Assembly: GCA_016786585.1 (NCBI GenBank)
Contig: JAEUUI010000030.1
Location: 434,001 to 498,000, forward strand
Direction: 5' to 3'
Origin: Cyclobacteriaceae bacterium
Lineage (GTDB): Bacteria > Bacteroidota > Bacteroidia > Cytophagales > Cyclobacteriaceae
DNA: 64,000 bases
Under the pieces are notes generated by a model, which did no database searches, was not told the DNA's origin, and saw only the letters and a program-made list of their open reading frames with translations. Each line of letters begins with the position of its first letter. Position 1 is the stretch's first letter. Of the stretch, positions 1-64,000 are shown piece after piece. The position numbers and the translations under genes are program-made.

Positions 1-489
1 CATGAGGATTTCATAGTTCACGCAGCTGCGGCAGCCTTTCCAGAACTCTTCATCGGTGGTAAGCTCGGAATACGTTACCGGCTCGTAACCCAGGTCGGAG
101 TTGATCTTCATCACGGCAAGACCTGTGGTGAGTCCGAAAATTTTCGCATGCGGATATTTCTCGCGCGACAGCGCAAAAATTCTGCGCTTGATTTCAGTCG
201 CCACTCCCGTTTTGCGGAATTGAGGCGACACAATGAGACCTGAGTTTGCCACATACTTATCGTGCTCCCAAGCTTCGATGTAGCAGAATCCAACCCACGT
301 ACCGTCTTGCGTAGTGGCAATAACTGCTTTGCCTTCCTCCATTTTCTGTTCGATGTAGGCGGGCGAGCGCTTGGCAATACCTGTTCCGCGCGCTTTTGCT
401 GATTCCTCCATCTCGGTGGTAATGGTTTCAGCGTAATGTTTGTCGGCCGGGGTCGCCAGCCGAACGATTAATTTAATATTGTTATCCAA
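1..489 (-). CDS. GNAT-family N-acetyltransferase, C-terminus beyond the left edge
   Basis: The frame reads leftward from about 489 to the edge of the window without a stop, giving 163 residues. The N-terminus (KLIVRLATPADKHYAE) and the central stretch (VSPQFRKTGVATEIKRR) have the layout of an acetyl-CoA-binding GNAT domain, with RKTGVA in the place of the usual R/Q-x-x-G-x-G/A loop. The visible end has FWKGCRSCVNYEIL, a Cys-rich tail that I recall from GNAT proteins encoded next to argininosuccinate synthase in Bacteroidota; an arginine-pathway role is therefore inference, since the neighbour lies outside the window. No ATG is available before the domain: an in-frame TAA lies at 505-507, so a TTG at 489 is the most likely start. 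The first ATG, at codon 27, would remove the first strand of the fold. Confidence 0.75.
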   Translation of the reverse strand, partial: MDNNIKLIVRLATPADKHYAETITTEMEESAKARGTGIAKRSPAYIEQKMEEGKAVIATTQDGTWVGFCYIEAWEHDKYVANSGLIVSPQFRKTGVATEIKRRIFALSREKYPHAKIFGLTTGLAVMKINSDLGYEPVTYSELTTDEEFWKGCRSCVNYEILM

Positions 490-880
490 TGTAGTATCTA
501 GTAATTAATCAAAATGAATGATCAAAAACAGTGCTAAAGCACAGAAAGCCGTAACATCCCTGATGTTACGTCTCATTCAACATGTGGGCTGGTGGTATCA
601 GATCCGCGCGAAGCGTGTCGGTCGGTTGCGCCTAATCACCTCGCAGGCGTGAAGATAGAACAGGTTTGTTCCTTTTGAGTGGTTAACAGCCTTGGCTGTT
701 CGTATAGTGGTGATTGAAGTTTTCAATTTCTGTCTTAGTGGTTAAGTGAAGTCAGATAAATGGCATTCAGTCTCCTGTTTGGTTTAACTTAATTATGCAA
801 AATTAAACGATAAAGTTCGGGAAATGATAACGTTCAACGCTAAGATTTTAAAAAATTTTTGTTTCCGTGGCTAACGTAAG
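490..880. other. 391-bp gap holding the leader of the acetyltransferase gene
   Basis: No convincing protein gene lies here. Both flanking genes read leftward, so this is the untranslated leader of the acetyltransferase gene plus the tail of the channel gene. On the - strand a TAATTTTG box (798-805) fits the Bacteroidota -7 element, but no TTG is found at the usual distance, so it is only suggestive. The 250 bases after it contain short stems, including a perfect 8-bp hairpin (551-569), consistent with a structured leader. Confidence 0.4.
505..576 (-). promoter_or_regulatory. possible leader peptide and attenuator-like hairpins
   Basis: On the - strand a 23-codon frame begins MRRNIRD (ATG at 574-576) and ends at a TAA at 505-507, just before the acetyltransferase start. 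Three of its first six codons are for arginine. The frame overlaps a perfect 8-bp stem (GTAACATC/GATGTTAC, 551-569, 3-base loop), followed by a small GTGC/GCAC stem (531-542) and a T-rich stretch (523-530). Arg codons next to terminator-like hairpins would suit ribosome-mediated attenuation of an arginine gene. No antiterminator was worked out and the second stem is weak, so this is a guess to be tested. Confidence 0.25.
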
Positions 881-1567
881 TTAGTGAGAGGGCTTTCGGA
901 AGCCGGGAAGTGCGAGCTTGTACTTCACAGCAAGCACGCGAATGATGATGATGAGTGTGCTCGATACAACAAGATTGATGTTGCGATCAACACCGAACTG
1001 AAAGTTGAGCAGCAGGTAAAAAACCGCCCCTGCGAGGCATGCAGTGGCATAAATTTCTTTTCGGAAGATAACGGGTGTTTCGTTGGCGAGCGTGTCGCGG
1101 ATCACGCCACCCATCACTGCGGTGAACATTCCCATGATGGCTGCGATCTCCGGACGAACGCCCAGGCTCAATGCTTTCTCCACTCCGAGAATAGTGAAGA
1201 AGGCAATACCAAGTGTGTCGAACAGGGAGAATGTGCGCTTGAGACGCAACAGCCTGGAGAAAAACACGAGTGCTATCAGGATGCCTGCCAGGATCGCGTA
1301 GAGGAAGTTGATGTCACCAATCCACACCAGCGGGTAACTACCGAGCGTGATGTCGCGCAGACTTCCGCCTCCGATCGCTGTCAGGAAACCGGTGAAGCCA
1401 GCCCCGAACCAGTCATGGTCACGGTCGTGAATCGCCATCGCTCCGGAGATGGCGAAAAAGAACGTTCCGAAAAGCTCAAAGAAATATTGAAGCTGCACGT
1501 CAGCAAGTTTCAGGAAAGATACGGTAATAATGTGAGTGAATCTGTCAGTTCGACTTCGCATGCCCAC
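881..1567 (-). CDS. TRIC/UPF0126-type trimeric intracellular cation channel family protein
   Basis: This is a polytopic inner-membrane protein of 228 residues. It contains the duplicated three-helix architecture of the UPF0126 (YicG/YadS-like) family. Each half carries a glycine-rich kink motif followed by Arg-Asp: GGGSLRD in the first half and MGGVIRD in the second. Family members studied elsewhere are homologues of TRIC potassium channels; the substrate of bacterial forms is not settled. The first dozen residues (MGMRSRTDRFTH) are not hydrophobic and may be an over-extension, with the domain itself starting near LQYFFELFGTFFFA. It lies 31 bases downstream of the PorP-like gene on the same strand and may be co-transcribed with it. 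Confidence 0.8.
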   Translation of the reverse strand: MGMRSRTDRFTHIITVSFLKLADVQLQYFFELFGTFFFAISGAMAIHDRDHDWFGAGFTGFLTAIGGGSLRDITLGSYPLVWIGDINFLYAILAGILIALVFFSRLLRLKRTFSLFDTLGIAFFTILGVEKALSLGVRPEIAAIMGMFTAVMGGVIRDTLANETPVIFRKEIYATACLAGAVFYLLLNFQFGVDRNINLVVSSTLIIIIRVLAVKYKLALPGFRKPSH

Positions 1568-1598
1568 CGGAAGGCTGGCTCAGCGTGGCATAAAAGAC

Positions 1599-2666
1599 TT
1601 AGAAGTCAGGACACGGAATCACCATCTTCGATTTCGGTGGCTTGCGCGGGTTGCGCGTCGGCCAGGTGTAGCTGAGGCTGAACTCATGAGCGCCTCCGCT
1701 CTTGGCTGTCAGCTTGGAGATGGTGTAATCGAAACTATAGCCGATGCTCAGCGCCTGCTTCTGCCCGATGCGGGTGAAGCCAAGCAACAGCACGATCGAT
1801 TCATTATTAACAAAGTCGTTCACCTTTTTGAAAGGCACTCCGCGATACCACATACCTAACACAAGCGGTTCGGCAGTATAATACAGACCGAGGTCCATCT
1901 GATCGAACTGGCCCTGATGACGATATTGAAATGCAGGCCCGATGCTTCGCTCCGCTTCACGTGCATAGATGCCACTGCCAACAGAGCCGGGCTTCATGAA
2001 ATATTTGAATCCTCCATGCACAGAAAGTTTCATTGGCAACGGACTGTCTTCATCAATCACCGACTGATTCGGCTGATTCAAATGGAAAGCTGCGATGCCG
2101 AGGTAAGCAACTTTAGTAAAGAACAGTCCGCCAAGCGAAAGATCAACGAACGTCTTGCTGAAGTTTGAGTTGAATGTTTCCCCCGAAGGGTTTGTAAACT
2201 GACCGGTTGCCGGATCGTACTGCGAGCCGAACGTGAGCTTGTCGAAGTTCATGCTTCGCCTGTAAATCGAAACTTGCGCACCCGGTCTGAACCCGAGCTT
2301 CTCGGTGATGTACATCTCGTATGAATACTGTAATCCCAGGTTCACCGACTGTAGACCGGCAAGTCCTTCAACATCGCGGTTAATGATAATTCCAACGGCA
2401 CTATTAATATCCTCCATATAATGATCGGCATAAACCGACATCGTGGTGAAGTTGCCATCAATCGAAGGCCATTGATTACGGTAGTTCAACCCTACACGGG
2501 TTTGATTAGTCGAGCCGGTAAAAGCGGGGTTAAGATAGAGCGGAGCAGCATAAAACTGCGAGAATTGCGGATCTTGGGCAGTTACCGCCCCATGCAGCAA
2601 CAGCATTAATAAGCCGGTAAACCACACACGTCTGTACATCAAACCGGGGTATTTTTTTAGCGCCAT
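1599..2666 (-). CDS. PorP/SprF family type IX secretion system outer-membrane protein
   Basis: The 355-residue product has a signal peptide ending near GAVTAQ and then the diagnostic N-terminus DPQFSQFYAAPLYLNPAFTG, followed by alternating beta strands typical of a small outer-membrane barrel. This is the PorP/SprF family. Members pair with type IX cargo that carries a type B C-terminal domain and help export or anchor it at the cell surface. The divergent neighbour 165 bases away is exactly such a cargo protein, which supports a dedicated pair. An alternative start at codon 10 (2639) would give a shorter signal peptide; I kept the longer frame because both ATGs are plausible. Confidence 0.9.
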   Translation of the reverse strand: MALKKYPGLMYRRVWFTGLLMLLLHGAVTAQDPQFSQFYAAPLYLNPAFTGSTNQTRVGLNYRNQWPSIDGNFTTMSVYADHYMEDINSAVGIIINRDVEGLAGLQSVNLGLQYSYEMYITEKLGFRPGAQVSIYRRSMNFDKLTFGSQYDPATGQFTNPSGETFNSNFSKTFVDLSLGGLFFTKVAYLGIAAFHLNQPNQSVIDEDSPLPMKLSVHGGFKYFMKPGSVGSGIYAREAERSIGPAFQYRHQGQFDQMDLGLYYTAEPLVLGMWYRGVPFKKVNDFVNNESIVLLLGFTRIGQKQALSIGYSFDYTISKLTAKSGGAHEFSLSYTWPTRNPRKPPKSKMVIPCPDF

Positions 2667-2830
2667 TAAAGCAAAGTAAAGCTATTCGTGAAATTTATAA
2701 AAACACGGCCCGTTTTTAAGCCGTGGCTTCCCGAATCTTAACGATATTTTTGGCCAAAATGTATACTTTCGTGATGGTCAGGCGTTTTATTACGAATCTT
2801 TTTTATTGTTGTTGAGCTAAGTTCACAGGC

Positions 2831-5800
2831 ATGAGTAATTCTTCAATGTTGCGTTGGATCGTGTTGTTTCTTTGCCTGTTAGCCGCAGCAGACGGCTTTT
2901 CGCAGCAAAACTATTCACGGTACAATTGGTATTTTGGTAACACAAACCGGGGGATACGATTCAGCCGCTCAACTGCGCAGCCTTCCCTGGTTAACAACAA
3001 GGCAATTCCTTTCGGAACTGGCGGAAGCGCTGTAGCAACCAACCCGATTAATGGCGACCTCCTTTTCTATACAGACGGATCACGCGTGTTCGACATCACG
3101 CACACCCAAATGCCAAATGGTGGCGGACTAACGGTTCAGGCGAATGCCAATCAGCCCGTTGCGATAAGCCCGAAGCCGGGTTCACCAACTCAATATTATG
3201 TGTTTACCAATACGGCCTCTTTTACAACCGGGGGAACTATTCGGGTTACCACGGTAGATATGGCCGCATCGGGTAACGAGATCTTCCCGGAACCGAAAAT
3301 CGGAAACGTAACTACAAAAAATCAGGCAACAGGTTTGGCAGGCAGGTCAGAAGCCATGATCACCGTACCGCATGCCAATGGAACAAACTTCTGGCTGATC
3401 ACACATGAAAACGGACAGGATAATTTCACTGCTACGTTAATCGATGCGTCCGGTACGTTTGCAACTTCAACCTTGTCCTCTAACGTTACGGGCTTCCCGA
3501 TGTCAGCCGCGAACTTCTCGTACCATGCCGCCACCGGAAAACTTGCGGTGTCACCACAAACTGACAATCGCAATGTGGCCATTCTTAACTTTGATAACAC
3601 AACCGGTGCCATCACACTCGACCGGCTTGTGCTTAACTCGGGTGTTAACAGCACAACGCCTCAGGCAATATATGATACCGAATGGAGCCCAAGCGGACGA
3701 TTCCTTTATATCTCCGTTCATGGCGAGCCGGGAGTAACAGCAAATGTGTTTCAGTTTGATATGACCGCTCCCGCGGGAACATCGCTTGTTTCGGTATTGG
3801 ATATTCCGGTTGACAAAAGTTATGGATTACTGATCGCGCCTGACACATCCATTTATCATTTATACCAGGCAACTCCGGGCGGATCATTTTTGCTCGGTCG
3901 TCTGACAGATCTTGATTCGGTAGGCGTAGCGGTTACCCATACACCTGATGCGTTTGGTGGGGCAATTAATTTTAACGGCCGGCAGTTTCCGGAATTCCTC
4001 CCGCGCGCGAACAACAATCTGGTAGTGAGTTTCACTTCAAAAGGAACGTGTTCAAACTCACCTGTATCATTCTTCCCGACTGTATCTCCTGCCGCGGATA
4101 GCCTGGTATGGGATTTTGGTGACGGAAATACGTCAAGCGAATGGAGCCCGGTGCACTCCTATAATAATGGAGGTGCATTTAACGTCTCGGTCACGGCCTT
4201 TCTCAATGGCCAGTCTGCTATTGGCAATGGTGCAGTAAACCTCACCAACTTTACGCTTCAACTAACCATGACGCAGGATACCACGGCCTGTAAGTGCGAG
4301 TTCCCTCCTCCAGTTGGTCAATCATGTAACGGTGGACCATTTAAGGTTACGGTAAAGACTCAGGGCGGAACAGCTCCTCTTACGTTTACATGGTCAAATG
4401 GCGATACGGGTGCTACGCTTACACCTGATTCCGCTGGCTATTACTATGTTGTTGTTACCGATGCAACAGGATGCTCAACCTATGCCGGGGTAAACATCCG
4501 CGAATACGATGCGGTTGACCAGCGAGCCAACATCTGGTACTTCGGACAAAACGCAGGCATTGATTTTAATAAACAGCCACCGGTGCCGATAAGCGGTCCG
4601 CTCAATACACCGGAAGGTTGTTCGGTTATTTGCGATCGGAACGGTGAAGTAATCTTCTCGACCGATGGTCTCCGTGTGTACGACAAAAATGATATTGAAA
4701 TAACCACTACGCTTGTCGGTGGGGTACCTACGCCCATTCCAATTCCACCGGGTATTGGTGGTGAACCGGGATCAACACAATCTGCACTGATCATGCCCGT
4801 GGCCGGAGATGAAACAATCTTCTACATCTTCACTACGCAACAGGTACACGGGTCAAATACGTACGAGCTTCGCTATTCATTATATGATTTAAAACTTAAT
4901 GGTGGCAATGGCGGATTGGTTGAATACAATAAACTTCTCTTCACGCGAAGCACGGAGCGTATCACCGGTAACGGTCAATGGATGATTGCTCACGAGTACG
5001 GAAACAATTCATTCCGCGCGTATCCAGTCTCAACCACAGGGATCGGGAACCCCGTGATCTCAAGTCTTGGTTCTGATCACTTATTAACCGAAGAACTCAA
5101 CGGTCAGGGTTATATGGAACTCACAGGCAATTTGCTGGCCGTTGCGCTTTCAACATCGCCCACCAATAATGCGCTGGAGATATTTGACTTTGTAGATACA
5201 ACCGGTGTCGTTACGAATTTCCGGAGACTTGATTTAAATACTACGTCTGGTCAGGTTTATGGTGTTGAGATTTCCGGAAACAAAATTCTGACGACAATCA
5301 AAGGCACTCCGAATTCATTCCTTCGCGAAGCATACATCGACTTCCAGAATAATCCTGTGTTGATTACGCCCGGGCCGGCCTCCGGACCGATCGCTGCTGA
5401 GCTCGGTGCCATTCAACGCGGACCGGACGGAACAATTTATGTAGCCGTAAATGGAGCCAGCGCGCTTGCCACAGTTAACTTCAATCCGGATACGCTACAG
5501 TTATCCGGACTGGCTCTGGGTGCTTTCCCGCTCGCAGGCGGAACGCAAAGCAAACTCGGTCTTCCTAACTTTGTTCAGCAGATTTTTAACGGAACACCTG
5601 AACCATCGATGACTATCACCGCATTTTGCGGAGGAACGCCAACCATTTTTCAGGGCGTAGGTACTGACCAGATTGATAAATTCCTCTGGACGTTTGGTGA
5701 TGGCTTTACTGCCGATTCAGCAAACGTAGAACATACGTATCCGATTCCCCCACCCGGCACCACGCAAGATTATAACGTAACATTACGAATTACCAACCGA

Positions 5801-8113
5801 TGCGGACTTGATACACTGTTGACTCAGACCATTACAATTTCAGGTCCGCCACCAAACCCTACATTCCTGCCACCGGGTCAGCAACCGGTAGTTTGTAATG
5901 GGCCACTTACGTTACAGGCACTGCCTGCTAATGATCCAACATTAACGTATCTCTGGTCGACTGGTGAAACTACGTTCACAATCAATGTTAACCGGCCGCA
6001 GATTATTTCATTAACGATTACCAACGCAGCAGGCTGTACGTCCAATCGGGATTTGCTGATCGCGGATAACCGGCCGGTGGTCGACCTTGGCCCTGACAGG
6101 AACATTTGCCAGAATACTCCGGTGTCTCCTTTGAATGCACAAAATCCGGGAAGCACGTATGCCTGGGCAATCAATGAAGTTCCTTCAGGAACCGCGCAAA
6201 CACAGTCAGTAAGCACAGCGACAACCGGGGCATTTGAATACCGCGTTCAGGTTACTGATCCGGTTACAACCTGTACGGTAAAAGATTCGGTTGTATTTAC
6301 CATCAACGGCTCACCTGCTTTTACAGCTGTTCCTAATTCTATTGTTTGCGGAACAACAACTGGTCAGATTCAACTTACCATTACCGGACCTGCTGGCGGA
6401 ACATTCACCTATTCGGTTGACGGCTTAACATCCGGCATCAGCCGGTCGAACATTGATCAGACAACAGGCCCTGTTGTACCATCACCAATTACCGGCCTTG
6501 TAGTAGACACGTATGTTATCCAGGTATCTGATCAGATATCCGGTTGCTCGACAACCAGCAGCGTGGGCATTAACGCTACATCACTTACCATCACTAATCT
6601 TGTCGCACAAACACCAACATGCGATCCGGTTGCACTTGAGTTTGACGCCTCGGTTGCGTCCGGAACCTATCGGGTGATCAATTCTGCAACCGGTGCAGTG
6701 GTTGTGCCGGTTACAGCGTTTGCGAGCACGCATGTTATTACGCCTCCCGTTCCGGTGCCCGGCAATTATATTGTTGAGATCAGGCAGGGTGCCTGCGTAA
6801 GTACAGCACCGATCTCGGTTGTCTCCGATCCGAAAGTAACGGTAATGCTTACGGCTGACCCTTGCGTGAATCCTGTTACGTTAACTGAAACAAGCGCGCC
6901 TCCGGGATCATTCTACAGCTGGAGCGGACCGGGTATTGTAAACGTAAACAGTGCAACAACAACTGCCAATGCCCCGCAAGGCATGCAAACATTCAGTGTA
7001 ACCGTTACAAGTCCTGGCCTCTGCCCGACCACACAAAGCATTGACATAAATGTGAATAACAATGTAACGGTCGATTTCACGCAAAGCGATCCGTGTACCG
7101 ATAACGTTACATTGACTGCTACAACTGCGCCTCCGGGCAGCTACACATATCGCTGGTACCGCAATGGTATTGCGATCACGGGTGGTGGCGGACAAACGAT
7201 TCAGGCCACGCTGGCTGACAACGGTATTGATTATCGCGTGGAGGTTGTTAACACAATTTCAGGTTGTGTGTTTACATCAGCCACTAAACCTGTGAATGTA
7301 TTCGGAACAATTGATGTATTCATCGATCCGATTTCACCATGCGAAGGTGATGTATTCAACATTCAGGCGATTGTTCAGCCAACCGGGTTGACGGGCGTAA
7401 CGTATCAATGGTTCCTGGATGGCAACGTAATTGCCGGACAAACAGGCGCTACCCTCACCGGCCAAACCGAAGAAGGCACATACAGCGTAATTGCGACAAG
7501 CGCCAGTGGTTGCCCTACGGAAGAAGTTTCAGGCGAGATTCGTTTTGTCGATAGTCCGGAAGGAAACCTGCCGGCCAAGCGTTTCATCTGTAATCGCCCG
7601 GGTAACCGTGATTGTTCAAACCCTGAACCGAATACCTGTACATTCCAGCTCGAAGCAGGCGATGGAATCTCGTGGCAGTGGTTTAAAGATGGAACAGCCC
7701 TTGCCGGTCAAACCAACCAAACGCTTACCATTACCGAGCCGGGACTATATTCTGTGGAGATTGTTAATTCGTTCGAGTGTTTAACCATCGATCAAACGCT
7801 GGTAGTTGAACAATGTCAGCCGTTGATTGATGTGCCGAACGCGTTCCGTCCGGGAAGTGGTGTGGAGATCAACAAAACATTCTCGGTATTCCCGACCTTC
7901 GTATCGGAAAAAGGCTTCCAGATTTTTATCTACAACCGCTGGGGTGAAATGGTGTATCAGTCGGCCGACCTGAACTTCAAATGGAACGGTACCTACAAAG
8001 GCAACGGAACGTTGTTACCGGGCGGAACTTATACCTATGTAATTAAATTCTTCGGTGACCTGACCACCGCAGGCGAGCAGGAAATCCGCGGCAGCGTGAT
8101 GTTGCTGAGATAA
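2831..8113 (+). CDS. Giant secreted type IX cargo protein with PKD domains and type B C-terminal domain
   Basis: The 1760-residue product has a cleavable signal peptide (ending near ADGFSQQ). A propeller-like block begins with NWYFGNTNRGIRF and is followed by a PKD domain (VWDFGDG, about residue 426). A second copy of the propeller-like block (IWYFGQNAGIDF, from about 565) is followed by a second PKD domain (WTFGDGF, about 952). A long run of immunoglobulin-like, Thr/Pro-rich, Cys-containing segments fills residues 1000-1660. The last 90 residues (NAFRPGSG, IYNRWGEMVYQS, LPGGTYTYVI) match the gliding-associated CHU_C (type B) sorting domain recognised by the type IX secretion system. The protein should be surface-exposed or released; adhesion or polymer binding is inferred. 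It is transcribed divergently from the PorP/SprF gene. Confidence 0.9.
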   Translation: MSNSSMLRWIVLFLCLLAAADGFSQQNYSRYNWYFGNTNRGIRFSRSTAQPSLVNNKAIPFGTGGSAVATNPINGDLLFYTDGSRVFDITHTQMPNGGGLTVQANANQPVAISPKPGSPTQYYVFTNTASFTTGGTIRVTTVDMAASGNEIFPEPKIGNVTTKNQATGLAGRSEAMITVPHANGTNFWLITHENGQDNFTATLIDASGTFATSTLSSNVTGFPMSAANFSYHAATGKLAVSPQTDNRNVAILNFDNTTGAITLDRLVLNSGVNSTTPQAIYDTEWSPSGRFLYISVHGEPGVTANVFQFDMTAPAGTSLVSVLDIPVDKSYGLLIAPDTSIYHLYQATPGGSFLLGRLTDLDSVGVAVTHTPDAFGGAINFNGRQFPEFLPRANNNLVVSFTSKGTCSNSPVSFFPTVSPAADSLVWDFGDGNTSSEWSPVHSYNNGGAFNVSVTAFLNGQSAIGNGAVNLTNFTLQLTMTQDTTACKCEFPPPVGQSCNGGPFKVTVKTQGGTAPLTFTWSNGDTGATLTPDSAGYYYVVVTDATGCSTYAGVNIREYDAVDQRANIWYFGQNAGIDFNKQPPVPISGPLNTPEGCSVICDRNGEVIFSTDGLRVYDKNDIEITTTLVGGVPTPIPIPPGIGGEPGSTQSALIMPVAGDETIFYIFTTQQVHGSNTYELRYSLYDLKLNGGNGGLVEYNKLLFTRSTERITGNGQWMIAHEYGNNSFRAYPVSTTGIGNPVISSLGSDHLLTEELNGQGYMELTGNLLAVALSTSPTNNALEIFDFVDTTGVVTNFRRLDLNTTSGQVYGVEISGNKILTTIKGTPNSFLREAYIDFQNNPVLITPGPASGPIAAELGAIQRGPDGTIYVAVNGASALATVNFNPDTLQLSGLALGAFPLAGGTQSKLGLPNFVQQIFNGTPEPSMTITAFCGGTPTIFQGVGTDQIDKFLWTFGDGFTADSANVEHTYPIPPPGTTQDYNVTLRITNRCGLDTLLTQTITISGPPPNPTFLPPGQQPVVCNGPLTLQALPANDPTLTYLWSTGETTFTINVNRPQIISLTITNAAGCTSNRDLLIADNRPVVDLGPDRNICQNTPVSPLNAQNPGSTYAWAINEVPSGTAQTQSVSTATTGAFEYRVQVTDPVTTCTVKDSVVFTINGSPAFTAVPNSIVCGTTTGQIQLTITGPAGGTFTYSVDGLTSGISRSNIDQTTGPVVPSPITGLVVDTYVIQVSDQISGCSTTSSVGINATSLTITNLVAQTPTCDPVALEFDASVASGTYRVINSATGAVVVPVTAFASTHVITPPVPVPGNYIVEIRQGACVSTAPISVVSDPKVTVMLTADPCVNPVTLTETSAPPGSFYSWSGPGIVNVNSATTTANAPQGMQTFSVTVTSPGLCPTTQSIDINVNNNVTVDFTQSDPCTDNVTLTATTAPPGSYTYRWYRNGIAITGGGGQTIQATLADNGIDYRVEVVNTISGCVFTSATKPVNVFGTIDVFIDPISPCEGDVFNIQAIVQPTGLTGVTYQWFLDGNVIAGQTGATLTGQTEEGTYSVIATSASGCPTEEVSGEIRFVDSPEGNLPAKRFICNRPGNRDCSNPEPNTCTFQLEAGDGISWQWFKDGTALAGQTNQTLTITEPGLYSVEIVNSFECLTIDQTLVVEQCQPLIDVPNAFRPGSGVEINKTFSVFPTFVSEKGFQIFIYNRWGEMVYQSADLNFKWNGTYKGNGTLLPGGTYTYVIKFFGDLTTAGEQEIRGSVMLLR

Positions 8114-8175
8114 TTGGGATAATTCCCATTGTTGAAGAACAATTGATTTCGTTACTTGGGTGCTTACTCAGGTTT

Positions 8176-9792
8176 ATGCGAAAATCAATTGTTCTTTTCT
8201 TTTCAGCGGTTTTAGCCGTTACCACATCCTTTGCGCAATCAAACATCAACATCGTTCCCAGGCCGGTTAAACTGGTTGCATCCAAGGGGTCGCTCGATTT
8301 ATCAAAACGTGCTGCTGCCATCGACCTCTCCGGTGCCGATGTTTCGCTGGCCATGTTTCTGGACGAGTTTCTCAAATCAAAAGATGTGGAAGCGGGCCGC
8401 GATCCGAAAACAAAAGGTTACCCGGTTAAGCTGACGATCGCAAAAGTTGATACACTGGGAGCCGAAGGCTACACGCTGTCTGTTTCCAAAAAAGGAATCT
8501 CAATCCAGGCTAACACCGAAGCCGGATTGTTTTACGGAATACAAACACTCATTCAATTAACTCCGCTAAAAGGAACAAAACTTCCGTATGTCGAGATTAC
8601 CGATTACCCGCGCTTTGCGTATCGCGGACTTCATCTCGATGTGTCACGCCACATGTTCCCGGTTGAGTTTGTAAAGAAATACATCGACCTGATGGCAAAG
8701 CATAAATTCAATCGCTTTCACTGGCACCTTACTGACGATCAGGGCTGGCGCATCGAAATAAAAAATTATCCGCAACTCCAATCCACAGCCGCGTATCGCA
8801 ACGGAACATTAATCGGGCATGCAGGTGAAAATCCTGAACGCTTCGACAACAAACGATACGGTGGCTATTACACACAGGAGGAAGTTAAAGAAGTAATCGA
8901 ATATGCGGCAGCACGTTACGTTACCATCATACCTGAAATTGAAATGCCCGGTCACGCACTGGCAGCGTTGTCAGCTTATCCGCAACTTGGATGTACCGGT
9001 GGGCCGTACGAAGCCTCGATGAAATGGGGCGTGTTCGATCCGGTGTTCTGCGCAGGCAAAGAAGAAACGTTTGTATTTCTGGAAGGCGTGCTCGATGAAG
9101 TGATTGGTTTGTTTCCCGGAAAGTACATTCATATTGGAGGCGATGAATGTCCGAAGACAAGCTGGAAAGCTTGCCCGAACTGCCAGCAGCGCATAAAAGC
9201 ACAAGGCCTGAAAGATGAACACGAACTGCAGAGCTACTTCATCAACCGCATTGAAAAATATGTAAACAGCAAAGGCAAACAGATCATCGGCTGGGATGAA
9301 ATCCTGGAAGGTGGCCTCGCTCCGAATGCAACCGTAATGAGCTGGCGTGGAGAAGAAGGCGGCATTGCTGCGGCCAAACAGAAACACACCGTTATCATGA
9401 CACCCGGCAACTGGTGTTACTTCGATCACTACCAGGATACCAGCAAAACCGAACCACTTTCCATTGGCGGTCTTACTCCCGTTCGCGAAGTGTATACCTA
9501 CGAGCCGCTGCCCGCCCAGCTAACGGGTGACGAGAGCAAATACATTCTCGGTGCGCAGGCCAATCTTTGGACAGAATACATTGAAACTCCCCAACATGCC
9601 GAATACATGGCCTACCCGCGCGCATGCGCCCTGGCCGAAGTGGTGTGGAGCCCAAAAGAAGGTAAAGACTACATCAACTTCCTTCAGCGAATGGAAACCC
9701 ACCTTCAGCGATTGAAAAACTGGAACGTGAATTGCGCCCAGCACCTTGTAAAAGAAATTGAATACCTTAAGAATCCACAGACAAAAAAATAA
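8176..9792 (+). CDS. Beta-N-acetylhexosaminidase, glycoside hydrolase family 20
   Basis: The enzyme removes terminal N-acetylglucosamine or N-acetylgalactosamine from glycans such as chitin oligomers or peptidoglycan fragments. The ATG at 8176 gives 538 residues beginning with a signal peptide (MRKSIVLFFSAVLAVTTSFA); an upstream TTG would place non-signal residues before it. A GH20b-like N-terminal domain is followed by the catalytic barrel with HWHLTDDQGWR, IPEIEMPGH and the catalytic Asp-Glu pair in GGDE (D323, E324), the pair used for substrate-assisted catalysis. It follows the giant cargo gene by 62 bases on the same strand and is followed 7 bases later by a small secreted protein gene. 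Confidence 0.95.
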   Translation: MRKSIVLFFSAVLAVTTSFAQSNINIVPRPVKLVASKGSLDLSKRAAAIDLSGADVSLAMFLDEFLKSKDVEAGRDPKTKGYPVKLTIAKVDTLGAEGYTLSVSKKGISIQANTEAGLFYGIQTLIQLTPLKGTKLPYVEITDYPRFAYRGLHLDVSRHMFPVEFVKKYIDLMAKHKFNRFHWHLTDDQGWRIEIKNYPQLQSTAAYRNGTLIGHAGENPERFDNKRYGGYYTQEEVKEVIEYAAARYVTIIPEIEMPGHALAALSAYPQLGCTGGPYEASMKWGVFDPVFCAGKEETFVFLEGVLDEVIGLFPGKYIHIGGDECPKTSWKACPNCQQRIKAQGLKDEHELQSYFINRIEKYVNSKGKQIIGWDEILEGGLAPNATVMSWRGEEGGIAAAKQKHTVIMTPGNWCYFDHYQDTSKTEPLSIGGLTPVREVYTYEPLPAQLTGDESKYILGAQANLWTEYIETPQHAEYMAYPRACALAEVVWSPKEGKDYINFLQRMETHLQRLKNWNVNCAQHLVKEIEYLKNPQTKK

Positions 9793-9799
9793 CTGCCGT

Positions 9800-10147
9800 A
9801 TGAAAACCATCGCCCGAATTTCGCTCCTGTCCATATTCGCGCTTGCGCTGATGAACTTTCAGTTGATCAAAACCCAGTTGGTCGTTACCGTTCGGAATGA
9901 GCTTGGTAATACCGAAGAAGGTGTTAAAGTGCAGTTGTACGAAACGGAGGAAGACTACAAAGCCGAAAAGAATGCAGCCTTCGAGGGCGTAACCGATAAA
10001 AAAGGTGTCGTGCGATTCAAGGAACTTAAACCGGCCTCATACTTCCTGCTGGCCCGCAAGGACGATAAAGACAACTTTGGCGGAGGCGAACAAACCGGAA
10101 AGCTGGAAGAGAGCCGGATCAATAAAGTTACCGTGATCATTCAATAA
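9800..10147 (+). CDS. Small secreted protein with a carboxypeptidase-regulatory/transthyretin-like fold
   Basis: The ATG at 9800, 7 bases after the hexosaminidase stop, gives 115 residues. The first 25 form a hydrophobic signal or anchor segment. The remainder (LVVTVRNELGNTEEGVKVQL ... GVTDKKGVVRFKELKP ... YFLLARK) reads as a single beta-sandwich of the kind found in carboxypeptidase-regulatory-like or prealbumin-like domains. Those domains bind or space other proteins at the cell surface. No catalytic motif is visible and the function is unknown. The tight spacing suggests co-transcription with the hexosaminidase gene. Confidence 0.75.
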   Translation: MKTIARISLLSIFALALMNFQLIKTQLVVTVRNELGNTEEGVKVQLYETEEDYKAEKNAAFEGVTDKKGVVRFKELKPASYFLLARKDDKDNFGGGEQTGKLEESRINKVTVIIQ

Positions 10148-10152
10148 CAAGT

Positions 10153-10695
10153 ATGCCTGCGATTGACAGAATTGAGGGGCTGGGAATGTATACAACCACG
10201 TACAACGATGAACATCCGTTCATTGCCAGGTTCTGTGAGTTGCTGGACTCCGAACGATGCTTTCATCGCGATCATCTTCCGGGACACATCACCGGCTCAG
10301 CGTGGATTCTGAACAAAAGCCGCACCCACGTTTTACTCGTTCACCATGCCAAGCTTAACAAATGGCTGCAGCCGGGTGGCCATGCCGATGGCGAAGAAAA
10401 TGTATTAAGCGTAGCCATGCGGGAGGTTAACGAAGAGACCGGCCTCGTTCATTTTAAAGAACTTGTTCCCGGGATTTTCGATCTCGACATTCATACCATT
10501 CCTGCACGGGCAGATTTCCCCGAACATCTTCATTACGACATCCGCTACGCACTCGTGGCAACCGATGACGAAAATGGTATTGAAGTCAGCGAAGAATCGC
10601 ACGATGTAAAATGGATTGCCCTGCACGAAGTGCCTGACCGTTGCGGCAACAATGCATCAATCCTGCGGATGCTCGCGAAAACAAAAGCTATTTAG
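10153..10695 (+). CDS. NUDIX hydrolase
   Basis: The 180-residue protein hydrolyses an unidentified nucleoside-diphosphate-linked substrate. A complete Nudix box is present (GGHADGEE followed by REVNEETGL, about residues 76-98), providing the Glu residues that bind the catalytic metal. The N-terminal 40 residues precede a typical beta-grasp Nudix core (SAWILNKSRTHVLLVHH). It starts 5 bases after the preceding small secreted protein gene. Its 3' end overlaps the end of a small membrane protein gene on the other strand by 8 bases. Confidence 0.9.
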   Translation: MPAIDRIEGLGMYTTTYNDEHPFIARFCELLDSERCFHRDHLPGHITGSAWILNKSRTHVLLVHHAKLNKWLQPGGHADGEENVLSVAMREVNEETGLVHFKELVPGIFDLDIHTIPARADFPEHLHYDIRYALVATDDENGIEVSEESHDVKWIALHEVPDRCGNNASILRMLAKTKAI

Positions 10696-10849
10696 AGCTT
10701 ACCACCATCAGGCAAAACGCAATCACAACCATCCAGAATTTGATACCCAGCAATGCTGGAATGATCACAATCTCAAGCTGCATCAGCACAGCGAGCAACA
10801 CAAGCAATACAGCAATAATGCGGAGCGCTGAGCGCATTTTGTTATTCAT
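10688..10849 (-). CDS. Small hydrophobic membrane protein, 53 residues
   Basis: On the - strand the ATG at 10849 opens a 53-codon frame ending at a TAG at 10688-10690. It begins with a basic end (MNNKMRSALR) and continues with two hydrophobic segments (IIAVLLVLLAVLM and KFWMVVIAFCLMVV) separated by a short turn (GIK). This is the pattern of a two-helix membrane protein rather than random shadow sequence. The stop overlaps the NUDIX stop by 8 bases in convergent arrangement. No family was recognised. Such short genes are common in Bacteroidota but expression is not proven. Confidence 0.6.
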   Translation of the reverse strand: MNNKMRSALRIIAVLLVLLAVLMQLEIVIIPALLGIKFWMVVIAFCLMVVSSK

Positions 10850-10897
10850 AGTGAGTACATTTACGACTCAAATATAAACCGCGATCAAACGAATTCA

Positions 10898-11839
10898 ATG
10901 GCCGAAACCGGTGTTGATATTGCAAAAGCAGTTGAGTTACTCACACACGATGAACTCGTAGCCATTCCCACAGAAACGGTTTACGGGTTAGCCGGCAATG
11001 CATTAAGCCGCGCAGCCGTTACAAAAATATTTTCAGTGAAGAACCGGCCACAATTCGACCCGTTGATCGTTCACGTTCCCAATCTTGAAAAAGCAAACGA
11101 CTATGTGCTCGAAATTCCCAAACACGCACGCAAGCTTGCCGGTAAATTCTGGCCCGGTCCGCTAACATTGTTATTGAAAAAGAAAAATATTATTCCTGAT
11201 CTGGTAACATCCGGCCTCGACACCGTTGGCATTCGTTGCCCGGACCATGCACTAACCCGGCAACTTCTTCAGGCACTTCCCTTTCCGCTTGCAGCACCCA
11301 GTGCAAACCCCTTCGGATATGTAAGCCCTACAAAACCGCAGCATGTTGACGAACAGCTTGGATCAAAAATTAAATACATTCTCGATGGCGGCCCCTGCCC
11401 CATCGGCATTGAATCAACCATTGTTGGATTCGAAGATTCAAAACCGGTTGTATACCGCCTGGGCGGATTGAGTCTTGAAGCAATCGAAGAAACCATTGGC
11501 CAGGTAAAGCTGATGACGCACTCAACATCAAACCCCAAAGCCCCCGGACAATTGCAAAGTCACTACGCGCCCGGCAAGAAGGTTATACTCGGTTCCATCG
11601 AACAATTACTGAAAACTCATCCTCACGGAGGAGTACTGTCGTTTCAAAAAGACTATCGTGTAACCAATCAGATCGTTCTTTCACCTTCCGGCAACCTCGA
11701 AGAAGCAGCTCAACACCTGTTTGAGTCGCTGCGCGCATTTGATAAGATCGATGCGGATGTTGTGCTCACCGAACTCGTTCCCGATCAGGGCCTTGGCCGC
11801 GCCATCAACGATCGCCTGCGAAGAGCAGCCGCAGTTTGA
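10898..11839 (+). CDS. L-threonylcarbamoyladenylate synthase (Sua5/YrdC/TsaC family)
   Basis: The enzyme makes threonylcarbamoyl-AMP from threonine, bicarbonate and ATP, the first step of t6A modification at position 37 of ANN-decoding tRNAs. The 313-residue length shows the long Sua5-type form, with a YrdC domain and a C-terminal Sua5 domain joined by a linker. Motifs include PTETVYGLAG, the basic KNRPQFDPLIVHV loop and the SANPFGYVSPT stretch that lines the nucleotide pocket. The Sua5 domain begins after the APGQLQSHYAPGK linker. The enzyme is cytoplasmic and normally essential or nearly so. Confidence 0.93.
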   Translation: MAETGVDIAKAVELLTHDELVAIPTETVYGLAGNALSRAAVTKIFSVKNRPQFDPLIVHVPNLEKANDYVLEIPKHARKLAGKFWPGPLTLLLKKKNIIPDLVTSGLDTVGIRCPDHALTRQLLQALPFPLAAPSANPFGYVSPTKPQHVDEQLGSKIKYILDGGPCPIGIESTIVGFEDSKPVVYRLGGLSLEAIEETIGQVKLMTHSTSNPKAPGQLQSHYAPGKKVILGSIEQLLKTHPHGGVLSFQKDYRVTNQIVLSPSGNLEEAAQHLFESLRAFDKIDADVVLTELVPDQGLGRAINDRLRRAAAV

Positions 11840-11851
11840 GTATATTTAAGT

Positions 11852-11902
11852 GCTGAGTGAAGCGAAGCATCCCCGATAGAGGAGATGATCTCAAGCGAAG
11901 CC
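11852..11902. repeat. Dispersed intergenic repeat, GAAGCATCCCC family
   Basis: The spacer between the Sua5-type gene and the phosphofructokinase gene carries GCGAAGCATCCCCGATAGAG and a trailing copy of AAGCGAAGCC. Related words occur at 13061-13149, 14859-14916 and, more diverged, 60282-60418, always between genes. Confidence 0.6.
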
Positions 11903-11971
11903 TAGTTTGCCGTCATGGTAGAGGAAATGATGTCAATGAGGCTTGATGACGTTGAATAAAAAACAAATAGT

Positions 11972-13057
11972 ATGAAAAAAGTACTTGTACTCACAGGTGG
12001 TGGCGATTGCCCCGGACTAAACGCAGTTATCCGCGCAGTTGCAAAACGTGCACGCAAAGAAAAGAACTGGGAAATCTTCGGCAGCATCGAAGCCTTTAAC
12101 GGGGTGCTGAACGAACCGCAGGAAATTGTTCGCCTCACCAGCAGCCGCACAAAAGGTATCCATGTAAAAGGTGGTACTATATTGAAGACAACCAACAAAT
12201 CGAACCCGATAAAATTTCCGGTAACGCAGAAAGATGGTACCGTAAAATTTGAAGACCGCTCCGATGAATTGGTAAAACGTCTGAAAGGTTTCGATGCCGT
12301 AATCAACATCGGTGGCGATGGCTCCCAGAAGATTTCTAAAGTATTGTTCGATAAAGGCATTCCCATCATTGGAGTTCCCAAAACAATCGACAACGATTTA
12401 TCAGCAACAGACATGACCTTCGGTTTTCAAACTGCAGTGCAGATTGCGTCCGATGCGTTTGATAAACTCGTTACCACAGCCGAAAGCCATCACCGCGTTA
12501 TGATCATGGAAGTAATGGGGCGCGATGCAGGCTGGATTGCTTTGCACACTGCAATTGCCGGTGGCGCTGAAATCTGTTTGATCCCGGAAATCCCGTACGA
12601 CATCAACAAGCTTGTCAAGAAAATCGAATCCCGTTATAAGAAAGGCCGCGGCTTCGTAAACATTGTTATTGCCGAAGGTGCCAAACCAAAAGAAGGAACC
12701 GTTACGGCAGCAGCCGGGGAAAAAGGGTCCGAGCACGTGCGGCTCGGTGGCGTGGCATACCAGCTTTCCAAACAACTAAAAGACGCAGGCTGTCGCGCAG
12801 AAATCCGTGAAACCGTGCTGGGCCATGTACAGCGGGGCGGAACACCTGTAGCGTTCGATCGCATCCTGGCTACGTTATTTGGTGTGAAAGCAATGGAACT
12901 GGCCATCAACGGAGAGTTCGGCAAAATGGTCGCGTACAAAAACAATTCGATCACCTACGTGTCATTCGAAGAAGCCACGCGCCAGCAACACCTCGTTAAA
13001 AAGTCGTCATACCTCGTGCAGGCAGCCAAAGGGTTAGGCATCACGTTTGGCGATTAA
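11972..13057 (+). CDS. pfkA: 6-phosphofructokinase
   Basis: The enzyme phosphorylates fructose 6-phosphate to the 1,6-bisphosphate in glycolysis. The 361-residue protein has the N-terminal LTGGGDCPGLNAVIR loop, the phosphoryl-donor loop IGGDGSQK, the catalytic PKTIDNDL motif and the substrate loop MEVMGRDAGWIAL. The donor site combines Gly in GGDG, as in ATP enzymes, with Lys in PKTIDND, as in pyrophosphate enzymes. This mix is typical of group III phosphofructokinases, some of which use ATP and others PPi, so the donor cannot be settled by reading. Phosphoglycerate kinase follows downstream on the same strand. Confidence 0.93.
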   Translation: MKKVLVLTGGGDCPGLNAVIRAVAKRARKEKNWEIFGSIEAFNGVLNEPQEIVRLTSSRTKGIHVKGGTILKTTNKSNPIKFPVTQKDGTVKFEDRSDELVKRLKGFDAVINIGGDGSQKISKVLFDKGIPIIGVPKTIDNDLSATDMTFGFQTAVQIASDAFDKLVTTAESHHRVMIMEVMGRDAGWIALHTAIAGGAEICLIPEIPYDINKLVKKIESRYKKGRGFVNIVIAEGAKPKEGTVTAAAGEKGSEHVRLGGVAYQLSKQLKDAGCRAEIRETVLGHVQRGGTPVAFDRILATLFGVKAMELAINGEFGKMVAYKNNSITYVSFEEATRQQHLVKKSSYLVQAAKGLGITFGD

Positions 13058-13060
13058 ACG

Positions 13061-13149
13061 TACCGTCATGCTGAGGGCGCATCCCGAAGCATCCCCCATA
13101 GAGGAAACGGTCCTAAGCGAAGGCAAGGAAGCATCCCCTATAGAGAAAC
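13061..13149. repeat. Dispersed intergenic repeat, GAAGCATCCCC family
   Basis: The spacer between pfkA and pgk starts with ACCGTCATGCTGAGGGCGC and then holds two copies of the GAAGCATCCCC(C/T)ATAGAG word, at about 13086 and 13129. It contains no open frame of note. Confidence 0.6.
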
Positions 13150-13221
13150 AAAACCTGACTAACCTCATTACGCCATCAACCGAAAATTCATAAATTGACT
13201 TCTTAATTATTCTCTCTCTTC

Positions 13222-14406
13222 ATGAAAACCATCAACGATATCAACTTCAATTCCAGACGAGCTTTAATCCGCGTAGATTTTAATGTGCCGCTCGATAAAA
13301 GCTTTAACGTCACGGACGACAACCGCATTCAGGCTACTATCCCCACACTGAAGAAAATCTTAAAAGATGGCGGAAGCTGCGTGCTCATGTCGCACCTCGG
13401 GCGACCAAAAGATGGTCCGGAAGAAAAATATTCGTTGAAGCATACCATCAAAAAAACAGAAGAGCTGTTGGGTGTTCCCGTAAAGTTCGCCAGCGACTGC
13501 ATCAGCGAAGAAGCATTCAAAATGTCGAACGACCTGAAGCCCGGTGAAGTATTGTTACTGGAGAACCTTCGTTTTTATAAAGAAGAAGAAAAAGGTGATG
13601 TTGGCTTTGCGCAGAAACTGGCCCGTCATGGTCATGTGTATGTAAACGATGCCTTCGGTACCGCCCACCGTGCGCACGCATCCACCACCATTGTTGCCCA
13701 GTTCTTTCAGGACAAGTGCGCAGGACTGGTCATGGCAGCCGAGCTCGACAACGCGAAAAAAGTTCTGGAAAATGCCGCGAAGCCGTTCACCGCGATCATG
13801 GGTGGAGCAAAAATTTCCGACAAGATTCTCATCATCGAAAAAATGCTTGACGTTGTCGATAACCTGATCATCGGTGGTGGTATGGCTTACACATTCTTTA
13901 AAGCGTTGGGTGGCAACATCGGTAACTCGCTGGTAGAAGCTGATAAGCTTGACCTCGCGAAAGAGCTGATCCAGAAAGCAAAAGCAAAAGGCGTTGAGCT
14001 GCACCTTCCGATCGATTCCATCATTGCTGACAAGTTCGATGCAAACGCGAACACCGATATCGCAAACAACACCGCTATTAAAGACGGCTGGATGGGGCTC
14101 GACATCGGCCCGCAGGCAAGCCAGGTATTTTCTAACGTCATTGAAGGTTCGAAAACCATTTTATGGAACGGCCCGATGGGTGTGTTTGAAATGGAGAAGT
14201 TCGAGAAGGGAACTAAAACCGTGGCCGAAGCTGTGGTGCGCGCAACAAAGAAAGGCGCCTTCTCCCTGATCGGTGGCGGTGACTCCGCAGCCGCGGTAGC
14301 CAAGTTCGGCTTCGACAACGATGTGAGCTATGTATCCACCGGTGGCGGTGCATTGCTGGAGTATTTCGAAGGCAAAGTACTGCCGGGTGTTAAGGCGTTG
14401 GAATAA
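13222..14406 (+). CDS. pgk: Phosphoglycerate kinase
   Basis: The enzyme transfers phosphate from 1,3-bisphosphoglycerate to ADP in lower glycolysis. The length of 394 residues is standard. It shows the family N-terminal signature ([13 protein letters not shown]), the substrate-binding HLGRP, the hinge [11 protein letters not shown], the LVMAAEL and GGAKISDK stretch and the C-terminal nucleotide region ([29 protein letters not shown]). Nothing is missing or truncated. It lies 164 bases downstream of pfkA, separated by a dispersed repeat, so the two may be independently transcribed. Confidence 0.97.
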
Positions 14407-14457
14407 ACACGCCGGGCACGTTACATTGAGCAGGCAAAAAGACCAACAACTAAGTAC

Positions 14458-14489
14458 TTGTATTTCAGGCAGGTGAATTACTATATTTG
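14458..14489 (+). promoter_or_regulatory. Bacteroidota-type promoter for the RRM gene
   Basis: TTG at 14458-14460 is followed after 21 bases by TATATTTG at 14482-14489. This is an exact match to the TTG-N(17-23)-TAnnTTTG promoter of Bacteroidota primary sigma. It lies 54 bases before the RRM gene start. Confidence 0.7.
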
Positions 14490-14542
14490 TTTAAGCTCCT
14501 GAAAAGCTCTAAACCCAGTAGTACAATTTCCCCCCTTTCGCC

Positions 14543-14788
14543 ATGAACATTTTTGTCGCCAAGCTCAACTTTAAAACCCGTAAAGAAGATCTCGAAAAAG
14601 CCTTCAGCCAGTATGGCCAGGTTGCATCTGCCAAAGTAATTACCGATCGCGAAACCGGCCGCTCCAAAGGCTTTGGTTTTGTTGAAATGCCCAACGATGA
14701 TGAAGCCAACAAAGCTATTGCCGCGTTAAACGAAAGCGAGCTCGATGGCCGCACCATTGTCGTGAAGCCCGGCAACGCAAAACAGTAA
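14543..14788 (+). CDS. RNA-binding protein with a single RRM domain
   Basis: The 81-residue protein is one RNA-recognition motif. RNP2 is IFVAKL at residues 3-8 and RNP1 is KGFGFVEM at about 43-50, with the aromatic residues that stack on RNA bases. Small single-RRM proteins are common in Bacteroidota and cyanobacteria, are often abundant and cold- or stress-responsive, and bind many transcripts. A good promoter lies upstream and a clear terminator 25 bases downstream, so it is a monocistronic unit. Confidence 0.93.
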   Translation: MNIFVAKLNFKTRKEDLEKAFSQYGQVASAKVITDRETGRSKGFGFVEMPNDDEANKAIAALNESELDGRTIVVKPGNAKQ

Positions 14789-14813
14789 GCGTTATCCCGA
14801 TATCGTTAATCTC

Positions 14814-14838
14814 AAGCCCTGCCCGTCAGGGCTTTTTT
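14814..14838 (+). terminator. Rho-independent terminator after the RRM gene
   Basis: AAGCCCTG and CAGGGCTT form an 8-bp stem around a 5-base loop (CCCGT), followed by a run of T. Confidence 0.85.
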
Positions 14839-14858
14839 AATCCCGCCATTGAAATGGA

Positions 14859-14916
14859 TACCGTCATGCTTCTCCCGACTTGTCGGGAGAAGCATCCCCC
14901 GATAGAGAAAATGATC
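14859..14916. repeat. Dispersed repeat with a 14-bp perfect inverted repeat
   Basis: ATGCTTCTCCCGAC (14866-14879) and its exact complement GTCGGGAGAAGCAT (14882-14895) surround two bases. The element is framed by ACCGTC and CCCCCGATAGAG, the same words as in the repeats at 11852 and 13061. It may act as a second hairpin behind the terminator. Confidence 0.65.
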
Positions 14917-14994
14917 CCCGAATAATATTCCTTTCCGGTATACACCACACATACCGTATTGTTTAATGCTTTCGGAAATGTTTAATATGCAGCC

Positions 14995-16464
14995 ATGTTT
15001 GGAGAGCGGATATTTCAATCGGCAAAAATTACAGGCTTCATCCTCGGGCCGATACTCTTTTTACTCGTCTACATCGTTGTTCCCGAAACCTTCATCTCCC
15101 CGGTCGCCTACAAAGTGCTAGCAGTCGCTGCGTGGATCATCACCTGGTGGGTAACCGATGCCATCTCGTTTTCGGTTACTGCCCTGCTTCCGTTAATTCT
15201 GTTTCCATTACTGGGCGTAATGTCTGCACCGAAAGCAGCTGCACCCTACGCAAACCCGATCATCTTTTTATTCATGGGCGGATTTTTCATTGCACTTGCG
15301 CTGGAAAAGCACCGCCTCCACGAACGCATCGCGTTAAACCTCATCCGGCTCACAGGAACATCCGGCAACGGAATCATTTTAGGATTCATGATCGCCACAG
15401 CCTTCATCAGCATGTGGATCAGCAACACCGCCACCGCCATGATGATGCTGCCGATTGCCGTATCCGTAATCAAGCTCATCATTCCCGAAAAGAACATGCT
15501 GGCCGAAGGCCGGTTGTCGGGCGAACAGAACTTTGCATTAGGCCTCATGCTCGCGGTAGGGTATGCCGCCACCCTGGGCGGACTCGCCACCATCATCGGC
15601 ACACCTCCGAATGTTGTGTTCATCGGTTTGCTCAATGAATTCAACGGGCAACAGATTCCGTTCGGAGACTGGATGCTCGTGGGTGTTCCCGTGTCGCTTG
15701 CGCTGATTATTGCAAACTATTTTATTGTCACCCGAATCCTGTTTCCCAACAAGCTCAACAACGTACAGGGATCAGCCCAGCTGATCCGCACCCGGCTCAC
15801 TGAACTCGGGCCCATGCAGAAAGAAGAAAAACTCGTGCTCGTAATCTTCTCGCTCACTTCCTTCTTCTGGATCCTCCAGCAACTGTTCAACGAAGTAATC
15901 TTTCGCACAGAAGTTTTGAACGACACCAACATTGCCATGGCCGGAGGGCTGCTCATGTTTATCGTTCCGGTAAACCTGAAAGAAGCGCGGTTCATTCTGC
16001 ATTGGGAAGACACCCGCAACATGGCGTGGGGCATCCTGATTTTATTCGGGGGCGGACTTTGCCTGGCAGAAGGCATGGCCCAGGCCAAAATCATTGAAGC
16101 CGTGGGCAGCTGGATTGTGTCACAAACCGAATTCAATAGCTGGTTTGTGTTATTGCTGATTGTGGTAACCGTGGTGCTTTCAGAAATGATGAGCAACGTG
16201 GCACTCGTGAATATTTTCATCCCCGTTGTTTTTGGAATCGCGCAGGGGCTTAACATGAATCCTGTGCTGCTCGCATTACCGATCACGCTGGCGGCAAGCA
16301 TCGGCTTCATGTTCCCGATTGCTACACCGCCCAACGCCATCGTATTCTCCAGCGGCTATATCCGCATGAAAGACATGGTGCGTGCCGGGTTGCTGCTGAA
16401 CATCGTTTCGATTATCATCATCTGGGTGGCTTCGATCACGCTGGTGCAATGGGTGTTTGAGTAA
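14995..16464 (+). CDS. SLC13-family anion permease (dicarboxylate/sulfate type)
   Basis: This inner-membrane carrier has 489 residues, about eleven hydrophobic segments and two re-entrant hairpin loops. It belongs to the DASS/SLC13 family, which couples Na+ to uptake of dicarboxylates, citrate or sulfate. The first substrate and sodium motif is intact (WISNTATAMMM); the second repeat reads MMSNVALVN, with Val in place of the usual Thr. The C-terminal ATPPNAIVFSSG loop is also present. The altered second motif makes the exact substrate uncertain. The gene is alone between a repeat element and the A+T-rich island that begins right after it. Confidence 0.9.
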   Translation: MFGERIFQSAKITGFILGPILFLLVYIVVPETFISPVAYKVLAVAAWIITWWVTDAISFSVTALLPLILFPLLGVMSAPKAAAPYANPIIFLFMGGFFIALALEKHRLHERIALNLIRLTGTSGNGIILGFMIATAFISMWISNTATAMMMLPIAVSVIKLIIPEKNMLAEGRLSGEQNFALGLMLAVGYAATLGGLATIIGTPPNVVFIGLLNEFNGQQIPFGDWMLVGVPVSLALIIANYFIVTRILFPNKLNNVQGSAQLIRTRLTELGPMQKEEKLVLVIFSLTSFFWILQQLFNEVIFRTEVLNDTNIAMAGGLLMFIVPVNLKEARFILHWEDTRNMAWGILILFGGGLCLAEGMAQAKIIEAVGSWIVSQTEFNSWFVLLLIVVTVVLSEMMSNVALVNIFIPVVFGIAQGLNMNPVLLALPITLAASIGFMFPIATPPNAIVFSSGYIRMKDMVRAGLLLNIVSIIIIWVASITLVQWVFE

Positions 16465-16573
16465 GTGGGTAAGGCAAAAATTCCCTAAATTGAGTAATAG
16501 AATAAAGACTATGTGCCATATAGCCTGGAGCCAAACGTTAGGTGCAAGGCGGTCTGACAAATGACTCAAGACA

Positions 16574-16762
16574 ATGGAAGGAATAGAAAACTTTTATGGT
16601 TACTTCAATTTAGTTCTTGGTACAATTATGACATTGATTGGATTCAAAGTATACCGACCATTTAAAAAAGAAAAGGAGGAAGAGACTTATAGGAAATTTG
16701 GTAATCTGTACAAATTCGGTGGAATTGCGCTAATCATATGGGGATTAATTAAGATATTTTGA
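16574..16762 (+). CDS. Small two-helix membrane protein of the A+T-rich island
   Basis: The 62-residue product has a hydrophobic segment (YFNLVLGTIMTLIGFKVY), a charged middle (KKEKEEETYRK) and a second hydrophobic segment (GGIALIIWGLIKIF). It looks like a two-helix membrane protein with a cytoplasmic or periplasmic loop rich in Lys and Glu. I recognise no family. It is the first gene after the SLC13 carrier, and its leader carries the first boundary core (AACGTTAGGT, 35 bases before the start). Confidence 0.65.
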   Translation: MEGIENFYGYFNLVLGTIMTLIGFKVYRPFKKEKEEETYRKFGNLYKFGGIALIIWGLIKIF

Positions 16763-16832
16763 ATTATTCCAGAAACATTAAAGTCTCATTTGGACTGATA
16801 GACATCAATAAATTAAAAATGAATTGGACATC

Positions 16833-16884
16833 TTGGTAAAACAAATGATTTATAGCCAAAAGTTGTGGGTAATTTTTCTGGACA
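16833..16884 (+). repeat. Boundary repeat, copy 1
   Basis: This stretch runs from TTGGTAAA through TTATAGCCAAA and AGTTGTGGG to the next start codon. By eye it matches 18704-18757 at about 36 of 46 aligned positions, although the two flanking genes are unrelated. It is the clearest evidence that junctions in this island share an origin. Confidence 0.6.
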
Positions 16885-17280
16885 ATGACGACCACTGTTG
16901 AAATAATAAAAGTTAACGAGACAGACAGACACGAAAGTACCGTGACAATTGACATCAACGGACGACAATACGATGCATTCTACTGGGGCGACAATTTCAA
17001 ACCTGGGGAAAAAGTTAAAGTAACGCTAACTCAGTTAGAATATCCCTTGACATGGGAGGCAATTTTTCACGAGAACAAAGGACGGGAGATAAAAATTGAA
17101 AAATCAAATCAAGGTAACTGGAGATATCATTGCTACGGGATAATTAAATCAATAAAGCCAATTATAGCAGACTTTGGTGACCTGCAATTGGACTTAGGCG
17201 ACTGGACAAATGACGAGAAGGTGGTTGGCGAGCATATTTACTGGACAATCGACAGACTTGATATTCAAAGAGCGGAGTAG
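16885..17280 (+). CDS. Hypothetical protein of the A+T-rich island
   Basis: The 131-residue product is soluble, with no signal peptide or membrane segment. Alternating strands (STVTIDINGRQYDAFYWGD, EKVKVTLTQLEY, IYWTIDRLDIQ) suggest a beta-barrel or OB-like fold, but no known family was recognised. Asp is mostly encoded by GAC although the gene is A+T-rich, a bias shared with its neighbours in the island and unlike the rest of the window. The start follows the boundary core AAGTTGTGGG by 20 bases and sits in GGACAATG. Confidence 0.65.
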   Translation: MTTTVEIIKVNETDRHESTVTIDINGRQYDAFYWGDNFKPGEKVKVTLTQLEYPLTWEAIFHENKGREIKIEKSNQGNWRYHCYGIIKSIKPIIADFGDLQLDLGDWTNDEKVVGEHIYWTIDRLDIQRAE

Positions 17281-17429
17281 AAAAACTACCCAGAACAACA
17301 CATTTGCGTTATGCCTAGGTCGACTGGTTAAATTTTAAATTACAATGTTTGGTTTCGTGGAACAGGACACAGCTTCGAAACGGCACCCCTGTAGAATACA
17401 AACGTTAGCCAGCATTATTCAGAAGGACA

Positions 17430-17750
17430 ATGACAGACAGACAAGAGGTTTTGAAAAGAATGAAAAGGATCGAAAACTATTTCCAACGGAACTCCTTTGA
17501 CAATGCACTTTTCCAGCCAGAGTTTTTGTGCGCAAAAACAATAAGAGAAAGAATTGAAACGATCGGACATTTGACAGCAAGAGACGCTGAAGACCTTCTT
17601 AAAATATATAACGAAACAAACTCTGGACAGCACTATGATGGGTCCGGTTGGTTCGACTACCAGCTCCACTTAAGAATTCTGTTCAAAATTGACAATTTGA
17701 AAGCCGAGGTTGACTTTACAACAGGACGGATTAGTATAAACGCTGGCTAA
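17430..17750 (+). CDS. Hypothetical protein of the A+T-rich island
   Basis: The 106-residue soluble protein begins with a charged helical part (EVLKRMKRIENYFQR) and has a C-terminal part rich in aromatic residues (GSGWFDYQLHLRILFKID). No domain family was recognised. The start codon sits in GGACAATG, 23 bases after the boundary core AACGTTAGCC. A second core-like word (GCGTTATGCC, 17307-17316) lies in the 149-base spacer before it, as if a cassette had been lost or shortened between the two. Confidence 0.6.
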   Translation: MTDRQEVLKRMKRIENYFQRNSFDNALFQPEFLCAKTIRERIETIGHLTARDAEDLLKIYNETNSGQHYDGSGWFDYQLHLRILFKIDNLKAEVDFTTGRISINAG

Positions 17751-17788
17751 AAAAAGTATGTCCCAGTTTGGTTAACAAACAACTTTTA

Positions 17789-17884
17789 ATGACAAGGAGT
17801 TTCATTTTAATATTCTCACTTATTGCCCTTCTAGGTTTAGCGCAAAATGCTATTCCGACAAAGTCAGAGGTGTGGCCTATTTAA
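17789..17884 (+). pseudogene. 31-codon signal-peptide remnant
   Basis: An ATG at 17789 opens MTRSFILIFSLIALLGLAQN, a good signal peptide with a plausible cleavage site. The frame stops after only eleven more codons. No mature domain follows in any frame before the next boundary core at 18004. It reads as the 5' end of a secreted protein gene whose remainder has been deleted. A genuine tiny secreted peptide is a less likely alternative. Confidence 0.4.
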
Positions 17885-18025
17885 AGATTGTTTCACAGAA
17901 ATTGGCGGTTCAGTGCTTTAAATAAGATTTATTTTTCAAATAAAGTTCAATGGTATATTTGAAGAGTCGTACCAGAAGTCGCCAACTGCTGGTAACTGCA
18001 ACCGTTGCGGCATTTTATCGGACAA

Positions 18026-18649
18026 ATGAAACATCTTTCGACTATCTTGATTATTTTACTTCTTATCCTATCTTTTTCCTGTGGACAAACAAGCGACAAA
18101 GCCATCTTCCAAGAACAAACCTTGGTGACAGGTGACACAGTAACCATTGACTGTGACTCAATCTTTAGGGAAGCTGGATACTTTGTCAGACTGGTTTCAT
18201 TCGACAGTCTGCCGGACAAGGAACACAACGCGATTCTTACCTTTGGACGGAAAACTAAAGGCAGGCTAGAGCAGATTTACCTTGACACATTGTATTCCAA
18301 AGTTGGACAAATAGAATTCGCTGATTACAACAAGGACAATATCAAAGACCTGTTGGTTCAAAATATTTCAGACGTAAGAAGCAATTGGACTTACAATTTA
18401 TTCTTGACTGACTTTCAAGGCAGGACTCTAAAGAAAGTAAAAGGGTTTCAAGAAATTAAAAACCCAAGACTGAATAAGGACTTAGGAATAATTGAAAGTC
18501 ACGTTAACTCTGGGATAAATTACATTGAGTTCTACAAACTCGTAAGCAACGACTCAGTTTATAAGTACAATATTTTAGTTTATGATAGCCTTGACGAGAA
18601 AAGTGAAAAAAATTACAAACAAGCACTTGAGAAAATAACGCGGAGATAA
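18026..18649 (+). CDS. Lipoprotein with a VCBS/FG-GAP-like calcium-binding stretch
   Basis: The ATG at 18026, 19 bases after the core ACCGTTGCGG, gives 207 residues with a lipoprotein signal (MKHLSTILIILLLILSFSCG, lipid-bearing Cys at residue 19). An upstream in-frame start would add a polar extension before the signal, so it was rejected. The mature part has DYNKDNIKDLLV, the Asp/Asn ladder of FG-GAP or VCBS-type repeats, within beta strands. It should be anchored in a membrane facing the periplasm. Function is unknown. It belongs to the A+T-rich island and shares its GAC-heavy codon choice. Confidence 0.7.
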   Translation: MKHLSTILIILLLILSFSCGQTSDKAIFQEQTLVTGDTVTIDCDSIFREAGYFVRLVSFDSLPDKEHNAILTFGRKTKGRLEQIYLDTLYSKVGQIEFADYNKDNIKDLLVQNISDVRSNWTYNLFLTDFQGRTLKKVKGFQEIKNPRLNKDLGIIESHVNSGINYIEFYKLVSNDSVYKYNILVYDSLDEKSEKNYKQALEKITRR

Positions 18650-18703
18650 AACGACAAACAACAAAATCTATAATTCATTTGATATCTTTTGATTACTTTT
18701 ATT

Positions 18704-18757
18704 TTGGTAAAGCAAAAGCCTTATAGCCAAACGTTGTCTGCCATTTTTATTGACGAC
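18704..18757 (+). repeat. Boundary repeat, copy 2
   Basis: This stretch begins TTGGTAAAGCAAAAGCC and continues TTATAGCCAAACGTTGTCTG up to the next ATG. It matches the copy at 16833-16884 closely, although the genes on either side are unrelated. Confidence 0.6.
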
Positions 18758-19372
18758 ATGAGTACAATTAAGACTATAATCATCATCCTACTGACATCAT
18801 TGACTGCTTGGGGGCAAACGACCAGGTGGGCGGACTTTGAGAAAGCCTGGGACAATTATTTAATTAAACCAACGCACGATAATTCAGTAAAAGCGTACAA
18901 CTTACTTCCCAACAAGGTAATGGGGAGTGATTATCCAGACGGCGGACAAACGGGGCGCATATTTTCAAAAATTTACCAACTGGACAAGTTGGTTCAACAA
19001 GGCAACAGAGACGCACTTAGACTAGCATTCAGATTATTCACAATCGCGGACGGTGAATATGCTGAAGGTCTACAAATTGAGATTGGGAAACTTATTAACT
19101 CGAACCCAAGACTATTTCTTCAAGAACTGAAAAACCACAGACGCTTAATTGTGAGCATTGATGGAGTCGTTGGCAACTTAGGCCCGGACTATGTTGAGGA
19201 ATTAGAACTTAATAAAAAGGAGACAGAGAAAAGAATTAAATCATTAAAACAGGTTGTCGACAAAGATTTAATCGAAACCCGTGACAAGTGTTTGACTGAG
19301 TTAGACCGACAACTGAAAAAAGGAGAATTAGAAACACGGCAGCAAATAGCAGCTATTTGCAATGGCGGGTGA
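18758..19372 (+). CDS. Secreted hypothetical protein of the A+T-rich island
   Basis: The ATG at 18758 gives 204 residues that begin with a signal peptide (STIKTIIIILLTSLTAWGQ). A longer in-frame start lies inside the boundary repeat and was rejected. The mature protein is largely alpha-helical and charged (KKETEKRIKSLKQVVDKDL near the C-terminus). The middle part (DALRLAFRLFTIADGEYAEG) resembles a helical-repeat surface. No family was recognised. It is probably periplasmic. Confidence 0.65.
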   Translation: MSTIKTIIIILLTSLTAWGQTTRWADFEKAWDNYLIKPTHDNSVKAYNLLPNKVMGSDYPDGGQTGRIFSKIYQLDKLVQQGNRDALRLAFRLFTIADGEYAEGLQIEIGKLINSNPRLFLQELKNHRRLIVSIDGVVGNLGPDYVEELELNKKETEKRIKSLKQVVDKDLIETRDKCLTELDRQLKKGELETRQQIAAICNGG

Positions 19373-19484
19373 AGTATAAGTAAAGTTTTATTTCGATACT
19401 ACGGTTGGTCACAGTGGACAGTTTCGGAGTAGTTGCAAGGTCAAATACATATACGTTGTGTATAATGACCGCTGGATAAGATAT

Positions 19485-19892
19485 ATGACATTTATAGTAA
19501 CCATATTGACCCTTTTGGCTTCGTGGATAGTGTACTTGCAACTTAAAAGTAAAATTCAAAACGGACGAGCCATTGGACAACGAGTTGTTCTCAAGTATGC
19601 CGACCAGAATACCACAATTGAAAATCAGTTACCGAGAACTGGTCTGATTAAACGAAAAATAGCAATCGGAAAAACGGAGAACAATTTTCTCATCAAACTC
19701 GACCAACCGATTAACTATGACAATAACGACTTTGACGAAATTATAGTTAAACATAGGCACGTTGGACGTTATATCGGCTCGAAAAGTGAGATTAATGTTC
19801 ATTTATTACTTCCAAAAGTTGAGCTGATAAAAGACACTTACCAAGTTGACAACTTTAGTCATGTAGCTTGGTTGACATTGAAGCCCGAGTAA
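19485..19892 (+). CDS. Membrane-anchored hypothetical protein of the A+T-rich island
   Basis: The ATG at 19485 gives 135 residues with one N-terminal membrane segment (MTFIVTILTLLASWIVYLQL). This is followed by an exported beta-rich domain (GQRVVLKYADQN, NNFLIKLDQPINYDNNDFDE, INVHLLLPKVEL). A GTG at 19458, directly after the core TACGTT, would add nine residues and cannot be excluded. No family was recognised. The gene is in line with the other island members. Confidence 0.6.
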   Translation: MTFIVTILTLLASWIVYLQLKSKIQNGRAIGQRVVLKYADQNTTIENQLPRTGLIKRKIAIGKTENNFLIKLDQPINYDNNDFDEIIVKHRHVGRYIGSKSEINVHLLLPKVELIKDTYQVDNFSHVAWLTLKPE

Positions 19893-19900
19893 TCCCAACT

Positions 19901-19950
19901 CTACCGCAAGTTTAGCGAAGCGCAACATGTGTGCAACTGAAGTAACCTGG
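19901..19950. repeat. 50-bp repeat, copy 1
   Basis: CCGCAAGTTTAGCG, GCAACATG and GTGCAAC(T)GAA(G)TAACC occur directly after a gene stop. They recur in the same order at 20499-20549. The inner part contains short inverted GCAAC/GTTGC-type words. Confidence 0.6.
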
Positions 19951-20006
19951 CTTTCACACCCAACAGCATGTTAAACAGAAGGAGCTTGGAAGAACCAGCT
20001 TAACGA

Positions 20007-20477
20007 ATGGAAAAATATCAGCACATGGTTCATCACCAGAAAATATTTAAAGAGATAAGCGACTTACTGTCAAAACATGTTGCTGTTAAACTAGATGAAG
20101 TTGACTACGGCACCCAATTAACCATCGATGAAACAGAAATTTGGCTTGACTGTGATCCACACGAATTGACTATTGGTTATGGGTTAGTTCACCATCACTA
20201 TAACCCGAATCATAACGACCTAAAAAAAGCAATAGAACAACTCATTAATGTGTTGACAAGGAGAAAAAGAATTACGACATACCATAAAGGAAACAGAATT
20301 TTCAAACGTAAAACCGAAATAGAAGTACAAAACGGCAAATTCGAACACTTCGGCACGGCCATGACATGGGCGTTTCCCTTCTGGAGACGCACTACTAAAA
20401 CGATTCAGTTTCACGAACCGCTGATCGACTTCATCAAAATTGAAAATGAAATTCAGGCCATTTACAGATTAATGTAA
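20007..20477 (+). CDS. Hypothetical protein at the end of the A+T-rich island
   Basis: The 156-residue soluble protein begins with helices (HHQKIFKEISDLLSKHV), then strands and a His-rich turn (GLVHHHYNPNHNDLKK), then a basic region (RRKRITTYHKGNRIFKRK). It ends with a tryptophan-containing stretch (TAMTWAFPFWRRTTK). The two flanking copies of a 50-bp repeat (19901 and 20499) bracket this gene as a unit of about 600 bases. No AACGTT core precedes it. No family was recognised; the size and context recall orphan immunity or effector-like genes, but that is only an impression. Confidence 0.6.
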   Translation: MEKYQHMVHHQKIFKEISDLLSKHVAVKLDEVDYGTQLTIDETEIWLDCDPHELTIGYGLVHHHYNPNHNDLKKAIEQLINVLTRRKRITTYHKGNRIFKRKTEIEVQNGKFEHFGTAMTWAFPFWRRTTKTIQFHEPLIDFIKIENEIQAIYRLM

Positions 20478-20498
20478 TCAGATTGCCTGCCCGAAACC

Positions 20499-20549
20499 TC
20501 CCGCAAGTTTAGCGCAGCGTGCATGTTGTGCAACGAAATAACCCTGCCG
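20499..20549. repeat. 50-bp repeat, copy 2
   Basis: This is the second copy of the element at 19901-19950, with CCGCAAGTTTAGCG, GCATGTTGTGCAACGAA and ATAACCCTGCC. It too lies directly after a gene stop. The 160 bases after it hold a short stop-bounded frame (FDIKPVFREFLPKG, 20576-20671) that may be the tail of a decayed gene. Confidence 0.6.
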
Positions 20550-20713
20550 GCAGACTTCAACCGGGAGACCACTAGTTCGACATCAAGCCCGTGTTCCGCG
20601 AGTTTCTGCCCAAAGGGCAAATCCGCCAACCAGGGTGGGTGGCCGACCTGATGAAATACTTCTGGACGTAATTCAATTCCAACACTGCAAACAGAATAAC
20701 AGTAAACTTCAGG

Positions 20714-21301
20714 CAAATAGAGCTGCCTGAAAAAGACTTAGAGCTTCCCCGAAAAGACTTAGAGCAATCCCGGGAAGACTTAGAGCAATCCTGAGTAGAC
20801 TTAGAGCTATCCCGAAAAGACTTAGAGCAATTCCGAGTAGACTTAGAGCAATCCCGGGAAGACTTAGAGCAATCCCGGGAAGACTTAGAGCAATCCCGGG
20901 AAGACTTAGAGCAATCCTGAGTAGACTTAAAGCTATCCCGGGTAGACTTAGAGCAATCCCGGGAAGACTTAGAGCAATCCCGGGAAGACTTAGAGCAATC
21001 CCGAAAAGACTTAGAGCAATTCCGAAAGGAATTAGAGCTTCCCGAAGAAGAAATAGCGCTACCGCGAGAATACTTAGAGCGTTGTCGCGGAGACTTAGAG
21101 CGTTGTCCCGGAGAATTAGAGCGTTGTTGCGGAGAATTAGAGCGTTGTCTCAGAGAATTAGAGCGTTGTCACGGAGACTTAGAGCATTGTCGCAGAGAAT
21201 TAGAGCGTTGTCGCGGAGACTTAGAGCGTTGTCGCAGAGACTTAGAGCATTGTCACAGAGAATTAGAGCGTTGTCACGGAGAATTAGAGCGTTGTCGCAG
21301 A
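20714..21301. repeat. 21-bp minisatellite, 28 copies in perfect register
   Basis: Units start every 21 bases from 20714 with no insertion or deletion anywhere. The left part (units 2-15) has the consensus GACTTAGAGCAATCC plus six bases, often CGGGAA. The right part (units 18-28) has GACTTAGAGCGTTGTCGC or GAATTAGAGCGTTGTCGC plus three bases. Units 16-17 are transitional. In one frame the unit reads as heptads (DLEQSRE, later DLERCRG). That frame is broken by TGA at two units (20777 and 20903) and has no start codon, so it is not a gene as it stands. Confidence 0.95.
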
Positions 21302-21404
21302 GAATGAGCAATACTGCGCCTTCACCCCTCTCTTTGTCGCACCCGCACCCCCTTTAAGTAAGTATTCCTGCCGAGATTCGCGTAAGCGAAAAACAATAAA
21401 AACG

Positions 21405-21959
21405 ATGAGCAGGATAATTGCCAGCATGAACATGAGCCTTGACGGATTTTGCGATCACACCCTCGGGGTCGTAGACGAAGACCTTCATAATCACTACACC
21501 CGCATGATCGAAACCGCAGGCGCACTGCTGTACGGAAGAACCACCTACCAGCTGATGGAAAGCCACTGGCCTGAGCTGGTTAAAAACCCAAGCGGTGAAA
21601 AATCGTCTGACGACTTTGCCATCGCAATCGACAACGTGCATAAGATTCTCTTCTCAACAACCATTAAGCATGTCAGCTGGAGAAATACTACCCTGGCAAC
21701 ACGCAGCCTGAAAGACGAAGTGCTCGCGCTTCGCGACAAGCCGGGCAAAGATGTGTTTGTCGGCAGTCCGAGCCTCATCGCCCAGTTAACCGAACTCCGG
21801 CTGATCGATGAATACCAGCTTTGCATACATCCCGTGGTTGCCGGCAGCGGTTTGGTGCTCTTCAAAAACATTTCCGAGCAAATGATGCTCAAACTTACCC
21901 GAACAAAAACGTTCGGCACCGGTGTAATCCTGCTCAGTTATGAGTCTGTTAAAGATTAA
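21405..21959 (+). CDS. RibD C-terminal/dihydrofolate-reductase-like protein, copy A
   Basis: The 184-residue protein begins with the family signature RIIASMNMSLDGF and has the downstream LLYGRTTYQLM and VFVGSPSLIAQL segments that form the NADPH pocket in the DHFR-like RibD_C family. Members are NADPH-dependent reductases, mostly of unknown substrate, rather than true folate enzymes. It starts about 100 bases after the minisatellite. A second related reductase gene follows after 21 bases, so the two probably form an operon. Confidence 0.85.
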   Translation: MSRIIASMNMSLDGFCDHTLGVVDEDLHNHYTRMIETAGALLYGRTTYQLMESHWPELVKNPSGEKSSDDFAIAIDNVHKILFSTTIKHVSWRNTTLATRSLKDEVLALRDKPGKDVFVGSPSLIAQLTELRLIDEYQLCIHPVVAGSGLVLFKNISEQMMLKLTRTKTFGTGVILLSYESVKD

Positions 21960-21980
21960 GGCAACGTAAACGAAATAACC

Positions 21981-22589
21981 ATGAGAAAAATAATTGTCTT
22001 TTCGATGATCTCGCTCGATGGCGTGATTCAGGGCCCGGGCGGCCCGAAAGAAGATGTATCAAACGGCTTTAAGTATGGCGGCTGGGTAGCCCCGTATTCG
22101 GATGAAGTGTACGACAACGTGGTGAAAAAAGAATTAACACCCGCTGATTACCTCCTCGGCCGCAAAACATTTCAGATCTGGGCGGGGTATTGGCCACAAC
22201 ATGGCGACTTCTGGCCGGGCATTAACGCGGGAATGAAGTATGTGCTATCCAAAAAACTGAAGAAGACTCACAAGCTGATTACCGGCTGGGAAAATTCAAC
22301 CGTTGTCCGCACCGTGGCCGACATTAAAAAGATTAAACAATCGAAAGGTGCCGACCTGCACGTATGGGGAAGCAGCGAATTGATTCATTTGCTGCTGAAG
22401 AACGACCTGGTGGATGAACTTCATTTAAAAATCCACCCGTTGATTTTGGGGAAAGGAAAAAAGCTATTCGACAATGCATCGCTGGCGGCAGCCTATACAC
22501 TAACCGACAGCCTGGTTACTCCTAAAGGCGTTATCATTGCTACATACACACGGGGCGGAAAAGTGAAAACCGGCAACGCGGGAGTCTGA
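21981..22589 (+). CDS. RibD C-terminal/dihydrofolate-reductase-like protein, copy B
   Basis: The 202-residue protein shares the family start (RKIIVFSMISLDGVIQGPGG) and the nucleotide-binding segments YLLGRKTFQIW and LHVWGSSELIHLL, ending with the LHLKIHPLILGKGKKLF strand. It is a distant paralogue of the gene just upstream, 21 bases away, and differs by the GPGGPKED insertion near the N-terminus that is common in one RibD_C subgroup. Substrate unknown. A terminator follows 11 bases after the stop. Confidence 0.87.
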   Translation: MRKIIVFSMISLDGVIQGPGGPKEDVSNGFKYGGWVAPYSDEVYDNVVKKELTPADYLLGRKTFQIWAGYWPQHGDFWPGINAGMKYVLSKKLKKTHKLITGWENSTVVRTVADIKKIKQSKGADLHVWGSSELIHLLLKNDLVDELHLKIHPLILGKGKKLFDNASLAAAYTLTDSLVTPKGVIIATYTRGGKVKTGNAGV

Positions 22590-22600
22590 TCAATAAAAAA

Positions 22601-22622
22601 GCCCCGCTCATCACGGGGCCTT
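22601..22622. terminator. Bidirectional terminator
   Basis: GCCCCG and CGGGGC form a 6-bp stem around a 7-base loop. It has A-rich sequence on the left and CTTTC on the right, and serves the converging reductase and DUF6249-like genes. Confidence 0.75.
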
Positions 22623-22646
22623 TCACCTACGTAAAACTAAACGCTC

Positions 22647-22988
22647 TTAACGTACTTCTTTATTTTTCTTTTCCTCCACCAGGTAAGCGCCACCTAACCC
22701 GAGCCCCCCGAAGATGAACAGCATCGAGAAGTAGCCCGTTTCCTGCATGTTGTAATGAAGGTCCAGGAAATAGCCGAACAAAAAGCCAAGGCCCACACCG
22801 ATACAGAGCAAGGAAACCCGCAGCGGGAACGAAGTATTGCGTTGCTTTTTGGCAAACAAAGTCGGGTCAACACCCTTGTCGATCATCGCCAGGCGCTCAG
22901 AGTTCTCGATCCTGCGTAAATAAACCAGCATTACAAATAAGCCTAACAGGGGGATTGTAATCGCGAAGGCTACTACTACTTCTTGCAT
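22647..22988 (-). CDS. Small membrane protein, probably DUF6249-like
   Basis: The 113-residue product has an N-terminal membrane segment (VVVAFAITIPLLGLFVMLVY). A short cytoplasmic stretch follows (RRIENSERLAMIDKGVDPTLF), then two more hydrophobic segments and a charged tail (VEEKKNKEVR). The short stretch with ERLAMIDKG is the recurring motif of a small Bacteroidota membrane family that I associate with DUF6249; the name is from memory. Function unknown. It reads away from the lipoprotein gene on its right, sharing the same strand with a 66-base gap. Confidence 0.65.
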   Translation of the reverse strand: MQEVVVAFAITIPLLGLFVMLVYLRRIENSERLAMIDKGVDPTLFAKKQRNTSFPLRVSLLCIGVGLGFLFGYFLDLHYNMQETGYFSMLFIFGGLGLGGAYLVEEKKNKEVR

Positions 22989-23054
22989 ATTGTTGTTTTT
23001 AAGTGATTCTGATGCTTTGACGCACCGTCTGTAAACCCGGTTACAAGGGTACGC

Positions 23055-23969
23055 TTATTTTTTTAACAGCCAGCGCACGAGGTTCAGGGTAAACTGCTTG
23101 TTATCATTATCTCCCGAGTTCATCCCGAATTTCTCGTCTTTAAACGTTTGCGCGGTAAGCATGGAAGCCTCCCCAAGTACAACAACCCTGCCCCTTCCCG
23201 CTTTAATCGCCAGACCTTGGCAATTTCCATAAGCCGAAACTGGTGACGCAAAACGGGTATATGTTTTATTACCATCCGTCCAGATACTGTCGGGCAACGC
23301 ATGCAGCGATGCCGGCGAAAGCTTAAGAAGAACAATTGCACTATCCGGAATGCTGAGGCTCTGGCCACGATCAGCAATTACAGTATTCACGGCATCACTG
23401 GCAGAGGAACCCTGCGTAATCTCATTCAGCGCAAGCAAGCCGTTCTCCTTACTAAACACCAGCCGGTCTTTAAACTCTGCATTGCCGGTAAAATAAATCG
23501 TGTCAGACGTTTCGCCATTAAACATGTGCACACCGAATTTTTGCGCGAGGTTTTCGGCCGCCGAACCAAACGGATAATGATCTGCGATCAACAGTAACGA
23601 TCCACCCGCTTCCACCCAGCGTTTTACGGCCTCGCATTCTGCATCCGTAAAGGCGGCCGTCTGCTTATTGTCGTGTTCTCCGCCTTTGGCGTTGGCAATA
23701 ACCAGGAGGTTGTATCCTGCCAGACTTCCTTCCGAAAACAGTTCCGTATTATTCCGGACACTGCAGCCATCGTTGGCTACCAGGTTAACAAAGGGTTTAT
23801 ATGTGCCCGAGGCTTTATGCATGTTATGGTGAGCCTCATCAAGCAGCACGTTGGGTTCACCCTGGAAGGCCGGGGTCTTAACCGACACATCAAAGGCATT
23901 ATCGGCTTGCTGCCGCGGACTACAGGCCAGCAGAACGCAGGTTAGAAAAAACAGGTAACGTCTCATCAT
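23055..23969 (-). CDS. Lipoprotein with a GATase-like/DUF4350-like domain
   Basis: The 304-residue product starts with a lipoprotein signal (YLFFLTCVLLACSP, lipid-bearing Cys at residue 16). The mature domain contains NVLLDEAHHNMHK, YNLLVIANAKGG, WVEAGGSLLLIADH and GRVVVLGEASML. These are the strands and turns of a class I glutamine-amidotransferase-like fold, as in DUF4350-type proteins, but without a clear catalytic Cys. It should sit in the envelope facing the periplasm. Role unknown. It is divergent from the ECF sigma factor gene on its right. Confidence 0.75.
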   Translation of the reverse strand: MMRRYLFFLTCVLLACSPRQQADNAFDVSVKTPAFQGEPNVLLDEAHHNMHKASGTYKPFVNLVANDGCSVRNNTELFSEGSLAGYNLLVIANAKGGEHDNKQTAAFTDAECEAVKRWVEAGGSLLLIADHYPFGSAAENLAQKFGVHMFNGETSDTIYFTGNAEFKDRLVFSKENGLLALNEITQGSSASDAVNTVIADRGQSLSIPDSAIVLLKLSPASLHALPDSIWTDGNKTYTRFASPVSAYGNCQGLAIKAGRGRVVVLGEASMLTAQTFKDEKFGMNSGDNDNKQFTLNLVRWLLKK

Positions 23970-24086
23970 TTCAGGTTTAGCCCGTTAGACGCACGTTTTA
24001 CCCCTTCCGTTACCGGGATCAGGGGGTAAAAAATGATTGACTGAAAGCTGTAACTTGAGTTTCAGGATTTGCGTCCAAGCACCGTC

Positions 24087-24638
24087 ATGACAGATGAGAA
24101 TTCGCTGATCGACCGGATTATTGCAGGCGAGCAGCAATTGTATGCAGAATTGATTAACCGGCATAAAGGCTATGCCTTTACGATCGCGTTAAAGATTTTG
24201 CAGAACCGTCCCGAAGCGGAAGAGGCAGCGCAGGATGCTTTTATCAAAGCGTTTCAGAACCTTGCTAAATTCAATCGGGAGGCGAAGTTTTCCACATGGC
24301 TTTATCGCATTGCGTTCAACACCGCCATCAGTTACAAGCGCAAATCGAAAAACATCTTTCAAAGCATTGACGATGTACAGATCGGGCAGCGGCAGGAAGG
24401 TGAAGGCAATGTTGAGCATGACGACAAGAAAAGGTTTATCGAACAGGCACTGAGCCGGCTAAGCGATGCTGACCGGCTTGCCGTGAACCTGTTCTACCTG
24501 CAGGAATTTTCCCTGGAGGAAATTGCCGACATCACCGGAATGCAGGCCAATACGGTGAAAGTGCGCGTTCATCGCGCCCGGCAGCGGCTGGCCGAAGAAT
24601 TGAAAAGTATACTTCAAAAAGAAGCATTAACTTTATAG
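24087..24638 (+). CDS. ECF-type RNA polymerase sigma factor
   Basis: The ATG at 24087 gives 183 residues. Region 2 is clear (LINRHKGYAFTIALKIL, then EEAAQDAFIKAFQNL and the DNA-melting stretch FSTWLYRIAFNTAIS). Region 4 has a helix-turn-helix (FSLEEIADITGMQANTVKVR VHRAR). These bind -10 and -35 elements of a dedicated promoter set. A membrane protein gene follows after 2 bases, the usual position for an anti-sigma factor. An upstream TTG at 24069 would only add six residues. Confidence 0.92.
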   Translation: MTDENSLIDRIIAGEQQLYAELINRHKGYAFTIALKILQNRPEAEEAAQDAFIKAFQNLAKFNREAKFSTWLYRIAFNTAISYKRKSKNIFQSIDDVQIGQRQEGEGNVEHDDKKRFIEQALSRLSDADRLAVNLFYLQEFSLEEIADITGMQANTVKVRVHRARQRLAEELKSILQKEALTL

Positions 24639-24640
24639 GC

Positions 24641-25093
24641 ATGAACGAGGAAAACGAAGCGTTGAAGAAGTTCACCGGTAACCCCGGAAATGAAGGTGAG
24701 GAATTGAATGCGATCGACCGCTATTTAAAAACGGTTCGCATCGAACAGCCATCCGTTAATTTTACACAACACGTGATGAGCAACCTTCATCGCGCATCTG
24801 CTACTGCATTGGGTTTACCATCCCGCAACAAAATACTGATGCTGGCCGGTATTTTAGTAACAATTGGTATTGCCATCCTGCTGCTGGCGGGTGGCGCATT
24901 TGATAGCGTTACCGCGATCACGGTCGATCAGGATATCCTTCCGAATAATCAAATCCGGGAATACATCCCCACCATTCCGTTTAACGGAAAGCTGGTGATC
25001 AACATCGTTATCCTGATGAACCTGGCGCTCGCGTTTATAATTCTCGATCGGGCTGTACTGAAGCCTTGGTTCGAACGCAGACGCCACGCATAA
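24641..25093 (+). CDS. Putative membrane anti-sigma factor
   Basis: The 150-residue protein has a polar N-terminal part of about 65 residues (IDRYLKTVRIEQPSVNFTQ) and two membrane segments (MLAGILVTIGIAILLLAGGA and LVINIVILMNLALAFIIL). It starts 2 bases after the ECF sigma gene and is surely translated with it. The position and topology suggest it holds the sigma factor at the membrane. No zinc-binding HxxxCxxC motif is seen, so it would be a non-canonical type. The assignment is by context. Confidence 0.6.
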   Translation: MNEENEALKKFTGNPGNEGEELNAIDRYLKTVRIEQPSVNFTQHVMSNLHRASATALGLPSRNKILMLAGILVTIGIAILLLAGGAFDSVTAITVDQDILPNNQIREYIPTIPFNGKLVINIVILMNLALAFIILDRAVLKPWFERRRHA

Positions 25094-25120
25094 GCATTAA
25101 CACAACACCATATAAAAACA

Positions 25121-25145
25121 AAATCCCGCTTTCGCGGGATTTTTA
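25121..25145. terminator. Bidirectional terminator between the anti-sigma gene and ahcY
   Basis: AAATCCCGC and GCGGGATTT form a 9-bp stem with a TTTC loop, with A-rich sequence before it and T-rich sequence after it. It suits both converging genes. Confidence 0.85.
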
Positions 25146-25203
25146 ATTTTTGCCTGTGAGGCTGAGCGCAGTCGAAGCCAGGAAGGCAACGTGTCCTTAC
25201 AAA

Positions 25204-26514
25204 TTAATATCTGTAATAATCAGGCTTGAAAGGTCCTTTAACCTCCACGCCAATATACTTCGCCTGTTCAGTCGAAAGTGTTTCAAGCTCAACCCCGATC
25301 TTCTTCAGGTGCAGGCTTGCTACTTTCTCATCCAAATGCTTCGGCAGCATGTATACTTTGTTTTCGTACTTGTCGGTGTTCGTCCAAAGCTCAAGCTGTG
25401 CAAGCGTTTGGTTCGTGAACGAGTTCGACATTACGAAGGAAGGGTGACCGGTTGCGCAACCCAGGTTCACCAGGCGACCTTCTGCCAGCAAAATAACCTG
25501 ACGGCCATTCTTCAGCGTGTAAAGATCAACCTGTGGTTTTACTTCATCCTTTGACGCATTCTTGTTCAACCACGCAACATCAATCTCGTTATCGAAGTGA
25601 CCGATGTTACAAACGATTGTCTTGTCCTTCATCGATTCGAAATGACGACCCACCACGATTCCGTGATTACCGGTTGCCGTAACAACGATGTCAGCTTCTT
25701 TCACCGCATCATCCATACGTTTCACTGCGTAACCATCCATGGCTGCCTGCAGCGCGCAAATTGGATCGATCTCGGTAACAATAACCCGGGCACCTGCTCC
25801 GCGAAGTGATGCAGCTGAACCTTTACCTACGTCTCCGTAGCCTGCAACAACCGCTACTTTACCCGCCATCATTACATCGGTAGCTCTGCGGATTGCATCC
25901 ACCAATGACTCTTTACAGCCGTATTTGTTATCGAACTTCGATTTTGTAACCGAGTCGTTAATGTTAATCGCAGGCAACGGCAATTTGCCATTGTGCTGAC
26001 GCTCAATCAAACGGTGAACACCGGTAGTTGTTTCTTCTGAAATACCACGGATACCTTGTACAAGCTCAGGGTAACGGTCGAGCACCATGTTGGTCAGGTC
26101 ACCACCGTCATCCAGGATCATGTTCAGCGGCTGGCCATCTTTAAAGGCAAACAGAGTCTGCTCAATGCACCAGTCAAATTCCTTTTCGTTCATGCCTTTC
26201 CAGGCATACACCGGGATACCAGCAGCAGCAATCGCAGCAGCGGCATGATCCTGTGTTGAGAAGATGTTACAAGACGACCAGCTTACTTCAGCACCGAGTT
26301 CGATCAGGGTCTCGATCAACACGGCAGTTTGGATGGTCATGTGAAGGCAGCCAGCGATGCGGGCACCTTTCAAAGGTTTTTTAGCAGCGAACTCCTCGCG
26401 GATGGCCATCAGGCCGGGCATTTCAGCTTCTGCTAATGTTATTTCTTTGCGGCCCCATGCGGCCAAAGAGATGTCTTTTACCTTGTACTTCAGGGTTTCT
26501 GTAGTGGTTTTCAT
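25204..26514 (-). CDS. ahcY: Adenosylhomocysteinase
   Basis: The enzyme splits S-adenosylhomocysteine into adenosine and homocysteine, clearing the product of methyltransferases. The 436-residue protein shows [28 protein letters not shown], the NAD-binding [10 protein letters not shown] loop and the C-terminal KPDYYRY that completes the neighbouring subunit's NAD site. The ATG at 26514 is preferred over a TTG at 26538 because the -7 promoter box (26536-26543) covers that TTG. Bacteroidota use this enzyme in place of the Pfs/LuxS route. No riboswitch was seen in the short leader. Confidence 0.97.
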
Positions 26515-26535
26515 TGATTGCTTTTTATCAAAAGA

Positions 26536-26569
26536 CAAAGATATTATAAAGGTTTATCAATTACACAAA
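26536..26569 (-). promoter_or_regulatory. Bacteroidota-type promoter for ahcY
   Basis: On the - strand TTTG (26566-26569) is followed after 22 bases by TATCTTTG (26536-26543), an exact -7 box. It lies about 22 bases before the ahcY start codon. Confidence 0.7.
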
Positions 26570-26633
26570 TAAAGGTTATGATTGTTGTTGAACCATTACT
26601 TTAAGGGCACTGTTATAGCCCCATTACAATTGT

Positions 26634-27323
26634 ATGAGTAAACCAAAGATTAAAGTTGATATTGTCTCCGATGTAGTTTGCCCATGGTGCTATATCGGCA
26701 AACGCAGAATCGAAAGGGCCATGAATGCCCTGAATTCCAAATATGATTTTGAGGTGGAGTATCATCCCTTTGAGCTTAATCCCCAGATGCCGGCCGAAGG
26801 AGTTGATCAAAAGCAGTACCTGTCGGCCAAATTTGGCGGGGAAGACCGATATGACAAGATCACCGCGCAAACTACGGCCACCGCTGCCAGTGAAGGCCTT
26901 GCGTTCGACTTCAGCAAACAGAAGGTTTCGCCCAATACCCGCAACGCGCATCGGATTATTCAGTATGCAAAGGAGCAGGGAAAGCAGCCTGCGGTAAAAG
27001 AAGCGTTTATGAAGGCGTACTTCGAGCAAGGCATCGACCTCTCGAAGAATGAAAATCAGGTATCAGTTGCGGTAGATGCAGGGTTATCAAAAGAAGCTGT
27101 TGAAGAAATGCTCTCGTCCGACAAAGGTTTGGCCGAAGTCGCGCACGCAGAACGTGAACTCCAAAAACTTGGCATTTCAGGCGTGCCGTTTTACATCATT
27201 AATAGCAAGTATGGTGTTTCAGGCGCTCAGCCGAGCGAAACGTTTATGCAGATATTTGAGGATGTAAGCAAAGAGGTTGCGCTGACCGGGGAAAGCTGCG
27301 ACAACGATTCGAAAGACTGTTAA
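26634..27323 (+). CDS. DsbA-family oxidoreductase, FrnE-like
   Basis: The 229-residue protein has a thioredoxin-like fold with the active site CPWC in the N-terminal part (VSDVVCPWCYIGKRR, residues 16-19 carry the Cys pair). The helical insertion is followed by the cis-Pro loop ISGVPFYIIN and then GAQPSETF. There is no signal peptide, which fits FrnE-type cytoplasmic members linked to oxidative stress. It ends with a 4-base overlap of the convergent BNR-repeat gene. Confidence 0.9.
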   Translation: MSKPKIKVDIVSDVVCPWCYIGKRRIERAMNALNSKYDFEVEYHPFELNPQMPAEGVDQKQYLSAKFGGEDRYDKITAQTTATAASEGLAFDFSKQKVSPNTRNAHRIIQYAKEQGKQPAVKEAFMKAYFEQGIDLSKNENQVSVAVDAGLSKEAVEEMLSSDKGLAEVAHAERELQKLGISGVPFYIINSKYGVSGAQPSETFMQIFEDVSKEVALTGESCDNDSKDC

Positions 27324-28588
27324 GGCTTCACCAGCTTTTCAAGATCTTCCTGTTTCATAACGCTTGTCCAAACGCTGCTGGATCCGTTTTCGGTACGCGT
27401 CCAGGCAGCCGCAACCATTCCGTTATGGGCTGATATGCCAATGAAGTTCCCGGTATTTACGGATGCATCGGCTACAAAGGATGCTTCACTGATCTTTACA
27501 TTCTTGAAGCTTGCGCCACCGTCTTTCGAGAAGGCGAGGTAAACATCTGTAGTTTCATTGATGTAGTTCCTGCGATCGTAGTAGATGATATAAATGTTTC
27601 CCGTAACTGCATCGAACGTCATGTTTGGCAGATATTGATGCTTGCCCGGTCCATCGTTGTTGACACGCTCAGGCTGAATCCAGTTGTCACCAAAGTTCAG
27701 CGAACGCGTAAACCAGATATCCGTATCGTTCTCACCCCGCAACTGATCAGCCCACACCATTAGTAATGCGCCCGTCAGGTCGGTTTGTTTAGTATTGTTG
27801 CAAAGTAACACCGGCATACCGTTAGCATTTTTTACTCCTGGCACTTGCATGCTCCAGCCGCCACCCTGTTCAGCAATAGCCAAATCATTCATCAGCCACG
27901 TATCGCCTCCATCGAACGCTCGATCAAAAAATATTTTGTGGTCGTTCGCCCATGCGGCAAACGCACGCTGACCTCCGCCCATTACCGCAGGTGTTGCACC
28001 GGCAGGAGTTTGATCATCGTTCCTGCAGTTACCGTTGGTCTGAGAAAGCTCCACGGGCTTCGACCATTTCTTTCCGTTGGATGAACGGCTTAATAATATC
28101 CTCGACATGCAGTTCTCATTGTCGCTTCCGAAAATGTCGAAGTCAGTCCAGGTAACAAATAAATTTCCTTTTCGGTCAATCGCTGCACGCGGATTGATGG
28201 CATACCGCGATGTATCTGAACTTACAAGGGCACCTTCGGTCCAGGTCTTCCCCCCATTGGATGATTGCTGAATAACAACTTGAGTTTTATTGTTTACGAT
28301 GCCATGATGCAGGCAATAAAAATTACCTTTAAAATCGCTGTACAATACCAGGTTGCCGGTAACACCGTAAGGTGAGGTAAGCTTTGTTTTTTCCCACGAC
28401 ATTCCTCCGTTGCCCGTATGATAAATGTTATCGGGCGCAGATGCAGCAACAATAATCTCCGGATTATCTTTATTGATCGCAATCGAAGGTTCAAATCCGG
28501 CAGGATCAAGCAGGCTGTTTTTAACCTGTGCCTGCGTAACATGACCCAGCGAAACGCACAGCGCCAGTTTCAGGAAAAGCTTTTTCAA
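27320..28588 (-). CDS. Secreted BNR/Asp-box repeat protein (sialidase-fold)
   Basis: The 422-residue product has a signal peptide (KKLFLKLALCVSLGHVTQAQ) followed by a beta-propeller with several Asp-box-type turns, among them NGGMSW, SSNGGKTW, SSNGKKW, FDGGDTW and KDGGASF. This is the fold of sialidases and other secreted propellers. The arginine triad of a true sialidase cannot be assigned by eye, so enzyme activity is not claimed. It converges on the DsbA-like gene with a 4-base overlap, and follows the CxxC protein gene on the same strand after 92 bases. Confidence 0.8.
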   Translation of the reverse strand: MKKLFLKLALCVSLGHVTQAQVKNSLLDPAGFEPSIAINKDNPEIIVAASAPDNIYHTGNGGMSWEKTKLTSPYGVTGNLVLYSDFKGNFYCLHHGIVNNKTQVVIQQSSNGGKTWTEGALVSSDTSRYAINPRAAIDRKGNLFVTWTDFDIFGSDNENCMSRILLSRSSNGKKWSKPVELSQTNGNCRNDDQTPAGATPAVMGGGQRAFAAWANDHKIFFDRAFDGGDTWLMNDLAIAEQGGGWSMQVPGVKNANGMPVLLCNNTKQTDLTGALLMVWADQLRGENDTDIWFTRSLNFGDNWIQPERVNNDGPGKHQYLPNMTFDAVTGNIYIIYYDRRNYINETTDVYLAFSKDGGASFKNVKISEASFVADASVNTGNFIGISAHNGMVAAAWTRTENGSSSVWTSVMKQEDLEKLVKP

Positions 28589-28680
28589 AGGAATTGGGTG
28601 TTATTTCAACACACGAATATATCGGAAAAACCAATATCCGTTTGTGATTTTACGATCAGCCAGTCGAGCAGCTGCAAGCA

Positions 28681-29121
28681 TTACTTCTTGATCACCGATG
28701 CATCGGTAAGAATAAAGTTCATATGCTCAATATCATCTGCATTAAGCTTGAGTTTACCTTTCACCGCTACCAGATCATCGTTATTGAATTTTGGCAGGGC
28801 GCCTTTAAAATTCACTTCAATAATAGTTTCAGGTCCGCCAACACCACAAAAGAAACACTGGCTCATCGGCAACTTCGACAAGATTACATAATTGCCCTCC
28901 TCGGGAGCGAATGGCACATAAAAACCTTCAATGGTTATTTCCTTGCCGGCAAGCGCTTTCACTTCAGCAGTGAATGTGGGATAGAACTGATATTCCCCGA
29001 TTTTTTCGTGGTACTTCGGTTCATATTTCGTTTTAGCAAATTCATTCCACGCATCAACCTTTGCCTGTGCAAAAACTGAAACCGATGCAACCATGAGGAA
29101 ACCAAACAATACATTTTTCAT
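28681..29121 (-). CDS. Secreted CxxC protein in the ABC transporter operon (DUF3299-like)
   Basis: The 146-residue protein has a signal peptide (KNVLFGFLMVASVSVFAQA) and a mature beta-barrel-like domain. It contains GKEITIEGFYVPFAPEEGNY, then a Cys pair (C89 and C92 in QCFFCG) and VAVKGKLKLN. The layout resembles DUF3299-type proteins, which in other bacteria lie next to FtsX-type permeases in metal-related operons; this link is recalled, not tested. Its start is 4 bases past the permease stop, so it is in the same operon. The Cys pair could bind a metal. Confidence 0.65.
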   Translation of the reverse strand: MKNVLFGFLMVASVSVFAQAKVDAWNEFAKTKYEPKYHEKIGEYQFYPTFTAEVKALAGKEITIEGFYVPFAPEEGNYVILSKLPMSQCFFCGVGGPETIIEVNFKGALPKFNNDDLVAVKGKLKLNADDIEHMNFILTDASVIKK

Positions 29122-29125
29122 ACGC

Positions 29126-30388
29126 TCAATTACTTGCCAAAACTCGTGAAATATCCGTGCGGTATGCCTGCACTGCCGGAATCAACGCACAGATTACCCC
29201 TAACAACAAACTTCCCGCCAAAATAATCCATTCCGTAGAATAGAAAACCAATCCCGTAAGGCCTGCTTTGCGCATCTCCTCCACGCCTGTTCCCAGTGCA
29301 ATCAGAATTCCGTGCCCCAGCAACAACCCTGCGACACTTCCCAACGCGGTTAATACCGCTCCCTCCAACACAATGTTAACGAAGAGCTTTCCTTTCGAAG
29401 CACCCATCGATCGCATGATCGCGAGATCATAGCGTCTTTCTTTTAAAGAATTATACAATGCGATGAATACGCTCAACGCTGATATGAAAATCAGCACATA
29501 CGCAAAGCCCGTAAGAATCTCAACACCTACACCAAGAATTGAAAACAATCGCGCAGTTTCAAATGCCGGTGATGCGGCTTGCAATTTACTCTCGCTGTTG
29601 ATCATTCGCGGAAGTTGAATGGCTGCCATAGGCGAACGATACTGAATCAACAATGACGTTACTTCTTTTGTGGAGTCTCCTGCCGGATGTGTGGGAATGA
29701 GCCGTGACGCTACAAACGTTGTGTCGTGTTGCGCATGAATATCATGATTAACTGCGGTTGTATCCGCTGCCGCATGCTCATGAACGTGCCACACGGTTTC
29801 CACGCTGGTTAAAATAAGGTTATCAACTACCGAATTGGTTTGTTTCAGAATTCCTTTGACAACAAAGCGTTGTTCTTCATGGCCGCTGCCGCCTTCCGCC
29901 AATCCATGCGTACTCTGAAAGCTGTCGCCTACGTTCAACTTCAATTCGCGCGCAACGGTTGTACCGATGGTTGTCTCCAGTTCATGATTCCACCATTCGC
30001 CTTGTGCAAGCTCAAGGTGATAAAGATCAACATACTCAGGCGTTGTGCCGACAATCCTGTACGACTGGTAACTATCGCCCAACGCAAGCGGAACCGCTTT
30101 TTTAATTAACCTGCTTCTCGATATCTGTTCAGCTTCTTTCAGGTTGATGTTTCCCGTAGGGTAATCGATGTGAAAGATGTTGCAGAGAATCAATTGCAAT
30201 GGGCTTCCCTTCGCGCCCACCACCAAGTCGATACCTTTCGCGTTTGACGAGATTTTTTCTTCCAGCTGATTGTTAAACAACAGCAGAACAGTAATCACGG
30301 CAATACCAAGTGCAAACAACAGGATGTTCAATACCGTGTTTAGCGGCTTCGCTTTCAGATAGCTCCAGACGAGGACGAATTCATTCAT
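29126..30388 (-). CDS. ABC transporter permease, FtsX/MacB-like, with a His-rich loop
   Basis: The 420-residue permease has one N-terminal membrane helix (NTVLNILLFALGIAVITVLL), a large periplasmic domain (about residues 42-285), and three C-terminal helices. This is the MacB/LolCE-like arrangement for mechanical transmission rather than classical import. The periplasmic domain contains an unusual cluster of six histidines within 21 residues (H201, 203, 205, 215, 218, 221). Such clusters often bind Zn or Cu. The ATPase gene is 2 bases upstream and the CxxC protein gene 4 bases downstream. Confidence 0.85.
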   Translation of the reverse strand: MNEFVLVWSYLKAKPLNTVLNILLFALGIAVITVLLLFNNQLEEKISSNAKGIDLVVGAKGSPLQLILCNIFHIDYPTGNINLKEAEQISRSRLIKKAVPLALGDSYQSYRIVGTTPEYVDLYHLELAQGEWWNHELETTIGTTVARELKLNVGDSFQSTHGLAEGGSGHEEQRFVVKGILKQTNSVVDNLILTSVETVWHVHEHAAADTTAVNHDIHAQHDTTFVASRLIPTHPAGDSTKEVTSLLIQYRSPMAAIQLPRMINSESKLQAASPAFETARLFSILGVGVEILTGFAYVLIFISALSVFIALYNSLKERRYDLAIMRSMGASKGKLFVNIVLEGAVLTALGSVAGLLLGHGILIALGTGVEEMRKAGLTGLVFYSTEWIILAGSLLLGVICALIPAVQAYRTDISRVLASN

Positions 30389-30390
30389 GA

Positions 30391-31017
30391 CTAGAGAACA
30401 ATCTGGTTTTTGATTTTGTCTTTCAGGCGCTGATCATGCGTAGCAACAACCAGTGTTGCATTATTTCGGCTGGCTACGTCCAGCAACAGGTTACTCACCA
30501 GCGCGCAGTTTTTATCATCCAATGCTGATGTTGGTTCATCCGCGAGGATAACAGCAGGATGGTTCATTACAGCCCGCGCGATAGCAACGCGTTGTGCCTG
30601 CCCCTGGCTAATTTCTTTCACCGAACTCTTAATCTTTGACGCAAGACCGAGGCTGGTTAACACTTCATGCGCATGGGCTTTATCAATGTTAATCCCTGCG
30701 AGGTAAGGCGACATGATTACATTTTTCTCCACGCTCAGCGCGCTGATCAAATGATTTTTCTGAAACACAAAGCCGATGTTTTTGCCCCTGAATTTATCCA
30801 GCGCACTTTCCGATAAGCTCGCAAGTTCTGTGCTTCCCACTTGCAGCGACCCGTTGTACCCGCGAAGTAAACCACCCAGCAAATGAAGTAATGTTGTTTT
30901 GCCACTTCCCGACTCTCCCAGCAGCAGGCAGTGTTCTCCTTTCGCCAAGGCGAAATCCGGGAAAGAAATGCTTCGATCGGGAGTGTAGGAAAATGAAAGT
31001 TTTGAAACTGCGACCAT
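30391..31017 (-). CDS. ABC transporter ATP-binding protein, LolD/MacB-type
   Basis: The 208-residue ATPase shows Walker A (GESGSGKTTLLHLLGG), the Q-loop region (GFVFQKNHLI), the signature (ISQGQAQRVAIARA), Walker B (VILADEPTSALDD) and the H-switch (VVATHDQRL). It powers the FtsX-like permease encoded 2 bases downstream. The family acts in lipoprotein sorting, drug or peptide export and signal relay. The operon partners, not this subunit, point toward a metal-related role. Confidence 0.92.
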   Translation of the reverse strand: MVAVSKLSFSYTPDRSISFPDFALAKGEHCLLLGESGSGKTTLLHLLGGLLRGYNGSLQVGSTELASLSESALDKFRGKNIGFVFQKNHLISALSVEKNVIMSPYLAGINIDKAHAHEVLTSLGLASKIKSSVKEISQGQAQRVAIARAVMNHPAVILADEPTSALDDKNCALVSNLLLDVASRNNATLVVATHDQRLKDKIKNQIVL

Positions 31018-31077
31018 GATTTCAAAAGTAACACTTGAAATGATTTATCAGAAGAATACTTGATGAGCGGGCGTCCT

Positions 31078-31827
31078 TCAAATCATTTGAATCTGCTTCA
31101 AATCAAAATACCGCTTGCCATGGCTGAGAGTCACCTCCAGCAAGCCCACATGATCGACACCCGTAATGATCCCTTCGAACGTTTCATCGCCCGATTTAAA
31201 GTTTCGGGTTTCTCCCCGCCCATACAGTGAACTAAGATATTCCGGCATCATGTCAACACCCGCTCTCAATTGAAGATACCTTGCCTCAATCCATTGCAAC
31301 AAATCGGCAAGAGCCTGGTTCAAATCATATTCCTCCCCACTTCTCAGCGACAATGAAGTTGCAGTGTCCATTTGAAAATTCTGCTGATTCATATTAAGAC
31401 CAATACCCACAACGCTTGAGAGCAACTGCTGACCGGTGATTTGATTCTCGATCAGCATGCCGCACGTTTTTTGATTACCGAGCATCATATCGTTTGGCCA
31501 TTTTACTTTTACATCGCTAACTTGTGTGGTCAGATAATCATGCAAAGCCAGCGACACCGCAATATTTAATTTAAACTGGTCTTTCGGGTGAAGAAAGGAT
31601 GGTTTAAGGATTAATGAAAACGTAAGATTTTTTCCGGCCTCACTCTCCCATGTATTTCCACGCTGACCGCGACCTGCAGTTTGATTGCTTGTAATAATCA
31701 CCGTTCCTTCCGAAACCTTTGGGTTCAGTTGCAGTACTTTTAAAGCTTCAGCATTGGTCGAGTGACATTCTGGCATATAAACCAGCGTTTGACCTGTGAA
31801 AAGCGTATTGGCAGGGATTTTATACAA
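31078..31827 (-). CDS. birA: Biotin--[acetyl-CoA-carboxylase] ligase
   Basis: The enzyme attaches biotin to the carrier domain of acetyl-CoA carboxylase. The 249-residue protein shows the adenylate-binding GRGQRGNTWES loop, VKWPNDMMLG and the GIGLNMNQ segment, all of the BirA catalytic domain. There is no N-terminal helix-turn-helix, so this is the short, non-regulatory class. It is divergent from rsfS with a 41-base spacer. Confidence 0.93.
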   Translation of the reverse strand: MYKIPANTLFTGQTLVYMPECHSTNAEALKVLQLNPKVSEGTVIITSNQTAGRGQRGNTWESEAGKNLTFSLILKPSFLHPKDQFKLNIAVSLALHDYLTTQVSDVKVKWPNDMMLGNQKTCGMLIENQITGQQLLSSVVGIGLNMNQQNFQMDTATSLSLRSGEEYDLNQALADLLQWIEARYLQLRAGVDMMPEYLSSLYGRGETRNFKSGDETFEGIITGVDHVGLLEVTLSHGKRYFDLKQIQMI

Positions 31828-31838
31828 GAATTATTCGT

Positions 31839-31846
31839 TAATTTTG
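31839..31846 (+). promoter_or_regulatory. -7 box of the rsfS promoter
   Basis: TAATTTTG fits the TAnnTTTG element and lies 22 bases before the rsfS start in the short spacer shared with birA. No TTG is found at the usual distance upstream. Confidence 0.45.
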
Positions 31847-31868
31847 CAATTAAACCGAATTTAGCTGA

Positions 31869-32249
31869 ATGGCGAAAAAAAGAAAGGATGGCAGTTCCAA
31901 AAAGCTTTGTGACGCGATAGTAAAAGGAATGGTGGAGAAAAAAGCTTCTGACATCCTGGTGATGGACCTCCGAAAAGTAAAGAATGCTGTAGCCGATTTC
32001 TTCGTAGTTTGTTCGGGTGGATCCGATAAACAACTGGATGCCATTGCAGAATCCGTAGACGAAGAAGTTTTCAAGGCTGTAAAAGAAAATCCCTGGCACG
32101 TTGAAGGAAAAAACAATAAAGAGTGGATGCTTCTCGACTATTTTGACGTGGTAGCACACATTTTCAGAAAAGACCGCAGGGAGTTTTTCGCGCTCGAAAA
32201 GTTATGGGGCGATGCAGAAATGACCGAAATAGACGCGGATAAGAACTAA
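31869..32249 (+). CDS. rsfS: Ribosome silencing factor
   Basis: RsfS (Iojap/YbeB) binds uL14 on the 50S subunit and blocks joining with 30S when nutrients are low. The 126-residue protein matches the family length and has DILVMDLRKVKNAVADFFVV, the strand-turn that contacts the ribosome, and the WHVEGKNNKEWMLLDYFDVV C-terminal core with HIF following. It precedes ftsH by 51 bases on the same strand, a common pairing in Bacteroidota. Confidence 0.95.
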   Translation: MAKKRKDGSSKKLCDAIVKGMVEKKASDILVMDLRKVKNAVADFFVVCSGGSDKQLDAIAESVDEEVFKAVKENPWHVEGKNNKEWMLLDYFDVVAHIFRKDRREFFALEKLWGDAEMTEIDADKN

Positions 32250-32300
32250 TTACCCGCAAACCCGTTATTGATTAATCGTATTTAGAATTTAGCTTAGAAA

Positions 32301-34331
32301 ATGGACAAGGACAGAAATAAAATGCAGCCGCCTAAAGGGCCGCGCGGAAATTACCAGATGTGGGTAATCCTGATTGCGGTCGCTGTGATTTTGGGAGTGG
32401 TATGGGCGACTTCATCCAGTAACCTCAAAGAAATCGATCAATCACGCCTCGAAAGCATGATCAAAGCCGGCGATGTAAAGAAAATCGCCTTAATAAAAGA
32501 CCAGGAACTTGTTGAAGTAACACTTACTGCCGATGCAGTAAAGAATGCCAAGTACAGCGATGATATTAAAGAAAGTCCGCTTGGCTCAAATGCAACCGGC
32601 CCGCACTACAAAGTGAAGGTTATTTCAGTTGATAACTTCGACAGCTGGTACAGGAGCATCAAAGCTGATAACAAACCGCAACTGACTTCTGAAGTCAGGA
32701 TCAACTTCTTTAAAGAATTCCTCTCGTGGGGACTTCTCCTATTGTTGCTAATTGGTTTCTGGATGCTGATGCGCAGAATGACTGGCGGTGGCGGTCCGGG
32801 CGGACAAATCTTCAATATTGGAAAGTCAAAGGCAGCATTGTTCGATGCTGATAACAAAGTAAAAATCACCTTCTCGGACGTTGCCGGGCTGGATGAAGCG
32901 AAAGAAGAAGTTCAGGAAATTGTTGAATTCCTTAAAACTCCATCCAAATTCACTAAGCTTGGTGGCAAGATTCCAAAAGGCGCATTGCTTGTTGGCCCTC
33001 CGGGAACCGGTAAGACGTTGCTTGCAAAAGCCGTAGCCGGAGAAGCAGGTGTTCCATTTTTCTCACTGTCAGGTTCCGACTTCGTAGAGATGTTTGTGGG
33101 TGTTGGTGCAGCGCGTGTTCGCGATTTGTTCAAGCAGGCAAAAGAAAAAGCTCCGTGTATTGTATTTATCGATGAGATCGATGCGATCGGTCGTTCACGC
33201 GGCCGCGGACAAATGCCAGGTGCAAACGATGAACGTGAAAATACATTGAACTCGCTGCTGGTAGAGATGGATGGTTTTGCGACCGATTCAGGCGTAATCA
33301 TTCTTGCAGCAACCAACCGTCCGGATGTACTCGACTCAGCGTTGTTACGCCCGGGTCGTTTCGATCGTCAGATTAGTATCGACAAGCCGGACATCGTAGG
33401 CCGTGAAGCTATATTCAAAGTACACTTGAAGCCGATCAAGATTGATCAGTCGGTTGACATTAAAAAACTCGCTGCACAAACTCCCGGCTTTGCCGGAGCT
33501 GAAATTGCAAACGTATGTAACGAAGCTGCATTGATTGCGGCCCGTAAGGATAAGAAGACCGTTGAGATGATCGACTTCCAGGACGCAATCGACCGGGTAA
33601 TCGGTGGTCTGGAGAAGAAGACAAAAATCATTTCACCGGAAGAAAAACGAATTGTTGCTTATCACGAAGCAGGTCACGCAGTGGCAGGCTGGTTCTTGGA
33701 ACATGCCGATCCGTTGGTTAAAGTAAGTATCGTTCCACGTGGTATCGCAGCACTCGGTTACGCACAATACCTTCCGAAAGAACAGTTCCTGTATCAGACC
33801 GAGCAGATGAATGATGAGATGTGTATGGCCTTTGGGGGTCGCGCAGCGGAAGACATCGTATTCGGTAAAATTTCTACCGGTGCGTTAAGCGACCTGGAGC
33901 GTATTACAAAAATGGCATACAGCATCGTTACGATCTACGGTATGAACAAAGAGATCGGCAATATGTCGTTCTACGATTCAAAGGCAAATGACTACTCGTT
34001 TCAAAAGCCATACTCGGATGCAACCGCAGAGAAGATCGATCAGGAAGTAAAGCGTATCATTGATACATGCTATAACCGCACAAGGGCGTTGTTGGAAAAA
34101 CATCGCGAGCATCTTGAAGTGATTGCAAATGAACTGTTGCAAAAAGAAATTCTGTTTCAGTCAGACCTTGAGCGATTGATCGGCAAGCGTCCGTTCGACA
34201 AGCTCACAACCTATCAGCAATTCACGAACGGTAAAGACAAGTCGGAAGAAGCTGAGAAAAAAGAGCATAGCCGTCCGAGTGAAGACAGCATTCCGGAGAG
34301 CGAAACTCCCGGATTGACTGGAAATAAGTAA
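32301..34331 (+). CDS. ftsH: ATP-dependent zinc metalloprotease FtsH
   Basis: FtsH is a membrane-bound AAA+ protease that removes damaged membrane proteins and short-lived regulators. The 676-residue protein has two membrane helices ([17 protein letters not shown] and [17 protein letters not shown]) around a periplasmic domain. The AAA module follows with Walker A (GPPGTGKT, about residue 232), Walker B ([11 protein letters not shown]), the second region of homology ([20 protein letters not shown]), and then the zinc site HEAGH (H455). The acidic, hydrophilic tail after residue 630 is typical of Bacteroidota homologues. A strong terminator follows. Confidence 0.97.
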
Positions 34332-34364
34332 CAATATTTAGAATAACACATTAGGCAAACGAGG

Positions 34365-34432
34365 AATCCCTCCCAATGAAAAGCAAAGCATGCAACCGCA
34401 CATTTGCTTTTTATTCGGAGGGGTTGCTTTTT
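34365..34432 (+). terminator. Long terminator-type hairpin after ftsH
   Basis: An outer stem of ATCCCTCC with GGAGGGGT encloses an inner stem of AAAAGCAAA with TTTGCTTTT. A run of T follows. Confidence 0.7.
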
Positions 34433-34508
34433 TGTGGAGATCGGGTGGTATCCGTATTGGTGGATTCCCCGCAGTGACGGCCAAGCCGTTGGTTGAAAAT
34501 TAACTCAA

Positions 34509-35273
34509 ATGACCATCCACCTCCCTACCGGTAAAAAGATCTTCTTCGCTTCCGACTTCCATTTGGGTGTTCCGAATGCCGAAGAGAGTCTGGATCGCGA
34601 ACGGAGAATCGTACGCTGGCTTGATTCGGTGAAGCACGAAGCACACAGTATTTACCTGATGGGTGATATTTTCGACTTCTGGTTCGAATATCATCACACG
34701 ATTCCAAAGGGCTTTATAAGGTTGCAGGGCAAGCTGGCAGAGATCACCGATGCCGGGATCCCGGTTACCTTCTTTACTGGCAATCACGACATGTGGATGT
34801 TCGATTACTTCAAAAGAGAGTTGAACATCACGATTCACCGCGATCCGGTGTTACTGCAAGTAAACAATCAGAAGGTGCTTATCGGCCATGGTGACGGCCT
34901 TGGTCCCGGAGACACCACATACAAAATCCTGAAGTGGTTTTTTAATAGCAAATTCTGTCAGTGGCTTTTTGGATGGATTCACCCGAATATTGGCATGGGC
35001 ATTGCCCATTTCTGGTCGCGCAAGAGCCGCATCAGCAATATTAAACGGGAAGAGAAGTTTAAAGGCGAAGAGAACGAGTTTTTGCTGGCGTATTGTAAAG
35101 ATTTGGAAAAGAAACATCATCACGATTTCTACATCTTCGGTCACCGTCATTTACCACTCGATCTAAAAGTATCGGATAACAGCCGGTACATCAATCTGGG
35201 CGAGTGGGTGAACTTCAACACCTACGCGGAATACGATGGCAATACGGTTGAATTAAAAACGTTTAATGGTTGA
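34509..35273 (+). CDS. lpxH: UDP-2,3-diacylglucosamine diphosphatase
   Basis: The enzyme cleaves UDP-2,3-diacylglucosamine to lipid X in lipid A synthesis. The 254-residue metallophosphoesterase has all five metal-binding blocks in order: DFHLG, GDIFDFWFEY, GNHDMW, GHGDGLGPGD and GHRHLP. It lacks a signal peptide and is peripheral on the inner face of the inner membrane. Together with acpP at 39.8 kb it shows a Gram-negative envelope. Its stop overlaps a TTG that could start the following frame, but the next gene is better started 42 bases later. Confidence 0.92.
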   Translation: MTIHLPTGKKIFFASDFHLGVPNAEESLDRERRIVRWLDSVKHEAHSIYLMGDIFDFWFEYHHTIPKGFIRLQGKLAEITDAGIPVTFFTGNHDMWMFDYFKRELNITIHRDPVLLQVNNQKVLIGHGDGLGPGDTTYKILKWFFNSKFCQWLFGWIHPNIGMGIAHFWSRKSRISNIKREEKFKGEENEFLLAYCKDLEKKHHHDFYIFGHRHLPLDLKVSDNSRYINLGEWVNFNTYAEYDGNTVELKTFNG

Positions 35274-35314
35274 ACCGGCTGATTCAGCATCTCGTTGATT
35301 ACAACAGGCAAATA

Positions 35315-36091
35315 ATGACCCCTAAAAAGCTTCTCACTTTCCTTTTATTCGCTTCCTCCCTTCTGACTGTCGCTCAAAAGCGGATCACGGCTATCGACAT
35401 TAAAGATGTTGCATCGGCTTATGTTGATCGTCCGGGTGATCTATACATCCTTAACACCGACAACAAAGTTTCTAAGTTTGACACACTCGGCATGCCCGTG
35501 GCTGACATGGGTTTCGAAAAAACACCAACGGTGTTCGATCCGCGTGATGGCGCACGTATGTTCATCTACTTTGCAGATGTGAAGCAGGGTACGTTTTTTT
35601 CAACAGGAACCAGTCAGGGCTTTTTCATTTACGACTACTTCGCGATGGAGCCCATTTTTGCTACTTCGTGCGGTGATAACCAGGTGTGGATCGTTGACAA
35701 GGGAGATTGGAGCATCAAGAAGCTCGACCCAAAGGCCGGTAAAATTGTAGCAGAAGCAGCGATCGACCGTGCACAATTTCAGGATGAGCCAAAGATCACC
35801 GCCGTGCGCGAGTATCAGAATTTTCTGTTCGTGCTCGATAAGAACATAGGCATCATCATTTTCAACGCGATCGGAAAGCAAATCAAAAAGATCGAGGGAA
35901 AGGATATCCCCTATTTCAATTTTCTGGGTGAAGAACTGTATTATAAAAAGGACGGTAAGCTGATCTTTTATGATTTGTTTGACGGAACAACCCGCGAAGA
36001 GAACATTGATTCAGATTGCTTGTACACGTTGCTTACGGACGCCCGCAAGTATGTCGTATATAAAGACCGGATTGATGTGTTTGAGAATTAA
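35315..36091 (+). CDS. Secreted propeller-like protein of unknown function
   Basis: The ATG at 35315 gives 258 residues beginning with a signal peptide (KKLLTFLLFASSLLTVAQ). The mature part consists of short repeating strand units (YVDRPGDLYILNTDNKVSKF, DNQVWIVDKGDWSIKKLDPK, EYQNFLFVLDKNIGIIIFN). These read as blades of a beta-propeller with fewer than seven units. No catalytic motif is visible. It lies 41 bases after lpxH on the same strand and may be co-transcribed; its role in envelope biology is only suggested by that. Confidence 0.75.
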   Translation: MTPKKLLTFLLFASSLLTVAQKRITAIDIKDVASAYVDRPGDLYILNTDNKVSKFDTLGMPVADMGFEKTPTVFDPRDGARMFIYFADVKQGTFFSTGTSQGFFIYDYFAMEPIFATSCGDNQVWIVDKGDWSIKKLDPKAGKIVAEAAIDRAQFQDEPKITAVREYQNFLFVLDKNIGIIIFNAIGKQIKKIEGKDIPYFNFLGEELYYKKDGKLIFYDLFDGTTREENIDSDCLYTLLTDARKYVVYKDRIDVFEN

Positions 36092-36108
36092 TGGAATTTG
36101 GTAATCTG

Positions 36109-36690
36109 TTACATTCGACCGCTTCGCGGTCGGCCGTTAAATAGCCATTATCCGCTATAAACATGGGATGCCTTCGGCATCATACAAACGCAAAAAAGAG
36201 GTTTTCAGCAGCCGCCATTCCGCCACAATCCCGAAGGGATTGAATGTTGATAAAGATCATTTATTAAGGATTATCACGATGCTGAAGGCATCGAATATTC
36301 TATCAAGATACATTCCGCTTCGCGGTCGGCATTGCCACAAATCATTATATCTATAAACATGGGATGCCTTCGGCATCACACGAGTTCGAAAGAATTCGGA
36401 AGCGACTATCAAGACAACAATCCCGAAAGGATTGAATGTGAATAGAAAATCATTATTAAGGATTATCACGATGCTGAAGGCATCGAATATTTTATCAGGA
36501 TACATTTGACCGCTTCGCGGTCGGCATTGCCACAATCTTTATATCTATAAACATGGGATGCCTTCGGAATCACACGGGTTCGAAAGAATTTCAAAGCGGC
36601 TATCGAGACAACAATCCTGAAGGGATTGAATGTTAATAAAGATCATTTATTAAGGATTATCGCGATGCTGAAGGCATCGAATATTGCTTT
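36109..36690. repeat. Three tandem copies of a ~195-bp unit with four small hairpins each
   Basis: Each unit has four palindromes in fixed order. They are ACCGCTTCGCGGT (36118, about 36315, 36509), GATGCCTTCGGCATC (36167, 36363, 36557), CAATCCCGAAGGGATTG (36226, 36418, 36612) and CGATGCTGAAGGCATCG (36277, 36469, 36663). Spacer text such as ATCTATAAACATGG and ATTAAGGATTATC is also conserved. Most loops are TTC or GAA. No protein frame is shared by the three copies. Confidence 0.9.
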
Positions 36691-36892
36691 AAAAATCATA
36701 TCGATCCTAAGAGCTTCACGTGTGTTTTGAGGATGCCTATAATTCGAATCTTTTCAAAATCGTACAAAAAAAGTGTTCACTTTTGAACATATTTGTACAG
36801 TTGAGGACACGTAAACATCTTAAAAATGCCGTTTTCCTAATAACCGGGCTCTGGCATAGATTTTCGTTAAAAATCTCAACCTAAACATTCGT
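36691..36892. other. Leader of the sigma-54-type regulator gene
   Basis: This 200-bp stretch has no gene. It contains a short inverted repeat TGTTCACTTTTGAACA near 36774. A TGGCAT near 36852 was checked as a sigma-54 -24 box, but the matching -12 GC is absent. Confidence 0.35.
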
Positions 36893-38263
36893 ATGACGGC
36901 AGAAGGCGGAAAAATATTGATGATTGATGATGACGAAGATGTGTTGCTGGCGGCAAAAATGCTCCTGAAAAAACAGAACCATCATGTTATTATCGAAAAG
37001 AATCCCAACAAGATTCCTTTTCTTTTAAACAACGATACGTACGATGTTATTCTGCTGGATATGAACTTCAGCAAAGACATCACCAGTGGTAAGGAAGGCT
37101 TTTACTGGCTTGAAAAAATCCTGGAAAAGGATCCTCAGGCTGTGGTGATTCTCATCACCGCTTTCGGTGACGTGGAGATGGCTGTAAAAGCCCTGAAGCA
37201 AGGCGCAACAGACTTTGTATTGAAGCCCTGGCAGAATGAAAAGCTGATCTCGACAATTTCTACTGCAATCAAGTTGCGCCAATCATACAGCGAAGTTGAT
37301 AAGCTTCGTAAAGCCAAGGAGATGCTGGAAGAACAGATCAGCAAACCGTTTGGCGAAATCATCGGACAGAGTACCGCCATTAACGAAGTATTTGGTCTGA
37401 TTGACAAGGTTGCAAAGACTGATGCTAATGTTTTGATCCTTGGTGAAAACGGAACCGGTAAAGAACTAATCGCTCGTGCGATTCACCAGCGTTCACTTCG
37501 TAAAGACAACAGCTTTGTATCAGTTGATATGGGAGCGATTACCGAGACACTTTTTGAAAGTGAACTCTTTGGGCATAAAAAGGGAGCGTTCACAGACGCA
37601 CGCGAAGACCGGCCGGGAAGATTTGAACTGGCAAACGGTGGAACACTGTTTCTTGATGAAATCGGAAATCTGAGTCTAAGCTTACAGAGCAAATTGCTGA
37701 GTGCGTTACAGGCCCGTCAGGTAACGCGTGTCGGTTCGAACCAGTCAATCCCGGTTGACATTCGGTTGATTTGCGCTACCAACATGCCGCTGCATCAAAT
37801 GGTAAAGGAAGGAACATTCCGGCAGGATTTGCTTTATCGCATCAATACCGTTGAGATTAAGGTTCCGCCTCTGGCAGATCGCATGGAGGATATTCCGTTG
37901 CTGGCTCAGCACTACCTCGAACATTACGCGAAGAAATATCACAAATCGGTTACGACTATTTCCCCAGGCGCAGCAGATAAACTTAAACGCTATGCGTGGC
38001 CGGGTAACATCCGAGAACTGCAGCATTCGATTGAGCGTGCCGTGATCATGACCGACTCTAACTCTTTGCAGGAAAGTGACTTTTTATTCAGCCGCCCGGT
38101 TTCATCATCGGCATCGCCCGAAACACTAAACCTCGATGAAGTTGAAAAGGCTGCGATTGTTAAAGCGCTTAGTCTCTACAGCGGAAACATTTCGAAGGCA
38201 GCCGATGAACTTGGCCTGACGCGCGCATCACTTTATCGAAGAATGGAGAAATATGGACTTTAA
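36893..38263 (+). CDS. NtrC-family response regulator, sigma-54-type activator
   Basis: The 456-residue protein has an N-terminal receiver domain (IDDDEDVLLAA; acceptor Asp in VILLDMNF), then an AAA+ domain and a C-terminal Fis-type helix-turn-helix (KAADELGLTRASLYRRM). The AAA+ domain carries Walker A GENGTGKE and Walker B GGTLFLDEIGNL. The sigma-54-contact loop reads GAFTDA rather than GAFTGA, a variant I recall from Bacteroidota. It overlaps the start of its kinase gene by 11 bases, so the pair is translationally coupled. Confidence 0.93.
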   Translation: MTAEGGKILMIDDDEDVLLAAKMLLKKQNHHVIIEKNPNKIPFLLNNDTYDVILLDMNFSKDITSGKEGFYWLEKILEKDPQAVVILITAFGDVEMAVKALKQGATDFVLKPWQNEKLISTISTAIKLRQSYSEVDKLRKAKEMLEEQISKPFGEIIGQSTAINEVFGLIDKVAKTDANVLILGENGTGKELIARAIHQRSLRKDNSFVSVDMGAITETLFESELFGHKKGAFTDAREDRPGRFELANGGTLFLDEIGNLSLSLQSKLLSALQARQVTRVGSNQSIPVDIRLICATNMPLHQMVKEGTFRQDLLYRINTVEIKVPPLADRMEDIPLLAQHYLEHYAKKYHKSVTTISPGAADKLKRYAWPGNIRELQHSIERAVIMTDSNSLQESDFLFSRPVSSSASPETLNLDEVEKAAIVKALSLYSGNISKAADELGLTRASLYRRMEKYGL

Positions 38264-39605
38264 CTGGAAATCACCGGTATTGCCTCGCGTGGCCATACTG
38301 GCTTTTTCCATTTTATTGTTTGGCTATTTGCTGTTCAGCGAGCAGCAGTACATCATTTCTATCATCCTATTGCTCGTCATTCTGTTCCAGGTTAAACAGA
38401 TGATGAGGATGATCGAAAGCTCCAATTACGACATGGCTTCTTTTCTGGACGCCATTAAATTTGATGATCTATCCTCCACGTTTAAAACCGACAGCAACGA
38501 CCCGAGCATTCAGCGTTTACACAATGAAATGAACGAGGCGCTTGTTAAACTCCGGTATTCCCGCCAGGAACGCGATTCAGAATACCTGTTCTACAAGAAC
38601 ATTGTGATGCACGTGGGTATCGGGCTGATCATCTTCAAAGAAGATACAGGCAAAATAGAAATCTTCAACAGCGCAGCACGCAAACTGTTAAAAGTAAATC
38701 GTGCTGAAACGGTAAACGATCTCAAGGAAGTAAGCGAGACACTCGTAAATGTTTTCACCCGCCTGCGAACCGGTGGACGCGAATTATTACGATTAAAAGT
38801 CGGGGAAGATTTTATTCAGCTTTCGGTGTATGCCATTGAGTTAACACTCCGCGGTGAGAACCTCAAACTCATATCCTTGCAGAATATTCAGAGTGAACTT
38901 GAAGAAAAAGAAATGGAAGCATGGCAGAACCTCGTGCGCGTGCTTACCCATGAGATCATGAATTCGGTTACACCCATTTCTTCACTGGCCGGAATTGTGG
39001 AAGATGAGATTCGGATTCACCTGCGCGATGAACACGAGAAACCATTGCAAAAAGAACAGCTTGCCGATATACATCTTTCCCTGCAAACGATCAGCAAGCG
39101 CAGTGAAGGCCTGATTCATTTCGTTAAAGAGTTTAGAAGCTTAACCCACATTCCGAAACCGAAACCGGAAAACATCCAAGTGAGTCAACTTTTTGACGAG
39201 GTAGCCATGTTGCATAAAAGTGAGCTGTCGGAAAAAGTTATCAGGCTCGAATGCAAAGTCGACCCGGCCGACCTCACGATTTCTGCGGACAAGATCATGA
39301 TCGAGCAGGTTGTGATTAACCTCTTCAAAAATGCAATCCAGGCATTTGATGAAGGTGAAGAGAAACTTATTACGCTTCGGGCATACTATAATGAGAAAAT
39401 GCGGCCGGTAATTTCTGTTAAAGACAATGGAACCGGCATCGATCCTGAGGCGCTTGAAAAAATCTTCATCCCATTCTTTACTACCAAAAAAACGGGTTCA
39501 GGTATCGGCTTAAGCCTCTCCCGCCAGATTATGCGCCAGCATCAGGGCACACTTACGGTAAAATCCACCGTTGGAAAAGGTACCGAATTCCTCATGCGAT
39601 TCTGA
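38253..39605 (+). CDS. Membrane sensor histidine kinase paired with the NtrC-type regulator
   Basis: The 450-residue kinase has two closely spaced membrane helices (ILAFSILLFGYLLFS and YIISIILLLVILFQ) with almost no periplasmic loop. A PAS-like domain (VGIGLIIFKEDTGKIEIFN) follows. The phospho-acceptor box is LTHEIMNSVTPISSL and the ATP-binding boxes are NLFKNAIQAF, DNGTGIDPEAL and GSGIGLSLSRQI. The missing periplasmic loop implies sensing in the membrane or cytoplasm, as in NtrY/AtoS-like kinases. It is coupled to the preceding regulator by an overlap. Confidence 0.92.
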   Translation: MDFNWKSPVLPRVAILAFSILLFGYLLFSEQQYIISIILLLVILFQVKQMMRMIESSNYDMASFLDAIKFDDLSSTFKTDSNDPSIQRLHNEMNEALVKLRYSRQERDSEYLFYKNIVMHVGIGLIIFKEDTGKIEIFNSAARKLLKVNRAETVNDLKEVSETLVNVFTRLRTGGRELLRLKVGEDFIQLSVYAIELTLRGENLKLISLQNIQSELEEKEMEAWQNLVRVLTHEIMNSVTPISSLAGIVEDEIRIHLRDEHEKPLQKEQLADIHLSLQTISKRSEGLIHFVKEFRSLTHIPKPKPENIQVSQLFDEVAMLHKSELSEKVIRLECKVDPADLTISADKIMIEQVVINLFKNAIQAFDEGEEKLITLRAYYNEKMRPVISVKDNGTGIDPEALEKIFIPFFTTKKTGSGIGLSLSRQIMRQHQGTLTVKSTVGKGTEFLMRF

Positions 39606-39609
39606 TCCG

Positions 39610-39686
39610 TTAGGGATTCGGCATTAGGGATTAGGGATTAGGGAATTAGAAATTCAGGCATCAGGTATTAGGAACTGGGGATTAGA
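39610..39686. repeat. Short GGGATTA-type simple repeat
   Basis: The words TTAGGGATT, ATTAGGGATTAGGGATTAGG and GGGGATTAG recur with small changes. The heptamer is typical low-complexity intergenic sequence of Bacteroidota. Confidence 0.6.
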
Positions 39687-39753
39687 CAGTACGAGGTACT
39701 CTGTTCATCAAATCCCTCGTTCCCAATACTTCTTACCAATTCCCAAAAATTCA

Positions 39754-39761
39754 TACCTTTG
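39754..39761 (+). promoter_or_regulatory. -7 box of the acpP promoter
   Basis: TACCTTTG is an exact TAnnTTTG element, 22 bases before the acpP ATG. No clear TTG lies at the usual distance upstream. Confidence 0.5.
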
Positions 39762-39783
39762 GCGAAATTTGTATCGACTATTT

Positions 39784-40029
39784 ATGCAAGATGTTTCAAA
39801 ACGCGTTGCCCAAATCCTGATTGAAAAATTGGGCATTGCCGAATCGGAAATAACACCTGACGCTAACCTGGTAAAAGACCTTGGAATTGATTCACTAGAC
39901 TACGCAGAAATCGTAATGGATTTCGAGCAGACGTTCGATATCAAAATCCCGGATGATGATGCCGAAAAATTGTCGACCATTGGCAATGCGGTAAAGTATA
40001 TCGAATCGAAATTGAAAGATAAAAAGTAA
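39784..40029 (+). CDS. acpP: Acyl carrier protein
   Basis: This small acidic carrier holds growing fatty acids on a 4'-phosphopantetheine arm. The ATG at 39784 gives 81 residues, the normal length; an upstream in-frame TTG would add five. The modification site is the Ser in LGIDSLDYAEIVM, and the domain ends with KYIESKLKDKK. It is convergent with a YopX-like gene whose stop codon is directly adjacent. It is not next to fab genes here, so it could be a second or specialised carrier, but the sequence is of the ordinary FAS type. Confidence 0.92.
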   Translation: MQDVSKRVAQILIEKLGIAESEITPDANLVKDLGIDSLDYAEIVMDFEQTFDIKIPDDDAEKLSTIGNAVKYIESKLKDKK

Positions 40030-40374
40030 TCAGGCGATATCGCCTGATTCGAAATAGCTGCAAAGGCGAATCGTTTTGGCGGCCAGCTCTTTCGAAAAAG
40101 CATCGGATCGTTTTTCAGTTTTCAAATTAGTTAAGAACCAGCCGTTACCCTGATCATCCCAAACAATTACGAACTTCTCCGACTGAACCAGTACAATATC
40201 CATCTCATAAAGTTCCTCTTCGTTCTTATCCGTTAACCCGGTAAACTGAAGCAGCAAATGATCTTTTTTGTTCAACTCGCCTTTCACGCACTCAATGCTG
40301 CTCACCTTCAACAACAGCTTGTTTTCTTTGCTCCAGGCTTTGAATTTGAATTTACGGGGAACGAACGCTATCAT
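40030..40374 (-). CDS. YopX-like domain protein
   Basis: The 114-residue protein has the start KFKFKAWSKENK and the core LLQFTGLTDKNEEELYEMDIV. This matches the pattern FTGLKDKNGKEIYEGDIV of the YopX family, which is mostly found in phages and prophage remnants. Here it stands alone among housekeeping genes, with no other phage gene nearby, so it may be a domesticated copy. The function of the family is unknown. The stop codon abuts that of acpP. Confidence 0.7.
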   Translation of the reverse strand: MIAFVPRKFKFKAWSKENKLLLKVSSIECVKGELNKKDHLLLQFTGLTDKNEEELYEMDIVLVQSEKFVIVWDDQGNGWFLTNLKTEKRSDAFSKELAAKTIRLCSYFESGDIA

Positions 40375-40403
40375 ATCACAAAAGTTTGTAATGTTGGCCT
40401 GCC

Positions 40404-41309
40404 ATGAGCGAAGTTAAGAACGTATTGTTCATTGTCAATAAATTTGCCGGTACCGGCTACCTGCCGCAGGTTGAAGGCCGTATCCTTACCGCGTGTGCAA
40501 AATTTGACGTGGAGTGTACAATTGAATTTACTTCCGGACCCGGGCATGCAACCGATCTGGCACGCGAAGGTTCCAAAAAGAATTTTGATATCGTGGTGGC
40601 TGTGGGTGGTGATGGCACCATTAACGAAGTAGCACGCGGACTGCTGAATACCAATACGCGCATGGGTATCATCCCAAAAGGTTCAGGCAACGGATTAGCC
40701 CGACACCTCGGCATCTCAATGAAAATCGACATCGCATTGGAACAATTGCTAACCGGCCAGGCGGTTGACATGGATACGTTCCGGCTCAACGGAAAGCTCT
40801 CGCTTAATGTTTCCGGGATCGGGTTTGACGGTCACATCGCCAATCTGTTTGCAACGAAGAAAAAGCGTGGCTTCTGGACATACGCGCGACTTGTAACGAT
40901 CAATTATCTCACGTACAAAGAATTTGATGCAGAACTGGAGCTTGAGAATCACGAATTCAAGAAGCACAGTTCATTTATGATTGCGATCGCCAATGCATCA
41001 CAATACGGGAACAACGCACGAGTTGCGCCTCAGGCCTCAGTTACTAACAACAGTCTTCAAACCGCCATCCTGAAAAAGGTACCGGCTCAGAGGGGGTTCC
41101 GGTTCGCATATCAGATGTTTACCGGCAAGCTTAAAACCGGCCGGTATTATACGTGCGTTACCATGCACAATGGGATAATCAAAGTCGCACAACCAACCGC
41201 CTATCACGTAGACGGAGAACCGTGTGGTCACGCTACTGAATTCAAAATCGAGATTTTTCCGCATTCGCTAAAGATGATTGTTCCGCTTAAAAAAATCGGG
41301 AAGGTCTGA
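40404..41309 (+). CDS. Diacylglycerol kinase family lipid kinase (YegS/DgkB-like)
   Basis: The 301-residue enzyme phosphorylates a lipid with ATP. It shows the family nucleotide motif GGDGTINEVARGL, the IIPKGSGNGLARHLGI glycine loop, and the C-terminal half with YHVDGEPCG, whose Asp is part of the catalytic site. The precise lipid (diacylglycerol, sphingoid or other) is not clear from the sequence; Cytophagales can contain sulfonolipids and sphingolipids, so a sphingoid kinase is an alternative. It starts 30 bases after the divergent YopX-like gene. Confidence 0.88.
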   Translation: MSEVKNVLFIVNKFAGTGYLPQVEGRILTACAKFDVECTIEFTSGPGHATDLAREGSKKNFDIVVAVGGDGTINEVARGLLNTNTRMGIIPKGSGNGLARHLGISMKIDIALEQLLTGQAVDMDTFRLNGKLSLNVSGIGFDGHIANLFATKKKRGFWTYARLVTINYLTYKEFDAELELENHEFKKHSSFMIAIANASQYGNNARVAPQASVTNNSLQTAILKKVPAQRGFRFAYQMFTGKLKTGRYYTCVTMHNGIIKVAQPTAYHVDGEPCGHATEFKIEIFPHSLKMIVPLKKIGKV

Positions 41310-41384
41310 CGTAAAATCCCGTGTTTCGGGGGAGATCATTGCGTGCACTTTTGCGTTTTAGTACTGTTATTAACTCCTAACTAT

Positions 41385-42515
41385 ATGATGAAAAAAGTAC
41401 TCTTGCTCAATGCATTTTTGTTTTGCGCAATCCTGGCATTTGCGCAAGGCATCACTACTCCGCCAAGCGGAGACAATCAAAAATCGGAAGTATCGCAGTG
41501 GATTGGTCCTGTTAAAGTAACGATCACCTACAGCAGTCCGGATGTTCATGGTCCGAATGGTGAAGATCGCAAAGGTAAAATCTGGGGCGGCCCGGCTCAC
41601 TACGGATATGTTGACCAGGGATATGGTCCTGCTAAAGCTGCTCCATGGCGCGCGGGTGCAAATGAAAACACCACGATCACATTTTCACATGACGTGATGA
41701 TCGGGGGCAAATCCGTAAAGGCAGGTAAGTACGGTCTTTTTCTGGATGTTGAAAAAGATAAACCCTGGACATGGATCATTTCCAAAGACGCTAACAGCTG
41801 GGGAAGCTACTTCTATAATGCCGAACATGATGCAGCCCGCGTGGAAGCCAAGCCTCAGGATTGTGATTATACCGAATGGCTTACCTACAGCTTCGATAAT
41901 CGCAAGCCCAATACCGCTACAGCTTACCTGCAATGGGAAAATAAACGTGCAGGTTTTGCAATTGATGTTCCGAACGTGAACGACATCTATGTTTCAACTA
42001 TTTTGGATGAATTGCGTGGTACAACAGCAGGCTTTCAATATGAGCCACACCTTAATGCTGCATTGTTTACGGTAGAAACAAAATCGAATCTCGAACAAGG
42101 ATTAAAATGGGCAGACCTCGCGATCAGCGATCCCTTTTTCGGACAAGAGAATTTTAATTCTCTATCTGTTAAGGCACAGGTGCTTGCAGCGATGAATCGT
42201 GAAGCGGATGCCGATGCCGTGATGGACAAGGCGATCAAGCACCCTACCGCAACCGTTCAGTTGATCCATCAGTATGGCAGAACATTGTTGCAGGTCGGTA
42301 AAAATCAAAAAGCGCTGGAAGTATTTCAGTACAACGCAAAAAGTCATCCGGAGGAGAAATTTACTCCCAACGTTGGCTTAGCACGCGCATATACTGCATT
42401 GGGCGACAAAAAGAACGCAATCAAATATTGGGAGCTGGCACTCAAAAATGTTCCTGAAAATCAAAAGCAGAATATGGCTTTCTATGAAGGAGAGCTTAAG
42501 AAGCTGAAAGGCTAA
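41385..42515 (+). CDS. Secreted DUF2911 protein with TPR-like C-terminus
   Basis: The 376-residue product starts with a signal peptide (KKVLLLNAFLFCAILAFAQG). The DUF2911 domain follows, with WIGPVKVTITYSSPDVHG, GKIWGGPAHYG and APWRAGANENTTITFS. The C-terminal third is helical with TPR features (NQKALEVFQYNAKSHPEE, VGLARAYTALGDKKNAIKYW). The family is abundant in Bacteroidota and its role is unknown. The doubled ATG at 41385 and 41388 leaves a one-residue uncertainty. A strong terminator follows immediately. Confidence 0.88.
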   Translation: MMKKVLLLNAFLFCAILAFAQGITTPPSGDNQKSEVSQWIGPVKVTITYSSPDVHGPNGEDRKGKIWGGPAHYGYVDQGYGPAKAAPWRAGANENTTITFSHDVMIGGKSVKAGKYGLFLDVEKDKPWTWIISKDANSWGSYFYNAEHDAARVEAKPQDCDYTEWLTYSFDNRKPNTATAYLQWENKRAGFAIDVPNVNDIYVSTILDELRGTTAGFQYEPHLNAALFTVETKSNLEQGLKWADLAISDPFFGQENFNSLSVKAQVLAAMNREADADAVMDKAIKHPTATVQLIHQYGRTLLQVGKNQKALEVFQYNAKSHPEEKFTPNVGLARAYTALGDKKNAIKYWELALKNVPENQKQNMAFYEGELKKLKG

Positions 42516-42517
42516 AC

Positions 42518-42548
42518 AAAAAAAGAGGGTCGAACGACCCTCTTTTTT
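42518..42548. terminator. Bidirectional terminator
   Basis: AAAGAGGGTCG pairs with CGACCCTCTTT, flanked by A-runs and T-runs. It lies between the converging DUF2911 gene and the LuxR-type regulator gene. Confidence 0.9.
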
Positions 42549-42569
42549 TACCATCAATATTTATTTTCA

Positions 42570-43202
42570 TTAAATCAGCTTGTCATGGTTGGCTTTCGCG
42601 ATTGCCTCCGACTTACTGTTTACCTGAAGCTTCGAGTAAATATTTTTGATGTGTGTTTTCGCTGTTTCCTTGGAAATAAACAGCTCTTCTGAAATCTGTG
42701 TATAGGTTTTTCCTTCCGAGATGAGCTGCAAAATAGTCGTTTCACGCTTGGTAAGCGGTGAATTTGGATTGATGTGATAATTATCAATCACCATGCGTGC
42801 GATGCGGCTACTCATAGGCGCACCACCCCGCACAATCTCTTCCAATGCGCTAAGCAACTCGGTATAGTTTGCGCTTTTGGTAATATATCCGGAGGCACCT
42901 GCCTTTAATGCTTCAAATACTAGGTCACTGTCTTCGTACACGGTTACCATGATAACCTCCGTACTATTGCTTTTATCACGAATAATCTGTGTCCCTTTAA
43001 TTCCATTCATTCCCGGGAGCTCAATATCCATCAACACAATTTCAGGCTTATCGCGGTTGAGGGATGCTATCGCATCTTCGCAATTTCCGTAAGCACCCAC
43101 TACGGCAAAGCGCTGTGAGCTGTTAACAATCAGGCTAAAACTTTCACGGATTTCCTGGTCGTCTTCAATAATAACAACCCGTTTCTTAGTTGGTAGAGAC
43201 AT
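42570..43202 (-). CDS. LuxR/NarL-type response regulator
   Basis: The 210-residue protein has a receiver domain (VVIIEDDQEIRES, acceptor in IVLMDIELPGMNG, KAGASGYITKS) and a C-terminal LuxR helix-turn-helix (TKRETTILQLISEGKTYTQI, then SKETAKTHIKNIYSKL). It overlaps the 3' end of the upstream propeller kinase gene by 17 bases. That kinase has an enzyme domain of the HisKA_3 type, the usual partner of NarL-like regulators. Confidence 0.93.
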   Translation of the reverse strand: MSLPTKKRVVIIEDDQEIRESFSLIVNSSQRFAVVGAYGNCEDAIASLNRDKPEIVLMDIELPGMNGIKGTQIIRDKSNSTEVIMVTVYEDSDLVFEALKAGASGYITKSANYTELLSALEEIVRGGAPMSSRIARMVIDNYHINPNSPLTKRETTILQLISEGKTYTQISEELFISKETAKTHIKNIYSKLQVNSKSEAIAKANHDKLI

Positions 43203-46131
43203 ATTTTGATTTTTTGTCGAATTGAAATTTCAATGAAATGCGCGTGCCTTTCCCAGCTTCGCTGGCAATTGTTAAAATAGCTTTAAGCTTGTCGGCTCGG
43301 TCGCGGATGTTCTTCAGGCCATTGGAGGTTTTCTTGCTTTCCAGATCGAAGCCTACACCATCATCCTCAAAAACAAACTCAAATCCGTTATCGCGTGCCA
43401 TCAGCGAAAGCGTGGCATTTTTAGCGTCTGAGGATTTAAACGTGTTGGTCATGGCCTCCTTGAAGATCAGATTCGCCTCGCGGCTAAATCCATACGGAAG
43501 CTTCACATTTATTTTTACATCGTTAAACGCCCGGAATTTGATTTCCTTTTCTTCGAACAACTTTTCACCAAAATCCCGGATGTGGATAAAAAGCTTCGAC
43601 AGTTCATCGTTAACCGGGTCAATCGACCAGATGAAATCGCGCGTACCTGTGTAGAGGTATTTGGCAGAGTTTTCCACTTTCGTGTACAGATCCGTACGCG
43701 ATGACGTCCCTCCCACTACGCTGCCGTTAAGCTTTAACAGGCTGACATAGTTAATAATGCGGGTAAGTTGATTACCCATTTCATCATGAAAGTCGCGGGC
43801 GATTTCCTTACGCAGACTTTCCTGTTCATCTGCACGGATTTTCTCTCGCAGCATGGCTTGCTCTATTTTATGCCGCATCCGCAAATAGAAGATCAATGTA
43901 ACTACACCTGCCACAACCGCGATCAGCAGTGCCCAGAACGTGGCCGTCTGATAGAATGCAGCCCGGATCTCAAACGGATACCGAAGTGCTTTTCCCCAAT
44001 TACCCTGATGATCAGTAGCCATCACCAAAAATTCATATTTACCGGGCGGGAGATTGCTGTACGTAACCTGGCGTATAGCGGATGTACGCGACCAGGCTTT
44101 GTCGTAGTTGTCGAGTTTGTATCTAAACTTTACCGACTTCGGATTAAGTTTGTCGACCCGGTTGAAGGCAAAGGTGATATGATTTTTGTCGTGCGGAAAG
44201 CGTGGATGGTATGGGATTTTAAATGAACCCGTAACACTATCGGCATAATTGCGGGATAAATCCTGACCGAAGAATAGTTCAACATCTGTCAGGTGAACAT
44301 CGAAAGAAGTTGTCTTCCGGTTTGGCGATTTGTTAAACCTGTAAATACCATCAATCAGTCCGAAGAGTTTTGTATCGCCTTTGAAACTAAACGCATTCTG
44401 ATTGGTTTCTACACCGAGCAATCCGTTATCATGATCAAAGTGGATGTTTTCAACGATATCGAGATTGGCATCGAGCACTACCCGGCTGATTCCCTTTTCC
44501 GTTCCAACCCAAATTGTATCGTCATCATCGGCAACGATGAAGTAGATAAAGTCGGAAGTCAGACCATCGTGCGTGGTAATCAGGCGCGATTTCTTTGTCA
44601 CCGGACTGTACACCGAGAATCCCGAACCGCCTGAGCCAATCAATAATAATGAATCACGATACGGGTTAATGCTGAGGATAGTTGTGTTGACAAACTCCTT
44701 AAATCTCACTGCTTCTATCTTGCCGTTATGCATCGTATTCATCCCAACTTCATTACCCATAAAAAGTGTTTTATACTTTTTCGAGTAATAAAGGCAATTC
44801 AACCGGTCAGTTAATAAACCCTGTGCCGTTTTGTAGTTTGTGAATTTCTTGCCGTCATAAAATGAAAGCCCGCCACCGGTAGCGATCCACATATTACCGT
44901 TCTCATCGAAACGAATAGCCATGATCAGGTTACCCGCCAGTCCGTCTTTCATGGTAAGCCAATCGAACCGGTCTTTGGCTGCGTTGTACTTTGCGAGACC
45001 TGTCGTTCCGCCTGCCCAGATGGTTCCGTCCGGTCCTTTAACAATGCCCAGGATTTCCTGATTTTCACCGTAATGAACCTGCTTGTTTTGTTCAAGTTTC
45101 CACAGACCATGATTCATCGAACCAGCCCAGAGGGCATCCTTATCCTGGAATACGCTCATTACCCCGACTAACTTTTCCGATCCAACACGGGTAAAATCCT
45201 GGTGATAATATTTGAATAGTCCGCTTCCGTTTGAACCGATCCATGTGTTTCCTTCACGATCAGGAAGTATTTGGTTAATCGCGCGGTCAGTCAGAATAAT
45301 TTCACGTGTATTGGTCTCGGTATTTTCTTTGACAAGATTGTTGTGTTCATCCATCGACCAGCGTTCGTGTTGTGCCGGGTTTGAAAAGAGAACCGTAAAA
45401 TCTGCCTTTTTTTCAGATGACCGAATTGTTTTTGTTTTCAGATCGACCTCATGGATCATCATCGAATAATCATCCGGAGAATACGACTCCAGCACGAGGT
45501 TATCGTTTTCGCGATAGCCCGAATAAACCAACTGCCCTTCGGGAATTAGTCCGATGTTTTTATTTCCTTCACGACTTTTGATAAACACCCGCGCATCCGT
45601 CATTAAGATGCATAGCTCACCTGATGCAAATTGAAAGATTCTGCTAATCAGACTTTCCGGCTGATAAGGTTTATTCCAGTAGTAAACAGAGTCGTGGTAA
45701 ATTTTTCCAAGCAGTCCTGGTGATGTCATGATCAGCAGCGTGTCATCAAACACCAGCAATCTTCGCGACATGTTATGCCCGATCGAATCGGCATTGGGAC
45801 TAAAAGTTTTAAAAGAGGTTCCGTCAAACCGCGATACACCCTGCGGATGGAGCGCCCAGATATTCTGGTCGGAATCTGTTTTAAGATCGTAAACTATGTT
45901 GCTCAGTAGCCCGTCAAGCGTGGTGTAAACGTTGAAGTTCTGTCCATCAAATCGCGCCACTCCGCCCCCATAGGTTGCCAGCCACAGGTATCCGTTGCTG
46001 TCTTCCATCATGCCGTTGATTTGCGACTGGGGTACACCCTGTGCCGCTGCATAGTTGCGAAGCACAAAGTTCTCCTGTGCCTGAATGCACAAAGGCGTGA
46101 AGACAAGAGCCAGAAGGAGGCGTTTGAACAT
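43186..46131 (-). CDS. Two-component propeller sensor histidine kinase
   Basis: The 981-residue protein has a signal peptide, then two periplasmic propellers made of two-component-regulator propeller units (NGYLWLATYGGGVARFDGQ, GNTWIGSNGSGLFKY, GNMWIATGGGLSFYDGK, DTIWVGTEKGISRV). A Y_Y_Y domain follows (VKFRYKLDNYDKAWSRTS, LPPGKYEFLVMATDHQGNWG) and a membrane helix (FWALLIAVVAGVVTLIFYL). The cytoplasmic HisKA_3-type kinase has ARDFHDEMGNQLTRI (acceptor near H782) and an ATPase domain. In gut Bacteroidota such sensors detect polysaccharide breakdown products; here no glycan locus adjoins, so the ligand is open. Confidence 0.93.
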   Translation of the reverse strand: MFKRLLLALVFTPLCIQAQENFVLRNYAAAQGVPQSQINGMMEDSNGYLWLATYGGGVARFDGQNFNVYTTLDGLLSNIVYDLKTDSDQNIWALHPQGVSRFDGTSFKTFSPNADSIGHNMSRRLLVFDDTLLIMTSPGLLGKIYHDSVYYWNKPYQPESLISRIFQFASGELCILMTDARVFIKSREGNKNIGLIPEGQLVYSGYRENDNLVLESYSPDDYSMMIHEVDLKTKTIRSSEKKADFTVLFSNPAQHERWSMDEHNNLVKENTETNTREIILTDRAINQILPDREGNTWIGSNGSGLFKYYHQDFTRVGSEKLVGVMSVFQDKDALWAGSMNHGLWKLEQNKQVHYGENQEILGIVKGPDGTIWAGGTTGLAKYNAAKDRFDWLTMKDGLAGNLIMAIRFDENGNMWIATGGGLSFYDGKKFTNYKTAQGLLTDRLNCLYYSKKYKTLFMGNEVGMNTMHNGKIEAVRFKEFVNTTILSINPYRDSLLLIGSGGSGFSVYSPVTKKSRLITTHDGLTSDFIYFIVADDDDTIWVGTEKGISRVVLDANLDIVENIHFDHDNGLLGVETNQNAFSFKGDTKLFGLIDGIYRFNKSPNRKTTSFDVHLTDVELFFGQDLSRNYADSVTGSFKIPYHPRFPHDKNHITFAFNRVDKLNPKSVKFRYKLDNYDKAWSRTSAIRQVTYSNLPPGKYEFLVMATDHQGNWGKALRYPFEIRAAFYQTATFWALLIAVVAGVVTLIFYLRMRHKIEQAMLREKIRADEQESLRKEIARDFHDEMGNQLTRIINYVSLLKLNGSVVGGTSSRTDLYTKVENSAKYLYTGTRDFIWSIDPVNDELSKLFIHIRDFGEKLFEEKEIKFRAFNDVKINVKLPYGFSREANLIFKEAMTNTFKSSDAKNATLSLMARDNGFEFVFEDDGVGFDLESKKTSNGLKNIRDRADKLKAILTIASEAGKGTRISLKFQFDKKSKYVSTN

Positions 46132-46199
46132 AGCGATGATCTGTAAAAGTACCCGCTACCCGGGCGATTAATAATCACCCAAACTTCGGTATAATTTAT

Positions 46200-46661
46200 C
46201 TACTGAAACTTGACAGGCCCCGAAGTGGCATTGCCTGTGTCAATAACGTATCTCCAGCTGCCGTCCTTTTTACGCTTCCATACGGAGATGTAATTACCGT
46301 ATTGCACCGAGTCTTTTCCGGCTGCGGTTTGTGTTATCAGCGTGTAGCTTCCAAACGTGTAGCCGAGATGGCCGCTGGCTTCCGCACGAAGTGGCTCCCA
46401 CGTAAGCTTATAGGCAGGCGGATTCTTTTCGTATGATTCCATCAGCGCATATTTTCCGAAGATGGGTTGATCACCCGGTACAGGCTTAATTACCTTCTCA
46501 TCGGCATAAAAAATGAAAGCTTCAGCAATCCCCTTCTCCTGCGCCCGCTTCGAAAACTCTTTATCGGTTTTTAGCACTTCGCTCTTCAGTGCATCTGTAT
46601 CCTCAGGAGAGGAACATGCAACAACAATTAAAACGAGCCAAATTACATTCCGGGACTTCAT
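46200..46661 (-). CDS. Lipoprotein with a SnoaL/DUF4440-like fold
   Basis: The 153-residue product has a lipoprotein signal (RNVIWLVLIVVACSS, Cys at residue 16). The mature domain begins with a charged helix (LKSEVLKTDKEFSKRAQEKG) and goes on to the cone-shaped beta sheet of the NTF2-like superfamily (GYTFGSYTLIT, YGNYISVWKRKKDGSWRYVI). This is characteristic of DUF4440/YybH proteins, many of which have no known activity. It lies 68 bases upstream of the propeller kinase gene, on the same strand. Confidence 0.8.
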   Translation of the reverse strand: MKSRNVIWLVLIVVACSSPEDTDALKSEVLKTDKEFSKRAQEKGIAEAFIFYADEKVIKPVPGDQPIFGKYALMESYEKNPPAYKLTWEPLRAEASGHLGYTFGSYTLITQTAAGKDSVQYGNYISVWKRKKDGSWRYVIDTGNATSGPVKFQ

Positions 46662-46762
46662 GTAAGGGTATACAGGGTTTTTAAAATTACCCCAATTGAA
46701 GTGAATCCAGAATGGCTAATTTATCTGAATTTTAAATCAAATTCGGAGCAGCCCAAATATCT

Positions 46763-48058
46763 ATGTTTATTACAAAACCCGCCAAACGTTATAGCATAAT
46801 TTTATTTGCTTTTGCGTGCATTTGTGTGTTCTGCTGCGGTTCAGCATTAGCCCAGGAGAAAAACCTGCAATATTATTATTCACGTGCCACAGAAGCCCGC
46901 AAGCAACAAAACTACCCGGAGTTTTATGACATGATTAAAGAGGCAGGAAAGCTGCATCCGTATCATCAGGGAATTCAATATTTAACGGGTATTGCGTGCG
47001 CCCTGACAAGCCGGCCGGAAGAAGCCGTGTCGTATTTAACGAAAGCTGTTGTCACAAACGCTACGTTTGACCTTGAAACGGAAGACCTGAAAACATTAAC
47101 CGGGCGCGAAGATTTCGAAAAGCTTAAAGTACTTCAGAAAACGCTTATTCAACCTGTCATTTCAACGGATACTGCTTTTGTAATCTCCGACCGGACGCTT
47201 CACCCGGAAGGTATTGTCCTGCACAAAGGTGTGTTATATGCAACGAGTGTTTCAAAACGCAAGATTGTCAAGGTTACACCTCAGGGTGCCGTTTCCGACT
47301 TTGTGCACTCCGGTGAAAACGGACTTGCTTCGGTGTTGGCTATCGCGATAGACGAGAAACAAAATGTGCTATGGGCTGCATCGTCACCGCTTCCGCAGAT
47401 GGAAAATTTTGACAGCACCAGCGTGTCATCGATTTTTAAATATGATCTCGCGACAGGAAAACAACTTGCCATGTATGGATTGCCTGCAAACACACAGGCA
47501 ATTTTTGGAGATCTGATCGTAAGTAAAAAGGGAGAAGTTTACATTTCCGACAGCCAGGGTAATACGATTTATCGCGTTAACGAAACAAGCAAAATTCTGG
47601 AACCGTATTTCACATCGCAGGAAATCTGGAGCTTGCAGGGAATCACTTTTTCAGAAGATGAGCGGTATCTATTTATTGCCGATTACATTAAAGGCATCTT
47701 CCGGCTGGATACAAAAACGAAAGAACTTGTTTCGTTAACAAACACCATCGCAACATCGTTGAAAGCAATTGACGGCCTGCGCTGGTATAAAAATTCGCTG
47801 ATCGCGATCCAAAATGCAACGACTCCCATGAAGGTTAGCCGCTATACGATCAACAAAGAATTAACGGCCATCACTTCGGAAGAAGTTATCGATCGGGCAC
47901 ATCCCGCGTTCAACGAACCAACCAACGGATGTATCGTAAACAACACCTTCTACTATATCGCCAACAGCCAGTGGAGCGGATATACAAAAGACAATACGTT
48001 AAAACCTGCCGATCAGCTTCAGGATATTGTTATTCTTAAAGCTGCGTTAAAACCTTAG
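46763..48058 (+). CDS. Secreted TPR plus SMP-30-like propeller protein
   Basis: The 431-residue product has a hydrophobic signal ([20 protein letters not shown]) and about 100 residues of helical TPR-like repeats ([38 protein letters not shown]). A beta-propeller follows ([76 protein letters not shown]) of the SMP-30/gluconolactonase-like type. The metal-binding residues of a true lactonase could not be assigned. The 3' end overlaps the convergent TPR gene by 4 bases. Confidence 0.82.
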
Positions 48059-48972
48059 GCCTTCTTTCTTTTGTAGGTAAAGTCGTATGTCGTCACCCAG
48101 GTCTTTCCACCATCGGAAGATGTCTCATGGAATTGACGAACCTGGTCGGGGCCCTGGTTGAAAAAATAAAAATGCACGAGCGACTTAGCACCTTGCGGAT
48201 TCGTGATCTCACACTCAAACCGCATCGCATCTTCGCGGTATTCACCATTAATGAATTCAGATGCGTTCAATCCGTTTGAGCCAACCCAAACTTGTTTCCA
48301 TTTGCCGGAAGCTGGATCAACAAAATTCATACTCTTGCCATTATACGGACCTCCAACGGAAGTCCAGTTCTCCAAGATCATACATCCGCCTGATGCCATT
48401 TCGATTTTTGAATGACCTGCAAGATTGTTGGTACCGGTTACATAGGCATCCCACTCACCTACCCAAAAATCGAACTGCCGGGCCTGCGCATTTCCCATGC
48501 ACGGGTACGCGTTGAGGTACGCCCGCTGACGGTAATCTTTGAACCTTGAGTCTTTACGAATATTTGCCAGTTCCTTGTGCTCATCAAGTTCAGAAAGATT
48601 TGTATAGCCAAGCGCCAGTGCACGATCAAGTGAAGCGAACGATTTATCCAACTCACTCTTCACCGCATAGACGCGCATCATTCGCGATTGAATAATGATT
48701 TCCAATGCTGGCGCAGGCTTGAGTGTTAAGCTCTTTTGATAATTTTCAAGTGCCTTGTCATAGTTAGAAAGATTATGATAGCTGAACGCAAGCCGGTTCC
48801 ACGAAAGTGCAGTGCCCGGTTCGCTTTTAAGAACTTTTTCGTATGCCATAATCGCTTCGCTCCACCGTTGTGCTGAAAAAAGAGAATCTGCCGTTTGCAT
48901 CGTGATCTTCTTGTTTTGAGCACCCGCAAACAAACATGCAAGTGAGAACAAAATTGACAAAGCCATTTTCAT
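48055..48972 (-). CDS. Secreted TPR protein with a DUF1579-like domain
   Basis: The ATG at 48972 gives 305 residues with a signal peptide ([19 protein letters not shown]); an upstream ATG at 49020 would place 16 polar residues before it. TPR units follow ([38 protein letters not shown]). The C-terminal domain begins [14 protein letters not shown] and goes on with GGCMILENW, the pattern of DUF1579-type beta-barrels seen in Bacteroidota. Function unknown. It converges with the propeller gene on its left. Confidence 0.83.
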
Positions 48973-49056
48973 AACATGTGATTGGGGAAGAAAGCTAGAA
49001 TCTTCTTGACGAATCGCCATACCCCAACTGGTATCATTTTTTTACTACCTTGAAAA

Positions 49057-50355
49057 ATGCAATCTGAATCAGCGCGTTCCAGCGGAATAACCCGATGGCT
49101 TAATAACACTCATGGCTTCTGGTTTTCGCTTTATGCCACGCTCGCTGCTTTCTGTTTATACACCTGCATCTTCGCATTCCGGAAAACCTACACCGTTGGC
49201 ACGTTTGAAGGCCTCAGTTATTGGGGTGTGACATACAAGAGCTGGATGGTGATAGCACAAGTTATCGGTTACGGAATCGCCAAGTTTGCCGGCATCAAAC
49301 TGATCAGTGAATTGAAGTCTACGTTTCGCGTACGCGGCATTCTGATCATGACTGCCATTGCAGGGTTATCCTGGTTCTTTTTCGCCATTACACCGCCCCC
49401 TTACAACATTGTGTTCCTCTTCACCAACGGTTTACCGCTCGGCATGGGCTGGGGACTCGTATTCAGTTACCTGGAAGGCAGACGATTCACCGAAGTACTG
49501 GGTGCCGGTGTGTCGGTTAGTTTTATTTTTTCTTCCGGTTTTGCCAAGTCGGTTGGAGGATTTGTAATGAAATTCTGGGGCGTGTCAGAATACTGGATGC
49601 CATTTGTTTCTGCATGCATTTTCCTATTGCCGTTGCTGATCTTTTTATGGCTGCTGAATCAACTTCCACCGCCAGATGCACTCGATGAAGAACTTCGCAC
49701 GAAACGGCAACCCATGAATTTTGCAGAACGCAAAAAATTTATGCTGGCATTCGCACCCGGCCTCATCCTGCTGATTCTTACCTATACGTTACTCACCGCG
49801 TTCCGCGATTTCCGCGATAACTATTCTGCCGATGTCTGGAAAATTCTGGGCTATGGAAATTCGCCCGAAATCTTTACAAAAACAGAAACACCGATCACGC
49901 TTGCGATTCTGGTCATCATGGGAAGCATCATGTTTATTCGCAGCAACCGGAATGCTTTCCTGATCAACCAGGCGATTGTTTTATGTGGAATGCTGTTAGT
50001 TGGCGTTGCCACATTCTTATTCGACACGGGAGTGATTTCCGCGACACCCTGGATGATTATGTTGGGAATGGGCTTGTACCTCGGGTACGTTCCGTTTAAC
50101 AGCATTTTGTTTGATCGCATGATCGCCACATTTAAATATGTTAGCACCGTAGGATTTCTGATTTACCTAGCGGATGCGTTCGGGTATCTCGGCAGTGTGG
50201 GTGTGCTGCTGTACAAAGAGCTTGGCCAGCCCAGTTTAAGCTGGCTGGATTTCTTCATCCATGCAGGTTATATTATGTCAGTTGCCGGAAGTATACTGGT
50301 AATTGCTGCCATGATCTATTTCCACTTCAGGCACAGACAGTGGAGTAAAACATGA
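49057..50355 (+). CDS. DUF5690-family membrane protein (MFS-like)
   Basis: The 432-residue protein has about twelve hydrophobic segments and looks like a major-facilitator transporter. The N-terminal region (FWFSLYATLAAFCLYTCIFA, then FRKTYTVGTFEG) is that of the DUF5690 family of Bacteroidota. The loop between the halves is short (PPPDALDEELRTKRQPMNFA). No substrate is known for the family. It is divergent from the TPR gene to the left and ends at a bidirectional terminator. Confidence 0.85.
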   Translation: MQSESARSSGITRWLNNTHGFWFSLYATLAAFCLYTCIFAFRKTYTVGTFEGLSYWGVTYKSWMVIAQVIGYGIAKFAGIKLISELKSTFRVRGILIMTAIAGLSWFFFAITPPPYNIVFLFTNGLPLGMGWGLVFSYLEGRRFTEVLGAGVSVSFIFSSGFAKSVGGFVMKFWGVSEYWMPFVSACIFLLPLLIFLWLLNQLPPPDALDEELRTKRQPMNFAERKKFMLAFAPGLILLILTYTLLTAFRDFRDNYSADVWKILGYGNSPEIFTKTETPITLAILVIMGSIMFIRSNRNAFLINQAIVLCGMLLVGVATFLFDTGVISATPWMIMLGMGLYLGYVPFNSILFDRMIATFKYVSTVGFLIYLADAFGYLGSVGVLLYKELGQPSLSWLDFFIHAGYIMSVAGSILVIAAMIYFHFRHRQWSKT

Positions 50356-50364
50356 CAAATAAAA

Positions 50365-50382
50365 AAGGCGCTTGCGCGCCTT
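50365..50382. terminator. Bidirectional terminator
   Basis: AAGGCGC and GCGCCTT form a 7-bp stem around TTGC, with an A-run on the left and a pyrimidine-rich flank on the right. It separates the DUF5690 gene from the converging DUF4097 gene. Confidence 0.8.
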
Positions 50383-50403
50383 CTCCCATAAAATTTATTG
50401 TTG

Positions 50404-51222
50404 TTATCCTTTTTTACGGATATAAACGTCTCCGTTGTTCGTCTTCATCGTGATCTCGGGTCCGCCACCGTTGATATCCCCTTTTTTCCAGTCATCAATC
50501 ACGATCTTGTATCGGCCTGACTTCGTGTCTTCGGTCTTCTTCGGACCTGTGCTGGTGATCTTCATATCGAAATCGGTGTAGATATCACCTTGCTCAGTCT
50601 TCAGTTTCATCGAACCTTTCACAGCCGATGGAAAAGATACATCAATGTCACCATTATAGGTTATAAACGACATCGGGGTGTTTTCTTTAACCTTGTCGAA
50701 CGTCAGCTTGATCTCTCCATTATACGTAGTGGCTACCACCGACCCGGAAATATTAAGCGCTGTAATTTCACCGTTGTAGTTTGTGAGTGCAAGTTCGCCC
50801 TGAATGTTACTGAGCGTCAAGTCGCCATTGTTGTACGTGTGTGCCTGCACATCAAAGCCCACCGGAACTTCAATCTCCAGGTCAACCTCTTTGTTCCACG
50901 AATTTGATTTCACCGTAACATAGTTATCGTTCTCAGAAGCTTCGAGATCAACGCCTCCGCCACTTACGCGCTTCAGGCCATCTTTTGTTTTGTTGTTTTT
51001 ATCTTCTTCGTCATCTTCGGTTTTGTATTTTACCAGCACATCTTTTCGGGCCGTGCCCTTTAGTGTAATTGAGCCGGAATTGAGATGTACCTTTATCTTG
51101 CCGCGTTTAGCCGGATCGGTCAGTGCGACCGTAAATTCATTATCCTGTGCGATGCCCTGAGCCGCCAGGCTTAGGAAAAATGCTACAAGCGCGAATACTA
51201 TAGATTGCTTTTTCATGTTCAC
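50404..51222 (-). CDS. Secreted DUF4097-type adhesin-like beta protein, copy 2
   Basis: The 272-residue product has a signal peptide (SIVFALVAFFLSLAAQGIAQ) and then a right-handed beta solenoid built of short repeating turns. Examples are KVHLNSGSITLKGTARKDVL, YNNGDLTLSNIQGELALTNY, NGEITALNISGSVVATTYNG and MKTNNGDVYIRKKG. This is the DUF4097 family. It is the fourth gene of the sigma/HEAT/DUF4097 operon, 18 bases after the previous one. Such proteins often monitor or decorate the envelope; the exact role is unknown. Confidence 0.88.
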   Translation of the reverse strand: MNMKKQSIVFALVAFFLSLAAQGIAQDNEFTVALTDPAKRGKIKVHLNSGSITLKGTARKDVLVKYKTEDDEEDKNNKTKDGLKRVSGGGVDLEASENDNYVTVKSNSWNKEVDLEIEVPVGFDVQAHTYNNGDLTLSNIQGELALTNYNGEITALNISGSVVATTYNGEIKLTFDKVKENTPMSFITYNGDIDVSFPSAVKGSMKLKTEQGDIYTDFDMKITSTGPKKTEDTKSGRYKIVIDDWKKGDINGGGPEITMKTNNGDVYIRKKG

Positions 51223-51240
51223 TGTTGAGATTAAAATTTC

Positions 51241-52140
51241 TTAATTAGTTCTTTCTTTCAGATAGACGTTCCCGTTGAACGTTTCAAAATCGAGTAATGG
51301 ACCACCCGTCCGGATCTTAAAGCGGTTGCCATTGACTTTATATTTAATTCCTTCACCGTTTTTGGTTTCGGTTACCTGCACGGGCAGGGATTCCAGCGGT
51401 TCGATGTCGGTATAAAAATCACCATTAAAGCTTTCGAAGCTGAAATTAGCCGCGAGCCCCTTCTGGAACCAGGCGTTGATGTCGCCATTGAGAGAATAGA
51501 ACCGGCAGTCTTTCACCGGGTTCTTCGCATACTCAATGTCTACATCGCCATTGATGGTCGAGGCATCTGCCTCACGCATCAGGTTCTTTAACTTAACACC
51601 ACCGTTGATATTGCTGGCATGCACTGCGCCCTTCACATTCTCGACACTGATCTCGCCATCGTTAATCGTGCTGACCATCACGTTAATCCCGGCCGGCACT
51701 CTTACCACGAAATCCATGGTATAGTCAAAGCGTTCATCGCAGTTCGAGTTGCAGTCATTCCAGCTATAATTCCAGTGGCGCATCCACCGCCCGTTGTTCC
51801 TTTTCGTACGCGTATTGTTTTTTGAAAACGTGCTGCAGGTTCCTTTCACATACAGAATGATCGAATCAACTTCATTCATTACTCCAAGCTGAATGGCTGC
51901 TTTCCCTTCTTCCAGCCGTGCGTCAGTCTTTCCCTGAATCGTTTTTGTTACTTCCACCTGAATGGTGCTTCCTTCGTAGCCCACGACTTTTACATCGCCA
52001 TTGATATTGGCAATCAGCAATGCGTTGTTAGGGGCTGTTTTTTCAAATGAAAGTTCCTTTGTTATTTTTTCTGTGTGGGTTTGTGCCAGCACAGGCAAGC
52101 CTGCGATCGTTAGCAAAAACACCCAAAATGTCTTTTTCAT
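51241..52140 (-). CDS. Secreted DUF4097-type beta protein, copy 1
   Basis: The 299-residue product has a signal peptide (FWVFLLTIAGLPVLAQTH) and the same beta-solenoid turns (LIANINGDVKVVGYEG, STINDGEISVENVKGAVHAS, NINGGVKLKNLMREADASTI, GDVDIEYAKN, FETFNGNVYLK). A Cys-rich insertion (NCDERFD, about residue 140) is not in the paralogue downstream. The start codon shares a base with the HEAT-gene stop (TAATG arrangement), so translation is coupled. Third gene of the operon. Confidence 0.88.
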   Translation of the reverse strand: MKKTFWVFLLTIAGLPVLAQTHTEKITKELSFEKTAPNNALLIANINGDVKVVGYEGSTIQVEVTKTIQGKTDARLEEGKAAIQLGVMNEVDSIILYVKGTCSTFSKNNTRTKRNNGRWMRHWNYSWNDCNSNCDERFDYTMDFVVRVPAGINVMVSTINDGEISVENVKGAVHASNINGGVKLKNLMREADASTINGDVDIEYAKNPVKDCRFYSLNGDINAWFQKGLAANFSFESFNGDFYTDIEPLESLPVQVTETKNGEGIKYKVNGNRFKIRTGGPLLDFETFNGNVYLKERTN

Positions 52141-52922
52141 TATGTCATGGTTTTAATGCTCTCCTCGATCTGCTTCTTCACGTCACGCGGAGTGTTTTCA
52201 TTTTCCAGAATTTTCTTAAGCTCTTTTACAGACGATTTCTCCTGCAATTGAACCATCAGCTCAGCCAGCGCTACCTGTACGAGCGGTGACTCCTGCTTGC
52301 CAATCGAGCGAACGAGCTCCGACCGGATCCGACTGTCGCGTACGAAAGGTTTCAATGCCTCCAGTGCTTCAAGCCGTACGTTTATATTCTCATCGTTGTT
52401 CAGTGTTTGTAGCAACGCGTTGGTGACTTTATCACTTACACTTGTCATCTCGTTGGTCAGGCTTACGGCCTTCAAACGTTCCGTAGCAGATTCCTTTTCG
52501 AGCAGCGAAAGCATCATCATCTCTTTCATTTGCAATACCTCATCCTTGAGTTCCGCCACTTCTTTGTTACTGGAGGGTGAAGGAAAGAACAGGTAGCCAC
52601 CCAGAAAACCAATGATCAGCATCACGGCAGCGAATGCCAGTTTGGGTGCAAACTCGGGCCAGGCGAAAAACCTGCTCCACGAAAAGCCCTTGCTCTTGCC
52701 TTTCATCGTTCGCAACATCTGGTAGAAGTTGTCGTCCAGATCGCTTGATGGTGACGGTGTTTCAACGTTCATCACAAGCTCTTCCAGTTTACTGAGTTCA
52801 CGCAACTGGCTGAGTTCGATGCGACCTTCTTCGATCAGCTGTTCAATCAGTTTGATCTCCGCAGGGTCTGCCTGATTTTCGTTATACTTTGTCACCAATT
52901 CGTTTATTCTCTCCTGTTCCAT
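52140..52922 (-). CDS. HEAT-repeat membrane protein, likely anti-sigma factor
   Basis: The 260-residue protein has a cytoplasmic N-terminal region of about 90 residues with charged helices (INELVTKYNENQADPAEIKL) and one membrane helix (LAFAAVMLIIGFLGGYLFF). A periplasmic coiled-coil and HEAT-like repeat domain follows (NVRLEALEALKPFVRDSRI, SPLVQVALAELMVQLQEK). Its start lies one base beyond the sigma gene stop, the standard position for an anti-sigma factor. The HEAT part may sense protein partners in the periplasm, for instance the DUF4097 proteins encoded next; this is inference. Confidence 0.72.
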   Translation of the reverse strand: MEQERINELVTKYNENQADPAEIKLIEQLIEEGRIELSQLRELSKLEELVMNVETPSPSSDLDDNFYQMLRTMKGKSKGFSWSRFFAWPEFAPKLAFAAVMLIIGFLGGYLFFPSPSSNKEVAELKDEVLQMKEMMMLSLLEKESATERLKAVSLTNEMTSVSDKVTNALLQTLNNDENINVRLEALEALKPFVRDSRIRSELVRSIGKQESPLVQVALAELMVQLQEKSSVKELKKILENENTPRDVKKQIEESIKTMT

Positions 52923-52923
52923 A

Positions 52924-53499
52924 TCACATCTGTTTTTCCAATTGCTGATAAACCGCTTTCAATTCCTGCAATGCTCTGAACACTTTAACTTTTACCGCGC
53001 CTTCCGAGCACCCCAGTAGTTCTCCGATCTCTTTGTATTTTTTCTCCTGATATTTGCTGAGCAAAATGATTTCGCGCTTATCGGCCGGAAGACGGTCTAA
53101 TGCCAACGTAAGCATTGTTGTTTCTTCATCGTGCTGCAGCTGCACGGAATACGCATCGTCATGGCCAAGCCTGTTTTCCCACGACTCAACGGATTCCGCT
53201 TTACCAAGCTTGTTTTTCCGGTAGTGGTCGTGATTCACATTTCGCGCAATGTGAAACATCCACGTTTTAAAGTCGCCCTCTCCGCGAAACAGATAACGAT
53301 ACTTTAAAATCCGAAAGAAAACATTTTGCACCAGGTCTTCACTCAATTCAACGTCCTTGTTCATGCCATAAAAGAAGCCAAACAACGGCTTTTTATAGCG
53401 CTCGAAAAGCAGGCCTAGCTTGTCAAGATGACCGTCCTTCACCTTGAGCATCAAGGTGTTATCGCTGAATGTTTCCAAGTCCTGTACAGGTGTTTTCAT
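52924..53499 (-). CDS. ECF-type RNA polymerase sigma factor
   Basis: The 191-residue protein has region 2 (LLFERYKKPLFGFFYGM, then LSEDLVQNVFFRILKYRY and FKTWMFHIARNVNHDHYRK) and region 4 (LPADKREIILLSKYQEKKYK, EIGELLGCSEGAVKVKVFRA). It heads an operon with the HEAT-repeat protein and two DUF4097 proteins, with gaps of one base or an overlap between the first three genes. It is likely released from the HEAT-repeat protein under envelope stress; the trigger is not shown by the sequence. Confidence 0.92.
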   Translation of the reverse strand: MKTPVQDLETFSDNTLMLKVKDGHLDKLGLLFERYKKPLFGFFYGMNKDVELSEDLVQNVFFRILKYRYLFRGEGDFKTWMFHIARNVNHDHYRKNKLGKAESVESWENRLGHDDAYSVQLQHDEETTMLTLALDRLPADKREIILLSKYQEKKYKEIGELLGCSEGAVKVKVFRALQELKAVYQQLEKQM

Positions 53500-53586
53500 G
53501 CAGGGAAACCTCTGCTTTTGCAGATGGTTACAGACTTTCTCTAAAATTAACCGAAATCGGCCGGTTGGCCAGAATGACGACAGGCG

Positions 53587-54243
53587 CTAAATCGAGCGTA
53601 ACGGGGGGAGTTCGATAATGCCTTGCTGGTAAGCGTATTTTACGAGACCCACGTTCCCCCGAGCATTGACTTTGGAAAGAACATTCGCGCGGTGATTAAA
53701 GAATGTTTTCTCACTGATTTGTAAACGCTTGCTGATCTCGAGCGGTGTGAGTTCCTGGCATATCAGCAAGAGAATTTCCAGTTCGCGTGCGCTGAGCTGC
53801 GTTGAACCAACGTTGCGATGGCGCTTGATTTTATTTTGAAGGACAAGATTGATGATGTCGTTGCGGTAAAAGTCGCGGTCGGCAATCGCATACAGTGCCT
53901 TTTCAACTTCTTCGGGTTCAGCATTTTTGTTCAGAAATCCGTGCACGCCAAGTTCCATCAGGTTAAGGATGAATACCTCCTCGGTATGCATGGTGAGGAT
54001 CAAAATCTTAACATCCGGATGATTGTCCACGAGATGCTTGGCACAATCGAAACCGTTCATCACGGGCATTTCAAGGTCGAGGATAACAATGTTCGGAACT
54101 TCGCCCTGCACCAGACTAATCAATTCCTTGCCATTCGCGGCTTCCTTCACGTCACCTACGCGTTCGAAGGTATTCAGTAAGCGGATCATTCCTTTTCGTA
54201 CAAAGGTGTGATCGTCTGCAATGTATATTTTTAGTTTGCTCAT
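53587..54243 (-). CDS. LuxR/NarL-type response regulator
   Basis: The 218-residue protein has a receiver domain (KIYIADDHTFVRKGM, acceptor in IVILDLEMPVMNG, LGVHGFLNKN) and a LuxR helix-turn-helix (LSARELEILLLICQELTPLE, then SEKTFFNHRANVLSKV). It overlaps the stop of the HisKA_3 kinase gene upstream by 4 bases, so the two form a cognate pair. It is a candidate for binding the 17-bp palindrome ATAGGAGTTACTCCTAT found at 56.1 and 59.7 kb. Confidence 0.93.
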   Translation of the reverse strand: MSKLKIYIADDHTFVRKGMIRLLNTFERVGDVKEAANGKELISLVQGEVPNIVILDLEMPVMNGFDCAKHLVDNHPDVKILILTMHTEEVFILNLMELGVHGFLNKNAEPEEVEKALYAIADRDFYRNDIINLVLQNKIKRHRNVGSTQLSARELEILLLICQELTPLEISKRLQISEKTFFNHRANVLSKVNARGNVGLVKYAYQQGIIELPPLRSI

Positions 54244-55031
54244 GATTCGAGGGGAACGGTCAATTCAATGGCTGCTCCTTTCGGAGTGTTTTCTTTTACC
54301 AATAGTTTTGCCCCGATTTTGTTGGAGCGATTAGTAATGTTCCACCAGCCTACACCGCTGCGAACCTTATCGTTCAGCACAAATCCCACCCCGTCATCCG
54401 AAACTTCCACATCTAGCGCCTGGGCGCTCCACTTAAGCCGCACGCGAATTACATTCGCCTGTGCATGCTTTACGGCATTGTTCACGAGTTCCTGAACAAT
54501 CCGGTATACCATAAGCGCGCGGTCGTCTTTCCAGAAAACGCTTCGCCCTGATTCCTCGTAAATAACTTTCTGGCCTTTTCCATCCAGTCGCGTGCAAAAC
54601 TCTTTAATGGATGAAGCCAAGCCTGTATGATTAAATGCTTCCGGGGTTAATTCCCAGGAAATTCTTCGCACCGAATCCACCGACTGGTCGAGCATTCGCA
54701 TGGTTTCCGAATAAGAGTCTTTCAATTCTCCCGAGAAGTCAACTGAACGGCCCAGAAAGGCTATGTTAAGCTTGGCTGCCCATAATAACGACCCGATTGA
54801 ATCGTGAAGATCGGCTGCGATTCGTTTGCGCTCTGTTTCTGTGGAGTCGATCTGAAGCTGGATCATTTTATTCTGGAACTCGAGGTCCATGATCCTTCGT
54901 TTCTCCTGTTCCTGGAACATTCTTCTTTGATAGAGCGCAATGAAAACAGCAAATCCTACGCAGAGGATAAGCATGCCCATCGAACCGATGATGATTATAT
55001 TGACGACTTCACTAGTCTGTAGTTCTGCCAT
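54240..55031 (-). CDS. HisKA_3-type sensor histidine kinase
   Basis: The 263-residue kinase has one N-terminal membrane helix (IIIIGSMGMLILCVGFAVFI), a coiled-coil stalk (MFQEQEKRRIMDLEFQNKMI), the HisKA_3 acceptor box (KRIAADLHDSIGSLLWA) and an ATPase domain (ELVNNAVKHA, DVEVSDDGVGF). It has almost no sensory region of its own. Its first 12 codons overlap a gene for a seven-helix membrane protein, suggesting that the sensory part is a separate subunit. Confidence 0.9.
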   Translation of the reverse strand: MAELQTSEVVNIIIIGSMGMLILCVGFAVFIALYQRRMFQEQEKRRIMDLEFQNKMIQLQIDSTETERKRIAADLHDSIGSLLWAAKLNIAFLGRSVDFSGELKDSYSETMRMLDQSVDSVRRISWELTPEAFNHTGLASSIKEFCTRLDGKGQKVIYEESGRSVFWKDDRALMVYRIVQELVNNAVKHAQANVIRVRLKWSAQALDVEVSDDGVGFVLNDKVRSGVGWWNITNRSNKIGAKLLVKENTPKGAAIELTVPLES

Positions 55032-55642
55032 AGTGCAATCGCGAAAAGTATATTTTTAATAAAATTAAGAACATTTGGAAGCATCCACAGATAAGATAAC
55101 GATTCAGTATCGCCCTCTAAATAGTTACTTGAAAGAAATACAAAAAGACTACCCGAGTAATAAAAAAGCGTAGCGAATGATATCCACAATATTGGTAAGC
55201 GATGAATATGCATCACTTTTAATTCATTTAGCAACTTATAAAATATTGCGATCGAGATTCCAATTAAAATTAATCCATCTACCGCGTTTGAACCTATTAA
55301 AAGAGATGGAACGTAGTTCGGATAAACAAGGCAAAAAATATGAAAAACAACTACTACGCTATAGAAAATAAAGAAAAGGGTCTTTCGTGAAAATTGAAGA
55401 CTAAAAATAAACAACAGCACGGAGAATTGAATGAACATAAATATATCTCCGACCATGAGGTTTCGTATCTTAAAGACACGAGAAAGTGTCAGCATTAAAA
55501 TGTCAGAAATTGGAGCAACTAAAAGAAGCCATCGAAGAGGAGAAATTTCAGATGGCAGTTTTCTCCATTGAACGATTGCCAGAATTAGTGGAACTAAAAC
55601 TGACAGCGAGCAGAAATATGCTATAAGCAATGGAATTTGCAT
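54995..55642 (-). CDS. Seven-helix membrane protein coupled to the kinase gene
   Basis: The 215-residue protein has about seven hydrophobic segments (LLIAYFCSLSVLVPLILAIV, FMFIQFSVLLFIFSLQF, LFFIFYSVVVVFHIFCLVY and others) and very short loops. It lacks transporter motifs. The 37-base overlap with the HisKA_3 kinase gene argues that it is the sensory partner of that kinase, as in MASE-like or 7TMR-type sensors that are normally fused to kinases. The link is by context; no named family was recognised. Confidence 0.72.
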   Translation of the reverse strand: MQIPLLIAYFCSLSVLVPLILAIVQWRKLPSEISPLRWLLLVAPISDILMLTLSRVFKIRNLMVGDIFMFIQFSVLLFIFSLQFSRKTLFFIFYSVVVVFHIFCLVYPNYVPSLLIGSNAVDGLILIGISIAIFYKLLNELKVMHIHRLPILWISFATLFYYSGSLFVFLSSNYLEGDTESLSYLWMLPNVLNFIKNILFAIALWQNYRLVKSSI

Positions 55643-55645
55643 ATT

Positions 55646-55676
55646 GTAAAAACAGTAGGCTCATTCAAGAGCCTAC
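55646..55676 (-). terminator. Terminator between the CPxxC protein gene and the seven-helix gene
   Basis: On the - strand GTAGGCTC and GAGCCTAC form an 8-bp stem around a 6-base loop, followed by TGTTTTTAC. It ends or attenuates transcription 14 bases past the stop of the gene at 55691. Confidence 0.75.
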
Positions 55677-55690
55677 CATCAAATGTTACG

Positions 55691-56032
55691 TTAAAGAGGT
55701 TTACTACTGCAATATGGTGGGCAAGGAAAAGATTGATCAACAATAATCGGATCACCTTCAAGGTTAGAAGATGCCGCTCCTTCTGGAAGGAGGTCATTCC
55801 CGTCACCATCCACTCCCACAAGCAGCAACTGTTTCTTTCCGTTATCATCAATCGCGTAATACGCACGAATGCCTACGCTGCGATTTTCATCCAACAGTCG
55901 CCTGATGATTCCGCCGCCGAAATAATGCGCCTCTGTTTCACCGGGCTTTATGGTAGCCCTGTAGTTTGCCGTCCACTTTTTTGCAGTCTCCAATGAGATT
56001 GGGCCGCTCTCTGATCCATTAAAGGTTGCCAT
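55691..56032 (-). CDS. Small Bacteroidota protein with a CPPYC tail
   Basis: The 113-residue soluble protein begins FNGSESGPISLETAKKWTAN and has a core HYFGGGIIRRLLDEN, IRAYYAIDDNGKKQLLLVGV. It ends in the tail FPCPPYCSS. I recall similar short proteins, with a variable middle and a C-terminal CPxxC, from many Bacteroidota, but no function is known to me. There is no signal peptide. A terminator follows at once, while the kinase genes continue in the same direction. Two palindromic sites lie upstream at 56092-56108 and 56189-56201. Confidence 0.7.
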   Translation of the reverse strand: MATFNGSESGPISLETAKKWTANYRATIKPGETEAHYFGGGIIRRLLDENRSVGIRAYYAIDDNGKKQLLLVGVDGDGNDLLPEGAASSNLEGDPIIVDQSFPCPPYCSSKPL

Positions 56033-56091
56033 AGATAATGATTTTTAGTGTTCGTGAATATAAATCAGAATTCCGACTCTCATAATCCTGA

Positions 56092-56108
56092 ATAGGAGTA
56101 ACTCCTAT
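56092..56108. promoter_or_regulatory. 17-bp palindromic site, copy 1
   Basis: ATAGGAGTAACTCCTAT has perfect 8-base arms around one base. It lies 60 bases upstream of the CPPYC protein gene. The same 17-bp site, on the opposite strand, is at 59682-59698. Confidence 0.55.
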
Positions 56109-56188
56109 GGATTCCGAGTTAATTTTCAATTTTTCATTCAAAACCCGATAATACTTCCTCGGTGTCAATTGGTTACCTATGCATTCCC

Positions 56189-56201
56189 GGTAGTAACTCC
56201 C
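56189..56201. promoter_or_regulatory. Degenerate copy of the palindromic site
   Basis: GGTAGTAACTCCC matches the inner part of the 17-bp palindrome with one arm altered. Its centre is 95 bases upstream of copy 1. Confidence 0.35.
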
Positions 56202-56232
56202 ATCAAAAAATTAGTCACATTTATTCGAACGG

Positions 56233-57363
56233 CTACTCGGTCATCAGCTTGTTCGGGATCGTTATCACGATTGTTGTTCCCTCACCAAGTTCTGACGTGA
56301 TGTAGATCGTACCGGAAAGCTTCTCCACCATCTCCTTTACGATGTACAAACCCAAGCCGGCACCCTGGCTGCGATCGGTGGCCCGGTAAAACATATTGAA
56401 CACATTATCAATATAATCTGTATGAATCCCGATGCCATTGTCGCGCACCTGCAGCACACAATGCGCCGGGGTGATCGTAGCGGTTACCGCGATGTTTTTT
56501 TGCGGTTTTGTATCGTCTCCATACTTCAACGCATTAGAGATAAGATTTAACAGGATAACTGATATGCGATAGGCATCTGAATGAAAAGCCGTGTGGTCAT
56601 GAACCTGAATCTGCTTGACGGTTTTGTGGTAAGCGGGCAGATACTGCATCTGACTGAACGCGTTATGAATCATCCGCTCCATGTCTACCGCTTCAATGTT
56701 GAGTTCGCCCCGCGCATTGCGTGAATAATCGAGGATTTCCTTGATCGTCTCATCGAGTTTCATCACGCTCCGTTCGATCATTTCAAAGTAGCTCGTAAGC
56801 ATCTTCGGATCTTTAAACCCTTCCAGCTTAGCAACATTCACCAACCCTAAAATAGATGAGAGTGGTGAGCGCAGGTCGTGCGACACACTGTACACAAACG
56901 AATCAAGCTCCTTATTAATTTTGATAAGCTGTTCGTTCTGCTGCCGCAGGATTTCTTCCTGTGCCTGGCGGTTGGTCTCATACCGGTGCTGGCGCAAGGC
57001 ATACCGGATTGCCAGCGGAAGTCGTGATAAATTTGTTTTCAGAACATAATCATCGGCACCGCGCTTCAAACAATTCACCGCAAACTCTTCCGATACTGCC
57101 CCGGTAACCAGAATAAAGGGAATATCAAGTTTTTTCGACTGGCATATTTTCAATGCCTCCAGTGAGTTAAACTGCGGCAAGGAATGGTCGGACAGGATTA
57201 CATCCGGGTGAAACGAATCGAGCGCTTCCGCAAACTGCTCCCGGGTGTCAACGCGAATGCGGGTGAAATGAACTTTCTCTTTCCGCAAGGCATAGTCAAC
57301 CAAGACAGCATCCTCTTCAACATCTTCCAGAATCAATATTTTGAGTTCTTTTTCCATGCTCAC
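56233..57363 (-). CDS. Receiver-histidine kinase hybrid
   Basis: The 376-residue protein starts with a receiver domain (KILILEDVEEDAVLVDYALR, acceptor in VILSDHSLPQFN, KRGADDYVLKTN). A coiled coil and a HisKA/HATPase kinase follow (YSVSHDLRSPLSSILGLVNV, LISNALKYGDD, DNGIGIHTDYI, GLGLYIVKEM). A receiver placed before the kinase, with no membrane helix, implies that the kinase is controlled by phosphorylation of its own receiver. It is the third gene of a signalling operon and overlaps the preceding receiver gene by 4 bases. Confidence 0.92.
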   Translation of the reverse strand: MSMEKELKILILEDVEEDAVLVDYALRKEKVHFTRIRVDTREQFAEALDSFHPDVILSDHSLPQFNSLEALKICQSKKLDIPFILVTGAVSEEFAVNCLKRGADDYVLKTNLSRLPLAIRYALRQHRYETNRQAQEEILRQQNEQLIKINKELDSFVYSVSHDLRSPLSSILGLVNVAKLEGFKDPKMLTSYFEMIERSVMKLDETIKEILDYSRNARGELNIEAVDMERMIHNAFSQMQYLPAYHKTVKQIQVHDHTAFHSDAYRISVILLNLISNALKYGDDTKPQKNIAVTATITPAHCVLQVRDNGIGIHTDYIDNVFNMFYRATDRSQGAGLGLYIVKEMVEKLSGTIYITSELGEGTTIVITIPNKLMTE

Positions 57364-57788
57364 ATTTTGTTCAACTGCGGGGGCTGATTTAAAATCATCC
57401 AGAAAAAACCGAGTTGAGTAACTGCTTTAACAAACTGGTCGAAATCAACGGGCTTGACGATATATGCATTCACCCCCAGGTTATACGCTTCGATTATATC
57501 TTTATCCTCTTTCGAAGACGTCAGCATTACTACGGGAATAATTTTTCTTTTGTCGTCCGATTTAAGTTTTCGAAGTACTTCAATTCCATCTACACGCGGC
57601 ATCTTAACATCCATCAGGATGAGCTTGGGCATTTCATTACGTTCGTTGTACAGATAATCGAGCGCTTCCTGCCCGTCTTCCAGGTGAAGCAGGTTATTTG
57701 CCAGGTTGTTCTTCTTCAATGCCCGGATTGCGAGCTCAGCATCGTTCGGGTTATCTTCAACCAGTAAAATTTCAGCTGCATTTGCCAT
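57360..57788 (-). CDS. Single-domain response regulator, Rcp1-like
   Basis: The 142-residue receiver begins ILLVEDNPNDAELAIRALKK, has its acceptor in LILMDVKMPRVDGIE and the switch residues in VMLTSSKEDKD, and ends with VNAYIVKPVDFDQF. It has no output domain. The sequence is of the Rcp1 class, typical partners of bacteriophytochrome-like kinases. It lies 13 bases after the CHASE3 kinase gene and overlaps the hybrid kinase gene by 4 bases, so it is placed to relay phosphate between them. Confidence 0.93.
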   Translation of the reverse strand: MANAAEILLVEDNPNDAELAIRALKKNNLANNLLHLEDGQEALDYLYNERNEMPKLILMDVKMPRVDGIEVLRKLKSDDKRKIIPVVMLTSSKEDKDIIEAYNLGVNAYIVKPVDFDQFVKAVTQLGFFWMILNQPPQLNKM

Positions 57789-57801
57789 CGTTCATCTATT
57801 C

Positions 57802-59505
57802 TTAGAGTGAAAAATAAAATTTAGCACCTTCATCAATTTTGCTTTCGGCCCATACTTCCCCTCCATGCCGTTTAACAATTGTTTTCACCAACGCAAGCCC
57901 TACGCCTGTGCCTTCAAATTCATTCATCTTATGCAGGCGCTGAAAAACGCCAAATAACTTATCGGCATACTTCATATCGAAGCCCGCACCATTATCCGTG
58001 ATATAATAAATCTTCTTTCCATCCTTCCGGTACGAACCGATTTCTATTTCAGAAACATCTTTTTTAGAAGAATACTTGAGCGCATTGGAAATCAGGTTAA
58101 TCCAAACCTGCCGGATCATAGCCAGATCTCCTTTTGCCGGCTCCAGATCTAAAATCTTCACCGCTAACTTCCGGTCTTTTATTTCCTCCGTTTGCTCACG
58201 CACAATACTCTCCACTACTTCCCGCATATTAATCGGAGTAATGCTTACCTGTTTTCGCCCCAGTCGCGAAAAATCAAGAAGATCATCGATCAATTGCCCC
58301 ATCCGCACCGTATTCCGGATTATTACCTCGGTTACCCGCCTGGCTTCATCATCCATTTTGTCGTAGTACTCTTCTTTCAGGATGGTCGCATAACCGATGA
58401 TCGACCGCAGCGGAGCACGCAGATCGTGTGATACCGAATAGGTAAAGCCTTCCAGCTCGCGGTTCAAATCCAGGATACGATCCTGCGACTTCTTTCTATC
58501 GGTATTATCGGTAACGGTCGAACGACTTTTTATGTACGTACCATCTTCGGCACGAATGGCAGTGGAATTCAAAATTACCGGCAGCACCGATCCGTCTTTC
58601 CGGATCAATTCAAACTCCAGGTCACTCACAAATCCGGTTTTCATAAATTCCGGAAAAGCTTCTTTGAAAACTTTTACCCCCTGATCATTGAGCAAATCGC
58701 GAAAGCCGATTTTGCCAATTACTTCCTCACGGCTGTAGCCAAGCCAGTTTAATTCTGTTTGATTCATCTCCACGAAAATTCCGTTGGCATCCAGCGAGTG
58801 ATATCCAATCGGGGCGTGATCGTATAAATCTCTTGTATTCTTCAGACTTGTCACCAGTTCACGTTCAGCGTTATTGCGTGCCCCGAGGGTTACATTGATG
58901 GTGTAAAAGAGGTAGGCGACAATAATCATCATTACACCTGCAAGGCCCACAAATGAATACTGAAATTGTTGCACACTGCTATCGGTAATTGTGCTGCGCG
59001 ACCGGAACAACTGCATTTCGGTATCCTGAATGTTTTTGATTGCCTTACGGATTGCATCCGTATTTCGCTTTCCCTGGCCGGTAGCAACCATTGCCTGAGC
59101 TTCCGCAAAACCAGTTTTGCGCAGGGCGACTACGTTTTGTATCCAGTGATTTTGGTAATCGACCATAACGCGAAGTGAATCGATTTTTGGTTGCTGGGCT
59201 GAATGCTTGTCGGTGAGCGAATCAAGCGTATCCAGGTAGTGACCGATGTTCGCAGACGCATCATAATACGGCTCCAGGAAATCTTCATTTCCTGTAAGAA
59301 TATATCCGCGCTGACCTGTTTCCATATCAATCATGGCTTTTACCACCCGCTCGGCCGTGTTTACGACACGGGTAGCGTGCGATTCAAGCGAAGCGGAGTC
59401 CATCAGGCGTTGCGTGCTCATATATGAATACACACCAAGCACCAGCAACACCAGCATGGTTATCGTAAATCCGATTAACACGCGTTTATTGAAGTAGAAC
59501 TTCAT
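57802..59505 (-). CDS. CHASE3-PAS sensor histidine kinase
   Basis: The 567-residue kinase has a membrane helix (VLIGFTITMLVLLVLGVYSY) and a periplasmic CHASE3 domain (MIDMETGQRGYILTGNEDFL). A second helix (YSFVGLAGVMMIIVAYLFYT) precedes a PAS domain (DHAPIGYHSLDANGIFVEMN). The kinase core is YSVSHDLRAPLRSIIGYATI, with NLISNALKYSSK and DNGAGFDMKYA. Together with the two downstream genes it makes a three-component relay. The ligand of the CHASE3 domain is not known. Confidence 0.94.
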   Translation of the reverse strand: MKFYFNKRVLIGFTITMLVLLVLGVYSYMSTQRLMDSASLESHATRVVNTAERVVKAMIDMETGQRGYILTGNEDFLEPYYDASANIGHYLDTLDSLTDKHSAQQPKIDSLRVMVDYQNHWIQNVVALRKTGFAEAQAMVATGQGKRNTDAIRKAIKNIQDTEMQLFRSRSTITDSSVQQFQYSFVGLAGVMMIIVAYLFYTINVTLGARNNAERELVTSLKNTRDLYDHAPIGYHSLDANGIFVEMNQTELNWLGYSREEVIGKIGFRDLLNDQGVKVFKEAFPEFMKTGFVSDLEFELIRKDGSVLPVILNSTAIRAEDGTYIKSRSTVTDNTDRKKSQDRILDLNRELEGFTYSVSHDLRAPLRSIIGYATILKEEYYDKMDDEARRVTEVIIRNTVRMGQLIDDLLDFSRLGRKQVSITPINMREVVESIVREQTEEIKDRKLAVKILDLEPAKGDLAMIRQVWINLISNALKYSSKKDVSEIEIGSYRKDGKKIYYITDNGAGFDMKYADKLFGVFQRLHKMNEFEGTGVGLALVKTIVKRHGGEVWAESKIDEGAKFYFSL

Positions 59506-59755
59506 AATTAATTAAGCCAACATTACTTGAAGCAGGGTGCGGGAATATAACCATTGATGCGTACGTTAATCGAAACAAAATCTGTTTTCGATCAATTTTC
59601 ACGGTCGAATGGAGGGTAGAAATTCCGGTTCCCCGATTCAATCCGTTATTTAATTTTTTTTTTAAGATTTCTTCCGTTTCTATAGGAGTTACTCCTATTC
59701 CAGACCATTATTTTAAGTGTATGGTCTTACCTTGTTTCGAATAATTTCCTGAAAC
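59506..59755. other. Divergent spacer with the palindromic site
   Basis: The 250 bases contain no gene. They separate the CHASE3 kinase gene (left) from the DNA glycosylase gene (right). The main visible signal is the 17-bp palindrome at 59682-59698. A T-rich tract precedes it, and TTACCTTG near 59728 resembles a -7 box with a mismatch. Confidence 0.5.
59682..59698. promoter_or_regulatory. 17-bp palindromic site, copy 2
   Basis: ATAGGAGTTACTCCTAT is the exact reverse complement of the site at 56092-56108 and is followed by TC, as in that copy read on the - strand. It is 58 bases upstream of the glycosylase ATG and 177 bases upstream of the CHASE3 kinase start. Confidence 0.55.
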
Positions 59756-60262
59756 ATGCGGTATACACCCCACATAATTGGCCGGAAAACAAGTCTTTTA
59801 CCCATTGCAGACCACAATAGTCGTGTACTTATTTTAGATACAATGCCTGGAGAAAAATCATTAATTCTTCAGCAGTACTACGCGTGTAAGAGTAATTTTT
59901 TCTGGAAAATACTTTTTAAAGTATTGAAAGTGCCGAACATCACCGACTACCGGCTTAAAAAACAGTTGTTATTCAAACATGGCATTGCACTCTGGAACGT
60001 ACTAGAATTCGGTGAACAAAAAGCAAACGGTGAATACACCGTAACCAGTGAAACATCAAACGATTTTTATACATTCTTTCAGAACCATCCCAACATCAAT
60101 CGCATTATTTTCAACGGTAACAACGCGGCTGAGTACTATGCCCAGCATGTTGGATACTATCAGGGGTTAACCATGGAGATTCTGCCTTCCACCAGCGCGT
60201 TGAACACCTGGAAATCGTTCGAAGAAAAAGCCGAAGTGTGGGCCAACGCACTTGCCCGTTAA
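59756..60262 (+). CDS. Uracil/hypoxanthine-DNA glycosylase family protein
   Basis: The 168-residue protein belongs to the uracil-DNA glycosylase superfamily, nearest to the hypoxanthine-DNA glycosylase (family 6) type. It shows RVLILDTMPGEKSLILQQYY, the FFW stretch, GIALWNVLEF and the LPSTSALN C-terminal loop. The enzyme would remove deaminated bases. The second motif LDTMPG departs from the common LGSxPG. It is the only DNA-repair gene in the window, and it lies next to a regulatory palindrome. Confidence 0.8.
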   Translation: MRYTPHIIGRKTSLLPIADHNSRVLILDTMPGEKSLILQQYYACKSNFFWKILFKVLKVPNITDYRLKKQLLFKHGIALWNVLEFGEQKANGEYTVTSETSNDFYTFFQNHPNINRIIFNGNNAAEYYAQHVGYYQGLTMEILPSTSALNTWKSFEEKAEVWANALAR

Positions 60263-60514
60263 ATCAACTCGCAATCATTGTTACCGTCATTCTGAGGGAG
60301 CGAAGCGACCGAAGAATCCCCAACAGAGTACCCGAACAAGGGGATGCTTCTGGCATGCCTTAGCATGACTATTACAAATGCAGAGATCGAAGAATCCCAA
60401 TAGAACACCCGAACAAGAAATAGCTCTGATCAACCCCTTTTAGCATGCGGTTGGTCAACCATGCGTTTGATTAACCGGTGCAAAGGCGTAACTTTAGTTA
60501 CTAAACCTTTCCCG
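60263..60514. repeat. Intergenic repeat cluster before the lipoprotein gene
   Basis: The spacer begins with a diverged member of the dispersed repeat (ACCGTCATTCTGAGGGAGCG, GACCGAAGAATCCCC, 60282-60320). It then holds two words AACA(G)AGTACCCGAACAAG and GAACACCCGAACAAG. No gene is seen. Confidence 0.5.
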
Positions 60515-61000
60515 ATGAAAACGTCTTCTCTCCTGCTTTCCGTTTGCGTAGCCTTAATCCTTACCGCCTGTAATTTTAGTGCCGGCACCAATAAAGACCT
60601 CCGCACCGGTCTGTCGTACAGCTACAATGGCTTTGCCGTTGAAAAAGTGTTGTTGGTCGATTCCGAGAATTCAATTAAAACCGACAATGAAGTTGTTATG
60701 AATTCGAAAGTAGCAATTGCCATCGAAGGTCTGACAAACTACACGCTCAAAGACGACAAAGCATTTCCGGGAATGCAACTTCTCGTTACCGACAAACAAG
60801 GTACTGCCGTAGTACAGGAAGCTGACCTATTTGCAGACTCACCAGGCTATTCAGCCGAAGACGCTGCCTTTCTCCGCGGAACTGTTACCGTTGGCGATCC
60901 AATGAAAGCAGGTGAAACATATCATGTTAAAGTTCGGGTGTGGGATAAGAACAAACCTGATAGTGAACTTACGGCCGAAATTGATCTCGTTGTTTTATAA
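60515..61000 (+). CDS. Lipoprotein of unknown function
   Basis: The ATG at 60515 gives 161 residues with a lipoprotein signal (SSLLLSVCVALILTACNF, Cys at residue 19). An upstream frame start would bury this signal. The mature part is a beta-sandwich-like domain (YSYNGFAVEKVLLVDSENS, MNSKVAIAIEGLTNYTLKDD, AGETYHVKVRVWDKNKPDSE). No family was recognised. It precedes the GH13 amylase gene by 30 bases and may be part of the same unit. Confidence 0.75.
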   Translation: MKTSSLLLSVCVALILTACNFSAGTNKDLRTGLSYSYNGFAVEKVLLVDSENSIKTDNEVVMNSKVAIAIEGLTNYTLKDDKAFPGMQLLVTDKQGTAVVQEADLFADSPGYSAEDAAFLRGTVTVGDPMKAGETYHVKVRVWDKNKPDSELTAEIDLVVL

Positions 61001-61030
61001 TCCCGCTTCTTTAACCTGAACGTATTTACC

Positions 61031-62383
61031 ATGAAACATTGCACCATCGTTGCGCTCGCGCTCCTCATTCTGACTTCAGCTTGTAAAGTCAAAGAAGCTC
61101 CGGCTCCACCACAGCAGCAAACTTCTGTCACTCATCCTGCCTGGATTATGCAGGGGAACATCTACGAAGTAAATGTGCGGCAGTACACTCCGGAAGGAAC
61201 GTTGAATGCGTTCAGTAAACATCTCGACCGGTTAAAAGATATGGGCGTACAAACGCTTTGGTTTATGCCTCTTAACCCCATCAGCAAAAAAGACCGTAAA
61301 GGTTCGCTCGGAAGCTATTACGCTGTTTCAAACTACAACACCATCAATCCGGAATTCGGAACGATGGCTGACTGGAAGAACATCGTGAAAGAAATTCATA
61401 ATCGCGGAATGAAAGTTGTGATCGATTGGGTACCCAACCACACCGGGGCGGATCATACCTGGATTACTTCCCACCCCGATTTCTACGTTCAGGATTCAAA
61501 CGGTGAGCCTGCTGTTGCGTTCGACTGGGCCGATGTACGTCAGCTTGACTACAACAACACGGTCATGCAGGACAGCATGATCAACTCAATGAAGAGTTGG
61601 CTTACAACAGGCATAGACGGCTTTCGGGTTGATGTTGCGTGGAATGTGCCCGCCGAGTTCTGGAACAAGTGCATTCCGCAACTGAAGGCTATAAAAGATG
61701 ACATCTTCATGCTTGCGGAAGGCGATAAAGCGTATCTCTCTACCAGCGGATTCAATGCAGTCTATCCGTGGCCAATGTTCAAGGCAATGATCAAAGTCGC
61801 TAAAGGCGAACGTGATGTGGCAATCCTTGACAGCATCAAAGCAGTGAACGATACGCTTTATGCACGCGGAACCATCCAAATGTATTTCACGAGCAACCAC
61901 GATGAGAATAGCTGGAATAAGTCAGACTTCGAAACATTCCCCGGGGCCGTACATGCGCCTTTCGCTGTATTTACCCAAACAATGGCGAATAGTGTTCCGC
62001 TCGTCTATAGCGGACAGGAAGAACCTGTGCTGCGTGCCCTTCAGTTCTTCGACAAAGATCCGATCAGTTTTGAGAAATATGGCCGAGAGAAGTTTTACAA
62101 AACCCTGCTCGACCTTCGTACGAAAAATCCTGCGCTTGCGGCCGATGCATCGTTTAACAAAGTATCCGTTGGAGATGACAAAGCCTTGTATGCATTCACC
62201 CGCGAGAAGGACGGTAAGAAGATTTTTGTTATCCTCAATCTTTCTGCTAAAGAACAGGAGATTGTCGTGAAGGATAAATCCCTGCACGGGAACATTTACA
62301 ACGTGTTCATGTATACAAAGGAACCGCTAAGCGATCAGCCTTGGAAAATTGAACCTTGGGGGTATGTGATCTACGAATATTGA
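61031..62383 (+). CDS. Alpha-amylase family (GH13) lipoprotein
   Basis: The 450-residue enzyme cleaves alpha-glucosidic bonds. It has a lipoprotein signal (IVALALLILTSACK, Cys at residue 18) and the four GH13 regions in order: VIDWVPNHTG, GFRVDVAWN, MLAEGDK and FTSNHDENS. These give the nucleophile D201, the acid/base E230 and the third acid D291. The N-terminus NIYEVNVRQYTPEGTL is that of the Bacteroidota amylase subfamily. A short C-terminal beta domain follows (KKIFVILNLSAKEQEIVVKD). It should act at the cell surface or in the periplasm. Confidence 0.94.
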   Translation: MKHCTIVALALLILTSACKVKEAPAPPQQQTSVTHPAWIMQGNIYEVNVRQYTPEGTLNAFSKHLDRLKDMGVQTLWFMPLNPISKKDRKGSLGSYYAVSNYNTINPEFGTMADWKNIVKEIHNRGMKVVIDWVPNHTGADHTWITSHPDFYVQDSNGEPAVAFDWADVRQLDYNNTVMQDSMINSMKSWLTTGIDGFRVDVAWNVPAEFWNKCIPQLKAIKDDIFMLAEGDKAYLSTSGFNAVYPWPMFKAMIKVAKGERDVAILDSIKAVNDTLYARGTIQMYFTSNHDENSWNKSDFETFPGAVHAPFAVFTQTMANSVPLVYSGQEEPVLRALQFFDKDPISFEKYGREKFYKTLLDLRTKNPALAADASFNKVSVGDDKALYAFTREKDGKKIFVILNLSAKEQEIVVKDKSLHGNIYNVFMYTKEPLSDQPWKIEPWGYVIYEY

Positions 62384-62391
62384 TCTGCGGA

Positions 62392-64000
62392 TTACTTGTT
62401 ACTCAACCGTAGTTCACTGAAGCTGAACAGATCTTTGCCGCCCGCGCGTTCATTTTTAAATACAAGATAGAGCGTGTGTACACCCTTCGTTTCGCGAATC
62501 TTCGAAGAGCTGTTGGGTTTTGCCGTCCCGATTAGTTCACCATCAGGTTTATCAAGGCGTAGTTCTATTTCACCTGACACATGGGTTGCCCCCATAACAA
62601 CGCTTGCATAAACAGATTTTACGGTGGTGAGATCAATTCTTTCGAACGAAGCCGAAGTGTTATGCTTGACCGCGAGCAGTGCACCGGGGGTACTGACTGC
62701 TTGTTCAGCCTTTAACACCGGGCTGCGCAATGCTACCGAAGTCATGTCGGTCAAGCTTCGCGTTCCTTTCGAACCCTGATCGTTGTACGAAGCGGTAATC
62801 ACATACGCTCCCTCCTGTTCATTACCCGGAACCACCGAACCTTTCAGCGGAAGCGAGGGTGTTTTCTTTTTGCCTAACGACAGAATGTACTCCACCATCT
62901 TCTGTGCATCGTCTTTACTGATTTGGGGGTGAGCAGCCATCTCGGTGGTGCCCCACACACCTGCACCACCTCTGATTATTTTATCGGCCAGGTTTGCAAC
63001 AGCATCTTTATCATCCCGGTACCGGTCTGCAACCTGCAGGAATGCCGGCCCGGCCGACTTCTGATCAATCAGGTGACACGACTTACAATCGCTGTTTTCA
63101 ATCAATGCCTTGCCCGGTAACTCCGCTGCAGCTTTCTGATGACCCTGCGCGACCTTGATCATGTCGTACCCTTTCACAAAATCAAATGTAATCCGAACGG
63201 AGTCAGGGCGAATCTTGCCGGAAGAAGTTGATCCATCTTCGCGATCATTCACCTCAACAGTATAAGACACTGCTGTAACCGGAAAATAAAATGTTTTGTT
63301 TCCTTCCGGGATCGATATAGTAACTTTTGGTGATTCATTGCCGGCAATGATTTCTGCGCGGGCAACCGAAACAGCCCCGTTCTGATCTCTTACCCGAAGT
63401 TCAGGCGTGTACACTCCCGGCTTATCGAACGTAACGGTAAACTTGCCATTCTTTGCTGCGTAACGCTCGCCATCGACAATCAATTCGCTTGTCAGCGGAT
63501 CGCTGTCAGGATCACTCGTGCCTTGTTCATCAAACTCAACCGTTAACGGAAGAGCGCCATTCGTTTTATTGACCGTCAATACTGCTTGTGGCGGCCGGTT
63601 GCCACCATTGTAATCGATGCGGATCAAGCGTGCATCAAAGTTTTGTTTGAACCATTGTGTTCCGTATTCCAGCATATAGAGTTTGCCGTCAGGGCCGTAG
63701 GCCAGATCCATGATATTATTAAATTTTGTATGCGGCATGAATGGCTCAATGTCCATGATCGCTCCCTGTTTGTCCATCGATACAAGAAACATCCAGTTCC
63801 GCATCCAGTCGTAGATCAGGAGCTTGCCATCGAAGTACTTTGGGAAGGCTGTTCCCACACCTTTAAAATCATCGCTATAATACACAGGACCAGCCATCGC
63901 ATTTCGGCCACCTTCTTTCACCATGGGAAACTCATCCGACTTTGCATACGGATACCAGATGAAAGGCGGAGCTACAGGCGGCAACTCGCGCTTGCCGGTA
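62392..64000 (-). CDS. PQQ sugar-dehydrogenase-like protein with PKD and cytochrome c domains, N-terminus beyond the window
   Basis: The open frame runs from the stop at 62392 to the right edge; 536 residues are visible. The outer part (FPKYFDGKLLIYDWMRNWMF, DLAYGPDGKLYMLEYG) is the end of a soluble glucose/sorbosone-dehydrogenase-type propeller. A PKD-like domain follows (LTVEFDEQGTSDPDSDPLTS). Then comes a cytochrome c domain with CKSCH and a probable Met ligand near EMAAHPQIS, and a C-terminal sugar-binding-like sandwich (HVSGEIELRLDKPDGELIGT). The fusion suggests oxidation of a sugar with electrons passed to heme. The gene converges on the amylase gene with an 8-base gap. Confidence 0.88.
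   Translation of the reverse strand, partial: TGKRELPPVAPPFIWYPYAKSDEFPMVKEGGRNAMAGPVYYSDDFKGVGTAFPKYFDGKLLIYDWMRNWMFLVSMDKQGAIMDIEPFMPHTKFNNIMDLAYGPDGKLYMLEYGTQWFKQNFDARLIRIDYNGGNRPPQAVLTVNKTNGALPLTVEFDEQGTSDPDSDPLTSELIVDGERYAAKNGKFTVTFDKPGVYTPELRVRDQNGAVSVARAEIIAGNESPKVTISIPEGNKTFYFPVTAVSYTVEVNDREDGSTSSGKIRPDSVRITFDFVKGYDMIKVAQGHQKAAAELPGKALIENSDCKSCHLIDQKSAGPAFLQVADRYRDDKDAVANLADKIIRGGAGVWGTTEMAAHPQISKDDAQKMVEYILSLGKKKTPSLPLKGSVVPGNEQEGAYVITASYNDQGSKGTRSLTDMTSVALRSPVLKAEQAVSTPGALLAVKHNTSASFERIDLTTVKSVYASVVMGATHVSGEIELRLDKPDGELIGTAKPNSSSKIRETKGVHTLYLVFKNERAGGKDLFSFSELRLSNK

What the first reader, a model, noticed from the sequence alone, without database searches (positions are those of the whole stretch)
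56092..59698. Identical 17-bp palindrome at two promoters in the signalling cluster
ATAGGAGTTACTCCTAT occurs 60 bases before the CPPYC gene and 58 bases before the glycosylase gene (177 before the CHASE3 kinase gene), on opposite strands. A degenerate third site is at 56189-56201. The half-site TACTCCT fits the TACYYMT heptamer of NarL-type regulators. The regulator at 53587-54243 is a candidate binder.
Basis: partly seen in the sequence, partly recalled or inferred. Interest (0 to 1): 0.55.

Follow-up and report, generated by a model that had tools for sequence, protein, structure and literature searches.

The report
Shared operator of a defence-linked regulon
A short palindrome found at two promoters in this bacterial genome is one of about two dozen matching control sites, most likely bound by the nearby response regulator, and it also sits ahead of many anti-virus defence genes, which suggests that one signalling system switches on a whole set of defences.

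Summary
The palindrome is real and far above chance: both window copies are exact, and the genome holds 18 exact 17-mers and 22 exact 15-mers TAGGAGTNACTCCTA (reversed-pattern controls 1 and 0). In six assemblies of the genus, 3 of 65 exact sites lie inside an ORF of 100 aa or more, against 82% of random positions. A Bacteroidota -7 box (TAnnTTTG) peaks 30 nt downstream on the gene side, so the site centres near -50, as an activator operator would. Best candidate binder: the NarL-type regulator at 53587-54243. Nine of 9 operons with its recognition helix (T[FY]FNHR) carry the operator, 0 of 6 sister-subclade operons do; a prediction noted beforehand held in other genera. Targets include the regulator's own operon, a deoxyinosine glycosylase, sensor kinases, and unrelated defence systems (Thoeris, PARIS, type I restriction, SIR2, NsnB). 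In two species all 9 copies of a 248-aa gene that ends such cargo blocks have an operator (0-2 mismatches) upstream. Binding, sign and signal are inferred. Eight literature searches found no such DNA-operator defence regulon in Bacteroidota.

The parts
56092..56108 (-). Operator 1: ATAGGAGTTACTCCTAT, before the CPPYC-membrane protein-kinase-regulator operon
   Evidence: operator (0-1 mismatch) before the corresponding operon in 9 of 9 loci with the same helix
56055..56062 (-). Predicted -7 box TATATTCA, starting 30 nt after the operator 15-mer, toward the CPPYC gene
   Evidence: consensus scan; same in G002
55691..56032 (-). CPPYC gene, 113 aa, invariant C-terminal CP..C; no Pfam, NCBIfam or PHROGs family; lipoprotein-like N-terminus (by eye) in G001, G007, G015 and G443
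54995..55642 (-). Hydrophobic, probably integral membrane protein, 215 aa; no Pfam, NCBIfam or PHROGs family; conserved in the operon
54240..55031 (-). HisKA_3 sensor histidine kinase
   Evidence: Pfam
53587..54243 (-). NarL/FixJ-type response regulator, recognition helix EKTFFNHR: best candidate binder of the operator
   Evidence: Pfam PF00072 + PF00196; tree; co-distribution
59682..59698 (+). Operator 2: ATAGGAGTTACTCCTAT between the glycosylase and the CHASE3 kinase genes
   Evidence: same place in G002 and G011
59728..59735 (+). Predicted -7 box TACCTTGT, +30 from operator 2, toward the glycosylase
   Evidence: same in G002 and G011
59645..59652 (-). Weak -7-like TAAATAAC at +30 toward the CHASE3 kinase (same in G002 and G011)
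   Evidence: score 3.0, below the cut of 4
59756..60262 (+). DNA-deoxyinosine glycosylase (TIGR04274), target of operator 2
   Evidence: NCBIfam 135.3 bits, cut-off 80
57802..59505 (-). CHASE3-PAS histidine kinase, possible second target of operator 2; CHASE3-like kinases (by eye) in G006 and G014 have a one-mismatch site 41 and 56 nt before them
57360..57788 (-). Stand-alone receiver (REC) protein
56233..57363 (-). REC-histidine kinase

Best explanation
The palindrome is the operator of the NarL-type response regulator at 53587-54243. The regulator binds it as a dimer just upstream of the promoter (centre near -50) and activates transcription. It controls its own operon (CPPYC protein, membrane protein, HisKA_3 kinase, regulator), the deoxyinosine glycosylase, further sensor kinases, lipoproteins and secreted proteins, and a changeable set of anti-phage defence operons, several of them built as operator-promoter, variable cargo, 248-aa tail gene. 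Shown: the sites, their intergenic position, the -7 spacing, the conservation with the operon and recognition helix, and the identity of many targets. Inferred: binding, dependence on phosphorylation, activation rather than repression, and the signal (perhaps sensed through the CPPYC and membrane proteins).
For: 22 exact 15-mers in G000 and 23 in G011 with 0 controls. 62 of 65 exact sites outside ORFs of 100 aa or more, baseline 18%. -7 box peak at start position 30: G000 set 19 sites, 0 of 5000 permutations; other assemblies 29 sites, 3 of 5000 (the second set contains some orthologues of the first, 38 sites remain when merged, 0 of 5000). T-centre faces the gene in 31 of 41 (p=0.0015). Operator 0-1 mismatch upstream of the CPPYC-type gene in 9 of 9 operons with the T[FY]FNHR helix, nearest site beginning about 74-106 nt before the start codon, and 0 of 6 in subclade B (for G443 the start was set by eye); the two subclades are each one side of a branch, 99/98 (which does not include G443). 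Outside the genus: 1 of 1 T[FY]FNHR operon with upstream sequence has it, 0 of 18 regulators with other helices. Within the genus: sites at 1 mismatch or fewer, above control, in 8 of 8 genomes with subclade A; of 9 without it, G016 has 2 exact sites, G008 2 one-mismatch sites equal to its control of 2, and 7 have none. Stand-alone copies of the same DNA-binding domain in G001, G007 and G015 lie behind operator-like variants (3, 1 and 2 mismatches). Defence targets.
Against: No binding or expression data. G016 has 2 exact sites but no subclade-A regulator. G011, with 23 sites, lacks the partner kinase in its assembly (best match 29%), and its regulator is split across contig ends. Only 20 of 61 non-redundant gene-oriented sites score 4 or more near +30; the -33 box was not tested. 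Among defence operons the +30 box is present (4 or more) at the L016-13059, L018-7530, L022-16923, L028, L096 and L106-2483 sites and absent at L033, L035, L107-12059, L109, L111-2345 (3.8), L114, L115, L117-2515 and L119; four cassettes instead have a TAC at about +25 (read by eye). Subclade-A genomes G006, G014 and G015 have only 3-4 sites. The PADLOC control set also has hits (28 families). Part of the 248-aa-gene association rests on long distances (15.8 and 11.8 kb) or a two-mismatch site.
Confidence: 0.72

Rival explanations
1. The operator is bound by a different regulator, such as the NarL-type regulator at 42570-43202 or one of the stand-alone DNA-binding proteins; the CPPYC operon is then only another target.
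For: The 42570-43202 regulator is kept (81% or more) in G000, G002, G011 and in the exception G016. G000 and G011 carry extra stand-alone HTH genes, one 82 nt from an exact operator (L120).
Against: That regulator has no close orthologue in G001, G006, G007, G014 or G015, all of which have the operator at the CPPYC operon. Co-distribution with the recognition helix fits the 53587-54243 regulator better.
Confidence: 0.16
2. Same regulator and operator, but it acts mainly as a repressor, or with opposite signs at different promoters (two spacings: -7 at +30 or at about +25, half a helical turn apart).
For: The four cassette promoters share a TAC at about +25 (by eye), and some defence genes are known to be kept silent by repressors (passage of PMC11888443).
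Against: At the +30 promoters the operator lies wholly upstream of where the -33/-7 elements fall, which is unusual for simple repression (general knowledge).
Confidence: 0.2
3. The palindrome acts in RNA: a hairpin, terminator or translation switch (it contains AGGAG and its complement).
For: Two 24-mers fold as 7- and 10-bp stems, -5.4 and -11.1 kcal/mol.
Against: The -7 box peak lies 30 nt downstream, so the palindrome is upstream of the transcript; distance to the start codon varies widely, mostly 20 to 190 nt; no U-run follows (by eye); Bacteroidota naturally lack Shine-Dalgarno sequences (abstract of PMC6847099 in the listing).
Confidence: 0.02
4. A repeat, attachment site or end of a mobile element rather than an operator.
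For: In four defence cassettes the shared 5' block begins at or within 2 nt of the operator in 5 of 6 pairwise alignments.
Against: Over 61 sites there is little shared sequence beyond the 17-mer; it is conserved at a core operon promoter across genera; the gene-side -7 spacing.
Confidence: 0.05

Closest known systems
NarL/FixJ two-component systems (NarXL, GacSA)
   Same: REC + GerE regulator next to a HisKA_3 kinase; best NCBIfam match of the regulator is the UvrY/SirA/GacA model, 133.7 bits
   Different: Below the cut-off of all 25 models shown (280 bits for GacA); operator half-sites head to head around one base; operon also holds a CPPYC protein and an unassigned membrane protein
Gac/Rsm defence regulon of Pseudomonas (PMC11888443; abstract and passages seen)
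   Same: One two-component system governing a species-variable set of phage-defence systems, PARIS included, together with other functions
   Different: There GacA acts through small RNAs and RsmA on translation; here a DNA operator sits at the promoters; different phylum
WYL-repressor and quorum-sensing control of defence (passages of PMC11888443)
   Same: Transcriptional control of defence genes
   Different: WYL repressors are described there for several individual pathways; here one operator is shared by many unrelated systems
Bacteroidota sigma-ABfr promoters, -33 TTTG / -7 TAnnTTTG with T at -12 (passages of PMC6847099)
   Same: Same -7 element downstream of the operator
   Different: An extra operator centred near -50 at fixed spacing; the -33 element was not tested

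Membership tests
NarL/FixJ-type response regulator | Receiver domain plus GerE/LuxR HTH | tested here: met
   PF00072 87.3 bits and PF00196 46.5 bits, both above cut-off
NarL operator (7-2-7) | TACYYMT-N2-AKRRGTA inverted heptamers (recalled) | tested here: not met
   The sequence is AGGAGT-N-ACTCCT, opposite polarity and one-base centre
GacA/UvrY/SirA equivalog | NCBIfam NF007018 cut-off of 280 bits | tested here: not met
   133.7 bits
Autoregulated two-component regulon | Conserved operator before the system's own operon and before many unlinked genes | tested here: met
   (sequence level only)
Autoregulated two-component regulon | Direct binding and changed expression | not testable with these tools
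   needs experiment
Bacteroidota promoter with upstream activator site | TAnnTTTG at fixed spacing on the gene side of the site | tested here: met
   Peak at +30; 0 of 5000 and 3 of 5000 permutations in two overlapping-by-orthology subsets; but only 20 of 61 sites score 4 or more
Bacteroidota promoter with upstream activator site | -33 element TTTG between operator and -7 box | not tested
   no dedicated scan was run
Anti-phage defence regulon | Known defence genes first or second behind the operator in more than one genome | tested here: met
   AriAB 7.6e-139, ThsB 3.5e-120, MTase_I (HsdM) 8.5e-264, NsnB 6.3e-61, SIR2, PDC-M49A 6.8e-30
Anti-phage defence regulon | Defence genes enriched over the genome background | tested here: inconclusive
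   86 PADLOC families at 1e-10 in 106 target-side genes of G000 and G011, 28 in 106 control genes of G000 alone; distinct proteins could not be counted
REP-type or mobile repeat | Shared flanks around the palindrome | tested here: not met
   Little shared sequence outside the 17-mer over 61 sites; exception: four defence cassettes

The most novel reading that the evidence does not exclude
A Bacteroidota two-component system acts as a master switch of innate immunity: one 17-bp operator marks a plug-in regulon, and each species fits different, horizontally variable anti-phage systems (Thoeris, PARIS, type I restriction, SIR2-STAND, NsnB, ubiquitin-like) behind the same operator, often as cassettes closed by a conserved 248-aa gene, so that a single signal through a CPPYC/membrane-protein/kinase sensor arms them together.
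Probability: 0.5. Interest if true: 0.87.

Novelty: new variant of a known kind. Interest (0 to 1): 0.74.

Why it matters
How bacteria co-regulate genetically unlinked defence systems is largely open (said in PMC11888443, passage). Here one operator gives a direct, testable handle: the palindrome predicts which genes belong, which regulator binds, and where undescribed defence systems may sit (for example the genes behind the operators in L313, L326, L328 and L329, most of which I did not examine). The four defence cassettes with one promoter and different cargo suggest that new immune genes can be adopted straight into an existing control circuit.

Tried and rejected
Third site at 56189-56201: not told from chance. 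Class-wide search of 395 genomes: exact 15-mers outside the genus only in G289 (4) and G085 (1); I expected G289 to carry the regulator and it did not (best 35%); its four matches lie inside tandem arrays of about 21 bp and were set aside as an artefact; G085's one is compatible with chance. RNA hairpin reading rejected on promoter position. Sister-subclade promoters: no conserved palindrome found. CPPYC fold: model with mean pLDDT 80, no PDB match at E<=0.001. The 248-aa tail gene is not specific to defence or to this operator elsewhere: 31 of 395 genomes of the class, G000 included, have it, and 0 of 12 loci inspected in other genomes have the operator within the stretches held, some of them short; no relative confirmed in viral contigs (16 pattern matches) and no match in plasmids. 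Literature: eight searches aimed at this operator or regulon gave no match to it and one close concept (PMC11888443). One search (two 7-mers anywhere) found 328 papers, of which 15 were listed and none opened; a review listed was not opened. One more search was for the promoter consensus.

Rows dropped before counts: sites with genes at similar distance on both sides, or none within 200 nt, were left out of the promoter test, and similar downstream sequences were merged. One of the 23 exact G011 sites was merged as a near-identical context, so 22 were used. Of 22 regulator matches outside the genus, 20 were fetched (G023 and G477 left out). Proteins for searches were picked because they looked defensive or had scored before, so those are not unbiased counts; the unbiased set is (106 genes). 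The stretches for three of the nine 248-aa loci (L325, L327, L328) were chosen to reach an operator already known to lie there.
Full report
WHAT WAS CLAIMED AND WHAT IS THERE. The two 17-mers are as described (sequence). The genome (G000, 4.19 Mb, 30 contigs) has 18 exact copies of ATAGGAGTNACTCCTAT and 29 places at up to 2 mismatches, against 1 for the pattern read backwards; the inner 15-mer occurs 22 times, control 0. In the same genus exact 15-mers occur in G011 (23), G002 (10), G007 (5), G001 (4) and G016 (2), and in none of the 11 other genus members searched; none of 22 genomes of other genera of the family and order has one. In a class-wide sample of 395 genomes the only others were G289 (4, inside tandem arrays of about 21 bp) and G085 (1).

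POSITION. Loci around the sites gave 95 non-redundant sites in 10 assemblies: 65 exact ones from six (G000, G001, G002, G007, G011, G016) and 30 with one mismatch. Exact sites lie inside ORFs of 100 aa or more in 3 of 65 cases, one-mismatch sites in 3 of 30, random positions nearby in 82%. These are heuristic ORFs, not curated genes. Distances to the next start run from -47 to 193 nt, mostly 40-160.

PROMOTER GEOMETRY. Oriented toward the gene, the downstream sequence shows a Bacteroidota -7 box, TAnnTTTG, starting 30 nt after the 15-mer: 61 sites, 0 of 5000 permutations reach the peak. In the same call the opposite side also gave a permutation result of 0, but its best window is position 0, the palindrome's own flank; at +28 to +30 it reaches 2.4-2.5 against 3.0-3.1 on the gene side. 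Repeated from position 3 on, with single positions and stricter merging, G000 alone (19 sites, 0 of 5000) and the other assemblies (29 sites, 3 of 5000) each peak at exactly 30; the second set holds some orthologues of the first, and the merged 38 sites also give 0 of 5000. 35 of 65 exact sites score 4 or more on at least one side, where about 8% would be expected from a background of 4% a side. With the first T of the -7 box at -12 (passage of PMC6847099), the operator centres near -50 and ends near -42. The central base is T toward the gene in 31 of 41 exact sites, p=0.0015. In the window the CPPYC promoter has TATATTCA and the glycosylase promoter TACCTTGT at +30; the CHASE3 direction has only TAAATAAC; the first is the same in G002, the other two in G002 and G011. 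Not all fit: 41 of 61 score below 4, and the -33 element was not tested.

WHO BINDS. Operator 1 precedes an operon of four genes: a 113-aa protein ending in CPPYC plus seven residues (no Pfam, NCBIfam or PHROGs family), a 215-aa hydrophobic protein (no family), a HisKA_3 kinase, and a NarL-type regulator. Orthologous regulators form two subclades, each 99/98 on the tree. Subclade A has the helix T[FY]FNHR, subclade B TVRNHR. The operator (0 or 1 mismatch) lies upstream of the CPPYC-type gene in 9 of 9 operons with the A helix and 0 of 6 subclade-B operons with upstream sequence (a seventh subclade-B locus, L075, showed no site at up to 3 mismatches). Before looking outside the genus I wrote down the prediction that the helix tells the operator. 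Of 22 regulator matches in other genera I fetched 20. Two have T[FY]FNHR. One (G443) has the operator before its CPPYC-type operon. The 18 others, one of them with the similar helix TYFIHR (L295), have no site at up to 2 mismatches in the bases held. In G001, G007 and G015 a stand-alone copy of the DNA-binding domain follows the regulator and lies behind an operator-like variant with 3, 1 and 2 mismatches. Against: G016 has two exact sites and no subclade-A regulator. The other candidate, 42570-43202, has no close orthologue in five operator-bearing genomes.

TARGETS. In G000: the glycosylase (TIGR04274), the CHASE3 kinase, PAS kinases (L021, L034) and a hybrid kinase (L022), a subtilase behind a lipoprotein-like gene (L018), and defence-like genes: an AAA protein matching NsnB 6.3e-61, two proteins with SIR2 domains, a ubiquitin-like operon with BilD 6.7e-17, an operon whose third gene matches mREase_IV 1.8e-12, and a type I restriction island (HsdR, HsdM by Pfam) with AAA and GmrSD proteins. 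In G011: two ThsB (2e-58, 3.5e-120), AriAB 7.6e-139, a type I methylase 8.5e-264, PifA-like 4.7e-41, an OLD-like AAA protein 1.5e-21. In G007: PDC-M49A 6.8e-30. Of the 10 G000 proteins picked for, 5 had no or only weak matches. Over all 106 target-side genes of exact G000 and G011 sites, 86 PADLOC families match at 1e-10; 106 control genes from 11 places of G000 match 28, each of the 25 shown in one member, many of them helicase families. The control comes from G000 only and members could not be counted singly, so enrichment is likely but not proven.

CASSETTES. Four dispersed loci in two species, with SIR2-STAND, ThsB x2 (Thoeris), AriAB (PARIS) and unassigned cargo, share a 5' block that runs from the operator to 42-91 nt beyond its first base (76-91% identity; in one of six pairs it starts 25 nt earlier) and a 3' gene of 248 aa (72-78% over 756-962 nt), with no match at 1e-5 between the two; some pairs also share short stretches further upstream. 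The 248-aa gene has 4 copies in G000 and 5 in G011 and none at 1e-15 in 15 other genus genomes. All 9 copies have an operator upstream: 6 exact, 2 with one mismatch, 1 with two, at 2.7 to 15.8 kb; three of these stretches were chosen because an operator was known there, and the two-mismatch and the most distant cases are weak alone. Elsewhere in the class the gene occurs without this operator and with varied neighbours, so it is a separate, wider-spread element that this lineage combines with the operator. The four shared promoters have a TAC at about +25, not +30 (by eye), which may mean another mode of action.

MECHANISM. Best reading: a dedicated regulator activates from -50, amplifies its own operon, and controls a species-variable set of defence and signalling genes. 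Shown: sites, spacing, conservation, targets. Inferred: binding, sign, signal. A suggestive oddity: in G011 two contig ends share exactly 127 bp, and one reads the stand-alone receiver of the window cluster fused in frame to this DNA-binding domain, while the kinase is not found (best 29%); if real, it ties the CHASE3 branch to the operator, but it may be an assembly effect.

KNOWN OR NEW. The nearest idea in print that I found is the Gac/Rsm defence regulon of Pseudomonas (PMC11888443; abstract and passages), which works through small RNAs and an RNA-binding protein. No paper in the searched library holds the 13-mer AGGAGTTACTCCT, and seven further searches listed no such Bacteroidota regulon (of the papers listed there only PMC11888443 was opened). 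The four closest named relatives of the regulator lie in uncultured assemblies labelled Cyclobacteriaceae, Flammeovirgaceae (two) and Bacteroidetes.

Noticed in passing
L312:6776-7522, L313-L315, L325-L329: A 248-aa gene (no Pfam family) ends variable cargo blocks; in the two loci scanned a 21-bp tandem repeat array (L313 5263-5558, L314 8381-8621) lies just behind it; 31 of 395 genomes of the class have the gene.
   Followed up: partly
G011 contig C4 end (L082) and C5 start (L091): The ends overlap by exactly 127 bp; the C5 edge reads a receiver protein fused in frame to the regulator's DNA-binding domain, and the partner kinase is not found in this assembly.
   Followed up: partly
window 55691-56032 and relatives: CPPYC protein family: invariant C-terminal CP..C, lipoprotein-like in some species, next to the membrane protein and kinase in the operons inspected; could be the sensed or sensing part. 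No known family or fold match.
   Followed up: partly
L246-L249 (G289): Arrays of about 21-bp units that happen to contain the palindrome.
   Followed up: no
L108 2700-10100 (G011): Operators beside a 428-aa possible membrane-fusion protein, a 78-aa peptide with a GG motif and a possible peptidase-type ABC transporter: a possible bacteriocin or peptide export cluster in the regulon (assigned by eye).
   Followed up: no
L325:15046-16107 and L327: A NERD-domain protein on the opposite strand just before the 248-aa gene in both type I restriction islands (Pfam run on the L325 copy only).
   Followed up: no
G007 and G001 one-mismatch sites TAGTAGTAACTCCTA: The same asymmetric variant recurs (three in G007, one in G001), perhaps a second class of site.
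   Followed up: no
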